Of a DNA stretch of 64,000 nt, positions 1 through 64,000 are shown in pieces. The position numbers and the translations under genes are program-made. The stretch is from Lineus longissimus. Taxonomy: Eukaryota > Nemertea > Pilidiophora > Heteronemertea > Lineidae. How positions within the stretch are numbered: position 1 is the stretch's first letter; every line of letters starts with the position of its first letter. The notes under the pieces are model-generated. The model was given only the letters and a program-made list of their open reading frames with translations, ran no database searches and was not told the origin of the DNA. The stretch spans positions 5,518,001 to 5,582,000 of the forward strand of contig NC_088317.1 in assembly GCF_910592395.1 (NCBI RefSeq), given 5' to 3'.

Positions 1-1083
1 GAAGCTCAGTGGATTTTGGTACACTGGCAAAAGTTTCTGTCCTTCTGAATCTATGACCCATCATATATTAAGAAAAGAAATTGCATTTCATCGTAATCAA
101 AATGATCCGGCATAATGCATTTCATGGTGAAGAGAAATTGGAAATAAACACATGAATTAATCTTCATATAAAATCCACCCTTGGGTCTGAGGTAAATGTA
201 GACAGTGTCTGAAATTCTGAGTGGCCTTGGTTATGGGATAGGTCTACCCAAGCAGTCGTGAAAATACTTTTATAGATAACAAAAGTCTGAGAGTGTAGTT
301 TCCACTAAACGTCTGGAGGTTCAAAAAGGTTTGTCAAATCTTACCCTGTATTTTGTCACTATTTCATAGATGAGGTAGAAAACTTCATGATATTTTGAAA
401 CAAATTCATGCGCAGGCCTTGTCTGTTATCAAATCTCCTGTAACCAAATTGAAAATTGGAAATCTTTTCTAATTTTTGAATGTTCAGGTGTTGATTGATT
501 TACAGATAGCAGTACCGTTACAATTCCTGTTTCAATGTGAAAGCTCTGTCACCTCAGACCTGCAAGGTTAACTTATTCACGGGTAATATTGCCAGGTTAC
601 TCATGTAACCGTGGCAATGTGACCCTATGACCCTTTTGAAAATAATCAGTGTTGTGATGTAACTGTGTTCTGTCTTGAACCGATTTTATGGAATTGTGTA
701 TAATGGACTTTTGCCCGCCCTAAATTGGTTCATTTCATATGTGTGTTATGTACGGGAAATTCCTACTGATGCACTTGAAATTTGACTCAATTTGGGACAG
801 ACTGAACTATATATACTTCATGTGAGCTTGTATGAAGATTGTAAATTATGATAATAATGACAAAGAAAAATAGCCAGAGTCGTCGTCTTTTATCTGGCAG
901 CATCAGATAACCCAAAATCTTTGATTATGAACAAAAACCTTTGAGGTAATATGTGGACTCAATTGGGAAAGTACCACCTTTGTACAGAATGGTCCACCCC
1001 ATTGAGGAGAACCAAGACCCCATTTTGGGACAGACTAGCTTAGCCACTGAAAAAAATCAATGCATAAAAAAACTCATCAAACC
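1..1083. other. No gene recognised
   Basis: AT-rich sequence without a convincing coding region, splice structure or repeat. Only short chance reading frames are present. It borders the minisatellite that starts near 1084. Confidence 0.5.
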
Positions 1084-1465
1084 TATGGAGGAGAGTCACA
1101 ACCATGTCCCCATCTCTGGACAGAGTACACCTATAGCCAATCATTGGAGAGTCACAACAATGTCCACATCTCTGGACAGAGTCGACCTATAGCCAATTTC
1201 TGGTGAGTCACAACCACATACCTGTCTCTGGACAGAGTAAACCTACACCAAGTGAAGGAAGAAAAATCAAAACTACATGTACAACCCCATCTCCAGACAG
1301 AGTTTACCAATAGCCAATGCATGTATAGCCAATACCATGTTCCTTTCGCTGGATAGAGTAGAACTGTAGCCAATCCATGGAGAGTATCGGAACAATGTCC
1401 CCATCTCTAGACATCCTTGAAGCGCTGTGACCATGCCCCTGTCTCAGAGGAAATCATAAGAGAGT
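1084..1465 (-). repeat. 56-bp minisatellite, inverted arm
   Basis: About six degenerate copies of a unit carrying 'gagagtcacaaccatgtcc' followed by 'ccatctctggacagag' and 'ctatagccaat'. These are the reverse complement of the larger array that follows at 1515-3062. Copies here are more diverged and irregularly spaced than in the main array. The unit length is not a multiple of three, so reading frames through it are not evidence of protein. Confidence 0.85.
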
Positions 1466-1514
1466 CATAACCATGTCTAAGGACTGAGTAGAACTATAAC
1501 CATCAGCATCTCCC

Positions 1515-3062
1515 TGTCTCTGGAGAGGGATTGGCTATAGGTGTACTCTGTCCCGAGATGGGGACATGGTTGTGACTCTCCAAGGATTGGCTATAGGCCT
1601 ACATTGTTCAGAGATGGGGACATGGTTGTGACTCTCCAAGGATTGGCTATAGGTGTACTCTGTCCAGAGATGGGGACATGGTTGTGACTCTCCATGGATT
1701 GGCTATAGGTCTACTCTGTCCAGAGATGGGGACATGGTTGTGACTCTCCATGGATTGGCTATAGGTCTACTCTGTCCAGAGATGGGGACATGGTTGTGAC
1801 TCTCCAAAGATTGGCTATAGGCCTACATTGTTCAGAGATGGGGACATGGTTGTTACTCTCCAAGGATTGGCTATAGGTCTACTCTGTCCAGAGATGGGGA
1901 CATGGTTGTGACTCCCCAAGGATTGGCTATAGGTCTTCCCTGTTCAGAGATGGGGACATGGTTGTGACTCCCCAAGGATTGGCTATAGGTCTTCCCTGTT
2001 CAGAGATGGGGACATGGTTGTGACTCCCCAAGGATTGGCTATAGGTCTTCCCTGTTCAGAGATGGGGACATGGTTGTGACTCCCCAAGGATTGGCTATAG
2101 GTCTTCCCTGTTCAGAGATGGGGACATGGTTGTGACTCCCCAAGGATTGGCTATAGGTCTTCTCTGTTCAGAGATGGGGACATGGTTGTGACTCTCCAAG
2201 GATTGGCTATAGGTCTTCCCTGTGCAGAGATGGGGACATGGTTTCGACTCTCCAAGGATTGGCTATAGGTCTTCCCTGTTCAGAGATGGGGACATGGTTG
2301 TGACTCTCCAAGGATTGGCTATAGGTCTTCCCTGTTCAGAGATGGGGACATGGTTGTGACTCTCCAAGGATTGGCTATAGGTCTTCCCTGTTCAGAGATG
2401 GGGACATGGTTGTGACTCTCCAAGGATTGGCTATAGGTCTTCCCTGTTCAGAGATGGGGACATGATGGTGACTCTCCAAGGATTGGCTATAGGTCTGCTC
2501 CGTCCAGAGATGGGGACATGGTTGTGACTCTCCAAGGATTGGCTATAGGTCTACTCTGTTCAGAGAGGGGCATGGTTGTGACTCTCCAAGGATTTGCTAT
2601 AGGTCTTTTCTGTCCAGAGATGGGGACATGGTTGTGACTCTCCAGGGATTGGTATAGGCTTACTCTGTCCAGAGATGGAGACATGGTTGTGACTCCCCAT
2701 GGATTGGCAATCGGTCTACTCCGTCCAGAGATGGGGACATGGTTGCGACTCTCCATGGATTGGCTACATGTCTCCTCTGTCCACAGATGGGGACATGGTT
2801 GTGACTCTCCATGGATTTGCTACAGGTCTCCTCTGTCCAGAGATGGGCACATGGTCATGACTCTCCAAGGATTAGCTATAGGTCCACCTTGTCCGAAGAG
2901 AGGGACATGGTAGTGATTCTCCAAAGATTGGCTCCCTCCTGTCCAGAAACGGATGCCTGGTTGCGAGACACTGCAGGGATTGACCATTTGCCAACTCTGT
3001 TTACAGATGGAGACACAGTTGTGACTTTCCAAGTATGGTTGTGACTCTTCCAAGGATTGGCT
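1515..3062 (+). repeat. 56-bp minisatellite, main array
   Basis: Roughly 27 head-to-tail copies of a 56-bp unit containing 'gagatggggacatggttgtg', 'actctccaaggattggctat' and 'aggtcttccctgttca'. The central copies (about 1900-2460) are nearly identical, which suggests recent homogenisation. Copies toward 2700-3062 decay progressively and vary in spacing. The array is in the opposite orientation to the copies at 1084-1465, so the locus is an inverted tandem repeat with a spacer of about 50 bp. Confidence 0.95.
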
Positions 3063-4690
3063 ATTTGTCGTCAGTACTAATATTGGCCTTCTGGTTGCGA
3101 CTCTTTCCCAGCAAGTTCAATTTGGGAACAATGGAAGTTTTGAATCCTTCTCTGAGCAACACTGTCATCACAAAGATGTGCAGATTAAAATGCATTTCCA
3201 TCATAGGTGCCATGTTGGGGTCCCCAGGTCTAAAGGACGTTCATTTTCACCATGTTCACAGCTCACAAAAATGAACTATTGAAGAATCTTTCATTGTGGA
3301 AGAAAGGGAAACACCAAGATTTGTTATATCAGGCATTTTATTCCAGAGCACAACAGTAATTTATATTAATAAAGAACATTCCTGTACATAAACATTGATA
3401 ACAATAAAGTCGTCTCTCATGAAACCCCCAAACCTCTCGGAATACATCTAAGAAGGCGCAATACAAAGGTTTTTCCTGATTTTTACGGGTTAAAGTGTCA
3501 AACTATCCCCTATGATTTGGAATGATGCAATTCAAGCAAGCGATAGAATGTGTTAATGGAAGTTAAACATCACAATGATGATTGATAGACCATAATAGGC
3601 TCACCAGCTTGGTGTCTGAACAGTTTAAAAAGCTTTTTAACCTCTTGAATCCCAAAATGTGAAAATCCCGGGATCCCAGGGTGGTCACGTGGTTGCGAAA
3701 AGTAATTTAGCCCCACAGCATGTATATCGTCAACCGAGAATTAACAAGGTCTATCTGACATTTCATAGAAATTTGATATTTTTTATCAAACCTTTTAAAT
3801 TTTAACAAGGTCTATCTCAGCAGTCAATGGCGCCACCTATTGTAAGTTGTATGGGTTATTCTCACTTCCACAAAGGTCTATGATGACAAATTTTAGAATG
3901 TTCAGTTCAGTATTTACAAGGTCTATATACAATGCACCAATCAGCATGCCAGGAAGTTAGTCACATGATCCGAAAATGGATGCCCGCAAGCATGCTGCAA
4001 GAAGAGAGACTAGACCACCATTAATTTTTTAAGCCTTTTAACAGTTAAATTGTCAATGTTTGAGCGCGACGCATCAAATACTGCGTGGGGTTGTGAATCT
4101 GAAATTTTTATATGATATTCCGGACAGTCGGGCAAGTAAATGGTGAAAAGTAAACTGGTAGTTGACGACGGAAATTTTTTTATAATCGACAAATTAGACA
4201 GACATTGATATTTCCACTCTTTTCAGCCAACTGGCAGAAAAATCTCAAAACACGCCCCCTATTACCCAATTATCAAAATTCGAAATTAATTTTTTCATCA
4301 AATAATTTCTTTATATCTGTAGAGTTGCCACAACAAATATTTTTTCAATACCTCTCCAAATAATATGTAATTGAGAGTTAAAAACATGCACTCGTCTAAT
4401 TGATAGGCCTCGACCCTCCAACCATATTGCTATTGCTTGTCATGACAGCCAGACGTGTCTCACATCGGCTCGGACTTTTTCAACAATTACATGGACTTAA
4501 TTCTTTAAAATGGCCAATGGACCTTTGCTCTGAAAATGTGTTAGTATCAGGAGATTGCCAGAAGTTGGTGTTAGTCGTCGGATATATGAAATAGTGATGA
4601 TTCAGGCGGTTTTGTGAGCCATTTGTCCACAGGTATATCTTTCTTCGGTTTATACCTTTAATATGTACAGTGCATTTTGTACACTCGCCC
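3063..4690. other. Non-coding; short ACAAGGTCTAT repeats
   Basis: No convincing gene. Between 3744 and 3926 the motif ACAAGGTCTAT (once as CAAAGGTCTAT) occurs four times with spacings of about 45-66 bp. The last few hundred bases before 4729 probably include the 5' untranslated region of the LINE that follows, but I cannot see its exact start. Confidence 0.4.
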
Positions 4691-4728
4691 ACAACTAGGA
4701 CGGATTAATTCGTTAAAAAAACGCAACC

Positions 4729-5604
4729 ATGGGCAAGAACAAAGGGAATAAGCACTCGAGGCCGAGCTCCCGTTCGACAGGCATGAATACTCCGGACAAG
4801 CGGCCAAAGCTAAGTGAAACGACAGGTGAGGAAATTCCTGTTTTCGAGGACTTAGTCAATAGTGAACACGTTGAGCAGGCTCTGCATGATCTTTTATCAG
4901 GCCCTAAAATGAAAACGCTCATAATGGGTTTCGTAGACAATGCGTTGTCCCTGTTAAAAGACGAGCTTATGAAAAACTGGGAAACTTCAGTGAATCGCTT
5001 AGAAGGTGAAATCTTCAACCTGCAAAAAGTAAACGACTCCTCGAAGAAAGAAGTCAGGCGTGCGCATATGGAACTTGATAAATTTCGTGATGAGAACATT
5101 GCTATGAAAAATCGATTAATCCGTGCAGAACAGGACATTGATGAATTAGAAATGTACGGGCGTCGGAATGGGATTCGCATATTTGGAATTCCAGAACGTG
5201 ACCGTGAGAACTGTATCGATATAGGAGTCAAACTGTTTCAGGACAAGCTGAACATCGCGGTACCGATCACTGAGATAGGTAGAGCCCACAGAGTAGGACG
5301 GTTTAACCGGGATCCCCGCACAGGGGCGAAACCCCGCCCGATAATCTTCAAGTTCGTGAGACACGAGATGAAAGCATTGGTGATAAGGGCACGGCGCCGC
5401 CTCAAAGGAACGGGTATAGTGATCAGGGAGGACTTGACTGCGTACAGGAAAGGATTAATCGATTCTGCCAGGGCGATACAGGGTGTGACTTCCGTTTGGT
5501 CAAACGACGGTCGGGTCACAGCACTCTACAACGGAGGGAAGCATATGATATCTTGTGAAAAAGACATTGAAAAACTGCGAGCCATCTCTAACTCTGGCTC
5601 ATAG
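4729..5604 (+). CDS. LINE ORF1 protein (RNA-binding, L1 ORF1-like)
   Basis: A 291-residue protein opening with a basic, Ser-rich stretch (MGKNKGNKHSRPSS). It continues with a predicted coiled coil (about residues 60-140, rich in K, E and L) and a globular domain beginning near 'EMYGRRNGIRIFGI' at about residue 140. That domain, with 'IGRAHRVGR' and a downstream basic 'RARRRLKGTGIVIREDLT' segment, matches the RRM-like plus C-terminal domain arrangement of L1-type ORF1 proteins, which bind the element RNA as chaperones. The ATG at 4729 has a good context (accATGG). The reading frame is intact. It lies upstream of ORF2, and its last ~60 bases are triplicated downstream. Confidence 0.85.
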   Translation: MGKNKGNKHSRPSSRSTGMNTPDKRPKLSETTGEEIPVFEDLVNSEHVEQALHDLLSGPKMKTLIMGFVDNALSLLKDELMKNWETSVNRLEGEIFNLQKVNDSSKKEVRRAHMELDKFRDENIAMKNRLIRAEQDIDELEMYGRRNGIRIFGIPERDRENCIDIGVKLFQDKLNIAVPITEIGRAHRVGRFNRDPRTGAKPRPIIFKFVRHEMKALVIRARRRLKGTGIVIREDLTAYRKGLIDSARAIQGVTSVWSNDGRVTALYNGGKHMISCEKDIEKLRAISNSGS

Positions 5605-5851
5605 TTCCGATGGACTCTTCTGAACCAATATGTTCTTCGAACTTTCAGCGTATGATCTCTTGTGAAAAAGACATTGAAAAACTGCGAGCCATCTCTAACT
5701 CTGGCTCATAGTTCCGATGGACTCTTCTGAACCAATATGTTCTTCGAACTTTCAAGCGTAATGATCTCTTGTGAAAAAGACAGTGAAAAACTGCGAGCCA
5801 TTTCTAACTCTGGTTCATAGTTCCGGTGGACTTTTCTGAACCAATACGTCA
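5545..5851 (+). repeat. Triplicated 107-bp segment at the ORF1 3' end
   Basis: Three head-to-tail copies begin at 5545, 5652 and 5761 (periods 107 and 109 bp). Each contains the final ~60 bases of ORF1 including its stop, followed by the same short spacer ('ttccgatggactcttctgaa'). The first two copies are almost identical and the third has several substitutions. Only the first belongs to the long ORF1. Confidence 0.9.
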
Positions 5852-6401
5852 TGATACTTGTACTCAGCTACTCGCTCTCTTAGATTGGACTCTAAAAAAT
5901 ATGAACCTAGATAATTCGGACTTTACGCTTTTGATCGTAATACGTGACAGGTACAGAACTTTTATTTTATTGCCATATTGCTTACTAGCCTCATCTCACC
6001 AAATCGCAATGAGTTTGATATACCTTTTCTGGCTCATCTTCTTCGAGCAACTGATGTTTATCTATCACCTAAATCTTAACTGTAAATATTTATCACATCA
6101 TTATTTTCCACAATTGTTAACCAACCTTTCAGCACTTTTAATTCTGTTTCCTTTGCCCATATACATGTACAGGATAAATTTACATATTGTTATTTCATCT
6201 CCACTATGTCATTTTATGACTGACACAATCGTATACATTGTTTCTTTTCTAGGCAGTTCACTCCACACCTACTTGTTCTCTCTTAATGACATCTCTCCTT
6301 GACTTTCTTATAGACCCAGAAGACAACACACAGGAACCTTTAATAAATCTAAAAGACTCCCCTTATATCTCAGATGATGACCTTCTAAAAATTAATACCC
6401 A
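5852..6401 (+). CDS. LINE inter-ORF region and ORF2 N-terminus (fragment)
   Basis: Most of this stretch (to about 6280) reads as a hydrophobic chance frame with no family resemblance and is probably inter-ORF spacer. From about 6303 the sequence encodes DPEDNTQEPL and then DDDLLKINTQ, which is in phase across the HINE insertion with the endonuclease part that resumes at 8423. A one-base frameshift near 6300 appears to separate it from an upstream 'SLNDIS' reading. I interpret it as the extreme N-terminus of ORF2. Confidence 0.5.
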
Positions 6402-6649
6402 AATGAAACGGCCAGGGGCCATTGTGCTCACCGTATACATCTTTTATTAGGCAGGATCATGCTTAGTTTAGAGGTGAATATGGTGAACACAATCAGGCAT
6501 GAAGACTTTTTTTAGATGTGTATTGATGTCAAGTAATAAGACAGGGCAGTATATATAAGTTTATGATCCAACCAATAATTGTCTATGACATCAACAAGAT
6601 CAATATCGTGTGATTGCTAAGAGTCCCTGCAATAAAAAATTCATCGAAA

Positions 6650-8335
6650 AAAAGTCATTAATAAGCGAGATATTGCACGTCCTACTTTTTCAGTTTTGAC
6701 CCCCTGGTGGCCAAATCAAGAATCAGATCAGGCCAAAATTCGGTGTCAGAGATTATATGATGTAGGGGGTTACATGTACCAACTTTCAAGTTCATAGCTT
6801 TAGCAGTTAAGAAACGTGCCATAGTTACACTCGAACGGTCAATTTACGCCATTTGACCTCTGTGACCTAGAAAAGGAGGTCAAATCCAAAAATCATAGGA
6901 AATGTGATGTATCCTTGCTAGGAGTCCCTGCCATAAAATTTTATCGAAAACAATTCACTCAAATAGGCAAGATATTGCACTTCTTCCTTTTTCCGTTATG
7001 GCCCCCTGGTGGCCGAATAAAGAACCAGATCAGGCCAAAATTCGACATCAGACGTTATCTGATGTAGGGGGTTATATGCACCAAGTTTCAAGTTCATAGC
7101 TTTACTGGTTAAGAAACGTGCCATAGTTTACACTCTAACAGCCAATTTACGCCATATGACTTCTGTGACCTTGAAAAGTAGGTCAAATTGAAAACCCGTA
7201 AAATATGTGATGTATTCTTCCAAACAGTACCTACCATAAGAATTTTATCGAAAACAAGTCACTTATAAGCGAGATATCACACTTTTTAGATTTCCACTTT
7301 TGGCCCCCTGGTGGCAAAGTTAGGAATCAGATCGAACCAAAATTCAGCGCCAGAGGCTATGTGATATAGGGGGTTATATGTACCAAGTTTCAAGTTCATA
7401 GCTTTAGTGGTTAAGAAACGTGCCATAGTTTACACTCTAATGGCCAATTTACGCCATATGACCTCTGTGACCTTGAAAAGTAGGTCAAATTGAAAACCCG
7501 TAAGACATGTGATGTATTCTTCCTAAGAGTACCTACCATAAACATTTTATCGAAAACAAGTCACTTATAAGCGAGATATCACACTTTTTAGATTTCCACT
7601 TTTGGCCCCCTGGTGGCAAAGTTAGGAATCAGATCGAACCAAAATTCAGCACCAGAGGCTATGTGATATAGGGGGTTATATGTACCAGGTTTCAAGTTCA
7701 TAGCTTTAGTGGTTAAGAAACGTGCCATAGTTTACACTCTAATGGCCAATTTACGCCATATGACCTCTGCGACCTTGAAAACAAGGTCAAATTAAAAACC
7801 CGTATAATATAAAATGTATATTTGCTATGAGTACCTACAACAAAAGTTTTATCGAAAACAAGTCACTAATAAGCGAGATATCACACTTTTTAGATTTCCA
7901 CTTTTGGCCCCCTGGTGGCAAAGTTAGGAATCAGATCGAACCAAAATTCAGCACCAGAGGCTATGTGATATAGGGGGTTATATGTACCAAGTTTCAAGTT
8001 CATAGCTTTAGTGGTTAAGAAACGTGCCATAGTTTACACTCTAATGGCCAATTTACGCCATATGACCTCTGCGACCTTGAAAACAAGGTCAAATTAAAAA
8101 CCCGTATAATATAAAATGTATATTTGCTATGAGTACCTACAACAAAAGTTTTATCGAAAACAAGTCACTGATAAGCGAGATATCACACTTTTTAGATATC
8201 GACATTTGGCCCCCTGGTGGCCAAACAGAGAATCAGATCGGACCGAAAATCAGTGTCAGAGGTCAGCTGACCTAGGGCATTCTGTGTACAAAGTTTCAAG
8301 TTCATAGCCCTAGCAGTTAAGAAACGTGCCACTGT
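6650..8335 (+). repeat. ~300-bp core tandem units of HINE copy 1
   Basis: Repeated landmarks 'taagaaacgtgccat' recur near 6810, 7110, 7410, 7715, 8020 and 8320. The two units around 7560-7860 and 7865-8165 are nearly identical, indicating a recent duplication, while the first and last are more diverged. Confidence 0.9.
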
Positions 8336-8341
8336 TAGGAT

Positions 8342-8383
<42 letters not shown>
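8342..8383 (+). repeat. (ACG)n microsatellite near HINE 3' end
   Basis: About 14 uninterrupted ACG triplets. The same type of microsatellite, shorter and mixed with GGACG, occurs at the equivalent place in the other copies (about 50070-50112, 57727-57768 and 58843-58856). Confidence 0.95.
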
Positions 8384-8384
<1 letters not shown>

Positions 8385-8422
8385 ACACAGCGCTATCGTA
8401 TAGACTCCCCTTACGGTGAGCC

Positions 8423-9209
8423 AAAAAGTCTTGTATTCTTGAGCATGAACTGTCAAAGTCTTAACGCAAAATTTAATGAAATTCTACTATATTTGGAACG
8501 CTTAAAAAAGGAAAATTTTGAATACACCGCTATCTGCCTCCAAGAAACCTGGATCAAAGACAAATCCCTTGCTGATTCCCTTTATAAAATCCCTGGTTAT
8601 ACTGCTGTCCACCAACAAATAACCTGCTCCGCTCATGGAGGCCTTACAATTTATATCAAAGAGGGCTATGATTTTAATATACTTTCAAACTTACCAACTC
8701 ATACCTCATGGGAAAATCTATTTATTGAAATCAAAGGGAAGTCAACTAACCAAAGTAGAATAATCCTAGGAAATATCTACAGGTTGCCACAGCACAAAAA
8801 CGAAAACTATTATCAATTTATAAATGAATTCAGCGAGCTGATGGTAAATTTCAAAAACATGAATAGCGAATGCTATTTAGCAGGAGATTATAACATTGAT
8901 CTATTGAAAATCAAAGAAAAAAAGGCGATCAATGATTACATCGACAACTTATTCACACTATCAATCTATCCAACAATAACCCGACCGACGCGAATAACCC
9001 CACATAGTGCAACTCTCATTGACAACTTCCTATGTCGATTCTCAAAGACATTCACAACACTATCAACTGGTATATTAAACCATCGTTTTTCAGACCATCA
9101 ACCTTACTTCCTGGAAATAAAAGATGACCGGAAGATTTGCAATGAAACTAACAATCCTAAACACATTCAATTCAGGAAATTCAACACTGAAAATATTATA
9201 ATATTATGA
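8423..9209 (+). CDS. LINE ORF2, APE endonuclease domain
   Basis: Encodes an apurinic/apyrimidinic-like endonuclease, the nicking enzyme for target-primed reverse transcription. Visible motifs, numbered from 8439, are MNCQSLNAK, 'CLQETW' (Glu36), 'GDYNIDL' (Asp150, usually GDFN in the family) and 'FSDHQPYF' (Asp219, His220). The active-site set looks complete. The start is not native: the upstream part of ORF2 lies before 6402. The frame ends in TGA at 9207-9209, overlapping the next frame by ATGA. In related LINEs endonuclease and reverse transcriptase are one protein, so this overlap is most likely a single-base frameshift in a short AT repeat. Confidence 0.9.
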
Positions 9210-11410
9210 ATTTTAAAAGAACTCTAAGTGTAACCCTAGCAAATCTCCATCATGATCCAACTTGGTCAACGCTGAGCATAAATGATAGCTTCAATAAATT
9301 TCATACCATAATTACCAAGTGCAAAGAGAAACACTTTCCACTGATATCTGTTAAGTTTAATAAACATAGACATAAAAAGGAACCCTGGATTACAAGCGCT
9401 CTTGTCAAATCAATTACGAAAAGGGACAAACTCTACAAAAAACTTAAAGGAACTCCAAGAAACTGTCAACTCTATGAAACAAGACATAATCAACTCAGAA
9501 ATTATAATAAGATTCTAAGACGACTCATTCATGGAGCAAAAAGGTCATACTACACTGAGCAATTCAACAAATGTGCGAATGACAGCAGAAAAACCTGGTC
9601 AAATATAAACTCGATCATAAAGAAAAAATCAAACAATAAGGGTGAACAAATACCAAGTTCGTTCAGTGTAAATAATGTACAAACAACCGATAAAACAGTT
9701 ATAGCCAATGGTTTTAATGACTTCTTTGTAAATATCGGTCCTAAACTTTCAAAAAACATAAAGCCTATCACCACTGATTTCAAACATTACCTTGATAATC
9801 AAAGAGATAAGACCTTTCAATTTACGAAAATAAACCGAATGGATATTGCTAAAGTAATTGACAATCTAAATCCGAAACCTAGCAGTGGCTGGGATGGTAT
9901 ATCCACTAAACTCTTAAAAATGTGCAAATTTGAAATTCTTGACATTGTCACAGCTTTAGTAAACCGCTCTCTTGAATCAGGCATTTTCCCAGACAATCTT
10001 AAAATGGCAAAAGTTATTCCGTTATTTAAAAAAGGGGAAAAAGATTCATTTAACAACTACCGGCCAATATCCCTTCTTCCATCAATCTCAAAAATCTATG
10101 AAAGAATCATACATGATCAACTCACTAAATATCTCGTTGACAACAAAATGATCTTTGAAAGTCAATATGGTTTCCGAAAAAAACACTCAACAGACCTCGC
10201 CGCAGCAGAGTTAATTGATAGAATAACTAAAACCTTGGATAACAACAAGAAATCAATTGCCATATTTATGGATCTGTCCAAGGCTTTCGATACATTGGAT
10301 CATAATATCTTATTACATAAACTTAGCCTTTACGGTCTTACTGACTCTGCTCTAAATCTCATGAAAACTTATATATCCAACAGACGTCAATATGTTGATT
10401 TCTCTGGTTACACCTCCGACCATGCTGTCATTAAAACGGGTGTACCCCAAGGGTCGATCTTAGGGCCTCTCCTTTTTACCATTTACATCAATGATCTAAA
10501 CAAAGCAAGTAAATTCTTCAATTTTATAATGTTTGCGGACGATACAACTTCACTTAGCGAATTACATTCTTTCTCTACCAAGGTAAACCACATATTGAAC
10601 ACCGAGCTATTAAACATAGCAAACTGGTTAAAAGCAAATAAATTATCTTTAAATATCTCAAAAACTAAATTTATGATCTTTGAACGAACACACAAAATTT
10701 TTAATGGCATCCTAGATTTACAAATTGAAGGCACGAAACTCGAATGTGTTGAATCGTTTAACTTCCTTGGATTACTTATAAATAAGGATCTTACTTGGAC
10801 TTCACATATAAATCATATTTCAAAAAAAATATCAAGGGCAACCGGCATTATCAATTACTTAAAACATTTTATTCCACAGAAAATTCTAATAACGATTTAC
10901 CACTCTCTTATCTCTGCTCATCTCAACTATCAAATATTATCTTGGGGCTATGATCACAACGAAATTTTAAAATTACAAAAGAAAGCTATTCGTGCCATTA
11001 CTCTCAGTCATCCTATTAGTCACACTGACCCTTTATTCATAAAGCTGAAACTACTCAAACTACCGGACTTACACAAATTAATTGAAATAAAATTTCTCTA
11101 TAGATTTTTAAAAAAGGATTTACCAGTGTACTTCATGCACAATTTTTTCTCATTTAACAGTGATGTTCATAACTATCCCACAAGAATTAATGATAAATTT
11201 AAAATACCAAATCTAAGACACGAATATGCCAAAATGACACCACGATACAGTTTAACTAAATTATATAATTCTCTCTCAAAACAAACTCTAAACAAACTCC
11301 ACTCAAATTTTATCTTAAAATCCTTTTCAACATACTACAAAAATGAAATTTTGGGTTCCTATAATAAAAAGTGCCAAATTCGCAACTGCTATGTTTGCGA
11401 CATTCGTTAA
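9206..11410 (+). CDS. LINE ORF2, reverse transcriptase
   Basis: A 734-residue uninterrupted frame with the non-LTR reverse transcriptase blocks: 'YRPISLLPSISKIYERII' , 'IFMDLSKAFDTLDH', 'GVPQGSILGPLLF' and 'MFADDTTSL' (Asp445, Asp446), then the conserved 'FLGLLINKDLTW' region and a C-terminal 'CQIRNCYVCDIR'. All catalytic aspartates are present. It begins at the ATG overlapping the endonuclease stop; in an undamaged copy this would be continuous with that domain. Its intactness suggests a relatively young insertion. It makes cDNA from the element RNA at the nicked target. Confidence 0.93.
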   Translation: MNFKRTLSVTLANLHHDPTWSTLSINDSFNKFHTIITKCKEKHFPLISVKFNKHRHKKEPWITSALVKSITKRDKLYKKLKGTPRNCQLYETRHNQLRNYNKILRRLIHGAKRSYYTEQFNKCANDSRKTWSNINSIIKKKSNNKGEQIPSSFSVNNVQTTDKTVIANGFNDFFVNIGPKLSKNIKPITTDFKHYLDNQRDKTFQFTKINRMDIAKVIDNLNPKPSSGWDGISTKLLKMCKFEILDIVTALVNRSLESGIFPDNLKMAKVIPLFKKGEKDSFNNYRPISLLPSISKIYERIIHDQLTKYLVDNKMIFESQYGFRKKHSTDLAAAELIDRITKTLDNNKKSIAIFMDLSKAFDTLDHNILLHKLSLYGLTDSALNLMKTYISNRRQYVDFSGYTSDHAVIKTGVPQGSILGPLLFTIYINDLNKASKFFNFIMFADDTTSLSELHSFSTKVNHILNTELLNIANWLKANKLSLNISKTKFMIFERTHKIFNGILDLQIEGTKLECVESFNFLGLLINKDLTWTSHINHISKKISRATGIINYLKHFIPQKILITIYHSLISAHLNYQILSWGYDHNEILKLQKKAIRAITLSHPISHTDPLFIKLKLLKLPDLHKLIEIKFLYRFLKKDLPVYFMHNFFSFNSDVHNYPTRINDKFKIPNLRHEYAKMTPRYSLTKLYNSLSKQTLNKLHSNFILKSFSTYYKNEILGSYNKKCQIRNCYVCDIR

Positions 11411-11672
11411 ACTTTTTTCGTCTTATAACTGTTATTACTCACTCCTTCACTGTAAAATAGAACTGTCTTGTAAATTAAATTGTAAATCCTGTATATAATA
11501 ATTAACATTGTACTACATGTAATTCATAAGGGAGCAGGCATTAAGCGGCCAATCTGGTCTTGTTCTGCTCCCGACCACAATCAATATCATGTATTTCATT
11601 AATGCACCTTGTAAATTTTGTTGGTCGAATAAATATTCATATTCATATTCATATTCATATGAATATTCATTA
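11411..11672 (+). repeat. LINE 3' UTR and (ATTCAT)n tail
   Basis: A short 3' UTR follows the ORF2 stop and ends in 'aataaatattcatattcat' and further ATTCAT units (about 11630-11670). Simple-repeat 3' ends of this kind replace poly(A) in CR1/L2/Crack-like LINEs. Confidence 0.75.
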
Positions 11673-11821
11673 GTGGTCTTGTCTCAAGATCCTTGACAGA
11701 TCAAGAAATTCAGGAATTATTTGAGGAGTAGGTTGATTTTAATCATTTGGAATAATGAAATGTATAGAACATATAGTTTTAAGAGTTTTCAGGCTATTTT
11801 CGTGTGAAAAAACACTGCTAT

Positions 11822-12135
11822 TGTAGAGATTTACCTATCGTTCAGCAGATAGACCCAGTTAATACTAAAATCACGTAGGCCAAGGCTCACGGTTTAGGGC
11901 AGGACTAGTGTGACGCAGGTATTTGTCTTCGGGGGTTGGTTGTGCCTCTTCCGTGGGTGTGTCCCGGCAGGGGTGGAATCCATCTTTGTCAGACTCCGCT
12001 AGTGTGATCGTCGAGCATCGACACGGTTTTGACAGAGCAAATAAAAGTGTGAAAAGTGGTAAGAAAAGATAACATCCGAGTTTATTCTCTCTACCGACAA
12101 CAAGAGCTAACCGGAGGAAAACTCTGGATGTTACA
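11822..12135 (+). repeat. Probable 5' LTR of the first Gypsy element
   Basis: The right edge is well placed: '...ggatgttaca' followed one base later by a primer-binding site. The left edge (TGTAG at 11822) is a guess from the TG...CA rule because no second LTR is in the window for comparison. Confidence 0.35.
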
Positions 12136-12136
12136 G

Positions 12137-12153
12137 TGGCGCCCAAAGTGGGG
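12137..12153 (+). promoter_or_regulatory. Primer-binding site
   Basis: 'tggcgcccaaagtgggg' lies immediately after the LTR end. It matches the TGGCGCCCAA-type sites complementary to a tRNA 3' end that are common in Gypsy elements. The specific tRNA is not determined. Confidence 0.55.
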
Positions 12154-12695
12154 CCTGAATCTATTTTGATGGGGATTTTCCCGATCGAAGTTGCGAGTGT
12201 ATAGTAGCGTAGTGTAAATGTATAGCTGTCTGCTTCGGGCGTAAACTTTTCTCGGGCCAACTTCACGAAGTTTATCAGTGCTGCTTGCAGAATAAAGTAC
12301 TTTTGAGCACTGTGAATGTCATGAATATGTTGCAAAATAACTATAGTTACGTGGGAGATCCCTGTTTCTATTAGTTATGTGTTTTGAAGCTCAGAAATTG
12401 GCCCGAAACTGATCGTTTTGGTTGGGAGTTGCCCATCAAAAACGTGGAGCGAGAAGACCGTGTTTGCTGTACATGTTGTACAGTAGATGTACGCGTACAC
12501 TGAACACTAAGGTGAATCGGACATGTTGACGACGGGGTTCATGTTTTTAACAGTTCGAAGCGCGTGGTCCGGTAACGTCACAAAAATCAAGAGTGGCTAA
12601 GCCAATGAGAATTGCAGATCACTATTACGTTTACCCTTACGTAAATAGAGAGGTTTAGAGTGCATAAACTGAGTTTTGGTCATTTTTGATAGTTT

Positions 12696-13496
12696 ATGGC
12701 TGCTGGTAGGCAACCAAAGCTTGAGACATACTCAGGGGAAGATAATCAGGATTTTCGAACATGGTTCAAGAGATTTGAGTTATTTCATCCCCAACCGCCA
12801 GATGATGCTGATGCGGCTGTTCAAAGGAGGCATCAGGTGTTGCCATTATATTTGACAGGTCGCGCTTTTGTGATTTACGATGGGTTAGGCAACGCTGTCA
12901 AGGGTGATTATGACCAAGTCAAGAATGCGTTAAAGGAGCGTTTGGACCCGGCCCAACATGCCCTACTTAGGAGACAGGAATTTCTGGAATTGAAAAGGAG
13001 GTCGGATGAGACGCTAGTCAACTTCGAGCTGAGGGTGACCCGAGCTGCAGCAGTTGCCTTTGCAGATTTTCCGGTACAGCATCGAACATTGATGGCCAAG
13101 GAACAATTTATGCGAGGAGTCGGGGACCCCGGACTCCAGTTACATCTTCTAACTCACAACCCCGCGACTCTTAGGGGTGCAGTGCAGATGGCAGAGCAGT
13201 ACTTACAGATTCAAGGCGTTATTCAGCCAACAGCTAATACTCAACCGGATTCAACGGTAGTGAGGATGGTGCAGGGCCCGAGGCAGGCGGGATCTATCCC
13301 CCGCCCGGACTCTCCAGCCGTCAGCCCAGATGGGACACAACCCACAAATACCGATTTGTCGTCAAGTGTACAAAGTTTGGTCGAGACTGTGAATAAGCTG
13401 ACGATTCAACAACAGCTTCAACTGCCTCAACAACAGCTTCAACTGCCTCAACAACAGGCTATGATAGAAAAGGTCCAAGAGTTGGTAACGCAGTAG
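12696..13496 (+). CDS. Gypsy gag (capsid) protein
   Basis: A 266-residue frame beginning MAAGRQPKLETYSGEDNQDF. The 'YSGEDNQDFRTWFKRFELF' start and the helical region to about residue 165 match retrotransposon gag capsid domains, which assemble the particle that packages element RNA. The C-terminal part is Gln-rich, with a short duplicated 'QLQLPQQ'. It ends at TAG 13494. The same frame continues beyond this stop as an Arg/Gly-rich, RNA-binding-like tail to about 13676 without an obvious CCHC knuckle, so the stop may be either a mutation or a natural gag terminus. Protease lies downstream in a different frame. Confidence 0.85.
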   Translation: MAAGRQPKLETYSGEDNQDFRTWFKRFELFHPQPPDDADAAVQRRHQVLPLYLTGRAFVIYDGLGNAVKGDYDQVKNALKERLDPAQHALLRRQEFLELKRRSDETLVNFELRVTRAAAVAFADFPVQHRTLMAKEQFMRGVGDPGLQLHLLTHNPATLRGAVQMAEQYLQIQGVIQPTANTQPDSTVVRMVQGPRQAGSIPRPDSPAVSPDGTQPTNTDLSSSVQSLVETVNKLTIQQQLQLPQQQLQLPQQQAMIEKVQELVTQ

Positions 13497-13660
13497 GCCA
13501 ACCCAGCACAGCGTGGACGTCCCAGTTATAAGACACCTTATCGTGGACAAGGTTTTCAACGACGTGGTGGTTTTCACCCCCAGGGCCGAGGTGGTTACTA
13601 CGCGGAGAACCCAGCACCTCAACAAGTTAGGGGACCACCCGAGCATCCCTTCTGCCCGGA

Positions 13661-14036
13661 GTGGAACACGGGAAACTAAGTCAGGCTGTGGATGAGGGTC
13701 GATCGACAGCCGAGAAAATTGGGAGACCCCAGAAGATCGTGCCACGGATTTTGATGAGCCTGAGAGACAATCTCGTACCAATCCTTTTTGACACAGGTGC
13801 AGATGTTTCGGTAATACGTACTGATGTGTGGAGCAGTGTTTTCAAACCAGGGGAACGTGAACCGCTGACACCAAATAAAACAGGACTGCATGGAGTGTCG
13901 GGGAAGCCACTGGCTGTTATTGGTACGTCAACCGTCTCAGTCCCATTAGGACCTGTAAAGTTTTGTCACAAGTTCAAAGTCGTTGAAAAACTCGAAAGCC
14001 CAATGATTCTGGGCTGGGACTTCATGTTGGCTAATA
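13661..14036 (+). pseudogene. Gypsy aspartic protease, cut by hAT insertion
   Basis: Encodes a retropepsin-like protease with the catalytic 'FDTGADVSVI' and the distal 'MILGWDFMLAN' (the GxDF/W flap-end signature). The hAT left end begins at 14037; the few codons past it and the stop near 14068 come from the inserted transposon. The family cleaves the Gag-Pol polyprotein. There is no credible independent start, so it would be expressed as part of pol. Confidence 0.85.
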
Positions 14037-14309
14037 CAGAGCTGCCAACCCCTACGGATTGTTCGTAGTTTACTACGGTATTTCGCCGAAATTTCAAATC
14101 TACGGAAACTACGGACGCCCCTCGAAAAACTACGGATTTTAAAAAAAGGGTTGATTTTTTTCGTCCCGCCACTTTTTTGCGACGAGCCCTGTTCTTCGCA
14201 ACACTCTGTGTGACACGGTTTATATGCATGTTCTACTGTACGCAGTCTACGTGCATGCTGCAGTACAAAAACCGTGTTTGTCAGTGCGCAAGTATACCTT
14301 CCATACAAC

Positions 14310-15391
14310 ATGGCGGCTTCCGCGGGCAATGGGAGAAAGCGGCCCGTTTCAAACGAAAACGACAAAGAAGATGGCAATTCGAAGAAGAAAAGTGTACAAG
14401 TGTTTCGTCCAATTTATACTGAAAAGTGGCCAGTATTGCTGCCATCAAATTTGGGCCCACAGTATGCACGTTGTAAGGTTTGCGAGTCGGATTTTAAAGT
14501 GTCACATGGTGGGCGTGACGACTGTAAGAGGCATGTTTAGGGTACCAGACACGCAGCAATTCTAAAGGCAAAGGAGGGCACTCGCACGTTGGACAATGTT
14601 TTCCCAGGGGGACAACTTCCACCTGCTGTAGTTGCTCGAAACAATCTTGCTAAGAAAACTATCAGTGCAGAAACACAGTTCGTTGGGTTCATTGTTGAAC
14701 ATAATCTTGCAATGTCTGTGGCTGACCATGCCACACAATTATCCCCCAAGATGTTCCCTGATTCGGAGATAGCAAAGAACTTTGCAGCTGGGAGAACAAA
14801 ATGTTCCCACATTGTTGATGTCCTTGCTGCAGAAACTGTTGAGGACATTGTTCAAAAAATGAGACAAGCACCTTATAGCATGGCTACTGATGGCAGTAAT
14901 GAAGGTGATAAAAAGTACTTTCCCATCATAGTTCGAATAATAGATGGTGGCATGATCAGATCTGTGTTGCTTGGCAACCCCACTTGCAAAGGAGGTGCAA
15001 CTGGGGAGAACATTTATAAACTTTTGAACAATGAGGTGCGCAAGCATGACCTGCAGTGGGATATGTGTCTGGCATTTGGTTGCGACAATGCTAATGTGAT
15101 GGTAGGCAGACACAAAGGTGTGATTTCATTTATTCGTAAGGAGCATGAGTCAGTAGAACTAATAGGATGCCCATGTCATCTTATTCATCTGACAGCGGAA
15201 CATGCTGCACAAGAATTGCCCAAACCCTGTAGTGTGCAGGACTTGCTCTGTGACATCGAACAGCACAAAATATTGAAGCATGTTTCCACGAGGTGGCTGT
15301 CCCTTGGCCAGTGTATCAACAGACTGATTGAGCAATGGGTGCCCCTTTGGAGATACTTTTACAAGGAGTGCAATGGCTCTACTGAAGCCAA
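14310..15391 (+). pseudogene. hAT transposase, first exon (BED finger plus catalytic N-part)
   Basis: Starts at ATG 14310 (MAASAGNGRKR). A zinc finger 'CKVCESDFKVSHGGRDDCKRH' type (C-x2-C, His, His) lies at about residues 50-76. Translation is stopped by a TAG at 14538 directly after the finger and continues in the same frame from 14541, so this is one nonsense change. The continuing part has 'MATDGSNEGDKKYFPI' (first catalytic-type Asp), 'FGCDNANVMVG' and 'CPCHLIHLTAEHAA', all typical of the hAT RNase H fold. The exon ends at a splice donor (AA|gtgagt, 15392), and joining to 15683 keeps the frame. Confidence 0.88.
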
Positions 15392-15682
15392 GTGAGTATA
15401 CAAAGTGAAATTACTGAGTAATAGTATCATACTTGATTTCAAATTAATCATGCAGTCAGTATCATACCAACTATCAACTACCAACTATGGGCTGTAGTAT
15501 GCTACTACTGTTTTTTGACATACATTTGAGTCTTAGAACTGACATCATGCTCCGACATGTTCAAGTCTAATATTCCTTATGTTTTCAAAAACCAGGTTGG
15601 CCTACCAAGATTTGAAGAAAAACAAATGATACTAAATAAATTTTAAAAAGTCTTTGATATGTTTTCTTCTTCAATCTTTCAG
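15392..15682 (+). other. Intron of the hAT transposase gene
   Basis: A 291-bp intron bounded by gtgagt at 15392 and a pyrimidine-rich tract ending in ctttcag at 15682. The split codon (AA + G) restores a Lys in phase. Confidence 0.8.
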
Positions 15683-16379
15683 GGACCAGAAAGCCAATGC
15701 CCTTGAAAAGCTACAGAGTAGTCAGACACGCTTGTACTGCCTGTTTCTTCAGAGTGTGATACCTGTGTTTGACCAAGCAAATGTTGTGCTGCAGTCGGAT
15801 AAGCCAATGATACACAAGATTTATGCAGTTCTAAAGGATTTGCTGAAGCAAGTACTGTTGAAGTTTGTGAAGCCAGGTACTCTATTGCAGCATGATATCC
15901 TGAAAATTCAGTTTGATCGGTTAGTCCACCAGAAGGCAGATAAAGACCTATTCATAGGTGAGGCAGCTAGGAAGTACATCCGAACTTCCAAAGGCCTTAC
16001 TCCAGAGAAAGTTGCGGCATTTCACAAGAATGTGAGAAACTACTATATTACTGCTTGTCGGTACATGATTGAGAAGTTCCCTTTCAAAGATGAACTGCTG
16101 TTGTATGCAAGGGTAGCTGATGTTAAGCAGAGGGCAGTTGCTACTTACTCTGCTCTAGAGTACATCTTGGATAGATTTCCAGCCATAGAGGAGTCAGTGG
16201 GGGGATCAAGAGACACTATCCAGCAGGAGTTCTCCAATTATCAAGTTGAAGATCTCTCTAATGAGCTGTTGTCTTTGGATGGGCTGATACCCAATGGGTT
16301 GAAATTGGCAAGATTACAGATGGGAGGACTTCCGGTATGGCTGCCGAGTGAGACAGACGTGTCATCTGTGCTCCGGTAA
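15683..16379 (+). CDS. hAT transposase, second exon
   Basis: Continues the transposase after the acceptor at 15682 with the alpha-helical insertion region of hAT enzymes ('KANALEKLQSSQTRLYCLFL', 'KFVKPGTLLQHDIL'). It runs about 230 residues to the end of the recognisable sequence at 16379. The LINE begins right after, so the true splice donor or intervening exon may be lost or displaced: a direct join of this exon to the next visible one (20185) does not keep frame. Confidence 0.8.
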
Positions 16380-16436
16380 AAATCATCAAGTACCACATCA
16401 TTTGAACCAGAAAACAACTCTCAATCAGTCAAAAGC

Positions 16437-17242
16437 ATGACCCACTCTGGTCGCAATGGGAATAGGAATACTTCAAACAACACACCCCCTCCAACACCGA
16501 ACAAAAAGTCAAGAATGGATGAGGATTCAGAAACAATGGAAGCGGCAAAGGGGGCGGATCGACCGCCATCTTCCAAAGATGGCCAGGCGGACATCAGAGA
16601 TCATATGTTTGTGAATGACTCCTCCGGCTCTGATTTCGTTGTGAAAGACTTTGGGGATATTGGACGTTGTTTCAAAAAGCTGGACTTATCATTTAAATGC
16701 GTTAAGTCGGATATCGCGGGCCTGGCGAAGAGGGTGGGCTCCGTGGAGCACGAACAGAGGATTATGAAGGAGACCTACTTAAAGCTCGAAGCTGAACTGA
16801 TAGCCCAGGATCTCTGGGTCAGAAAATGGAACATCAGGATCCTTGGAATCGTGGGCACCCTGAACGAGAGTGCCATTGAAACTGAAAAGTTTGTACGACA
16901 ATTCTTTATTGACATTTTGCAAATAGACAAATCATAGTTGCCATGATGGGATTCCAGGCAGCGCATCGCCTACCCAGTGGGGATGAGAACCGCAGAGCGA
17001 TTATCATACGTCTCGTGAACCTGGCTCATAAGGACATGATATTTAATGCAGCCAAACGCCTAAAAAAGCACCAAGGTTACAGCATCGTACAAGATCTTCC
17101 ACGACAGCTGGTCGGGGAAAAGAAACGCCTTCTCGGGATCAAAAAGGATCTTCCGGCCCACAAATGGGCTAACGCTAAACTCAGGTACTCGCGGAAAAGT
17201 CCATTTCTTGAGTTATACGTCGGATCGAGGAAAATTGCCTAA
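16437..17242 (+). pseudogene. Tx1-like LINE ORF1, frameshifted
   Basis: The N-terminal part (16437-16937) has a Ser/Pro-rich start (MTHSGRNGNRN), a coiled-coil-like stretch and an RRM-like beginning 'LWVRKWNIRILGI'. A frameshift near 16938 moves the rest to the frame of 16943-17242 ('AHRLPSGDENRRAIIIRLVN', 'RLKKHQGYSIVQDLPRQL'), which is the C-terminal domain of L1-ORF1-like RNA-binding proteins. Together about 265 residues, the expected size. The protein would bind LINE RNA, but this copy cannot make it without the frameshift. Confidence 0.75.
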
Positions 17243-17890
17243 AGGCATTTTATGTAAATGATTATACTCCGACTGATTTGAGGATTAAGGATTTTTATGC
17301 ACTCATCATTATTGTTTCGGTCCGCTGATTAATGGTAAGCATTCGCCAGACTCTTTCGGATCTTATAAGGATTTTTCATCGTTGCATCTATACGTATAGC
17401 TTTATTCCGTGACTAAAGGATAAACATGTCTGCTTCGTGAACTCTTGTTGCACCTCTACCATGCAGTCCCAAGTGTGTGTCTATTTTAGATGAACTGTGC
17501 ATCGATACAGTGGAATAGTTATCTGTCAACACTGGCCTCCGGACCCGGGTTTCCGGAGTCAGGTTTCTTACTTACTACAGTGGCACATTTGAGGTCACAC
17601 TCACAGAGTTTTCTCATCAATGAACATTTTTTACCGTGAGCCATTCTTAGTAATTGCTCAGTGACTGTTTCGGATGAACATTCTATTATTATGCATGTTG
17701 TTTTATACATATATTAACCTTAGTGACGTAGTTTTAGTTTTACAAACAGTTTACCAAAACATTCTTCTAATGAGCGGCTTATTATCATATATGGAACATA
17801 GACTATTTTTTGTATCACGTGGCGACCTACATCATGGATCTAGCAACCTAACTCTATATGAGCGCACATTTAGACTCGCTACGTATTTGT
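17243..17890. other. Inter-ORF region of the Tx1-like LINE
   Basis: About 650 bp between ORF1 and ORF2 with only short chance frames. Spacing of this kind is usual in L1/Tx1-like elements. Confidence 0.5.
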
Positions 17891-19260
17891 AGCTTGAATA
17901 CAAACGGTCTCGGGATAGTAAAAAGCGTAGAGATATTTTCACATGGTTAAAGAGGAAAGAATATGACATCTGTATGTTACAGGAAACACATTTTACTTCT
18001 AAACTTGAGAGCTATATCAGAGCCGAATGGGGTTACCAGGTGTACTTTGCTAGTTACTCCAGCAATAGTAGAGGTGTGGCCATTCTTTTTCGAAATTCCT
18101 TCCCTTTTCAAATTAGCAACACATTCATTGACCCTGAAGGGCGATAACTCATTTTAAGTCTGACAGTTCGCGGTGAAGCCTTTAACCTTATGAGCGTCTA
18201 TGGCCCTAACCAAGATTGCCCAAGCTTTTTTAAATCCGTTCAATCTAAACTAGAAACCCTTCATTCAGGCAGCTTAATAATTGGTGGCGATTTCAATGTT
18301 GTCCAAGACTATGAACTAGATACTCTCAACATAAGCGGAAAAAACAATGTCAAGCCTCATGAAGCTGTAGCTGAAATGCAGAACGACCTGGACTTATTTG
18401 ACCCCTGGCGTGCTACTAACCCATCTTCCAGGATATATACTTGGCACTCAAGGCGGAAGCACAGTCGTATAGATTACTTTCTAGTTTCCTCTGATCTAAC
18501 AGATGTTATCAAGCATTGTGAAATTAAGGCTGGTTATAGAAGTGACCATAGTGTTATAGAACTAGGGCTGTTTCTGCCCAATGATGAAAAGGGCCGTGGT
18601 CTATGGAAATTTAATAACTCCCTTCTGAGGGATAAACAATTTGTTCGGGAAGTAAAACAATGTATAAGTGACACTATTGCACAATACTCAGCTGTACCCT
18701 ACCCATCGGACATTCCGTTATCTGAGCTCCCCTTAAAAATTGAGGATTCACTTTTCTTTGAAACGTTGAAGCTCCAAATTCGAGGCAAAACTATTGCATA
18801 CTCATCAGCGAAAAAGAAGGAACTGGACAAGAAAGAAAACGATATCAATAAGACAATTGGACAATGTTTTGCTCATCTTTCGGATAATCCTGACGAAATC
18901 AATTATCAGTGCCTTCAGGATGTTCAAAATGACTTAAAACTACTCAGAGAACCGATGGTGGAAGGCACTATGTTGCGCGCAAAGGCAAGATGGAATCTAC
19001 ATGGCGAACGGAATTCAAAATATTTCTGTAATCTAGAAAAACGACATTATCGGGAAAAAACAATGAATCTTCTCATTGACTCGAATGGTGCGGAAATAGT
19101 TGGTAATGAAAACATTTTACTCGAGCAACGGAACTTTTATGCTGACCTATATAGGGCCCGTTCTGTAACTTCGAAACCAGAGTATGATAGTATATTCTTT
19201 CCAAAGGAGAGTGACTTTTTAATCAAACTGAACAATGACGAAAAGGAAAATATATTCTAA
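17891..19260 (+). pseudogene. Tx1-like LINE ORF2 endonuclease and linker (truncated)
   Basis: Begins with 'SLNTNGLG', shifts frame near 17916, and continues 'DICMLQETHF', an in-frame TAA near 18145, then 'MSVYGPNQD', 'IIGGDFNVVQDY', 'SRIDYFLVSS' and 'GYRSDHSVIEL', the APE endonuclease signatures with Glu, Asp-Asn and Asp-His present. The long open part 18190-19260 includes the helical linker before reverse transcriptase, but the sequence ends there without reverse transcriptase motifs. Confidence 0.85.
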
Positions 19261-20184
19261 AATACCTTGGTACCGTAAAGTCAACTTTTAAATGGAAAAT
19301 GCATAAGCCTCGTTCTGAGAGCGGAGTGTTTTGGACACGCAACCAAGATGCTCTACCAAAGTTCCCTCGGGTTGCACTAAAATGTGGAACCATGCACACG
19401 TCACGTCAATGGAATTTCAGCTCACTTCAGAAGTTTGAGGCTCTCAAAACACTGCTTCAAACACAAATCAGTCAAGGAAGCATCAACCACCCTAAGTTTT
19501 TTAATGAGCACTACACATATTTGCCGAGAAAAACGCTCCAAATAGCCCATTTGCGCGGATTTTAGCATCACTTGAGCGAGCCGATGCGGACTTCCTATGC
19601 GCGCTGTACAAAATGTACATGTCTCATTTTCTGTAACGTTGCCGTAACATAATGTAAACAATGGCGCCACCGGCGCTCCGGCCGGGCCGGCGATGGATGG
19701 AATTTGCCAAATTCGCACATATTCAAGTTATTTTCGTGGCCTATCTTTTTAAGTTTGAGGTATTTTAGAATAGAAATTGAACCCTCGGCTTCGGACCTTG
19801 GTTGAGTTACCAAGACACTCTCGGGTGGAGCTAAAATTTTGTCCAAACCCTCGCCTGTCGGCTCGGGTTTGGACTGTATTTTAGCTCCACCCTCGAGTGT
19901 CTTGGTAACTCAACCAAGGTCCTCCGCCTCGGGTTCAATTCCTTAAGCATAACATACACTGTACATTTCGTCGAGTAATTGCACGCTGACCCACTTTTGC
20001 CTTGTTATCTGTAGCCGCAAAAGGAATTGACTATACCCTGAACCGTTTTGAACAACAAGGTCGCCATCTATCATTTTATATTGTAACAATATTATGTACT
20101 TGCATGCCCTCTTATTCTGTAGAACTTCATGTAACAGTTGTGTTTTTGGTGAATAAAATTATCAATTACAAAAAAAGATTACAG
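19261..20184. other. Non-coding hAT interior with a long palindrome
   Basis: No coding sequence is supported. The segment holds the near-perfect palindrome at 19769-19942 and ends in a probable splice acceptor (ttacag, 20179-20184) before the last hAT exon. Confidence 0.55.
19769..19942. repeat. ~174-bp near-perfect palindrome
   Basis: The left arm runs from 'gaattgaaccctcggcttcg'-like sequence through 'accttggttgagttaccaag' and 'ggtggagctaaaattttgtc' to 'caaaccctcg'. The right arm repeats it inverted ('gggtttggac', 'ttagctccaccctcgagtgt', 'cttggtaactcaaccaaggt', 'gggttcaatt'). Arms are about 80 bp with roughly 10 bp between them and only a few mismatches. Confidence 0.9.
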
Positions 20185-20453
20185 ATGGCTTTGAGGAAAA
20201 GAGGTACAAGCTATTGCCAGAGGTGATGGCATGCATCCTTGTTATTCCCCACAGCAATGCAGACTGTGAAAGGGTGTTCAGCTCAGTCCGAAAAAACAAG
20301 ACTGATTTCAGAAAGTCTATGCTGCCCCCAATGCTTCAATCCCTGCTTCAGGTGAAGCAGAATTCAATTGGGCCCTGCCACAGTAGGCTACTTAGTGATG
20401 ACCTCTGGAAAAAGGCAAAGTCTGCAACTTACCAAGGACTAAAAAAGCAGTGA
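20185..20453 (+). CDS. hAT transposase, last exon (dimerisation domain)
   Basis: After the acceptor ttacag the frame reads GFEEKRYKLLPEVMACILVI followed by PHSNADCERVFSSVRKNKTD. This is the hAT family C-terminal dimerisation signature, where the 'SNADCERVFS' motif is diagnostic and carries the last catalytic-region residues. The protein ends at TGA 20451. The first two bases complete a split codon. Confidence 0.9.
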
Positions 20454-21017
20454 GCAATGTATTGTATGTCTTCAAAGACATTGTGAAATTAAGATGTGAT
20501 GTAGGTATAAGGCTATTGAAGCTGTGTGATTTGAATTTGTAAGGAACCTTCTCTACTTAGTCTCTTGCAAAAGCAATCGTTACTGTCGAAACTTGTGCAA
20601 TCAATTGTTTACTGTATTTTAGTCAAGAAATTTATGTCCATAGTGTTTTAAGAAGTGCATTACCTGGGAGGGTGTATGCTGGAGTAGTGTTCATATTTTT
20701 TTACTTTGAAAGTTGATTAGTTTCCAGAGGGAAGCCAATCAATTTAATTTAGCTGTGTCATAATACTAAATAGTAATTATTTTATTTTCATCTTATAAAC
20801 CATCTTTCAGGTTTTCAATATTATTTGTGGTTTGCTCTTTGGTCATTTGCCCTCATGCAAAGTGGAGAATGCAGAATCGCCCCCCCCCTGGCTTCGTCGA
20901 CAGTGCACTGTGCACAGAAAAAGGGTGTTTTAACCAAACTTGAGGACTACTGAAGGACACCCTGAAATGACTGAAAAATCTGGAATTTTGTTAGAATACT
21001 ACTGAAGGAGAAAATCT
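20454..21017. other. hAT 3' untranslated region
   Basis: About 560 bp, AT-rich, with a short poly-C run near 20880, leading to the right terminal inverted repeat. No further genes seen. Confidence 0.6.
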
Positions 21018-21033
21018 GGGGTTGGCAGCTCTG

Positions 21034-21801
21034 CTAATAATGTGAATATTAAACCGCGACAAGGAAAATTCACCATCGACGGTATTGATTTCTCACTTAT
21101 CGACGAGGTCCGTATGCCAGAGGTTTGTAAAGCGAGGATGTTGACCACCATTGTTGTTCCTCCTTTCACTGAAGTCGTCGAACCGGCATACTTGATGCAT
21201 GAGGGCGGTGCCCCTATTGGTTCATATGAGGGAGTTTTGGAACCAGAACCCTTATCTAGCGGTATGGTAGCCAGAGTTGTTGCGACAGCACAAGACGTGC
21301 TCATTCCTGTTAGAATCATGAATCCTGACGATGAACCATTAGAGATCCCATGGGGAACGGAACTTGGAGAATTTCATAGGATTCCTCCTTTTGGATCGGA
21401 GAACGTTGGCCGCACCTATGAGTTGATGGAGGAATACGAGCCAGAACCTGACGAACCCAATAAACAGCATTGGCATGAGGATGGACTTCCAGCTGTTGAT
21501 TTGACCAAGAGTGTGTTTACTGCGAGGACTCACCGATTTAATTGAGCATGACATTGACACTGGGGATGCAGCATCCATAAAACAACCAGCTCGCCGTATA
21601 CCATTTCATTTGAGAGACGAACTTCAGGAGCAAGTCCAAGATATGTACGCGGATGGAGTTGTAGAGGACTGTTATGGCCCATGGTCTTCTCCTGTGGTAC
21701 TGGTTAAAAAGAAAACAGGAGGATTTCGCTTTTGTGTGGATTATCGTAAATTAAATGCTGTAACTCGTAAAGATGCGCATAATTTACCCCGAATTGATTG
21801 A
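21034..21801 (+). pseudogene. Gypsy pol remainder: linker and reverse transcriptase start
   Basis: From 21042 one frame continues the post-protease linker of Gypsy pol to TGA 21543. A second overlapping frame (21511-21801) then carries the reverse transcriptase opening: 'YADGVVEDCYGPWSSPVVLV', 'KKKTGGFRFCVDYRKLNAVT' and 'NLPRID'. The frames differ by one base near 21530, so a frameshift is inferred. The coding sequence is cut immediately after 'LPRID'; the YxDD region, RNase H and integrase are absent. Confidence 0.85.
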
Positions 21802-22380
21802 AACAGAATGTACTTATCAGCTGATTCACTCATTAGCATATTGATGTAAACAGAGACTGGTTCTTTGTCTCACTTGTATATTGCAGTACACCTTTGCTAT
21901 GTACATTTCATGATTTTCTACTTGAAGGCAGTAACATCATGGCTTCCTCAAGACTCCATCACTTTTTATACCACTCATAATAAAAGCCGATTTATCCAGT
22001 AAATATAACTTCATCTTCAATCTCTACAAGATAGAACGATACACGAAGTTGACATGTGTCACTGGGGTTCGCTCAGGTGTGAATGATTCACAGCTGGATA
22101 GAGGTAAGAATCAGGTTTCTGGAGGTGAGTATCATCGGTCTGCCCCGCGCAATGCAAATGTCGCGCACAGTGGTTGTCAACAGGAGAATGTTAGGCCTGA
22201 AGCCGACGTTAACCCTTTGCCTAAGGATACTGCTAGCGCCATGAATAGGAGCCATGACCCCACTCAAGCTGTACCTGACGGGATCACACCTACTGTTTCT
22301 AATCCCAAGCCAAAACCACCGGATGTCCCGCCCAATATGTCAACATTGAACCCAACAGCCGCGCAAGTCCCAGCCCAGGA
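21802..22380. other. Junction region: Gypsy end to BEL gag
   Basis: No recognised LTR, primer-binding site or gene to about 22050. From about 22050 a Pro/Asn-rich reading ('GVRSGVNDSQLDRGKNQ...') leads toward the BEL gag and may be its untranslated leader or N-terminus. The sequence that begins the BEL 3' LTR (TGTTAGAGCC) does not recur here, so its 5' LTR seems to be missing. Confidence 0.4.
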
Positions 22381-23472
22381 ATGGAAGCGATTATGCTCCA
22401 GCTGAATTATTCCCAAACGAACCAGGAAAGGCTTACGCAGCTGATAATAGAACAACAGCAAAGACAATTGCTGCCCCAGTCTGATATCCCCAAATTCTCC
22501 GGGGATTCCTTGGAATACAAAGCTTTCACACGGGCCTTTGATAGCCGAGTCGCCAGCCGAACGTCTTTAGATAATGAGAAAATCCACTATCTGGAGCAGT
22601 ACATGACAGGTAAGGCTAAAGACATCGTAAAAGGTTGTATGCACCTTGAGTCCTCTCTTGGATACGCCCAAGCGGGGAAGTTGCTAGATAAACGGTACGG
22701 GGATGAATACAAGATCGCTAACGCCTATGTCCAGAAGGCACTGGGTTGGCCACATATTAAAGCAGATGATGTTGAAGGCTTGGATAGGTTTGCCGTCTTC
22801 CTAATAGGATGTAAGAATGCCATGGAGGAGATGAACTATTTACATGAAATTGAACACCCAAAGAACATGGCCAAGATAGTAGATCGGTTACCGAACTATA
22901 TGCAGGATAGATGGGCCAGAAAGGCGCACGATGTAATGGAGGCAAATAAAGGGGAAGTCAAGTTCCACGTTCTAGTAAACTTCATAGATAACGAATCACG
23001 TGTCGCTGCCAACCCAGTATTTGGCAGACAAGCCCTAAAGGCAGGACGGGAAACCCAAGCAAGAACACAGGCTCAACCAGAGAAGCGAGCAGGACAAAAC
23101 CCAAGTAGGTCAAACTTTTGGGTAAAAAATAACACTGATGCCACGTCGCCAAGCAAGACCACTTCAGGGACCTCGTCGTTTAACAAAACGGCTTCTTGGG
23201 CAAATGCCTTTCAGAGTCCTTGTATGTTTTGTACTGGGGAGCAACACACACTGGAGGCGTGCAGGAAACTTAGGGGCAAACTACATGGCGACAAAATAAC
23301 ATGGTATGTGAACAACGTCATCCCACACCGCTACACTTTATTCCCAAGGAGAGCACTGACCAGGGAAAAGAGAAACCGGGACCGACAGAGACAGCCAAGA
23401 CACCGAAGGCAAGCGGCTACTTTGTCGCAGAAAATGACAAACCAACATGCGCGATGGCCATCCTCCCGGTAA
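22381..23472 (+). CDS. BEL/Pao gag protein
   Basis: A 363-residue frame. 'LPQSDIPKFSGDSLEYKAFT' near residue 35 is the hallmark of the Pao gag capsid region (DUF1759-type). Helical capsid sequence follows, then a zinc-binding-like 'CMFCTGEQHTLEACRKL' near residue 280 (C-x2-C, H, C). The basic Lys/Arg-rich end runs out of frame with pol. It would form the core particle and bind the element RNA. The pol frame lies two bases out of phase, so a frameshift (programmed or mutational) separates them near 23300-23470. Confidence 0.85.
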   Translation: MEAIMLQLNYSQTNQERLTQLIIEQQQRQLLPQSDIPKFSGDSLEYKAFTRAFDSRVASRTSLDNEKIHYLEQYMTGKAKDIVKGCMHLESSLGYAQAGKLLDKRYGDEYKIANAYVQKALGWPHIKADDVEGLDRFAVFLIGCKNAMEEMNYLHEIEHPKNMAKIVDRLPNYMQDRWARKAHDVMEANKGEVKFHVLVNFIDNESRVAANPVFGRQALKAGRETQARTQAQPEKRAGQNPSRSNFWVKNNTDATSPSKTTSGTSSFNKTASWANAFQSPCMFCTGEQHTLEACRKLRGKLHGDKITWYVNNVIPHRYTLFPRRALTREKRNRDRQRQPRHRRQAATLSQKMTNQHARWPSSR

Positions 23473-23479
23473 GTATCAA

Positions 23480-24101
23480 AGTCAAAGGTCGGGACAAAAC
23501 TACTTACACTTGAGCCTTTTTAGATAGTGGTAGTTCTGCCACATTTATCACGGAGGACTTGCTGAAGAAACTTGGTACAACTGGAAAGGCCACCACTCTG
23601 AGACTCTCCACCTTGAACGAAACGGAGAACGTTAGATGTCAGCTGGTCACGGGATTGGAAATTTGTGACCTGGATGGAGAACACACAATAGGCCTGCCTC
23701 CTGTTTATACCCAGCCTGCTATACCTATCGCTGATGGAGAAGTCACAACCCAAGAGGACATTGACCGTTGACCTTACCTACATGGTATTACTATACCTAT
23801 GATTGATGCAGGAGTCGGGATTCTGATTGGCAACAACATTCCCAAAGCGATGGAACCGTGGGAAGTTGTAAATAGTCAAGGAGATGGACCCTATGCAGTA
23901 AGGACAGTACCAGGATGGGCCGTTAACGGCCCAGTCAAATCCTTCGCTGAACATGACGGCCACCCCAGGATCCCCGTCCATACAGCCATAACCAACAGCC
24001 AATTGGATCAACAGCTACAAAACCAGTACAACCATGACTTCAGTGAGACGACTTCAGAAAAACTGGAGTAATCCCAGGAGGACCGTGCATTTCTGAAGAT
24101 A
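23480..24101 (+). pseudogene. BEL/Pao protease region with in-frame stops
   Basis: Reads 'AFLDSGSSATFITEDLLKKL' from 23514, directly after a TGA at 23511. This is the aspartic protease active-site motif (DSGS in Pao rather than DTGA). The frame continues to TGA 23769 and, past it, 'IGVLIG'-like text ('VGILIGNNIPKAMEPWEV'), which is the conserved protease end, to TAA 24069. The stops are all in one frame that runs on into reverse transcriptase. Confidence 0.8.
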
Positions 24102-25745
24102 ATGGAAGCCTCGACTGTCTTTGAGGATGGACACTACCAGATGAACCTCCCCTTCAGGGACCAAGTTGTCACTATGCCCAACAACAGGGCCCAGGCAGAG
24201 CAGAGAGCGATACACCTAAAAAGGAAGCTATGCAATTACACGCGTCTACTTTCCGACTACAAGACATTCATGAATGAGCTATTGCATAAGGGTAATGCAG
24301 AAGAGGTCAAGGACGAAGATCTGGAGGGCAGCAGCGGTCGAGTCTGGTATATCCCTCACCATGGGATATATCACCCAAAAAAACCTAACAAGTTGAGGGT
24401 GGTGTTTGACTGTGCGGCCAGGTTTTCAGGAACTTCACTCAATGATAAGCTCTTACAGGGGCCGGATCTAACAAACAGTTTGGTGGGGGTGCTTCTACGA
24501 TTTAGGCAGGAAAGGACCGCCCTAGCAGCTGACATTGAAAAAATGTTTTACCAGGTTAAGGTTACCCCCATACAAAGGGATTATTTGCGCTACTTCTGGT
24601 GGCCAGATGGAAATTTGGACCAGGAGCCAAAGGTCTACAGAATGGCGGTACATCTCTTTGGCGCGACATCGTCCCCCAGCTGCGCCAACTTTGCCCTATG
24701 GAGGACAGCTGAGGACAACACAGACTTCCCAGAAGGTATCAGGAGATCCCATCGCAAAAGTTTTTATGTTGACGACTATCTGCAGTCCCCGGCGGATGAA
24801 ACAAGCACTAAGGACAAGACAAAAGGTGACGTCAAGCAGGCCATGGATCTTTGCGCCAAAGGCGGATTTCGTCTAACTGCATGGAGCAGTAACAGTAGGG
24901 AGGTTTTGGAATCTATACCTGAAGAGCTAAGAGCCAAGGATCTCAAGGGAATCAATCTTGATCAAGATATGCTACCAGCGGAGAGGGTTTTGGGAGTCGA
25001 GTGGACGATAGAAAGTGACACATTTGGATTTAATATCCAAATAAGAGAAAAGCCACCCACCACAAGGGGAATTCTATCTATCACAAGCTCTATCAACGAC
25101 CCACTTGGATTTGCTGCACCCTTTATCCTACTGGGAAAGATGCTACTTCAAAGGCTGTGTAAGCTCAATTTAGGATGGGATGACGAGATTCCTGAAAGAG
25201 ACCGAAAGGAGTGGGAAGAATGGCTGGCTGATCTTCCACAGTTGGCAGAATTTCAAGTTGAAAGATGTATTAAGCCAGAGGATTTTGGGCCGATCAAAGA
25301 TGCCAAAATTCACCACTTTTCAGATGCCAGTGAAAGTGGATACGGGACAGCCTCGTATATTCGTCTCGTTGATGACAAGGGCAAGATTCATTGCGCCTTC
25401 CTCATGGGCAAAGCGAGAGTAGCCCCTCTCAAACAGAACACCATTCCACGACTTGAACTGACAGCAGCCACAGTTTCAGCACGTGTAGACAGCCTACTAA
25501 AAGAGGAACTTGATCTATCAACAACTGACAGTATATTCTGGACAGATAGCATGTCTGTTATAAAGTACATTAGGAACACCACATCAAGATTCCAAACCTT
25601 TGTAGCAAACCGGATTGCAATGATACACTGGAGGTCCGAACCACATCAGTGGAGATATGTTGACACAAATTCAAACCCCGCAGATGACGCCTCCAGAGGA
25701 CTGCCAGCGAAATGGGCCAGCATCCGTAGGTCCACAGATGGATAA
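24102..25745 (+). CDS. BEL/Pao reverse transcriptase and RNase H
   Basis: 547 residues. Reverse transcriptase blocks: 'KLRVVFDCAARFSGTSLND', 'LAADIEKMFYQVKV', 'LFGATSSPSCANFAL' and 'FYVDDYLQS' (YVDD catalytic box). The Pao-type thumb/connection follows ('GVEWTIESDTFGFNI', 'DPLGFAAPFILLGK'). RNase H has 'HHFSDASESGYGTASY', 'PRLELTAA', 'FWTDSMSVIKYIRN' and 'NPADDASRG', so its acidic residues are present. Start at 24102 is only the first Met after an in-frame stop; the natural product is a polyprotein. This is the best-preserved part of the element. Confidence 0.93.
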   Translation: MEASTVFEDGHYQMNLPFRDQVVTMPNNRAQAEQRAIHLKRKLCNYTRLLSDYKTFMNELLHKGNAEEVKDEDLEGSSGRVWYIPHHGIYHPKKPNKLRVVFDCAARFSGTSLNDKLLQGPDLTNSLVGVLLRFRQERTALAADIEKMFYQVKVTPIQRDYLRYFWWPDGNLDQEPKVYRMAVHLFGATSSPSCANFALWRTAEDNTDFPEGIRRSHRKSFYVDDYLQSPADETSTKDKTKGDVKQAMDLCAKGGFRLTAWSSNSREVLESIPEELRAKDLKGINLDQDMLPAERVLGVEWTIESDTFGFNIQIREKPPTTRGILSITSSINDPLGFAAPFILLGKMLLQRLCKLNLGWDDEIPERDRKEWEEWLADLPQLAEFQVERCIKPEDFGPIKDAKIHHFSDASESGYGTASYIRLVDDKGKIHCAFLMGKARVAPLKQNTIPRLELTAATVSARVDSLLKEELDLSTTDSIFWTDSMSVIKYIRNTTSRFQTFVANRIAMIHWRSEPHQWRYVDTNSNPADDASRGLPAKWASIRRSTDG

Positions 25746-25885
25746 AGGGGCCGGATTTTTCCTATGGGGCCCAGAAGAAACATGGCCAGAGACTCCAGAT
25801 ATATCAAAACTCGTCCCTGAGGAAGATCTGGAAATCAAGAAGGAAAGGGTGACTGCCACCAAGACAGTAGTCCAAATTCCCATTT
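25746..25885 (+). pseudogene. BEL/Pao RNase H-integrase linker, frameshifted
   Basis: After TAA 25743 the reading shifts frame and continues with 'FFLWGPEETWPE' and 'PEEDLEIKKER', the usual linker text between Pao RNase H and integrase. It breaks off near 25885, where unrelated sequence begins. Confidence 0.65.
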
Positions 25886-26645
25886 CCTGTGGAAATGTGA
25901 TTTTATTAGTTCATACTCTACCCAGGTCAGACTTTTGCATATGTACTCATATCGGATCTACCCGAGGAATTATTTAACTAATTACATTAGAAAAATAACC
26001 AGCCAGTTCACAAGGCTACGTCCAGGTGGCGCCCCTGTACAGCCCATCAACCGTGCAAGCCGCCATATTGCCAGTACTTTTTCCTCGGCGCCTTGTACCA
26101 CAAGCTCCGAGTTTCTGCTGCTGTTTACGTCGAATTCTCCGTGACAGTATCGAGATGGATCCTTCCCCGGACGTCCGTTTGGAGCTGTCGATCTCAGGAA
26201 GCGGGTGAGACCACTCCTTTACTCATCTTTCCCTGATTTCGCCACTTTAGAACGCTTTTTCTCCGCCGTTCGCCCAAAAATTTTTCGCTCCAGGCTCCGG
26301 TCACGTGACCGAGAATAAATATAAATTTTCTTATCGTTCACTTCTTTTGTGTGGCCTTTCAAGATGCTGGCTCTGCCGCTCTTGTTAGCGTCTTTCTTAT
26401 CATTATTGGGCTTTCCAGCCCCCTTATTGGGCCTGTTACCCTTCTGGGTATTCAGGTGCCCGGGTGCCGGTGTATCGGGGATTGTTAGTCCCCGTCCCGG
26501 TTCGTCCCCGGCTCGCCAGTCCGCCCTGTCCGACTCTGCGACTGCGGTTTCGTCCGCTGCCGGGACGCAGCCTTCAGCTTACTACTGGATCACTACTCCA
26601 ACTTTGGTCGACTAAAGCTTGGAGTACCTTGGCTACTTCTCATCA
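25886..26645. mobile_element. Unidentified ~750-bp insertion in BEL pol
   Basis: Sequence with no retroviral resemblance separates two colinear parts of BEL pol. It is GC-rich in its second half, contains the palindrome CGGTCACGTGACCG near 26298-26311 and is followed by 'aataaatataaa'. I see no terminal inverted repeats, tail or tRNA-like promoter boxes that would classify it. A solo LTR or SINE-like element is possible. Confidence 0.45.
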
Positions 26646-27112
26646 GGTCAAGGCTCAAAGAGATGGCTTTGAAAAGGAAAAAGCTTCATGATAAATGCAG
26701 TGTGGAGGAACCCGATGACAACAAGAGAAAAAAAATTGTGGACAAAGAAATGCCAAGCTTAAAGGGATGCCTGCCGGACCGCCCACCATTAGAGACCATG
26801 GAGAAAGCAGAGAGAGAAATTATCAAGTTTGAACAACAGTGCTATTTCAAGGATGAAATCAAGGCCCTGGAGAAAGGTGACCCAGTTGCCAATTCTAGAT
26901 CAATCAGGAAGCTAGACCCAGTTTTGCAGAATGGGATTGTTTGTGTGGGAGGCCGCCTGGAAAGGTCTGCACTGCAGTACTATGCCAAACACCAGATGAT
27001 ATTACACCATGACTCTCGCAGCGCTGGTCGTTTAATTCATGACATACATAGGAATGTAGGCCACCTCAGTCGAAACTCCGTCAAGGCAAGGCTGAGAGAA
27101 CGCTACTAGATC
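26646..27112 (+). CDS. BEL/Pao integrase, N-terminal zinc-binding region
   Basis: From ATG 26663: Lys-rich start, then 'DPVLQNGIVCVGGRLERSAL' and 'HQMILHHDSRSAGRLIHDIH' followed by 'GHLSRNSVKARLRERY'. These are the pre-integrase text and the H2C2 zinc-binding motif of BEL/Pao integrases. A TAG at 27107 stops the frame; in-phase text downstream ('PGAIALIRKLTAACVICRRY') supplies the two cysteines of the zinc finger. Confidence 0.82.
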
Positions 27113-27647
27113 CCAGGGGCCATAGCGCTCATTAGAAAACTCACAGCAGCATGCGTCATTTGCCGTAGATACCAATCAAAAGTCGGGAATCAGAAGATGG
27201 CCGACCTACCGACGGAGCGTCTGAATCCGGATGAGCCAGTCTTCAATCGCACTGGGATGGACTTCTTCGGGCCGTTCGAAGTCGGAAGGAGCCTTGTGAA
27301 GCATTACGGCGTGATCTTCACATGCCTAGCAGTACGTGCCGTCCACCTGGAGATGGCCCATTCATTAGATACAGATAGCTGCACCAATGCGATGAGAAGG
27401 TTTCTTGCTAGAAGGGGAGAGATTATTTACCCAGATCAGTTAATGGAACCAATCTGAAGGGAGCTGAACGAGAGTTGAGGGACCAGATTGAAGGATGGAA
27501 CAAAAGCCGAATTGAGGCCTACCTCCATCAAAGAAAGATTAAATGGGATTTCAATCCCCCAGCCGCTTCTCATTTCGGAGGCGTTTGGGAGCGACAAATC
27601 AGAACGGTCAGGAAGATCCTGTACGGACTCATGAAAGAGCAGACACT
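27113..27647 (+). pseudogene. BEL/Pao integrase catalytic core, cut by Harbinger
   Basis: 27197-27457 carries 'TGMDFFGPFEVGRS' (first catalytic Asp) and 'VIFTCLAVRAVHLEMAHSLD'. The expected 'SDNGTNF' second-Asp motif is degraded around 27436-27460 ('PDQ...GTNLKGAER'), where the frame shifts. 27475-27647 holds 'KWDFNPPAASHFGGVWERQI', the segment with the catalytic Glu. The Harbinger left end follows at 27648. Core residues are therefore mostly visible, spread over two frames. Confidence 0.8.
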
Positions 27648-27661
27648 GGGTGAGGTCACAA

Positions 27662-27790
27662 CCAGTTTTACACCTGGTGTTGGGTGTTAGTGTTTGTATC
27701 ACACCTAATCTGTACCCCTTAACACCGAGTGTTAGTTCACACCAAGGACTGAAGTGTTCCGTGTTGGTGTTAGGTGTCAGGTGTTTGGTG
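27662..27790. repeat. Left subterminal GGTGTTAG-type repeats of the Harbinger
   Basis: Multiple short direct and inverted copies of ACACC / GGTGTTAG ('cctggtgttgggtgttagtg', 'taacaccgagtgttag', 'gttggtgttaggtgtcagg'). The matching cluster is at 30960-31145. Subterminal motif clusters are the usual docking sites for element-encoded DNA-binding proteins; that role here is inferred. Confidence 0.7.
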
Positions 27791-28588
27791 TATAGTAGTG
27801 GCGGACATTTTGTTTCCCACTTCAACAGCCTTTTGGAGCCGATTCCACATTTTACCCCACTGTGCATGCCTGAAAGGGGCTCCCAAGACACGGATCAAAG
27901 AGAAAGGTTGGTACTTATTAGTAACTGTCATCTTTTAAGCTGGAATTAATTCAAAAATGGGCCAAAATCAACTCATCATGACAGGGAATTCTCTCTACAC
28001 AGGGCTATGTGTACACCATGTACTAGAGCACATAAGACCTATTCAGAGCCTGCGAAACTGAACACTTTTGATGAATCTAATTAAATGAAATCAGGGCCTA
28101 ATGGTAGATTTCACTCAGCCTGGATGGCACATAGTGACCAGACATAGAGTAGGATTCCAGGAAACATTACGAAGATTCAAAGAACCCATGTTAGCTGTCC
28201 TTGCTTTCCTTCCCTGGCATTGCTTTCAACTGAGGATTTACAAGCTTGGTAAAACAGCCCTTCAAAACAGCAACAGAGTTTTTTACCATGGGTTCTGCAT
28301 AAGTGATAATAGATGCCGGCGCTGGGGTCTGACTTTAGGGAAAAATCAGAGCCGAGCCAAGAGCCCTTAGACTCGGGCCTTGCTGGTAAAGCCTGTCACT
28401 GAGTTATGCATCTACATACATAGGTTTTCTTTGTTCAGCATTAGGTCCAGGTCCCATGTTCTGCTCAATTTTCAGCCCCATTTTTTTGTCTTGGCTATGA
28501 TTATTGGGGTAGGGCGTTTCCCCCAGTGCCACTTGCATTCAAATTCAGCTGTCAAATTATTTAATCCATTATCTCCACTTTCAGAAAA
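27791..28588. other. Harbinger 5' non-coding region
   Basis: No gene recognised. The sequence lies between the left subterminal repeats and the Myb-like gene and includes a splice-acceptor-like 'tttcag' just before the ATG at 28589, so an untranslated first exon is possible. Confidence 0.45.
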
Positions 28589-29431
28589 ATGGCAGCGAGA
28601 AGAATCACCTGGACAGCGAACAAAATAATAGAAGTACTTCAGCACATTATTGACAAAAGAAACACTTATCTCAGATTGAAAAAACAGGGAAAAGCGGCAG
28701 AGTTCTATGCACTGATAGGAGCTGAAGTTGAACATGAAGCATCTTCCATAGAGAATTTGATGAAGAACCTTGGCAGGGATTATAGGGATGTGATTAAGAA
28801 ACAGGCAACTTCAGGGGAAGGGACTGATGATTTTAACCCAGAAAGAAAGCTGCGAAATTCAGTTGAACTCTTTGCCAAATATGAAGAATATTATCAGTTA
28901 TATAACCCAGTTGGTGGGAGTGTTAGGCCTCTTATGGTTGTAACACCTGGTGAGATATCAACATTTCCTGGAGATGCTACTCAGGTTGGATCTGGCTCTA
29001 AGAAGAGCACAAAGTCAAAGACCCCATCTTCAGGATCACTTGCATCCCTCCATGCCCCAAGTTTCCCTAGTAGCAGCACTAGTGCCAGGAGTATCTCACC
29101 AGTAGCTAATAGCAGTACCAGGAGTGTTTCACCAACCCCAAGCGTTTCTAGTCTTTTCATGGATGTTGATGAATTTCCATCATTCTCTAATTCAGTTCCA
29201 CCCACTGAGAATCCAGAATTGCCCACAGCCAAGAAAACAAAGAAAAATGATGACAAGCTCAGTGAGATGGCTCAAAATGACAGTCAAAAAGAGTATCTCA
29301 ATTTGCTGAGAGACCAGAATGCAGTTCTACACACAATTGCTGAAGAACTGACTATGATGCGAATTGCATTCTTCACTGTCAATAAGCTCAGGATTTCTGA
29401 GGCTAGCAATGATCAATCTGAACCTCAGTAG
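28589..29431 (+). CDS. Harbinger Myb/SANT-like DNA-binding protein
   Basis: 280 residues from ATG 28589 (MAARRITWTANKIIEVLQHI). The N-terminal ~100 residues, with Trp-spaced helices and 'SIENLMKNLGRDYRDVIKKQ', resemble the trihelix/MADF-like proteins that Harbinger elements encode next to the transposase. In characterised Harbingers such a partner imports the transposase into the nucleus and binds the element ends. A long Ser/Pro/Thr-rich middle is followed by a basic 'KKTKKNDDKLSE' segment and a C-terminal helix ('YLNLLRDQNAVLHTIAEELT'). The frame is intact. Function is inferred from the family and from its position. Confidence 0.8.
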   Translation: MAARRITWTANKIIEVLQHIIDKRNTYLRLKKQGKAAEFYALIGAEVEHEASSIENLMKNLGRDYRDVIKKQATSGEGTDDFNPERKLRNSVELFAKYEEYYQLYNPVGGSVRPLMVVTPGEISTFPGDATQVGSGSKKSTKSKTPSSGSLASLHAPSFPSSSTSARSISPVANSSTRSVSPTPSVSSLFMDVDEFPSFSNSVPPTENPELPTAKKTKKNDDKLSEMAQNDSQKEYLNLLRDQNAVLHTIAEELTMMRIAFFTVNKLRISEASNDQSEPQ

Positions 29432-29472
29432 TTAGCATAGCACCCTGTTACCATTGTCATCAACTAGGTTAG

Positions 29473-29514
29473 GCCATGGAGGTATAAATAAGAACTTATT
29501 TTATACCTCCATGG
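29473..29514. repeat. Hairpin between the convergent Harbinger genes
   Basis: 'ccatggaggtataaataag' is followed almost at once by its inverted match ('cttattttatacctccatgg') with a one-base bulge. It lies in the 470-bp space between the two convergent stops and could mark the 3' ends of both transcripts. Confidence 0.8.
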
Positions 29515-29898
29515 TTAGGCTGTGGGTTCAATAAGAGTCCAATTGTTTCAGGTCAGTTTTCTGTTCATTTATTTTAAAAAAATCAACTTTAAAAAATTGC
29601 CACACACAAGTTTCTGGGCAGTGTTAAGTGTTTCACAAATTGACAAGTAATTTTTTTGAAAGTTGTCAAACGACAAGCAATTTTTCAAGCAGGTTTTGCT
29701 TACTGATGTTATTTTTAAGATCATTGGAACTACAGGATAATTTTAATCAGTTTTAATTCTCAACACCAAAGGTGCAATAAGTGACAAACATCAAACGATG
29801 TAAAATTTTGGCTTTAAATATATTTTTTGCACATTTTGTTTAAACTACGAGTCCAGTTTGTTCATTAAAACAGCTTAAGTCCTTTCGGCCAAGGACTC
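29515..29898. other. Harbinger inter-gene spacer
   Basis: AT-rich, no gene recognised; probably contains the 3' UTRs of the two convergent genes. Confidence 0.5.
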
Positions 29899-30840
29899 TT
29901 AAAGGAAATTGGTGAAGCGATTGTGCAGAACGCAAATACCAATCATGCACTGAGACGGAAAAAGCGGTCCATACTTTGCTGGAAACCTGTTTTCTTTAAG
30001 TTGACTGATTCGCCATTTCAATTCAGTTGCCCCTATGGACCTTTCTACTATCTGCCTCAGTCTGGTGCACTGCAAGTTGAACTGCAATTGTTCCTGTGGC
30101 AGATTATTCCCCACAAAAGTACAAACAACCCTGGGATGAACGTTTCGATATGCTGGATCTCCTAGAATTGCAACGTCTTCTGGCAAGGTGTCCAGGTATG
30201 CCATGAATTGCCGAGACCATTCGATTGCAGTCTTGTCATGAGTAGACCCTGGTATTCCACTCACCACATGTCTAACACATCCATGTTTGTCCACAACGAG
30301 CTGGACATTCAAAGAGTCACATGATTTACCATGCCTCCCACAAAAGTACGCATCTCCAGCTCTATCTGGACGCTGGATTTTAACGATTTCACCATCGAGA
30401 AACATGATGACGCGAAGAACACGACCATCCACAGTCCTAAGTTGCTGGGCCAAGTCATCAAATTCCTGATCCTGGGGCAAAGATATGTGGTTTGGAGATG
30501 AAGAGTATAGGAACCTAGCCACTTCATGCGTGTAGGCAATGACGGTGCTCTTGGCAAGTCCTACAGAAAATCCTATTTGCCGATAAAAGCCTCCAGATGC
30601 CATCATGTGTAGGAATGTCTCAATTCTCTTTAAAGAAGATACAGGACATGCCCTTGGTCTGCCCTCACCCTGCCTCCATGCATGAAACTCGGTAGCAAGG
30701 AGCTGAATCTGTTGCTCAGCGAGCCTAACATGCTGTTCTATGGGTTCTTCAGTTTCTGCAGGCATTCTTCTTAACTTTGGTCCTCTCTGCACAGGGAGAT
30801 TTTGCTGAAATTCTGCTTGAAATGCAGGGAAATGAAACAT
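29899..30840 (-). CDS. Harbinger (HARBI1-like) DDE transposase
   Basis: 313 residues on the minus strand, starting at ATG 30840. The N-terminal half has a helix-turn-helix-like region ('FYRQIGFSVGLAKSTVIAYT', about residues 85-105). The DDE_4 catalytic domain follows: 'IMFLDGEIVKIQRP' (Asp149), 'SGIPGSTHDKTAIEWS', 'VAILGDPAYRN' (Asp228) and 'RQIVERSIGATELKWR' (Glu266), ending with the typical 'IGICVLHN'. All three catalytic residues are present and the frame is intact. With the Myb-like partner it would excise and insert the element at short 3-bp sites. A plausibly functional enzyme. Confidence 0.92.
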   Translation of the reverse strand: MFHFPAFQAEFQQNLPVQRGPKLRRMPAETEEPIEQHVRLAEQQIQLLATEFHAWRQGEGRPRACPVSSLKRIETFLHMMASGGFYRQIGFSVGLAKSTVIAYTHEVARFLYSSSPNHISLPQDQEFDDLAQQLRTVDGRVLRVIMFLDGEIVKIQRPDRAGDAYFCGRHGKSCDSLNVQLVVDKHGCVRHVVSGIPGSTHDKTAIEWSRQFMAYLDTLPEDVAILGDPAYRNVHPRVVCTFVGNNLPQEQLQFNLQCTRLRQIVERSIGATELKWRISQLKENRFPAKYGPLFPSQCMIGICVLHNRFTNFL

Positions 30841-30959
30841 TTTGCAGAATTAACAGAAGACAAGACAGTTGGTGTAAAGTGTTGTGACCTCCAATCTTGC
30901 TTGATCCCTAGGGGTTAGTGTTAACTCAAAAGGAAAATGAATAGAGATTTTCTGATCCT

Positions 30960-31148
30960 AAACACCAAGCTGGGTTTGAGGTGTAACACCTTTGCCAATT
31001 TTAACACCTAACACCAACACCTGACACCTAATCCCAAAGATCACACCCAGATCAAGTGTGATCCAGAGATCACACAAAGCAGGTCACAACTGGTGTTATC
31101 TCTGGTGTTAGGTGTTAAAATCAGGTGTTAGTGTGATTCTAACACGGA
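30960..31148. repeat. Right subterminal ACACC-type repeats of the Harbinger
   Basis: Dense copies of 'taacacctaacaccaacacc'-like text, plus paired 'agatcacac' motifs, mirror the left cluster at 27662-27790 in inverted orientation. Confidence 0.75.
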
Positions 31149-31162
31149 TTGTGACCTCACCC

Positions 31163-31658
31163 AATGAGGATGAACGATGAGGGACTAGCAACATTCTTCT
31201 GCGAAGTCGAAGCGATCGTAAACAGCCGGCCGATCACAACGATTTCAGAGGATGTCAATGATCCGGTGGCCCTCACGCCAAACCAACTCCTCACCAACCG
31301 ACCAACTGGAGGGATGTTACCACCAGGCACCTTCGATGCCAAGGACAGTTATGCGCGTCGCCGATGGCGTCAGATCCAGTACCTGGCGGATTTATTCTGG
31401 AAGAGGTGGATTGCAGAATATCTACCATCCCTGCAGGAAAGACAGAAATGGCTAGATCCAAAGCGGAATGTCGCCGAAGGGGACATCTGCCTCGTCAGTG
31501 ACAACTCAGCCCCCCGGAATTCCTGGTCACTTGGCAGGGTAGAGAGAGTCGTTACCGACAAGAAAGGGTTAGTGCGAGTGGCAGAAGTTAAGACCAGAGG
31601 AACCGTCCTAACTTGCCCAATCCATAAGCTATGCACGCTTCTGGAAGAATCAGAGTAA
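31163..31658 (+). CDS. BEL/Pao integrase C-terminus and DUF5641 domain
   Basis: Resumes after the Harbinger with 'NDEGLATFFCEVEAIVNSRP', which includes the end of the catalytic core. Then come 'LTPNQLLTNRP' and the conserved C-terminal module 'RRRWRQIQYLADLFWKRWIA', 'EGDICLVSDNSAPRNSWSLG' and 'VLTCPIHKLCTL', ending at TAA 31656. This module is characteristic of BEL/Pao integrases. The frame is intact and in phase with the pre-insertion fragment. Confidence 0.9.
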
Positions 31659-32128
31659 GCAATAGCCTGACCCCGTATGACCAGGCCACTGTTTGTGTAC
31701 ATTTGACATTGACCTGCTGCGCAGCCGATGCTATCATTTTCAGTTGTGACCTGGTTGGGTGCATGGTTATTTCTAACTGGCAAATTGCTATTTTAAGAAC
31801 TACATTCATGAGAATGAGTATGTTTAGATTTTGTTTATTATCTCGCATGACACAGTCAGCTCACCTCACTCTTGGTATCCTTAGGGGTTTTGTTTGTGAG
31901 GTTACTATAGATATTGCATTGATAGTTTTGAAGTCTTTTAGGCCTACGTTTTTAGCTATACTTGACGCTCAAGTGTTTATGGAGCAAAGGCACATTGACT
32001 CTTTTAGTTCGAAATGCACTTTATAGTCTAGGCCAACGATTTGGATTATATTCCGTTTTATTTCGACATTGATATAGTGGATTATTACCAGTATGTAATT
32101 GTGGGTCTCTACAATTAAGGGGCCAGAA
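31659..32128 (+). other. BEL 3' untranslated region and polypurine tract
   Basis: About 470 bp without a gene. It ends in a purine-rich 'aattaaggggccagaa' (32112-32128) immediately before the LTR, the expected plus-strand primer site. Confidence 0.6.
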
Positions 32129-32808
32129 TGTTAGAGCCAGACAGCAGATTTCCTTATTTGGTTATTTGACCACATTGTTCTTATCTTCATCTTCTGATTT
32201 TTGAGCATGCTCAGTAAGGAGGAGGCGTGTGCCCTAGATATCTGCCACCATGAAGAACCTCACATGAATTAACTCCAACATTTTTCGGGATTAACTACTT
32301 GAGAAATCACCGCCGATCCCGATATTGTTTTGTAAGTACTTCTATAGAGAATGCTGTTTCTTTTAATGATATACTTGTTTAGATCCAACTTCAACTTCAG
32401 CAGTTTAATGAGTCTTTAATGCAGGCCTATTTTGTCTGAATGAAGCCAATGTACAATGGACAAGTATGCCTTGCTGTCCCATTTAGCTGCTATTGTCTCA
32501 GAGTTCAACTTGAGTTCGATTCAGGTTAGCTACTGATAATTGTTTGTAAACATTGGATGCAGCATCTTGCTGCCCTCTTTTATTGTATGATAAACTTGTG
32601 GATGGAACTTCGGTTTATTAGATCTTATGATAGTTTTAGAGATTGCCATATATGTAGTTATTAGTTGTGCTTATGCCTTTTATATCTTTGTATTTTGCAG
32701 TCAATCGTTATCCTTTTCGCATAGAAATAAACGCATTGAAAACTATTTGGGACTTGCATACACTCAATGACATTGATTACGGCGGTAATAGGATCTGAAA
32801 CCTATACA
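32129..32808 (+). repeat. Probable BEL 3' LTR
   Basis: Starts TGTTAGAGCC right after the polypurine tract and has a polyadenylation signal aataaa at 32726-32731. The right edge is set only approximately, at a 'cctataca' end near 32808, because no 5' LTR is available for comparison. Confidence 0.5.
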
Positions 32809-33009
32809 AGGTATTTGTATACTTAAGGACAGAACCTGATCGCCATTGATATGTTCATACTAGTATTTGACTTGACACCAGCCAATAAGCACTTACTAAT
32901 TATCGTGATCATTATTCATTGATAATTTTGGTGAAATGACCACTTCGACAGAACACTATTTACATATAGTTACCAATTACCAATTATCATTAATTGGTGA
33001 ATAAACTGA
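32809..33009. other. Short non-coding gap
   Basis: AT-rich, containing a local inverted repeat 'accaattaccaattatcatt' / 'aattggtgaataa' around 32970-33003. No gene. Confidence 0.4.
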
Positions 33010-35127
33010 AGAGTTTCTCGTGGGTACCCTTCATAAAGTTTCCTGCAGGAATTCTGCAAGAACTGCCCGGTCTGCCAGCTCTCCGTTCCACAAACAGTCC
33101 GGCCACCACTTCGACCCATCATCGCCAGCGGATTCCTCAACCGAGTGCAAGTCGATCTTATTGACATGCGGCATGACCCTGACGGTGATTTCAAATGGAT
33201 TGGCCACTTCATGAACCACTTTTCAAAGTACCATGTCGTGTTTCCTCTCGTCAACAAGACTGCCCAAGAAGTTGCCGAAATGCTCCAAGAACGTGTCCTA
33301 TCCTATCTAGGTGTCCCCAAGATCTTCCACAGCGATAACGGCCGAGAATTCGTGAATGAGCTCCTGCACTCCCTGTTCGAGCAGTGGGGCGGCGATGTAC
33401 TTTTCGTGAGAGGACGTCTCCGACATTCACAAAGCCAAGGCCTTATTGAGAATGGCGATAAGACGCTCGAGAAGAGGATTGCAGCAATGAAGGCCGAGAA
33501 GCAGATTGCAGGCAACACACCATGGGCAACCTGGTTACCGAGAATCCAGTATGGGCTGAATGTTACAGTACAAGAGGCAATCAAACAGACCCCATACGCC
33601 GTTGTATTCGGACAGCAGCCACAGTCATCGTTCATCCCAGGAGCGAACGTGAAGATAGTGGACGAAGAAGACATCAATGAATACGTGGTGGAGAGCAAGT
33701 CCGACGAAAGAGACGAAGAAGAGCCAGTATTGCCAGAGTCCGTGACCAAGCCGACACCAGTAGTGACCATTTCCGTGCCAGCTCCAAGAAAACATGCTGC
33801 CAGTTCCAAGCCAATTCCTGCTCCGAGAAAGATCATTCCGTGCCAGCAAACTACGATTCCAACCAGTGACGACAGTGACCTTATGCCAATGCCACGCCCA
33901 AGAAGCGAACTAGTCGACGACATACATACAAGCATCCGTGCCGAAGCAATGAAGAACTACCAAGACAACGCCGAGAAGATGAAGGAGAAGTTTCAGAAGA
34001 GGAAAAGGATTCGGGTTGCAGAATTCGAGGTCGGAGATCACGTCACCGTCGAAGTCCCCAAGTTAGACAGAGCCAGCAGCAATACACGCCGCCTACCCGC
34101 CATCATCACCAAGATTACGGGAGAGTCCGATAAGCGTCATCACCTCTGCACGGAGTATGGCAATATTGGATCATATCGTGGAAGTGACATAATGCCATAG
34201 TTGTCCGTGATTGTTCTGAAGTTAGACGTCACCGTGTCACTGAGAACAGCTGCCAGAGCAGCGTATCCCAGGAAGATGGCCAAAGTGAAATGCAACTGCA
34301 GAGGAAAATGCGATACACAAAGATGTGTCTACTTTCGGGAGAATGAAGAGTGTACCAGTCACTGCCACCCAAGCCGATCTTGCAAGCGAGCCAAGCCAAG
34401 TCAATCTCAACAAAGCGATGCCAACCAACACCCGATGTTGTACGTAGGCGAACACAACTGGTTAACGGACCACCACAGGGAAGAAGCAAATCGTCTTGTT
34501 AAGAAGATCAAACCAACTATGTCGGGCCTTGAATCTACAGTACTTCAACTTCACGCACATGTCAAAACAACAGAACCGTCCGGAAAATTCGTTCAATTCG
34601 TACATGCTGGTAACAACCATTGGATTACGGTTTCAAATGCAATCGGCCACAAGGACAACGTTGTTGCGATCTAGGATTCGTTACACCGGGGCAAGATATC
34701 GTCAAAAATGCGGCAAACCGTAGCAAAATTTGTAAAATCAGATCAAGAAAAAATGTTGTTCGAACTCGCCAACGTTCAGCAGCAAGAAAACGGCAAGGAC
34801 TGTAGGCCATTTGCCATCGCGTACGCAATTTCGATCGCCTATGGGGAGGACCCAGTATCGCTAACGTATGAAGATGTCAGAAAAGATACCGCCGACGGCA
34901 TAAAGAGAGGCTTCTTCAATCGATTCGTTTCGGAATGCAGTTTCCGAACGGCCACTCTCCGAACGCACGAGGAGCCGCTTCACTGCAAGTGTCGCGGTAT
35001 TGACGACGGGTCAAAAATGATCGAATGCGAAAGGTGCCTAACGTGGTCGCATTACGCTTGTTACGGACTGAAGGGGAAATCGAAAACGGAAAATTGGAAG
35101 TGTGTCGTTTGTAAAGGAGTGTGGTGA
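33010..35127 (+). pseudogene. Ginger/KRBA2-like integrase with Cys-rich, Ulp1-like and PHD modules
   Basis: One reading frame of about 700 codons with three in-frame stops: TAA 33034, TAG 34198, TAG 34672. In order: the end of an H2C2 zinc finger ('FCKNCPVCQLS'); an rve integrase core with 'VQVDLIDM' (Asp), 'IFHSDNGREF' (Asp) and 'SQSQGLIENGDKT' (Glu); a Pro/Ser-rich linker; a basic C-terminal region ('FEVGDHVTVEVP'). Then a Cys-rich block ('CNCRGKCDTQRCVYF' and 'CTSHCHPSRSCK', about 34288-34395), a Ulp1-like peptidase region ('NNHWITVSN' His, 'NGKDCRPFAIAYAI' Cys) and a PHD finger ('CKCRGIDD', 'CERCLTWSHYACYG', 'WKCVVC'). Such accessory modules are known for Ginger1 transposases. The 5' part is missing and no terminal repeats were found. 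Confidence 0.8.
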
Positions 35128-35164
35128 ATTATGAACTTTGAACTATGAACTACGACTGAATCCC

Positions 35165-35168
35165 CTAC

Positions 35169-35210
<42 letters not shown>

Positions 35211-35212
35211 CT
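35165..35212 (+). repeat. (ATC)n microsatellite
   Basis: About 14 consecutive ATC/CAT triplets just downstream of the Ginger-like coding region. Confidence 0.95.
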
Positions 35213-36126
35213 ATGTTCATAATAAAATGAACTTTTAGAATCAGGTTTAAGCTCTCAACCACTGCGCATTTTGAATTTGAATCGCATAAGGCTCCTGAAA
35301 ATGTTATTTTCAAAAACGGTGAAATACCCGGTTCTGAGAGCCCCTAAGTTCCATGATAATATTGTGCGACTGTAAGTTTAAATATCATATACATTGTATT
35401 GTATTGTGTAATCATATATATCAATATATAATATGTAAATATTATTGGGATGTTATTATAAATAAAATAATTATAAAACGTATAATAAAATCTTTGTTAT
35501 GTATATCTTTATTCATTAAGTAAATCTGGATGCAAGATTACAACCAAATGTACTTGATCAATCAAAAGCATTGCTATCAGGTTGGATGTCCGTCAGCAAG
35601 CTGTGGGGGGATAACCTGAAATATAAAACAGTCGACATTATTATCATTCATAATGAGAAGAAAACATAAAACCTTACATGTAGGTCTAAGTGTCTCCCTT
35701 CTCAAACGAATTCCTCTTGCATGTCTTTCAAGTCCAAGGTGCAGGGCCTGGTACTTCATGACAATACAACTGAGGAACCAAATACCATGAGACAGTCAAC
35801 TTTGGCCGGGATTGAATTAATTTACTTTCAGCATCCCATAGACAGTCACATGACAGTAATGTGACTGTTGGTGTAGAAGAAGAAAAAGATACATGTATAT
35901 TTCAAGACTGTGTCCCTTATTTACCAGCCAACCCACGTTATGCATTATTCGTAACCTATGCTAGGCCATATTTTTGTCTCATCTTCTTTGCTAAATTTGA
36001 TTGTTAAACTTAGTCCAGTGTGTTTATTGATTCGTGCCACATGTCCCAAGCCTTTTTCCTAATTTCATAATCAGCAATTAGTTTGGGATCAAAACTGAAA
36101 ACAACTATTTTTCAGGTTCACATAAC
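35213..36126. other. Non-coding, AT-rich
   Basis: No gene recognised. The end of the segment has a splice-acceptor-like 'atttttcag' (about 36106-36114) just before the start codon of the next gene, suggesting an upstream untranslated exon. Confidence 0.5.
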
Positions 36127-39100
36127 ATGGAAGCGACTGCAACTAATGATGAACTGGCACCAAGCAGAGAATGTATTTTACATATTGGAAGGGGGAACGA
36201 GCCAACAGAAAGTAAAAAGGCCCGATAAGATGTTAACTCGTTCAACCAAAGGAACTGGGCAGCTGTACTTGATGCAGCGCACAATCGTCGGACCAAACGT
36301 AATTTCGAGGAATCGATTTATCATGGTGTGGTTATCAATTTGCCAGAACAGCCCTGTGAAAGTGATGGGTTTCACCTCAGATGCTACCAGAAGTTCACTG
36401 CAGTCAAAGGATCAACCGGTGTTGGTAAAGAGACAACTGGTCAGAATGTGCATCTGTGCTCCACAGGCACAAGAGAAGGTCATGTGCAACCGTCTTCATC
36501 TGGTATATTTCCTGAAGAATGCTTGTTTTGTAGACTAAAGCGAAAAAAGAAAAAGGACGTTGTTGAAGTGTTAGGGTCTTGTGAAACATTAGAAGCCGCT
36601 GATAACATTCAAGAGGCTGCTAAAAAACTCAAGGACGATCATAATTTAGCTAAGATTTTAGGTGTCAACTTGGTGGCAAAGGAAGCCAAATACCACCATT
36701 CATGCAAAAGTGCATACTTGCTGAAAGCAAACAGAGTATCTGCCAATACTGATCAGGAAATTGCAACAGATGAACTGAAAACATCAGGAAGTGCGATCAA
36801 GAGCTTGCACGCATATGTTGATAAGTCTATCACAGTTGATAAACGTCCAGAACTGTTGACATCAATTTATGAACAATATTTGGACTTTTGTTCGTCTATG
36901 GATGAAACACCTATGGTAAAGACCAGTTTGATGCGCAATTTAACTAATAGTTTTGGGGCGAGAATCAGGGTACAAGTTCCCCTAGGTAAGAAAATGGGAA
37001 ATATAATTTACAACGCCAACATTGCTGAGGATGCAATCCGTGTAGCCTATGACTACTCAGTGTCCGAAGAACGAATTATCACAAAAGCAGCAATGCTGTT
37101 AAGAAGTCGGTTGCTTAAGACCCCCAAGAAAGATCTGCCTCTCAATCCAACCCTGAACGATCTAAGGAAAGGCGATGCATCCCCTCCTGAGCTTGTCACC
37201 AATTTCTTCAGGATCCTATACAGCGGAAAAGTCAGTCCAGGTCCATGTGGAAAGAAGGTGGAACACCGGGTTGACTCGTCTAGCCAGGATGCCCTATTTG
37301 TGGTGCAAAAAGGGAGGGGAATGCCTGCAAAACATGTAGCCCTTTGAATGGTAATAAAGTCAGTTACTGGAAGTAAGAAATTAGTGACAGTTCTCAACAG
37401 ATTTGGTTATTGCCTAAACTACTCTGCTTTGGAGGAGCTCAAGACTGCAACAGCAGAGGCCCTTCTAGATAGAAAGCAATCTTGCCCGGAGGATACAGTG
37501 GTTGGTCTTCCAATGGCATTTGATAACTTTGATGAGATGACTCAAACGTTATCGGGGGCGGACACATTGCATGATACAATGGGTATATTGTACCAGAACG
37601 TTCAAGCGACACAAATCATTGATGGTGGTGAAATCCCCCCTCTGATAAACAAGACAGTTGAAACACCTTCCAGAAGGGCTCCAAAGAAAACAACGAAGAG
37701 GAGGACCTTGACTGTCCCTGAAACACCTCTGACTCCATATCGCGGAATTCCAAAGATGACCGTCTTCAACTACAAACTAATCGATGTCTACAGCCTTACT
37801 GACGTAAGCACAGGTGCAAAACAGATGGACTTCCTTTGGATGATCAAACATGCCCTGAGTAACGACGATATCCCAATGTCGGTAGGTTTCAATGCAAACC
37901 TCACCAGCGAGAGTTTGCCAAAACAAGAGGTGTGCTATATGCCTAATCTAAAAGCACCAATCACAAGTTTATCTGTGGTTCAGAACACCCTTATAACCAC
38001 CCAGAGATGCGCAGAAGAATGCATTCAAAGGTATGGAGTGGTTACATATGACCTTGCAGCTGCCAAACCTGCAATGCAGATCCAAGTTACTGAAGCACCA
38101 AGATTCAACAATATCTTTGTCATGTTGGGTGCATTCCATATTGAAATGGCTTTCTTCAAAGCAATTGGAAAGTTAATTGCTGAATCGGGTGGGCCTAGTA
38201 TGATGACAGAAACAGAGGTTCTTGCCACAGGGTCACTCAATGGATTTATAAGCGGTAAACACTTCAACATGTGCAAAAGGCTGCATCCTCTCCTTGCCCT
38301 TGCCTTCGAGAAACTTCACTTCCAAGTCTTTCTTCAAACCTACGAACAGAAGGACCAACTGGAGAATTTACTGAATGACTTACAAGTTCTCAGGCAAGAT
38401 GAACTACCCAGCATTACCACGAATGACCTGTTTCTGAGTTGTGCTACTGCATATTCAGAATACTCGAACCTCACACGATCAGGAGCACATGGCGCAACTG
38501 CACAACTTTGGTTCATGTACATCGATTACATCCGCCTGTACCACCAGCTTGAAAGAAGCATACGAACTAACAACATCAATCTCTTCGTATACACCTTGAC
38601 ACCAATCATTGGCTTGTTTTTTGCAACAAACCACGTGAACTACTCACGCTGGCTGTCGAAATTCCAACCAGACTTACTTAATATGGATGACACACATCCT
38701 GGACTTAAGAGACATCCTAGATCAAGGGGCCTTCACTGTTCGCCGCACAAACCACCCATTCAGCCGTTGTCCTGTTGACCTAACATTGGAACAAACAATC
38801 AATGCAGACGCAGCGTCTAGACTAACAGGGATCACGTCCATCACGAATAACTACAGTGCTCGACTGCGATGGATGGTGACCAAATCAACACGAGCATCTT
38901 TCATAAACCTCCTTGAAGAAATGGAAGGACTGGTCAAACAGGAGGATACAAAAGCAGAACTACGGCCAAGCCGCATAGAACGTGACAACAACGACTTGAA
39001 GAAAATTGTCAAACACATTGAAGACACATGCAATCCTTTCAAAGATGAAAGTGAAACATCTGATCTACTCATCAACATCAGCACAGGAAAATCCACAAGT

Positions 39101-40779
39101 AACGAAATCAAGAAAAGCCTCCTTAGTGTCCCAGACACAGGGAAAACTCGCCATAAGCAATTCATAGAAGCATGCTCTAATGATGCAAGCAGGTGTATAG
39201 GAGTATAAGGAAGACTAAATTGATGACCTTTGCCAATGGAGGCACCAAAAACAAAAAAACTCCAGATCAAAGGATTGCTCGCCTGGTATGTACACGTGAT
39301 CTGATGGGTCGTCTTGTTGTCCTTGCTACAAAGAAGAATCTTGACCTAGAGTACGTTTTTCAGTTTCCCTTAACACCAGTGCCTCTGTCTATGGGTAATC
39401 CTGACGAAACCATGACCAAGACGAGCAAAAGTAAACTGTTGGATGTACTCGAAGGAAAAGCTGCGACAAGTGGAAGACAGGACAGGCCAGATTCAGTTGA
39501 TGCATTCATTATTGATGGACCATTTCTGCTACATGTGCTTCCGCCCAATCTGCCCCCAACGTATGGAGGTTTGGCAAGAACCATTCTAATCCAGGCTATG
39601 ATGTCTTCTGCCACCAGCATTCATTTGGTCTTTGACGACTACCCTAAGCCGTCACTAAAGGATGCTGAGAGAGATAGGAGGGGGGTTATTGAAAGGACTT
39701 ACAGAATCACAGGGCCGGAGCAAAGGCGCATCCCAAAGGACATGGCAGATGCACTTAAATCACGATCTTTCAAAAAACAGCTTCCAATGTTTCTTGCAGA
39801 TGAGTGGCAAGATCCCTCCTACTGACACATACTTGGTAGTCGCCACCTATATCTTGATGTCCCTGGTGAGTGCTTCCACTTCTATGTAGCAGATGGTGTC
39901 ATGGCAAGAGAAGTGGAAGAAACATTGAAGACGAATCACCAGGAAGCAAACACAAAGATGGTGATCCATGCTAAGGCAGCAGATAAGGAGCAGGGAAACC
40001 TTGTCATCCGAGCATCAGACACAGACATTGCTGTTATTCTGCTGTTTCACTCTGCAAACCTACATGTTACATCGTGGATGGATACCGGCACAGCTTCTAA
40101 AAACAACAGGCGGTACATTAACATAACTGCAATATCTATCAAACTTGGGCCGCAGATTTGCTCAGCCCTTCCTGGATTTCATGCATTTACAGGGTGTGAT
40201 TACACCTCCAGCTTTACACGGAAGGGTAAACTGAGACCATTTGAGAAGTTGATAAAAATGCAGGATGTCCAGAAAGCATTTATCGAGCTTGCTCACGATG
40301 AAAAACCAAGTGTGACTACACAAGTCACCTTGCAGCACTACACAGCCAGCATATGTGGTGCCAAGGATGGAACAAACCTCAATGATCACAGGTATCTGAA
40401 GTTTGAGAAGGGTTACGGGCCAAAGATGAGAGGTAAAAATCCCCTTGCCAACCTAAAAGGCATTGACGCAAGTGCGATTCCTGCGTGTGAATCGGAGATA
40501 AACATGCACATCAACCGTGTTGCTTTTGTAGCCCGAATTTGGGCACAGGCTTACCAACTAGATTTGAGGCAGGAACCTGACGAGCACAATGGCTGGAAAC
40601 TGGAAGAAGGCTCATATGTACCTGTTTGGTTCGAAGGCGAAATGCTGCCAGCAAGCCTTGTTCCAGAGGAGGAAGAAATACTAGAGGAAGAGGACCAAGA
40701 TGAACCAATGGAAATTGTGTCATCGGATGAGGAAGATGAATATGGAGATACTACTGATGAAGATGAACAACCAGAGTAA
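36127..40779 (+). pseudogene. Large FEN/PIN-like nuclease element protein, copy A (broken)
   Basis: Starts at ATG 36127 and runs about 1550 codons with in-frame stops at 36226, 37345 and 39823 and frameshifts near 38705 and 39195. Colinear with the intact protein at 51148-56031 but strongly diverged. Shared features: Cys/His modules ('FHLRCYQKF', 'ECLFCRLK', 'NLVAKEAKYHHSCKSAYL'); a central block ('FDNFDEMTQTLSGADTLHDT', 'LGAFHIEMAFFKAIGKL', 'GSLNGFISGKHFNMCKRLHP'); and a C-terminal FEN/PIN-like pattern: 'FIIDGPFLL', 'IHLVFDDYPKPSLKDAERDR', 'NHQEANTKMVIHAKAA', 'VIRASDTDIAVI' and 'FHAFTGCDYTSSF'. It lacks the CXC domain of its relative and ends in an acidic tail (EEEEILEEEDQDEP). Family name unknown to me; mobile origin inferred from the intact relative. 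Confidence 0.82.
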
Positions 40780-41300
40780 TTTACATTAGATAGGGTATGC
40801 AATATTGATGGAATTGCTAATGCAGTGCCAAGATAGGCTACACGGTGCATAACCTCAGCTCAACCTTAGGCACAGAATGGTATCCCTACGATTTGATTTT
40901 CAATTCATTAGGACGGGCCTCTGATATCTATATTTTTCTAAACAGGTAAAAGATGTTGTGATAAATCATGGTCATCACCGCAGTTAAGAATCATAACTAT
41001 TCATAAGCTTTAATAATGATAATACACTGTGCACAGATTAGATTAAATAAAACGTGAAGGGTTTATTATATCGAGTGTATATAATATTGTTTGACATTTT
41101 TTTCATATTAGATTTGTAACACCATGTAATCAGGGTTTAATTACTGCAAATGTGTGACACGATGAACTTTAACTAGTGGCTCTACATTAGATCTAAATAA
41201 AGATATGAATAGCTAAACAGATTGACTTTTAATTTCAGTTCTTGACATTTGGTCTCATCACCTTTGGCCCACTCAGAAAAGGGTTAATTCCCATAATTAA
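40780..41300. other. Non-coding gap
   Basis: AT-rich, no gene recognised. Probably contains the 3' end of element copy A; I could not identify its terminus. Confidence 0.4.
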
Positions 41301-42051
41301 TGCAAGTATCAATGCGTATCTTTTCCCCCCCCCCCCCTCCTCAAGGGTCGACAAGATTCGGCGCCGTTTCTCTGCCGAAGCTTGAGGTATTTTCTTCCTG
41401 GAATTGTCGTATTCTTGGCGATGAAGTGCGAGGTCGTTGTGATATTGCGCCGAAAGCTTAACGACAAGATTGGATCAGCCGTGTTTTGTTTGCCGTAATC
41501 TTGGCGAAGACCCGGCGGGGTCATCGTCGTAATCTTGCCGGATTGGGGATTCCCCCTTGCGCATGCGTGGTACGCAATTTTTCGACGCTGTCACGCTTTT
41601 CATGCTGTTGTAGTGAACGCGTGTGTCGTGTGTTCTCGCATACTTTCGGGCATACTTTGCAGGTAATTTGTGTTTCATTTTCTTTGTATCATATCATCGT
41701 AAGATTTGGAGACCAAGGACTCGCTGAAGCCCTGAGGTTATCGATATAATGGCCTAGATTTTTAGCCCCTGCGACCCTATCTCTGCTGTGCTGCTAGTGC
41801 AGTGCCGAGTTGTGGTGGTCGAACATCTTTGGTGATTTCTGACCTAAAAAGGTGATAGCATGTCGAACATCTTAGGAAAAGGTGGTTAGGTGTCGAAATC
41901 TTTCCACATCATTGGATAATAGCAAGTGATAACCTGACGATTTTCGTCTAATGAACTCCTGCCGTAGCTTAGGTGAAGTGCATTGGGTATATTGTCGTAA
42001 AGGTGTCAAACCCTTGAGGAGGGGGGGGGAAGATACGCATTGATACTTGCA
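41301..42051. mobile_element. 751-bp MITE with TAA duplication
   Basis: Inverted ends of about 50 bp begin TGCAAGTATCAATGCGTATC and run into a poly-C/poly-G tract and 'tcctcaaggg'. TAA flanks both sides (41298-41300 and 42052-42054). The surrounding text ('ccataatt...aacaactcagaagg') resembles a local unit seen again near 42200 without the insert. The interior has repeated 'cgtaatcttggcga'-like motifs in both orientations and no coding capacity. A 3-bp TAA duplication suggests the PIF/Harbinger group, by inference. Confidence 0.78.
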
Positions 42052-42054
42052 TAA

Positions 42055-43562
42055 CAACTCAGAAGGATTAATAATGTCATAGAGGATCATAAAGAACAGT
42101 TCGACACCAATTTTATGCTTGTACTTGAAATGTGCATTAAATGACGAATGGGCGTGGCCATCGCATGACGACCTTTGACCCACCTAGAAGTGGATTAATC
42201 CCCATAATTGACAACTCGGAAGGATTCATATGATCACAGTGAACAGTAAGAAGGACTTTGACACAGGTTTCATGGATGTACTTGAGATGTGCTTTAAAGG
42301 CCTATGGGGTGCCACCTATAGGTCACTCAGAAATGGACTTGTCCCCATGATGGACACTTAAGAGTTCATCAATTCGTTTCCGACATAAACAAGGAACCAT
42401 TTATCATCAATTTGATTGTTGTACTCCATATGTAATATAAAACTAATTTTAGGGGAAATGTGGACAGCGCCCCCTTTTGCCATCCCCAAAAGCATTACTT
42501 AAGAGTTGCAAATTTGAAGGCCTCCATCATATATCTACTGATATCTGACCTCAAACCTTTAGTACTCAAGATGCTAATTAAATCTTTGCTAGCCCCTGGA
42601 CTAATATGATTTTCAATACTATTTCAGAGACATTTTAGAGTCCCCAGCTTTGTAAGTGTGATTCTGGTTGCCGATTTATATCAATTTCTCATGTCTTATA
42701 TCTTTAGGTAAAATTAGCATTAGGCTTATTTTAATGATTATTAATTACAGATGAACCGCCGCCGCTGCTGACACCAGCTCAGATGAACTACCTTTCACCA
42801 TCATGAATGCTAAAGCTACATGTATCACGAAAGATCTGAAGGATTACAATTAATAAAGGCGTGTTTCGTACAAAGGGACATTTCTTCATTTAAGTTTGAT
42901 CATAGTTTGGAATATCTCGCTCGAAATTACAGTCTGTATTGCACAAGAAATGATCTCGATCATTCTCGTTCAATAAAATATCATTATTGAATGGCTGTAT
43001 TGCACGCTCAGGTCATGCGATAAGTTAAAGATCCCACATGGGTGGACAGTAGCCTATAGTGGACTCCATACAATAGGCGTTACGACGCCGGTAAATGATT
43101 GATAGATTGATTGAATAGTCCTGCTTGAAACTGTTTTCTTTTAGTAGATTTTTGGCTTTCTCTTTTCCAGTTTTATTGAAGAAAAAGCCTGATACATTGA
43201 AATGATTCATGCAAGATATCGCTTTGATTAATGATGGTAAGGTTCAAGATGATGCTAATAAAATCTGAGGTTACTATATACTGCTCAGCTCATTGGATCC
43301 ACGTAATGACCTTTGGGAAATATAACCCGACCCCAAGTACATGTTTTCATTCTTGAAAATGTGTACTTACGTCAAATTTCGGACGACGTAATTTACACTT
43401 GCCATCGATGCCGCGCATCTCCTCTATTGTACTCTAAATACCACGAATGAGGACTATAATGCCAGCCAAAGAAGCCATACTTATTTTCCAGTGTATCAAT
43501 TAGCATTTTCCTTGAAAGACATTATATTGTACAATAAGTAATAGTCTTTTCATCAATTGTAG
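42055..43562. other. Non-coding region
   Basis: No gene recognised. Contains a diverged repeat of the MITE-flanking text near 42170-42230 and again near 42310-42360. Confidence 0.45.
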
Positions 43563-43604
43563 AACATCTGAACGTCAACACTGAACTCGCCACTCTCAAA
43601 GAAC
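43563..43604 (+). CDS. Exon-like cassette 1 (42 nt)
   Basis: A 42-nt segment bounded by 'tcaattgtag' and 'gtgagt'. It is open only in phase 2, encoding HLNVNTELATLKE. Its surroundings are duplicated at 43864 and 44282, including the polypyrimidine tract and donor. Length divisible by three, so skipping or duplication would keep frame. The parent gene is not identified. Confidence 0.45.
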
Positions 43605-43863
43605 GTGAGTTGTCCTGTATCAAATGTGTAATCTGTATTGATATAGATTCTCTCAAATGACACAATCAAAGTGTTTTGAATGATACCATTTTCATACAAT
43701 GCAAAGATATCTGCTGTAGTATTCTACCAATATCATGATTGAGGACTTCAATGCCATGAATGTAGACCGAGGAAGCCTTACATATTTTCGATTGTCTTCA
43801 GTATCATTTTCCTTGAAAGACTTGATATTGTACAATAAGTAATATTTTTTGTATCAATTGCAG

Positions 43864-43905
43864 AACATCAAAAATGTACAGGGGAAATGGCAATGCTCAA
43901 AGCAG
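43864..43905 (+). CDS. Exon-like cassette 2 (42 nt)
   Basis: Duplicate of cassette 1: 42 nt between 'tcaattgcag' and 'gtgagt', open in the same phase and encoding HQKCTGEMAMLKA. It starts 301 bp after cassette 1. The shared flanks ('ccttgaaagac', 'attgtacaataagtaata', 'aaatgtgtaatctgt') show a tandem genomic duplication. Confidence 0.45.
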
Positions 43906-44281
43906 GTGAGTTGTCCTATAAATGTGTAATCTGTGACATGGTTTTGTTTGAAATTTTCATACAACATACTCTAAATACCACAATTGATGACTATAATGTC
44001 AACCGAAGAAGCCTTTTTGATGTTTCGATTGTCTTAGACTTAAAGATGCAAATTCCCATCAGTATGATAGGGTGATGACTCACCCAGGTAGCTTTCTAAT
44101 GCATAGTGCCATAATGCATGACATGATGCACTTTGAGAAGCTCTCCAGACAATGCTCAAGCAGCAAATAGTAAGGTGACCTATTTTATCAGCCTTTTATA
44201 CCCCGGTTGCATCTTTAAGTAGCAAAGTCCCTGATAGACTTTATATTGTATGATAAGTAATATTTTTTTCATCAATTGTAG

Positions 44282-44338
44282 AAATTATAAAATGTGCAAC
44301 TGCCAGCACTAGTGAAATGTCAACTATCATCAAAGAAG
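44282..44338 (+). CDS. Exon-like cassette 3 (57 nt)
   Basis: Third copy: 57 nt between 'tcaattgtag' and 'gtgagt', same phase, encoding IIKCATASTSEMSTIIKE. It carries a five-codon extension relative to the other two but keeps divisibility by three. It starts 418 bp after cassette 2. Confidence 0.45.
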
Positions 44339-44681
44339 GTGAGTTATCCTATAAATGTGTAATCTGTTATGTATTCTCTCAGATGACGCAATCAAAGTGG
44401 TATGGATAATTCCAATTCCAAGGCCAACCACGTGTTGACCTGATTATACATCATCATCATCATCATCATCAGGTTAACATGATTGGTAGTTGAGCTTAAT
44501 CATATGGGGGATTCCCCTGTGCAAACAACTGCAGCAAGACTTGATATTGTACTTATGCACTCAAATTAACAGTTTTTCATTAATTGGTCCAACGTGCCCC
44601 ACTGGGTTTACTGGATATCATTGTCATCCATGTGATGCTTTAGACCTGTTTATGATATACAATGTTCTTTTTCAGATCAAG

Positions 44682-46061
44682 ATGGTAAGGAATTACAAAC
44701 CCAAGACTGACCGTGCAACATATGATGGTGCTTTGGTGATAAGGGCACTTGAAGAACTTGACAAGGGGAAGTCACTAATCCGATTCCGCCAGAAAGCAAG
44801 AGAAAACGAAAATGAAACCAAGGAACTAAATTTTCAGCCTAGGGATTTATACAGAACAAGACAGGTAGGCAGAACTAAACACTTTAACTTGAGTTGTTTT
44901 CTTTGGAATGACGACCTCAATTAAGTACTAGTATCTAGGTTATTGATGAAAACAGGAATGTGACAAAGGTATCCCACACTTTGAAATCTCTACTATTCTG
45001 ATAGGAACCGGACAAAATGTCAGTTTGTTTTGAGCCTGCCACCAAAGATGTGCTGTCTGTCATGCAAGGATTGTCAAGAAAAAAAACTAAGGCTTGCACT
45101 TTTCTTTCTTTTCAGGTTTTCACAAGAGAAGAAGAAGCTCATCTTGAGAGGTACATCTTGAAATGCTCCAAATTGTTCCATGGGCTGGGATATATAGCTG
45201 TTAGAAGACTTGCCTACGAATACGCTACATGTCTTGGTAGAAATGTGCCAGAGAGCTGGAACCGTGAAGAAAAAGCTGGTAGAGAATGGATGTCCGGGTT
45301 CACGAGTCGTCATGAAAATCTAAGTCTAAGGTCACCAGAGGCAACAAGCATCGCCCGTGCCCATGGTTTCAATAAAAAAGCTGTAGGCGAATTCTTTGCC
45401 CTTTTGAGTGAAGCATTTGCAAAACACAAATTTGCGGCCAATATGGTTTACAATCTGGATGAATCCGGAATCACCACGGTACAAAGTGTGCCCAAAATCA
45501 TTGCTGAAAAAGGTACAAAACAGGTTGGGCAAATAACTGCACAAGAGCGTGGGACTCTTGTGACTGTGTGTTGTTGTGTCAATGCTGTCGGGCAGGCACT
45601 CCCTCCAGCAATGATATTTCCAAGAGTGAACTATAAAGAATATATGGTGGAGGGGGCGCCAGCATCTACACTTGGATTAGCAACTCCAACCAGATGGATG
45701 AACTCTAAACTGTTTCCCCAGGTTTTGCGTCATTCCATCAAACATATGGGATGCTCTAAGGAAAAACCTGCACTTCTCCTTGTGGATAACCATGACAGCC
45801 ATTGCTCTTTGGAGGTAGTGGATCTAGCACGTGAAAATTGCCTAACTATTGTCACCTTTCCACCCCACTGTTCACACAAGCTTCAACCGCTAGATATTTC
45901 AGTTTATGGTCCTCTAAAGAAATATTACAGTGCAGCTGCAAACGAGTGGAACCTGAGTCACCCTGGTCGTCGAATTACCATATACGACTTGCCAATGCCA
46001 GCTTGTTTTGCCAGGTCCTTCTACAAGGCATTCACATACGACAATATTGTGGAAGGATTCA
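44682..46061 (+). CDS. Pogo/Jerky-like transposase, N-terminal and DDE part (two exons)
   Basis: Exon 1 44682-44864 (MVRNYKPKTDRATYDGALVI) contains the CENP-B/psq-like DNA-binding start and ends at a gtaggc donor. The acceptor ttttcag (45115) opens exon 2 at 45116 in phase. Exon 2 includes the CENP-B-type second helix-turn-helix ('AGREWMSGFTSRHENLSLRS') and the DDE_1 domain: 'MVYNLDESGITTV' (Asp), 'PALLLVDNHDSHCS' (Asp), 'TFPPHCSHKLQPLDISVYGP' (third acidic residue Asp). It proceeds to 'VEGFK', where HINE copy 2 enters. The coding parts show no stops, so the gene was intact when interrupted. An endonuclease/integrase of cut-and-paste transposition. Confidence 0.88.
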
Positions 46062-47131
46062 AATGAAATGGCCAGGGGCCATTGTGCTCACCGTATAGAT
46101 ATTTGGTGCTTTGGAATTCATCCAGGTTAAGAAACATTGTACATGTATAGTATGTATAGTATATAGGTCAAACCAAAGTCGGTATGACGTGATGTATCGT
46201 TGCTTGGTGTAAGTACCAGAATATCATCAAAAACAATTCACTAATAAACGAAATACAGTGGAACCCCGGTTGGCGACCACCTCAGTAACGCGACCACCCC
46301 GCCAACGCGACCACGATTCTCCGGTCCCGAATGGTTTCCTCTCTAATTACCATTAAGAGACCCCCGCTAAGACGACCACCCCGGTACCCCGACCGCGACC
46401 ACTGGCTTGGCCGGTCCCAAACTGAAAATCAACCCCGCTAACCCGACCACCAGGCCTAATTGCCGTAATCGGTCGCGACCGCGGCATAGTAATTAGCACC
46501 TCGCTGCCAAGCTTTGTTGAGACGGGGACAATGGCCATGGGAATACATATGAAAACAAAAAATACAATGTGATTTTGCAGGTATGATCAATTGTATAAGT
46601 GTAAATGAATAAATAAACTTTCCTTTTCTAACGTTTTCAAGTTTGTTTTCATTACTGAGCCAGTTCAGTACCAGACATGCGCACTCAGCAGCAGCAAAAT
46701 CATGTGATTTGCGTGATTTGCATATGAACTTATAATAAACGGCGGGTAGTTTGAAGACCACACTTATGACAATAACAAGCTTGCGAGACGTTTGAATGTT
46801 TTATGATATGGAGAACTTGGTTGATTTACTACAGTATCATTTTATATTTCTTTAAATATTTTGACTGAAAATAGACTTGATTAAAACTGTAGCATTACTC
46901 AACTCATCTTCTCAGGTGTGAATTGCTGATGAATCTTGGAACTCGCCGCTAATTTATTTTCGCATATTTTCGGAGCAATTAACGGCTCTCTTAATTGACT
47001 GTTAATTAACTCTTAGGTTCTCACATAAAGATGACAGATACCGAAGTAATTGATGAGCATTGATAGATTTATCTCATATCATCACTTGTCACTCATCTTA
47101 TCACAATTTCGCACCTCTGGACCGATTTTAG

Positions 47132-47139
47132 TATAAAAG
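47132..47139 (+). promoter_or_regulatory. TATA box of the Tigger-like gene
   Basis: 'tataaaag' lies about 52 bp upstream of the start codon at 47191 in an otherwise non-coding leader. A comparable 'gtataaatagggg' occurs in the unrelated element at 63.9 kb. Confidence 0.6.
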
Positions 47140-47190
47140 GGGTCTTTTTTGGAAGAAAATCATATCACCAGTGAATTCTGCAGAGACGAC

Positions 47191-48099
47191 ATGGCTACGA
47201 TCAAGAGAAAACCTAGAGAGATGACTATCAAGGAGAAGGTCGAACTCATCAAGAGCAGCGATGGCAAGTCACAGAGAGCCTTGGCAGAGATGTACGGCAT
47301 TGGCAAGACACAAGTCCAGGGGATACTGAAAAGAAAAGCCGAGTGGTTGTCATCATATAAAGATAGCGTCCAAGAAGACAGGAAGAGGTTGAAAGTCGGG
47401 ACATCACAATTCCAAGAAGACGTCGACCGCCTTACCTACCAGTGGTTTAAGCGAGTGAGAGCAGCCAACCTACCAGTGAGCGGTCCTCTACTTCAAGAAA
47501 AGGCCAAGTCGTTCGCAGTCTCCATCGGCAGTGAAGAGTTCAAGGCGTCCAATGGTTGGCTAGACAGGTTCAAGGGCCGGCACAACATCAACATGGCAGC
47601 GATATGCGGAGAGAGTGGTGCGGTCGGCGATGATATCGTGCAAGTTACAGCCAACACCGTCAGACGATGCTTTCGAAAATCGGGCCTAACAGACGAAGCG
47701 TTAGATGTCGACCCCGAAGAAGACGTCCCTTTAGCAGACCTCGTGGCCAGAGTCCAGGTGCATCTCGGCACAACCGATGAAGGCATTGCCGACTTTCTGA
47801 ACTGCGACGATGATCTTCAAACGTGCGATGATGATGTTCACGATATCGAAAAACGTATCCTTGAGGAGTACCGCCAACCGGGGGCAGACGAGCCGATTAG
47901 CGATGACGAAGATGATGAGCCAACCCCCAGCACGAGTGACGCCGAAACGATAAAGCCGCAAATAACGTCTCTTCGACAGGCCTACGACGCAATGGAGGAA
48001 ATCAAGTCGCTGTTCCTCGAACGAAATATGGATACCGTATCGGTATACGATGTACAGACTCTATTATGTGAACAGTTAGTAAATGCGCCAAAACAGTAA
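47191..48099 (+). CDS. CENP-B-like DNA-binding protein (transposase without DDE)
   Basis: 302 residues from ATG 47191 (MATIKRKPREMTIKEKVELI). Residues about 8-60 form the psq/CENP-B N-terminal helix-turn-helix ('SQRALAEMYGIGKTQVQGIL'). Residues about 70-135 form the CENP-B second DNA-binding domain ('LPVSGPLLQEKAKSFAVSIG', 'ASNGWLDRFKGRHNI'). After 'ICGESGAV' the sequence goes directly to the region that normally follows the DDE domain ('TANTVRRCFRKSGL'), then an acidic, Asp/Glu-rich tail and a terminal helix. About 200 residues with the catalytic triad are missing, yet the frame is intact. It should bind element ends but cannot cut; a role as a repressor is speculation. Confidence 0.85.
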   Translation: MATIKRKPREMTIKEKVELIKSSDGKSQRALAEMYGIGKTQVQGILKRKAEWLSSYKDSVQEDRKRLKVGTSQFQEDVDRLTYQWFKRVRAANLPVSGPLLQEKAKSFAVSIGSEEFKASNGWLDRFKGRHNINMAAICGESGAVGDDIVQVTANTVRRCFRKSGLTDEALDVDPEEDVPLADLVARVQVHLGTTDEGIADFLNCDDDLQTCDDDVHDIEKRILEEYRQPGADEPISDDEDDEPTPSTSDAETIKPQITSLRQAYDAMEEIKSLFLERNMDTVSVYDVQTLLCEQLVNAPKQ

Positions 48100-48830
48100 A
48101 AAATTCGGGACTTTTTCAGTGTTGTAAGGGACTAATCTTAAAGACTTGCCTTGGTAAAACTGATGATGTGCTAATTAGCGCTGATGTATTGTAGTCTTAA
48201 TTGGTCTGTGTAAATAATCATAAGTGTGAACTCCGCGGTGCAAAGATGTGAATAATTGCAAGTGCAATCTTTAATTGTCACAATTCTGTAACTTTTGTCT
48301 TGAATAAAATGATCAAAAGTCTGTTAACCATTATTGTTGTACCGTTTAAATAAAAAGGTTAATTCAAATAAAATATATTGCCTTCGTAATTCATTTAATT
48401 ACAAATAAAAACATAACACAATAGAAAATATGTTTTTATTCGCAATAAAATGCTAAGTTATGCAAATTAACATGCGTTACGGCTCACGTGGAATCATACG
48501 ACAAGTTTACTTCAATCGTCACAAACAGTCGGGTACATGGAGGATGATTCACCAAATTGCCCGCAAATGCGTCACGTCGGGCAAATAATGAAACTTTGTG
48601 GATAAAATGAGTTAGAAAAGGTAATTTTGTAACTCATTACCTTTTCTAACTCATTCTGAGAATGTAACATGTAATTTTATCGACAAACTGTTCTTGCGAG
48701 GCATGATAACAAAACTTTGGAGCGTGCATCATCTCAATCAGGCAGCGTTGCTATGGTAGTATAGCGTACACACGCCATGCAGTCGGCAATTTTGGCGGGA
48801 AAAATAATCATGTACTTCGTCTGGGGATTC
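48100..48830. other. 3' non-coding part of the Tigger-like element, with a hairpin
   Basis: AT-rich. At 48607-48654 there is a perfect 19-bp inverted repeat ('atgagttagaaaaggtaat' and its complement) with a 10-base loop. Confidence 0.75.
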
Positions 48831-48916
48831 CCAACTTCGCCAACACGACCACCCCGGTAACACGACCACTCCGACCACGGTCCCATGAGTGGTCGTGTTA
48901 CCGGGGTTCCACTGTA

Positions 48917-50060
48917 TTGCACTTTTTACCTATTTCAGTTTTGGCCTCCTGGTGGCCAAGTTGAGTACCAGATCAAATCGAAATTCGCAGTCCGAGGTAA
49001 CATGACGTAGGGAGTCATGTGTACCAAATTTCAAGTTCATAGCTTTAGTGGTTAAGAAACGTGCCATAAACGACCAATTTACGCCATTTGACCTCTGTGA
49101 CCTTGAAAAGCAGGTCAAATCAAACACTCATATGATATGTGATGTATCCTTGCTTGGAGAACCTACCATAAAAATGTTATTGAAAACGAATCACTAATAA
49201 GCGAGATATCACATTTTCGAGGTTTTCACTTTTGGCCCCCTGGTGGCCAAGTCGAGAATCAGACCGGACTGAAATCAGGGTCAGACGTCAGCTGACCTAG
49301 GGGGTCCTTTGTACAAAGTCTCAAGTTCATAGCCTTAGGGGTTAACAAACGTTCCACAGTTACGCTCAAATGGCCAATTTACGCCATTTGACCTCTGTGA
49401 TCTTGACAGTACGTCAAATCAAAACCCGTATCATATGTGATGTATCCTTGCTACGAGTATCTACCATAAAATTTTTACCAAAAGCTAATCAGTAATAAGC
49501 GAGATATGGCACTATTCAAATTTTTGGTTTTGGCCCCCTGGTGGTCAAGTTAAGAATCAGACCGGCTCGAAAATCAGTGTCACAGGTCATCTGACCTAGG
49601 GGGGTCATGTGTACCAAGTTTAAAGTTCATAGCTTTAATGGTTAAGAAACGTGCCATATTTACACACAGACGGCCAATTCACACCATTTGACCTCTGTGA
49701 CCTTGAAAGTACGCCACATCGACCTAATTTTTTGTCAACATGTAGAGCTACTTAACAGACAAAACGTGCCACTATCGGTGAAATTTTAGAGTTTGACCTC
49801 TGTGACCTTGACAAGTAGGTCAAATCAAAAACCCGTATGATATGTGATGTATCCTTGCTAGGGATGCCCACCATAAAAATTTTAGCAAAAACAAATCAGT
49901 AATAAACGATTTATCGCACTTTTTAAGTTTTTGGTTTTATCCCCTGGTGGCCAGGTGAAGAATAAGACTGGACCAAAATTCGCTGCCAGAGGTCATGTGA
50001 CCTAGGTCATAATGTGTACAAAGTTTCAAGTTCATAGCACTAGCGGTTAAGAAACGTGCC
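48917..50060 (+). repeat. Core tandem units of HINE copy 2
   Basis: Roughly four ~300-bp units with 'ggccccctggtggcc', 'aagaaacgtgcca' and 'gacctctgtgaccttga'. More diverged from each other than in copy 1; a short extra duplication of the nuclear-receptor-like motif lies near 49690-49830. Confidence 0.85.
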
Positions 50061-50143
50061 ACACAGGATATGGACGACGGACGACGGATGACGGACGACG
50101 ACGACGACGACACAGGGCTATGGCTATGGCCTGACGGTGAGCC

Positions 50144-50478
50144 AAAAAGCAGGAGTTTTCCCTTTAAACTCGGATGTCTTTTCTTAAGCAGACCTCCTGC
50201 CATCAACAGTGTTCAGACCCGCACAACCCTCCACCAGCCTTGAAGATCAGTCAACTGATGAAGAACAGATACCTGAGGATGCACATAAGGAACCAGAAGG
50301 GGCCGACACTTCATCATATTTGCCAGAGGACATTAGGCCATTGCCAAGATTAGCAGTGGATGCCTCAAAGACAGGTAGAAAGCGGAAATTAGGAACAGCC
50401 ATGGTACTAACAAGTACTCCAGAGAAGGAACGACTGCTACAGTTGTCTTCAGAAAAGAACGCCAAGAAAACTACCGGT
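50144..50478 (+). CDS. Pogo/Jerky-like transposase, middle fragment
   Basis: Continues the transposase after HINE copy 2. In phase it reads AGVFPF at once and then shifts frame around 50200 into 'RPAQPSTSLEDQSTDEEQIP' and 'GRKRKLGTAMVLTSTPEKER'. The 'TSTPEK' text is the typical post-DDE linker of pogo/Jerky-like transposases. It is cut at 50479 by HINE copy 3. No catalytic residues here. Confidence 0.7.
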
Positions 50479-51065
50479 AATGAAATGGCCAGGGCCATTG
50501 TGCTCACCTCTTGTGAAGGGAAGATGGATGAAGCATTAGCATGGTTTTAAATGTAAGAAAGCATTTCAAGGCACCCTTAGGGGAGAGTCCACTATTAACA
50601 TTTGGGGCCCTGCTGGCCAAACTGAGAATCAGAAAAAGACTGCAGTTTAGTCTAAGAGTATAGGGGTACATTCGTACCAAGTTAGGGATCTGTAGCTAAA
50701 GCAGTGACAAAACGTGCCGTCATTGTAAAATGGCGGTGCCATAGGAAAACTTTGACCTCTGTGACCTTGAGAAGTAGGTCAAATCAAAAACCCATATCTA
50801 TGAAATGTATCCTTGCTAGGAGTACCTACCATAAAAATGTCATGAAAATCAGACCACTATTAAATAGACCACGTGCTAACAGTATTTATTCTAAACTTCC
50901 GTTTGACACTTTATGGAACAAAGCTTTTTCTTTTGTAAAGTATTGTTAGGCTTTAGTACAATACAGAATTGCAAAGTTCACCCAGGTAACCATGCACACT
51001 AATTGGTAATTACTATTTAAACATGCCCCAGATGCCGACCTCTTTATTCCTCTTTTTATATAAAT

Positions 51066-51119
51066 CCTTAGTATATACTAAGGCTTATAGGTGGCATATA
51101 TACGATTTTAACCAATCAG
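51066..51119 (+). promoter_or_regulatory. Putative promoter of the FEN/PIN-like gene
   Basis: Contains a perfect 18-bp palindrome CCTTAGTATATACTAAGG (51066-51083), a TATA-like 'gcatatatacg' (about 51094-51104) and a CCAAT box 'accaatcag' (51111-51119), all within 85 bp of the start codon at 51148. The promoter role is inferred from motif content. Confidence 0.5.
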
Positions 51120-51147
51120 AGAGTCCCTTGGGCCCTTCTTGCCCAAG

Positions 51148-54100
51148 ATGGCTGCCCCCATGAAACATGTGAAATGTTGTTTACATATTTGTGAAAACGA
51201 AAATTCCAATTTTAAACCGATTTCTCAATCAAGTTTCGAGAAAATTAGGAGTAGTATAGGTGAATGGATTGTTTTACCTGGTACAGAAAGTGTTATATCC
51301 AAGGAATTGTCAGCAAAACCTAGTTTATGCAAGGAACACCCAACTTTGTTTTCTGGACCTTCAGATTGTGTTCAATGTATTGATAGTGTATGTGACTTGG
51401 GGTACCATCGGTTATGTTACTCGCGGTTTACTGATGTGGTGAGGATAAGGAAAAGGAAAAGCAGTGCCGCTAAATCTAAGGCCAATAGGCCTCCTGAAGA
51501 ACCTCAAACTCTAAATAATTCTGTACAAGACGTTGATGCAGTGCCACCAAAACGCCTCCTCCGAATCCGCTCCGCTTTACCGCAGCCAGGTCATGGCACA
51601 AATGAAGGATCAGTTGAGATTAGTAGAGAAAGTAGATTAGGTCTATTTCCACAGAAATGTCTCCTTTGCGAAGCAGAGCAGTATTTCACTCAAAATCATG
51701 ACCAGAAAAGGAAAAAGGAACCTTTGACTCAGTGTTTAACTTTCGAAGCTGCAGAATGGTTGCAATTGGCTGCATCGGCTAAGCAGCATGAAACACTTTT
51801 GCTTCGGATTATTGGTCAGGACCTTGTTGCAAAGGAAGCCAGGTATCACAGGTCATGCTATCGCAAATACATAAAGTGTTTAAAACAGGACAGTGCTGCA
51901 GCTGGTTCAAAAAAGGATATGTTTTGTGAGGCTGGGTTTGCCTCATTCAGCACAACTGTCATTGAATGCAAGATCCTAAAGAACAATGAAATATTGACAA
52001 TGAACACTTTAATGTCCCTGTTCAAGGAACGTGTGAAGCAAAGTGAGTCTGGATTACCTGTAGGCCCATGGACTTACAGAAATTGCCAACTGAAAAGGCG
52101 CCTTCAAAGGCAATACCCTCAATTAATTTTCCTGAAGAAAACGCGAAGAAGCACATCAGAAATAGTACTTTGTGAGTTTGAAAGTGGGCCTCGGATAGTT
52201 CCAGCCCATAAAATTGGTAGCACATCAGCCAGTGAATCAAACAGCGAGACTGAGGATGACGGTGACCTAGAACTAGATGACTTGAAGTTGAAGCCCGATG
52301 CTAGCCTGAAAAGTAGTCTCTACATGTCAGCCATGCATTTGCGGAATGCATTAGCTGATGCCCCACCCTTGCAATCTCCATGGCCACCAACAGCAGAAAA
52401 CATGAAAGATGAGGACATAAAATCTATGGTTCCTCCTGATTTGTTTAACTTTATTGTGTGGGTTGTTGGGGGATCTGAGGATGCACTGTTTGATGGGTAT
52501 GTGGATGTAAATCAAGATGTGAAAACAAAGGTTTTCTCCATCTCCCAGGATATCATATACCTTGCATCAAAAGGGCGGAAGATGACACCAAAACACCTTG
52601 CCCTTGGGATGACTATGAGGCACCTTACTGGTTCTTCCGAAGTGATAGGACTGCTAAATGGATTTGGCCATTCAGTTTCCCACTCAAAGGTATTGGAGCA
52701 TGACACTGCTCTGGCCGAGAGGCAGTTGTATTTGAACGATGCACTTCCAGACGGCTTTGTAAAGGGGCAGCCAACCTCTCTTGCATGGGACAACAACGAT
52801 TTTGGGGAGGAGACTGTGACTGGAGCTGGTACAACCCACAACACGAATGGGATAATCATCCAGCGGGTTGTAGCTGAAAACCAGGATGGTCATCATCAAG
52901 TTAATCTGAAGCCAAGTCGACGACGAACGCTAAATCCTCCGGAGCAAAGGATTGTTCCATATATAAGTGGGAAGAAAGTAGGGCCTCCAAAAGAGTTCAA
53001 AGTCACTGATGGCTCCACATTAGATTCAAAAGCTTTGGAACATGGAAGGTTCACGGATATGGCATACATCATATGCAAATCAGCTGGGCAGGATGAAGCA
53101 AAGCTTCCAGGATGGACAGGTTTTAATACCTTACTAAACAAGGACAAGATCCCGCCCCTTAGCAGAGTTGGTTACCTTCCCATAATCGATGCCAGCCCAA
53201 CTGAGATGTCAACAGTGCAAGAAGTTCTTCGTCAGAGTGTGAAAATTGCGGATAGGTTAGAATTGGCCACAATAGTCTTAGTTTTTGACCAAGCCATATA
53301 TTACAAAGCGCAACAGATCAGATGGAAAGATGACACTCTCAGCCAACGAACTGTCATCAGGCTTGGTCAGTTCCACACAGCTAAGACGTACCTCGCAGTT
53401 CTGGGGAAAAGGTTCAAAGATGCGGGATTGAGTGACATTATGGTTGAGTCAGGCGCAGTAGCTGCGGGTTCTGTTAATCAAGTCATGACAGGTAACCATT
53501 ACAATAGGGCAATGAGGTGCCACAAGCTTGTGTATGAGGCCTTACACAGGTTGTGTTGGCAGGAGTACCTCGAAAGTCTTCCAGAATCTGAAGCAATCAT
53601 CCTCCACAACTTTGCTGAGGAACTCACAAGCAATGTACAGGATCCAGAACATTTTGAAGCGATGGTTGCCTCTCAAATGTTTGTAGATGCTATGCAGAAC
53701 TTCAACTCCTTCATGAGTAAACGTGTCATTGACAGCCCCACATTCGCACTATGGGATTCGTATATGTCCATGGTTGAATGCCTCCTCCAGTTCGTCCGTG
53801 CCACCAGGGAAGGAAATTGGAACCTTCATCTTGCGTCATTGCACAGTATGTTGCCGTGGTTCTTTGCGTATGACAGGACGAACTACGCAAGATACGCACC
53901 AGTCTATCTTCTAGAGATGCAGAATTTGGTGACGAGCCATCCCGGAATCCACCAGCAGATGTTGGCAGGCGGGTTTGTGGTCCAAAGACAAACAAGGCAT
54001 GGATTTGCGCAGACTGCTGTGGACCAAACCATCGAGCAAACTGTCAACAGGGATTCGAAAACTAAAGGCGGGTTGACCGGGATCACTGTGAAGAAGGGAG

Positions 54101-56031
54101 CTGTTCATCGCTGGATACTGTCTCATCCAGCCAGAGCCCAAATCAGCCGAAGGTGTTCCGAGATGGCGGGAAAAAGCGACACGACCCGAACAAGAAAGGA
54201 CCTCGACCGTTCAAGAATTGCTGCTGATGAAAAGGCTGTCCAAAATGTGATATCGACCATACAGTCAATGAACAACCCGTTCAAGATTGCAGACGATTGC
54301 CTGGTGAACATTGTCAGTGGTGTCGTGGCCTCAGCAGAAATACAGAAAGATATGAATAGGGCAGAAACAGTTGGCCAGCTTGCTTTAAATGATTACATTG
54401 AGACCAATGTCATGGGGGCTGAGAAAAACATTTACTGCACATTGAAACTGATGAAGTTGAAAACGTTCTCGGATTCTAACGGACCGAGTCCAACAAGAGA
54501 CAAAGTGCTGAACATTTCGCTGAAATCTAACACAGACCTCCTCGGCCGAATGGTAGTTGTTGGAAGGGCAAAGAACGTTGATATGGAAGATGCATTGACT
54601 TACAGCCTCCATCCCTATCCACCATCTCTCACAACCCATGGCGGTACATTAGCCAAGACAGACAAGGCCAGGCTGGCTCGGCATATTGAAGGACTAGTTG
54701 AGACGGAGATGGAGCCAGCTCTTTCAGGTGCCTGGATTCTGGATGGAATGGCTGTCATTCAGAAACTCAAAGATATCCCTGATACCTTTGAAAAGTTGGC
54801 CCTCAAGATACTGCGACAAGTCGTAAACATTGCATCTAAGCATGGGGCAAGAAGAGTTGATTTTGTGGCTGACTTGTATCCACAGATGAGCATCAAGGGA
54901 TCTGAGAGGAACAGGCGGGCGTCTTCTGGAGTTCAGCAGATTACCATCACCAGGCCAGAGCAGAAGACTCCACGACAATTTGCAAAGTATCTTGCATGTG
55001 GAAAGAACAAAGAGACATTTGTTGAGTTCCTGTTCCAGCAGTGGAGTAGTGTACCATCCCAAGAACTAAAAGAGACCACACTTCTCATCACGCACGGTCA
55101 GAAATGCCACTCCCTGTATCAAGAAGAGGATGGCATTGTTGTGGAGGAAGTCACAGCCCTGTCCTGTGATCATGAAGAGGCGGACACAAGGATGCTGTTG
55201 CATGCCAAACATGCTGCAAATGATCACGAAGAAGTCATCATCCGTAGTGACGACACTGATGTCTTCATCATTGCCATTTCACTTTCCTCACAGATACCCA
55301 CAAATCTGTATCTGCACATGGGGCCCATCTCCAGCTACAGGGTAGTTCATGTCAACACACTGGCATCCAAACTAGGAGGTGACGTCTGCAAAGCCCTGAT
55401 TGGGGTTCACACTTTCACAGGTTGTGATAGTGTGAGTGCCTTCAAAGGGAAAGGAAAGCTCAAAGCTTTCAGCCTTGCGCAGGAAAATCTACACTTCAGG
55501 CAGTTCTTTATGGATCTCGGACAGTCTTGGACACTTGATAGCATTTCTCTCGACTTCATGGAACAGTTTGTCTGCCATCTGTATGGAAAATCCAACATGA
55601 CAAGTGTCAATGCTGTGAGATATGAAATGTTCTGCCTGCGCTTCAAGATAGATAGCACACTTCCACCCAACAAGGATGCTCTCATGCAGCATTTGAAACG
55701 TGCCAACTATCAAGCAGCTATCCATCGTCGGAGTATTGCATGCAAAATTGATGCCCCAAGTCCAGTGACAAATGGATGGAAAGATGACGGTGGATATCTA
55801 GGAGTGGAATGGATCACACTGCCCTTTGCACCGAACTCTCTCATGAAGTATGTCTCTTGCAAGTGCAAGACAGGATGCACAAGTGGGAAGTGCTCTTGCA
55901 AGGAAACTGGTTGTACTGGGCTTTGCGCATGCACTGACTGCCAGAACAAGAAGGAGACCAATGCTGAAACCCCAGTTGATACTGACTCTGACTGCGAGTC
56001 AGATACAGAACTAGATGATGAAGAGGAATGA
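51148..56031 (+). CDS. Intact 1627-residue FEN/PIN-like nuclease with CXC domain (copy B)
   Basis: Starts at ATG 51148 (MAAPMKHVKCCLH; context aagATGG) and is uninterrupted. Modules: N-terminal Cys/His region (C10, C11, C15, then C74-x2-C77, C82, H87, C90) and a second one (C171-x2-C174, H234, C237 in 'AKEARYHRSCYRKY'); an acidic linker near 360-380; a conserved centre ('LAWDNNDFGEETVTG' near 546, 'LGQFHTAKTYLAVLGK' near 739, 'GNHYNRAMRCHKL'). The C-terminal nuclease-like region has 'AWILDGMAV' (D1199), 'DFVADLYPQMSIKGSERNRR' (D1242), 'DHEEADTRMLLHAKHA' (near 1342), 'VIIRSDDTDVFII' (D1368, D1369, D1371) and 'FTGCDSVSAFKGKGK' (D1427). This is the spacing of XPG-N, XPG-I and helix-3-turn-helix parts of FEN-type enzymes. 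A Cys-rich CXC (tesmin/TSO1-like) domain is at about 1571-1598, then an acidic tail. Function as an element nuclease is inferred. Confidence 0.85.
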   Translation: MAAPMKHVKCCLHICENENSNFKPISQSSFEKIRSSIGEWIVLPGTESVISKELSAKPSLCKEHPTLFSGPSDCVQCIDSVCDLGYHRLCYSRFTDVVRIRKRKSSAAKSKANRPPEEPQTLNNSVQDVDAVPPKRLLRIRSALPQPGHGTNEGSVEISRESRLGLFPQKCLLCEAEQYFTQNHDQKRKKEPLTQCLTFEAAEWLQLAASAKQHETLLLRIIGQDLVAKEARYHRSCYRKYIKCLKQDSAAAGSKKDMFCEAGFASFSTTVIECKILKNNEILTMNTLMSLFKERVKQSESGLPVGPWTYRNCQLKRRLQRQYPQLIFLKKTRRSTSEIVLCEFESGPRIVPAHKIGSTSASESNSETEDDGDLELDDLKLKPDASLKSSLYMSAMHLRNALADAPPLQSPWPPTAENMKDEDIKSMVPPDLFNFIVWVVGGSEDALFDGYVDVNQDVKTKVFSISQDIIYLASKGRKMTPKHLALGMTMRHLTGSSEVIGLLNGFGHSVSHSKVLEHDTALAERQLYLNDALPDGFVKGQPTSLAWDNNDFGEETVTGAGTTHNTNGIIIQRVVAENQDGHHQVNLKPSRRRTLNPPEQRIVPYISGKKVGPPKEFKVTDGSTLDSKALEHGRFTDMAYIICKSAGQDEAKLPGWTGFNTLLNKDKIPPLSRVGYLPIIDASPTEMSTVQEVLRQSVKIADRLELATIVLVFDQAIYYKAQQIRWKDDTLSQRTVIRLGQFHTAKTYLAVLGKRFKDAGLSDIMVESGAVAAGSVNQVMTGNHYNRAMRCHKLVYEALHRLCWQEYLESLPESEAIILHNFAEELTSNVQDPEHFEAMVASQMFVDAMQNFNSFMSKRVIDSPTFALWDSYMSMVECLLQFVRATREGNWNLHLASLHSMLPWFFAYDRTNYARYAPVYLLEMQNLVTSHPGIHQQMLAGGFVVQRQTRHGFAQTAVDQTIEQTVNRDSKTKGGLTGITVKKGAVHRWILSHPARAQISRRCSEMAGKSDTTRTRKDLDRSRIAADEKAVQNVISTIQSMNNPFKIADDCLVNIVSGVVASAEIQKDMNRAETVGQLALNDYIETNVMGAEKNIYCTLKLMKLKTFSDSNGPSPTRDKVLNISLKSNTDLLGRMVVVGRAKNVDMEDALTYSLHPYPPSLTTHGGTLAKTDKARLARHIEGLVETEMEPALSGAWILDGMAVIQKLKDIPDTFEKLALKILRQVVNIASKHGARRVDFVADLYPQMSIKGSERNRRASSGVQQITITRPEQKTPRQFAKYLACGKNKETFVEFLFQQWSSVPSQELKETTLLITHGQKCHSLYQEEDGIVVEEVTALSCDHEEADTRMLLHAKHAANDHEEVIIRSDDTDVFIIAISLSSQIPTNLYLHMGPISSYRVVHVNTLASKLGGDVCKALIGVHTFTGCDSVSAFKGKGKLKAFSLAQENLHFRQFFMDLGQSWTLDSISLDFMEQFVCHLYGKSNMTSVNAVRYEMFCLRFKIDSTLPPNKDALMQHLKRANYQAAIHRRSIACKIDAPSPVTNGWKDDGGYLGVEWITLPFAPNSLMKYVSCKCKTGCTSGKCSCKETGCTGLCACTDCQNKKETNAETPVDTDSDCESDTELDDEEE

Positions 56032-56883
56032 TGGATGAAGCAACAGTTGTGGGCATGAGGGGTCAAAATTTATTAAAAGGACCAAACTACTAGAGTGCTT
56101 GTGAATTATGTCCTGCATGTTTAGATACATTAAATTGCAGGGAACAGCGCAGTAGTTTGAAGTCGTGAGTGGGGTTTTTGGGGTGGGTCTCATGTCGACT
56201 ACACATCAGTTATAAGCAATCATTTCTCACAAGCAATGAATATTTATCATGACAGTATGATGGAGACTGAAAGTGCTACCAATCATTCAAAAAGGGCAAG
56301 GTGCTATTTCAAAACAAAAGTAAAAAGGTTTGGAGCGAGGCATTTTCAAATTATATAAATGACTTGGATAATATCATGACATTCTATGACATTGAACCTG
56401 AACCTGAACCTGAATTTGGGTACACATATGTACACTGGACAACAGACACTTGTGATCGTGGATATTATTGTAAATACATGGAATATGCACGTTTTAAAGA
56501 CTTATCATGGACTAATACGTTGGCCTTCGTTACAAGAATAAATTCAGCGGAACTCGTTCAACAGCAATGGTAAGACAAATCTATATTCTAATTAACTTGA
56601 AGGTGAATCTAATTTCAGGTTTGTCTTCTGCAAGCTTCCAATTTATGCAGAGCCTTCGTTTTAAAAATAGTATTATCCTACCCTGCGGTGCATGATTTCT
56701 TGGCGAGAAACTTTTGCTAATAGATGTCGAAAAAAATTGCAACAATTCTGACCTAGAATTTAGTACTGAAGGGGTTAATTTGCATTTTTGTAGCTTATAA
56801 TGTAAAATATATATCAAAGAGAGTCCAAGGTGAATTAAAACAACACTTATTGGTTGGTTTTAGCTATTCATAAGCCATTGTTA
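56032..56883. other. 3' region of the FEN/PIN-like element
   Basis: About 850 bp, AT-rich, with a 90-codon open frame (56301-56573) of unknown meaning that includes a Glu-Pro repeat. I see nothing that proves it is a gene. Confidence 0.4.
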
Positions 56884-57783
56884 TTAACAAAGAGATTTAT
56901 TTTTTATTTTTCATATTTTGGCTCGTAGAGGGTTAATGTGCAGTTTTTTTTGGGAAGAACATGCATTTTTTGGATAGAGCACCCCAAAATCACCCTAGAA
57001 AACTTGTTTTCACTTTGTTCCAAGCATTGTCAAACGAAAAATTACTTCTGGCCTACTTTTTCATGCCCGTCCTGTGGCCTATAAACGAGCAATCAAACAT
57101 TTTAACTTTGGACATTAAATTTGGCCCCCGGGTGGCCAAACTAAGAATTTTTCAAGATGCCCGCCTGGCACCCATATTAACTATCACATTTGATAAAAAA
57201 ACCAAGGATTTAGTAGAGAGTACATAGATATACATCCAGATCAAATTTGGTTGCAATCCGATCATTAGTTTCGGAGTAATAGTACTGTGTTTATTTTTCA
57301 AGATGGCTGCCTGGCGGCCATATTTGATGTCCGAACGGCCAAAATTTTAGGGGTGGAATAGAGAATCCCCAGATACATGTCCACACTGGTTTAAAACCTT
57401 CTAGCTAAAATAGATAGGAAACATGCTACTGTTCAGTGAATCAGCAAACTTTGACCTCTGTGACCTTGAAAAGGAGGTCAAATCAAAAACCCGGAGGATA
57501 TATGATGCACCTTTGCTAGAAGTAACTACCATATTTTTTTCAAAATTTCCCGACTACTATTAAGGGAGATATTGCATATTTTCACTTTTAACGTTTGGCC
57601 CTCTGGTGGCCAAACCATGAAACGAATCGGACCGAAACTTGGTCTCCAAGGTGTCATTACATAAGGGTACATGTGTACCAAGTTTCAACTCAATATCTCT
57701 AACAGTTACGAAACGTGCCCTGCTAACGGACGACGGACGACGACGACGACGACGACGGACGACGGACGCCACGGTATGGGATA
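56884..57783 (+). repeat. Right part of HINE copy 3
   Basis: Diverged HINE text: 'ttggcccccgggtggccaaa' near 57121, 'gacctctgtgaccttgaaaa' near 57452, 'tggccctctggtggccaaac' near 57597 and 'gaaacgtgcc' near 57708. A (GACG)n/ACG microsatellite lies at 57727-57768. Confidence 0.8.
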
Positions 57784-57809
57784 AGCTCACCTCTGCTAAG
57801 AGGTGAGCT

Positions 57810-58894
57810 AATGAAATGGCCAGGGCCATTGTGCTCACCTCATGTGGAGGAAAGATGGATAAAGAGCATGGTATTGTGTCATGTAGTGTTAGGTTTGATG
57901 TAGGTCCAAGCAATTACAATTTCCCCAAAATGGCCAATTTACAGTTCATTCGACCTCTGTGACCTTGAAAAGTAGGTCAAATCAAAGAAGACCCGGGTGA
58001 CACATTGAATGGTTGTTAGAATTAGATGTACCTATGATATAAAATTGGTGCCAATCGGGCAAGTCATTACTAGGAATAACGGCATTTTGAAGAATTTAGG
58101 ATTTGGCCCCCTTCCTGGAGGCCAAACGGCAAATCAGATCGCACCAAACTTCGGTACCTGAGATCACCTGACCAAGGGGTACATGTGTACTTAATTTGTG
58201 ATCAATAGTCATTGCAGTTAAGAAACGTGCCATAGTTATGGCCTGACGGCGAATTTACGCCATTTGACCTCTGTGACCTTGAGAAGAAGGTCAAATTAAA
58301 AACCTGTGTGACATATACTGTATGGTGGTTAGATGTACCCATGATATCAAATTGGTGGCAATCGGGCAAGAAGTTAAGGAATAATCACATTTTTAAGGTT
58401 TTTGGATTTTGCCCCCTGGTGGTCAAGTGATGAATCATATTGGACCAAACTTCGGTCCCTGAGATCACCTGACTAAGGGGTAAATGTGTACCAAATTTGG
58501 TATCAATAGTCATTGCAGTTTAGAAACGTGCCATCGTTACATCCTAACGGCCAATTTACACCATTTGACCTCTGTGACCTTGAAAAGGAGGTCAAATCAA
58601 AAACCCGGAGTATATATGATGCACCTTTGCTAGAAGTACCTACCATATTTTTTTCAAAATTTCCCGACTACTATTAAGGGAGATATTGCATATTTTCACT
58701 TTTAACGTTTGGCCCCCTGGTGGCCAAACCATGAAACGAATCAGACCGAAACTTGGTCTCCAAGGTGTCATTACATAAGGGTACATGTGTACCAAGTTTC
58801 AACTCAATATCTCTAACAGTTACAAAACGTGCCCTGCTAACGGACGACGGACGCCACGGTATGGGATAAGCTCACCTCTGCTAAGAGGTGAGCT
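57810..58894 (+). mobile_element. HINE copy 4, head-to-tail with copy 3
   Basis: A complete 1085-bp element: AATGAAATGGCCAGGGCC start, subterminal GTGCTCACCT, three core units with 'gacctctgtgaccttga' (near 57951, 58265, 58568), a short ACG-type microsatellite and the 26-base 3' hairpin (58869-58894). Its last ~430 bp are almost identical to the end of copy 3, so the two are close relatives. Its right border joins the pogo-like coding sequence in the A-run AAAAAGGGG. Confidence 0.8.
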
Positions 58895-59359
58895 AAAAAG
58901 GGGAGAAAAGCAACAAAACCATCTGCTAAGACGAAGTTAGTGGAGGAGATCGTCGATAGTGACCATGAGGACGAGGGCAGTTTTCATGGGGATGATAACT
59001 CTGATGCTTTGAGCACTGCTACCTCAGATAAGGGCACAACTCTTGATTTTGATGGTGACAAAACACCAGATATTGGAGACTTTGTTGTTGCAAAATTAGT
59101 TGCGGAAAATTCTGCTAAAATTTTTCACTATGTAGCTGAAGTGATTGATAAAGATGACTCTGAGTTTGTTGTTAGCTTTTTGCGCGAGTCAAGGAAATGC
59201 CCAGGAAAATTTGTCAAACCTACAAGTGATGACATTGCCAATATCGACAGGGATGATGTTGTCATGTGCCTGTCCATCCCCAATTCGAGTGGAGGTACAA
59301 AGCGTGCCCAGTCAATTCTGCACTACTCCGTCGACCTGACAGGATTCAACTGCCAGTAG
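58895..59359 (+). CDS. Pogo/Jerky-like transposase, C-terminal fragment
   Basis: Resumes directly after HINE copy 4 with 'KKGRKATKPSAKTK', then an acidic stretch ('VDSDHEDEGSFHGDDNSD') and a small globular end ('PDIGDFVVAKLVAENSAKIF', 'AEVIDKDDSEFVVSFLRESR') that matches the C-terminal module seen in long pogo/Jerky-like transposases. Ends at TAG 59357. In phase with 50144-50478 when HINE copies 3 and 4 are removed together with the AA each carries. Confidence 0.72.
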   Translation, partial: KKGRKATKPSAKTKLVEEIVDSDHEDEGSFHGDDNSDALSTATSDKGTTLDFDGDKTPDIGDFVVAKLVAENSAKIFHYVAEVIDKDDSEFVVSFLRESRKCPGKFVKPTSDDIANIDRDDVVMCLSIPNSSGGTKRAQSILHYSVDLTGFNCQ

Positions 59360-59880
59360 GTCATGAGCTACACTGACTGCACTTAGTTGCCAAAATGCCA
59401 AATAAGTAGTTTCCCAACATTAACCATTTAGCAATATAGCACCCAGTTAAGTTTTGGACACCATCCCAGAATAAACAGTTTTGTGTTTTAGCAGGTAAAT
59501 CTTCGGTTTGAGTTGAGATAGCCTTTGATAGTCAGTGATGTAAAGATTTGATGTTTGTTTACTGCGATGTCATTTGCAGCCCAAAGCAAGTGAAATCTGG
59601 TTGATTGACATAGACCAGACAGCAAAATGTCAGTTTAGTAGTGTTCTGATTTTAACCATTGTGCAATTTAGCGGCAAGATAAGTCTTGCGCACAGTCACA
59701 GTATAGACGGCTTAGTTTTTAGCAGTTTTAGTTGTAAAAGACCTTCATATCTTACTCTAAGTCATTGTTCCGATGACAATCATTGTGCAATTAACACCAA
59801 AGTGTGTGTTGTAATTTGTTAATAAGTTGAAATAAGATTTGTATTTTCACTATATCCAACTGTTCTCAACTTTTAGTCCT
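59360..59880. other. 3' UTR of the pogo/Jerky-like transposon
   Basis: About 520 bp without a recognised gene, leading to the terminal inverted structure at 59881-59940. Confidence 0.5.
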
Positions 59881-59940
59881 TGGTCCAACGTACCCCACAT
59901 GGAGGTCCAACCAACCCACACCAAGGGGCACGTTGGACCA
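59881..59940. repeat. Terminal hairpin of the pogo/Jerky-like transposon
   Basis: TGGTCCAACGTACCCC at the left edge and GGGGCACGTTGGACCA at the right edge form an inverted pair over exactly 60 bp. The right edge matches the left terminus of the transposon at 44585 perfectly. A looser copy, TGGTCCAACCTGCCCC, occurs near 60101. Confidence 0.85.
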
Positions 59941-60360
59941 TTAAAAAACTTATTTTTAATCTTAATTTTCTCCACACCAGTTTAATCTAGCTAGATTTGT
60001 TTTGGCATAAGATAATCATAATTGTGACTCTGTCACTTTGTGGATGAATAATGGACTCATGTAAAGAAATGACCTTGTGAGGGCCAAATATTCAAAAAAT
60101 GGTCCAACCTGCCCCGCTCTCCCCTATTTGAAGTGTGTTTTGACATTATATTCACCATTTTTGATGTTTTTGTGTCATTGATTTTCAGGGGATGTGATAT
60201 AAAGTTGGTTTATTCACTTTTTATCAGATTTTTTTCAGGTTTTGTTGGTTTTTCTATGAAAATCAACTGAGATAAAACAGTTCATTCACAATTTGTTGAC
60301 AAAATCCTTACCAGAGATTTTTTTATATTTTCAGGTAAGCCAGTTTCTGAGGATATTATC
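59941..60360. other. Non-coding, AT-rich
   Basis: No gene. Ends with a splice-acceptor-like 'atattttcag' (60325-60334) shortly before the next coding segment. Confidence 0.45.
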
Positions 60361-61310
60361 ATGCTACCAACCAATCCAGATGTGCATCCTGTATCAGATG
60401 AACAGCCAGAAGATGCCGGGGAAGATACCACATCTCAACAGCAACCCGCTGTTATTGAATCACCTGAACCCACGCAATCCACTTCAATTGGAACCACCAG
60501 CCCTGAAACGCCGTACCCCATTAGAGGAAATACAGATTTAACTCCGAGGAAGAAAAAGTAAAAGAGGAGAATTGATTTTCTTTCAAACTCTGCAAGTGAC
60601 CAGAAAAAGAAATATGCAACGACAATTAGCAGTTTGAAGGCAGAACTGAAGACGCCGAAACGAGTGGTCAATCAAGCATTGGAGCGAAAATCGAAAACCA
60701 TTGAAAATAAAAAGAAAGCCAGCACTGATTTGAAGAAAAAGTACCAAAAAAACTCTCTTGCGATACAGCTTGCTGAAACGAAGAGACTAATAGATGCTGA
60801 AAAAAGGAAACATAAAAAGCTGCTGACATGCAATAAAAAAGCAAGGGCTGTATCAGTAGCCAGGGCTGATTATGACAGACTTAGAGTTCAACGACAGGAA
60901 AGAGATGAAACAATAAAGAATTTAGAATATTAAAAGATTTTACTTGGAGAAACTGTTGATGACTTAATGAGTAGTAGTACTGATGTGAGTTCAAAGAAGG
61001 ATAAAAAGACATATTCCTCTACGACAAGACTAAAGGTGTATGACTGCATCAATAGCAATGTTCCTACTTCAAATATACCAACCCTAATTGAACAATTTGC
61101 ATGTCGCTCCGGAGAAGAAATTGACACCGTACCCCACAGAAATACTGTGGAGCTCATGGCCAGGGAGCTTGGGATGATCGCAGAACTGCAGGCTGCTGAG
61201 ACTGTCGATGACAACAAAAATGTTACCATTGGATTTGATGCCACCACGCAGGAGGGAACTCATGTAAACAGCATTCATTTTACGACTGAGAAGGAATGTG
61301 TTTCTGGTGT
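60361..61310 (+). pseudogene. Coiled-coil protein of unknown, probably mobile, origin (broken)
   Basis: One reading frame with in-frame TAA stops at 60559 and 60931. The first part is Pro/Ser/Glu-rich, the second (about 60562-60930) a long Lys/Glu-rich coiled coil ('KAELKTPKRVVNQALERKSK', 'QLAETKRLIDAEKRKHKKLL'). The third contains 'VYDCINSNVPTSNIPTLIEQ', 'HRNTVELMARELGMIAELQA' and 'VTIGFDATTQEGTHVNSIHF'. The 'GFDATTQEG' Asp could be the first acidic residue of an RNase-H-like catalytic core, but the sequence breaks off at the Gypsy LTR near 61310. I do not recognise a named family. Confidence 0.55.
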
Positions 61311-61546
61311 GACAGTATTGCTTACATGTATAATTATGATTGTGCTATGAAGACAATCTAAGACGTTTAGTTCCTGTAGACAACTATAGGTGTCTCTCTA
61401 ATCAATCATGCGGTCTAAGTCCTGACCAGAGTCTGGAATGCTCATATTCATTCATGTGATTAAAAGCTGTTTACGTTATTATATAAAGAATTCTTCCATC
61501 CATGGTTACTACCAAGCAACCTATGAGATACGACAGCAACACGACA
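61308..61546 (+). repeat. Probable 5' LTR of the Mag-like Gypsy
   Basis: The right end '...acacgaca' abuts a TGGTGTCAGA-type primer-binding site. It contains a TATA-like 'ttatataaag' near 61479. The left end is uncertain (TGTGACAG at 61308 or TGTATAAT at 61327), judged from where the preceding gene stops making sense. Confidence 0.45.
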
Positions 61547-61562
61547 TGGTGTCAGATCAGTG
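61547..61562 (+). promoter_or_regulatory. Primer-binding site
   Basis: 'tggtgtcagatcagtg' immediately follows the LTR end; TGGTGTCAGA is a recurring primer-site start in Mag-like Gypsy elements. The tRNA is not determined. Confidence 0.5.
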
Positions 61563-61734
61563 AAAAGGACTATTAATCGCCCATATTTCGAATCTGAAGT
61601 GAGTAAGATTATTCAGTGCATTGCTTGCTATCCTTCGTGTACATAGCCTGTACATCGACGTATGCGTCTGTACATAGCCTGTACACTCGTGCACTAAGAA
61701 GACCACATAGTATATACATACAGAACATTCCATC

Positions 61735-63334
61735 ATGGCTGCTGCACTCGCTGCCATCAATCAGGGCCCAACCATAGACTGGGAAGGTGGTCCTGAGTTG
61801 TTTAACCGCTATAAAAAGTGGAAGCAGAAGGTAGAAACGATATTTGAAGGACCGCTGCATGAAGAGACGGAAGCAGTGAAATGTAAATACCTTCTAATCT
61901 GGGCAGGTGACCGAGGCCTAGACTTGTATAATTCGTGGGGGCTAGACGATGATGCAAAGAAAGTCTTGCAGAGCTATTGGACGAAATTCGAAGAGTTTGT
62001 TAATCCCCAAGCAAACTTTTTAATCGCTCGCCACAAACTGCGCCATGCCACACAAGGCGCCAAGCCGTTTGAAGAGTTTCTTATGGAACTACGACTATTT
62101 ATCATCGACTGCGGGTATCATGCTGATGTTCAAACTGAGATGCTGCGAGATTCGCTAGTATTCGGCATACGTGAGGACAAAATACGATCGAAGTGCATCG
62201 AGAAGGGCAATGCACTCACACTCAAGCAGACCATTGAGTATGCGAGGACACATGAAGCTACCAAGCTCAAATTGGAGCAGATCGACAGCAGCAAGGAGGT
62301 TCACGCCTTTCACAAGGGACAACGTAATCGCAATCGTCCACAATGCCAGGAGAAACGTCTCGAGCAGAAATCTGATTCGCATTCACAAGGATCTTGTTGG
62401 TTCTGTGGAAAATCGCGCCACGAAAGCAGGGATCAATGCCCTGCTAAGAATGCAAAGTGTGCAAAATGCTCTCGCGTTGGCCATTTCGCTGCTGTGTGTC
62501 ACTCAAGTGAAGAAAAATCGAATCCGCCGCCTAAGTCAAAGCCTCCGAATCCGAAACCTCACAAAGTTCATGAAGTTGAGTCAACACGTGCTGAATTCCA
62601 AAGTATGTTTGTTGGTAGTGTTGATTCGAGTAATCCTAGGAACGAAGTCTTGAAGGAGCTACTTGTTGTTACTCAACCGTTCCATAAGCGATTCTCCAAG
62701 CTTCACGTAAAGCTTGATACCGGAGCGCAAACCAACGTTCTACCCGTGGAACACTACAGGAAGTTATTCTCTTCGAAACACCAGCTCAAACCGCCAAATG
62801 CCAAGTTAGTTGCTTATGGTGGAACTGAGATTCCAAATCTTGGTTCTTGTGAGATTTATGTCCGCCATAAGGGTCAACTCGCCAAGACTAGCTTTGATGT
62901 GACTGATGCCAATGGGCCTATCATTCTAGGATGTCAGTCATGCACGCTTATGAACTTGATCACAATCAACGCAGTTGACAAGACCCAGCAACCCTCGCAA
63001 CCTCTTACTAAGGATCGAGTTGAAGAGGAATTCAAGGATGTCTTCACCGGAATCGGCCTATTTCCCGGTGACCCTTATCATATTCAGATGACAGGAAACG
63101 CAATTCCTGTCGTTAACCCGCCTCGCTCCGTCGCAGTTCACTTGCAAGATGCGTTTCAGAAGGAACTGGTGAGAATGGAAGGCATGGGGATCATCTCAAA
63201 AGTTGAAGAGCCCACCGAATGGGTGAATTCCTTCGTGGTCGTAGACAAAGGCCATGGAAAAGGGTTGAGAATATGCCTTGACCCACGAGACCTAAATAAA
63301 GGAATCAAACGCGAACACTACTATACGAGAACAG
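61735..63334 (+). CDS. Mag-like Gypsy Gag-Pol polyprotein (truncated)
   Basis: One frame from ATG 61735 (MAAALAAINQGPTIDWEGGP). Capsid-like gag spans about residues 10-190. Two zinc knuckles: 'CWFCGKSRHESRDQC' starting at residue 221 and 'CAKCSRVGHFAAVC'. Retropepsin-like protease: 'HVKLDTGAQTNVLP' (Asp328) and 'GPIILGCQSC'. The reverse transcriptase start: 'VEEPTEWVNSFVVVDKGHGK' and 'LRICLDPRDLNKGIKREHYY'. It is cut near residue 533, after 'RT', by a DNA transposon; the last ~17 codons belong to that insert. Gag and Pol are fused without a frameshift, as is common in Mag-like elements. No nonsense mutation is seen, so the insertion appears to be the main damage. Confidence 0.88.
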
Positions 63335-64000
63335 TACCGTATTTTGCTGCGTATAAGGCGCAGCTTTTTGACCCAAGAAAGCCCTAAAATCGGGGGGGGG
63401 TGCGCGTTATACGAAGGTGCGTGTTATCTATGGTCTAGCCCTAGGAAGCCACCGAATGATCACAAGATTTTTTCCATCAACTCATTTCTTTTGACGGCTT
63501 TTTTGGCTCGCAACCAAGTCGGCGCATTTTATATTTTTGCACGAAAGAAAAATCGGGAATATCGATGCACTTTGCATAGTTCACCGATGCTAACTCGCCT
63601 GTTCTGTACGCAATATATATTAGTATCCTCATTATCATTTCAGTTACTTCTATAAATGTTTTTGAGGGTCCTTAGCGGCAATATTCAGAGCGTAGATGCG
63701 AGATAAATCCAAATTGATAAATCAGCTGATCGTGTGCCGCCATGATTTAACATCAAAGCGAGGCTTTTACGAAGGAAAGATAGGCAGGGGGCATCTCAGA
63801 AGATTGATTAGTACAACTCATTTTACTGGAGGGTCAGTTAATTGCCCTAATTAATCATATGCAAATTTGTGGCATCACAAAAATCTACATCAGGAGCCAA
63901 TTAAGGGGTATAAATAGGGGTCAAAATTACTGTTGAGACATATCACAAGTACAAGCGAACAGGCCACGTCATAATAATCCAGAATCCACGAACAGTCAAG
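63332..64000 (+). mobile_element. 5' part of a DNA transposon, running off the window
   Basis: Starts near 'cagtaccgtattttgctgcg', followed by 'gctgcgtataaggcgcagc' (near-palindromic) and repeated 'tgcgcgttata'/'tgcgtgttat' motifs, an end style of pogo/Fot-like Tc1-mariner elements. A TATA box 'gtataaatagggg' lies at about 63908-63920, and the window ends before any start codon that can be trusted. Superfamily is inferred from the end only; the exact first base is ambiguous. Confidence 0.5.

Follow-up and report, generated by a model that had tools for sequence, protein, structure and literature searches.

The window (the whole stretch of 64,000 nucleotides of Lineus longissimus DNA analysed here) contains an insertion of about 6 kb whose single large protein carries motifs of a FEN-like nuclease, raising the question of which enzyme moves such an element and to what class it belongs. 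A sequence-only reading had proposed a new mechanistic class of transposon, inserting at TTAA and run by a FEN/PIN nuclease alone. The best placement, with a probability of roughly 0.85, is instead a recently active cut-and-paste DNA transposon of the AcademX lineage in the Academ superfamily, in which one protein combines a DDE core with a FEN-type nuclease.

Boundaries, copies and age of the element

The element interrupts a host repeat, called HINE in the sequence-only reading, whose successive units lie mostly about 300 bp apart and each start TTTGACCTCTGTGACCTTGA. Uninterrupted copies of the repeat lie elsewhere in the window, so that insertion into a repeat is borne out. When the two flanks were joined minus one TAAA, they aligned across the junction, gap-free there, to uninterrupted repeat copies starting at 49087, 49387, 49792, 7157, 7459, 8063 and 58476, with 71–81% identity. 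The element therefore spans 50865–57081 and is flanked by a TAAA duplication, as follows.

50865..57081, + strand: whole element with TAG...CTA termini, 6217 bp (from sister copies L004 and L005, and from joined flanks against uninterrupted repeat copies)
50861..50864, no strand: target site duplication, left copy, TAAA
57082..57085, no strand: target site duplication, right copy, TAAA
50865..50923, + strand: left terminus with imperfect terminal inverted repeat
57013..57081, + strand: right terminus with imperfect terminal inverted repeat
about 6852–8296, 49087–49930 and 57949–58799: host repeat units, start TTTGACCTCTGTGACCTTGA

The inverted arms within the termini (50892–50923 and 57013–57044) are imperfect, with 78% complementarity. 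From the left end to 57081, the window copy is 99.7–99.9% identical to L004 on contig C8 and L005 on contig C15. The right boundary had been placed at 56883; the sister copies continue about 200 bp beyond it. The word TATTAA occurs twice within the element, once at 56882, and TTAA occurs 21 times in total.

The genome searched comprises 391 Mb in 30 contigs, with the window in contig C10. Used as a DNA query, the 5′ 537 bases matched at three places (the window, L004 and L005); the 3′ 282 bases matched these again, at a rounded identity of 100%, and gave three short weak matches besides. Over 6217 bp the window copy differs from L005 by 8 substitutions and one 1-base gap; the L005 ORF has the same length as that of the window, four amino-acid differences and an unbroken frame. 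L004 retains both ends and misses 2166 bp (the equivalent of window 53122–55287), with a 9-base filler, ACCCACAAA, that is found again beside the right breakpoint. An open frame of 920 aa remains in L004, and the filler looks templated. Repair after excision can account for the deletion and its filler, as can other repair routes.

Three of the 8 substitutions relative to L005 (50868, 50872 and 50874) fall within 7 bp at the left terminus (simulated chance 0.00013), and L004 agrees with L005 at these positions. Across 50861–50874 the window copy reads TAGACCACGTGC and both sister copies read TAGGCCATGGGC. The AGACCAC created by the substitutions has a second occurrence at 50851, in the host flank. 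The window copy is the only one of the nine insertions counted that has a 4-bp duplication. This junction looks like the product of templated or faulty repair, with the flank leaving the third substitution unexplained.

A protein search of the same genome gave at least 32 matches, several of which contain stops and some of which represent fragments of a single copy. They include a second related family (L026, L027, L028 and L029) whose protein is 30% identical to the query. These four copies are also young: where they align at length, their identity is about 99.8%. Near their ends L026 and L027, the copies measured, have inverted repeats of 395 bp, and the right part varies between copies. The proposal of a mobile element is upheld by near-identical copies with terminal repeats and duplications. 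The transposon family has been recently mobile; its copies are young and two have complete frames.

Two predicted catalytic domains in one protein

The single intact ORF of 1627 residues read previously is confirmed. Including a TTG start, it runs from 51139 to 56031 (+) and encodes 1630 aa; residue numbers count from this TTG and are thus 3 higher than in ATG numbering.

51148..56031, + strand: single-ORF transposase-nuclease gene, 1627 aa counted from its ATG
51169..51872 (limits approximate), + strand: N-terminal Cys/His-rich modules (from sequence; alignment consensus CxxC...YHxxCYxxYT)
52771..54135, + strand, residues about 545–999: predicted RNase H-like DDE transposase core with a large helical insertion (from models, structure comparison and conservation)
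52789–52791, 53287–53289 and 54034–54036, + strand: putative DDE residues D551, D717 and E966
54661..55764, + strand, residues about 1175–1542: predicted EXO1/FEN1/XPG-fold nuclease (from predicted fold, structure comparison and conservation), with acidic residues D1202, D1245, E1347, D1349, D1372, D1374 and D1430
55858..55941, + strand: CXC (tesmin/TSO1-like) cysteine motif (from sequence)

A search with residues 420–1600 identified 77 proteins, many from metagenome contigs; the named relatives are from animals, including Entelurus, Styela, Strongylocentrotus, Lytechinus, Coilia, Cirrhinus, Dendronephthya and Apostichopus. Conservation was read from a 60-row alignment that combines the window segment and 59 of these relatives.

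The sequence-only reading had found no DDE motif and had named the FEN/PIN-like domain as the only candidate nuclease, while suspecting another catalytic fold in the central block. The suspicion was probably justified and the two former statements are unsupported: the predicted structure and the conserved residues indicate that the central block is most likely filled by an RNase H-like DDE domain of the P-element/hAT type. Among known folds, the best match to the predicted central block was the Drosophila P element transposase (6p5a), at 8% identity; Foldseek with the central domain alone returned no significant match and a mixed list. P elements are not known to have a FEN domain and make 8-bp duplications. 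Residue 557, one of the four positions at which the L005 protein differs, is E in 54 of the 60 alignment rows, including that of the window, and K in L005.

The acidic motifs of XPG/FEN nucleases had been correctly recognised, and the predicted fold agrees with a FEN/PIN-like domain. Seven acids are conserved, at the positions that count in FEN1/EXO1. The domain is thus predicted to be a 5′ nuclease of the FEN1/EXO1/XPG fold whose metal site is intact. It shares about 11–13% identity with EXO1/FEN1/XPG 5′ nucleases and differs from them in being embedded in a transposase.

At E≤1 the window protein matched no transposase family in Pfam and left the CXC motif unmatched, with only weak hits to Prok-RING_1 and DUF6589; searched singly against solved-structure sequences, it matched nothing at E≤1. 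The family profile had seven matches among those sequences at E≤10: LIN54 (0.012, through the CXC motif), a fibronectin-binding protein (0.051) that looks unrelated, four EXO1 entries (0.2–0.31) and a hypothetical protein (0.58). The homologue P0016 matches Pfam TCR at E=6.4e-7. The CXC domain previously read at the C-terminus stands, and the N-terminal Cys/His-rich modules are probably zinc-binding, judging from their residue pattern.

A deeper branch was reached from P0077, whose alignment covers each of the ten catalytic positions and has E in place of D1202. By eye, P0078 and P0080 keep the FEN motifs, with LEGM versus LDGM in the window, and a CXC-like tail. The DDE core and the FEN1-type nuclease appear to have diverged together.

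Target duplications and class assignment

Taking the ends as TAG...CTA, the target duplication is 3 bp in eight of nine insertions and 4 bp in the ninth, the window copy. It is AAG in L004 and TTG in L005 (AAAG and ATTG, 4 bp, if the element's last A is counted), and AAA, TAA, ATG and TAT in the four copies of the second family. Eight further related loci were scanned for inverted TAG...CTA ends, each against its own 20 shuffles, and two exceeded them: L031 (20/20 terminal bases, shuffles at most 13; duplication CTT) and L037 (16/20, own shuffles at most 13 and those of another locus up to 15; duplication TAA), both single copies for which a 3–4-bp duplication was built into the search rule. 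As a positive control L026 was recovered and L005 was missed, so the sensitivity of the scan is limited. TAA (L027 and L037) is the only duplication that recurs among the eight insertions besides the window copy. The target duplications are therefore 3–4 bp and variable in sequence, and the term "TTAA-inserting" is unsupported: the duplication at the window junctions is TAAA, and TTAA is duplicated in 0/9 insertions.

The references for the Academ superfamily and AcademX are reportedly Kapitonov and Jurka 2010 and Kojima 2020. We take the X to stand for XPG and the AcademX nuclease to be XPG-type. Kolobok and piggyBac-like elements duplicate TTAA and were rejected, as was the P superfamily, whose duplications are 8 bp rather than 3–4 bp. 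The KDZ group (Zisupton and kin) was rejected on the same grounds, its duplications being 8 bp in Zisupton and 7 bp in two Kyakuja families (excerpt of PMC12730594). Academ is among the superfamilies in Repbase papers (excerpts of PMC5753468 and PMC4455052) and is counted with the DDD/E superfamilies (excerpt of PMC9587614). According to an excerpt of PMC10045372, AcademX makes duplications of 3 or 4 bp and AcademH of 9 or 10, a difference tied to the encoded enzymes, helicase and nuclease. The nine insertions with ends found carry 3- or 4-bp duplications; besides the transposase there is a nuclease with a predicted EXO1/FEN1/XPG fold and a conserved acidic site; and a DDE domain is indicated by predicted structure and conservation rather than by a sequence profile. 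All three features are shared with AcademX or Academ as those excerpts describe them, and the element length (6217 bp) is similar to the mean of 5565 bp for bivalve Academ consensuses (excerpt of PMC10294476). The element fits AcademX by published description and is thus a good example of a known lineage.

To look for AcademH, which bears a helicase, searches were started from the most divergent relatives; they yielded 5 and 12 proteins, counting the queries, with one search scoring only the 7988 candidates that shared most words. No helicase was among the precomputed Pfam domains, where given, of those proteins, which does not refute kinship with AcademH.

An undescribed superfamily parallel to AcademX, in which an XPG-type nuclease was joined independently to a P-element-like DDE core, is improbable but has some points in its favour: the P element is the best fold match, the window protein hits no Pfam transposase family at E≤1 and Academ was compared by description only. 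The joint occurrence of DDE core, nuclease and 3–4-bp duplications nevertheless matches AcademX as published. Far less credible is transposition by the FEN/PIN nuclease alone at TTAA. The FEN fold is supported and the left junction (CTATTAAA/TAGACC, the slash marking the junction) coincidentally overlaps a TTAA, but a DDE core is predicted, the right-hand TTAA is internal to the element by about 200 bp and no insertion duplicates TTAA; nor is the class without a published name, since AcademX fits. The least plausible reading of all is that the FEN and CXC domains belong to a host gene, domesticated or ordinary. The single long intact ORF and the homologues in many animals might speak for it, but three contigs carry near-identical copies bounded by terminal repeats and duplications, and several related copies in the genome contain stop codons. 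The element is, by class, an ordinary member of AcademX, a lineage thinly covered in the literature searched, where no paper contains the whole words "Academ", "XPG" and "transposon" together and none contains DUF6589.

A possible division of labour between DDE core and nuclease

In the mechanism we propose, the N-terminal zinc-type modules would bind the element ends or the target, and the DDE core would cut the ends and join them to the target with a 3–4-bp stagger. The FEN part would most likely clear away what DDE chemistry leaves during excision or after strand transfer, either 5′ flaps or the non-transferred 5′ strand, and the CXC motif may bind DNA or chromatin. A bolder version, which we hold tentatively and consider rather unlikely, makes the FEN domain indispensable as a second catalytic centre: cutting and transfer by the DDE core would concern the 3′ ends only, and the fused flap nuclease would free the 5′ strands, as a eukaryotic analogue of TnsA/TnsB. 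Tn7 might share this split, with a DDE enzyme acting on one strand and another nuclease on the other; TnsA, unlike the fused nuclease of the element, is a separate, restriction-enzyme-like protein. Were the FEN domain obligatory, loss of its active site would yield branched or cointegrate products rather than clean cut-and-paste insertions.

The models thus place a DDE core and a FEN1-type nuclease in one transposon protein, with predicted active sites complete in most relatives. Because its copies are young and two have complete frames, the family is suited to cell assays of why a transposon bears a flap nuclease.
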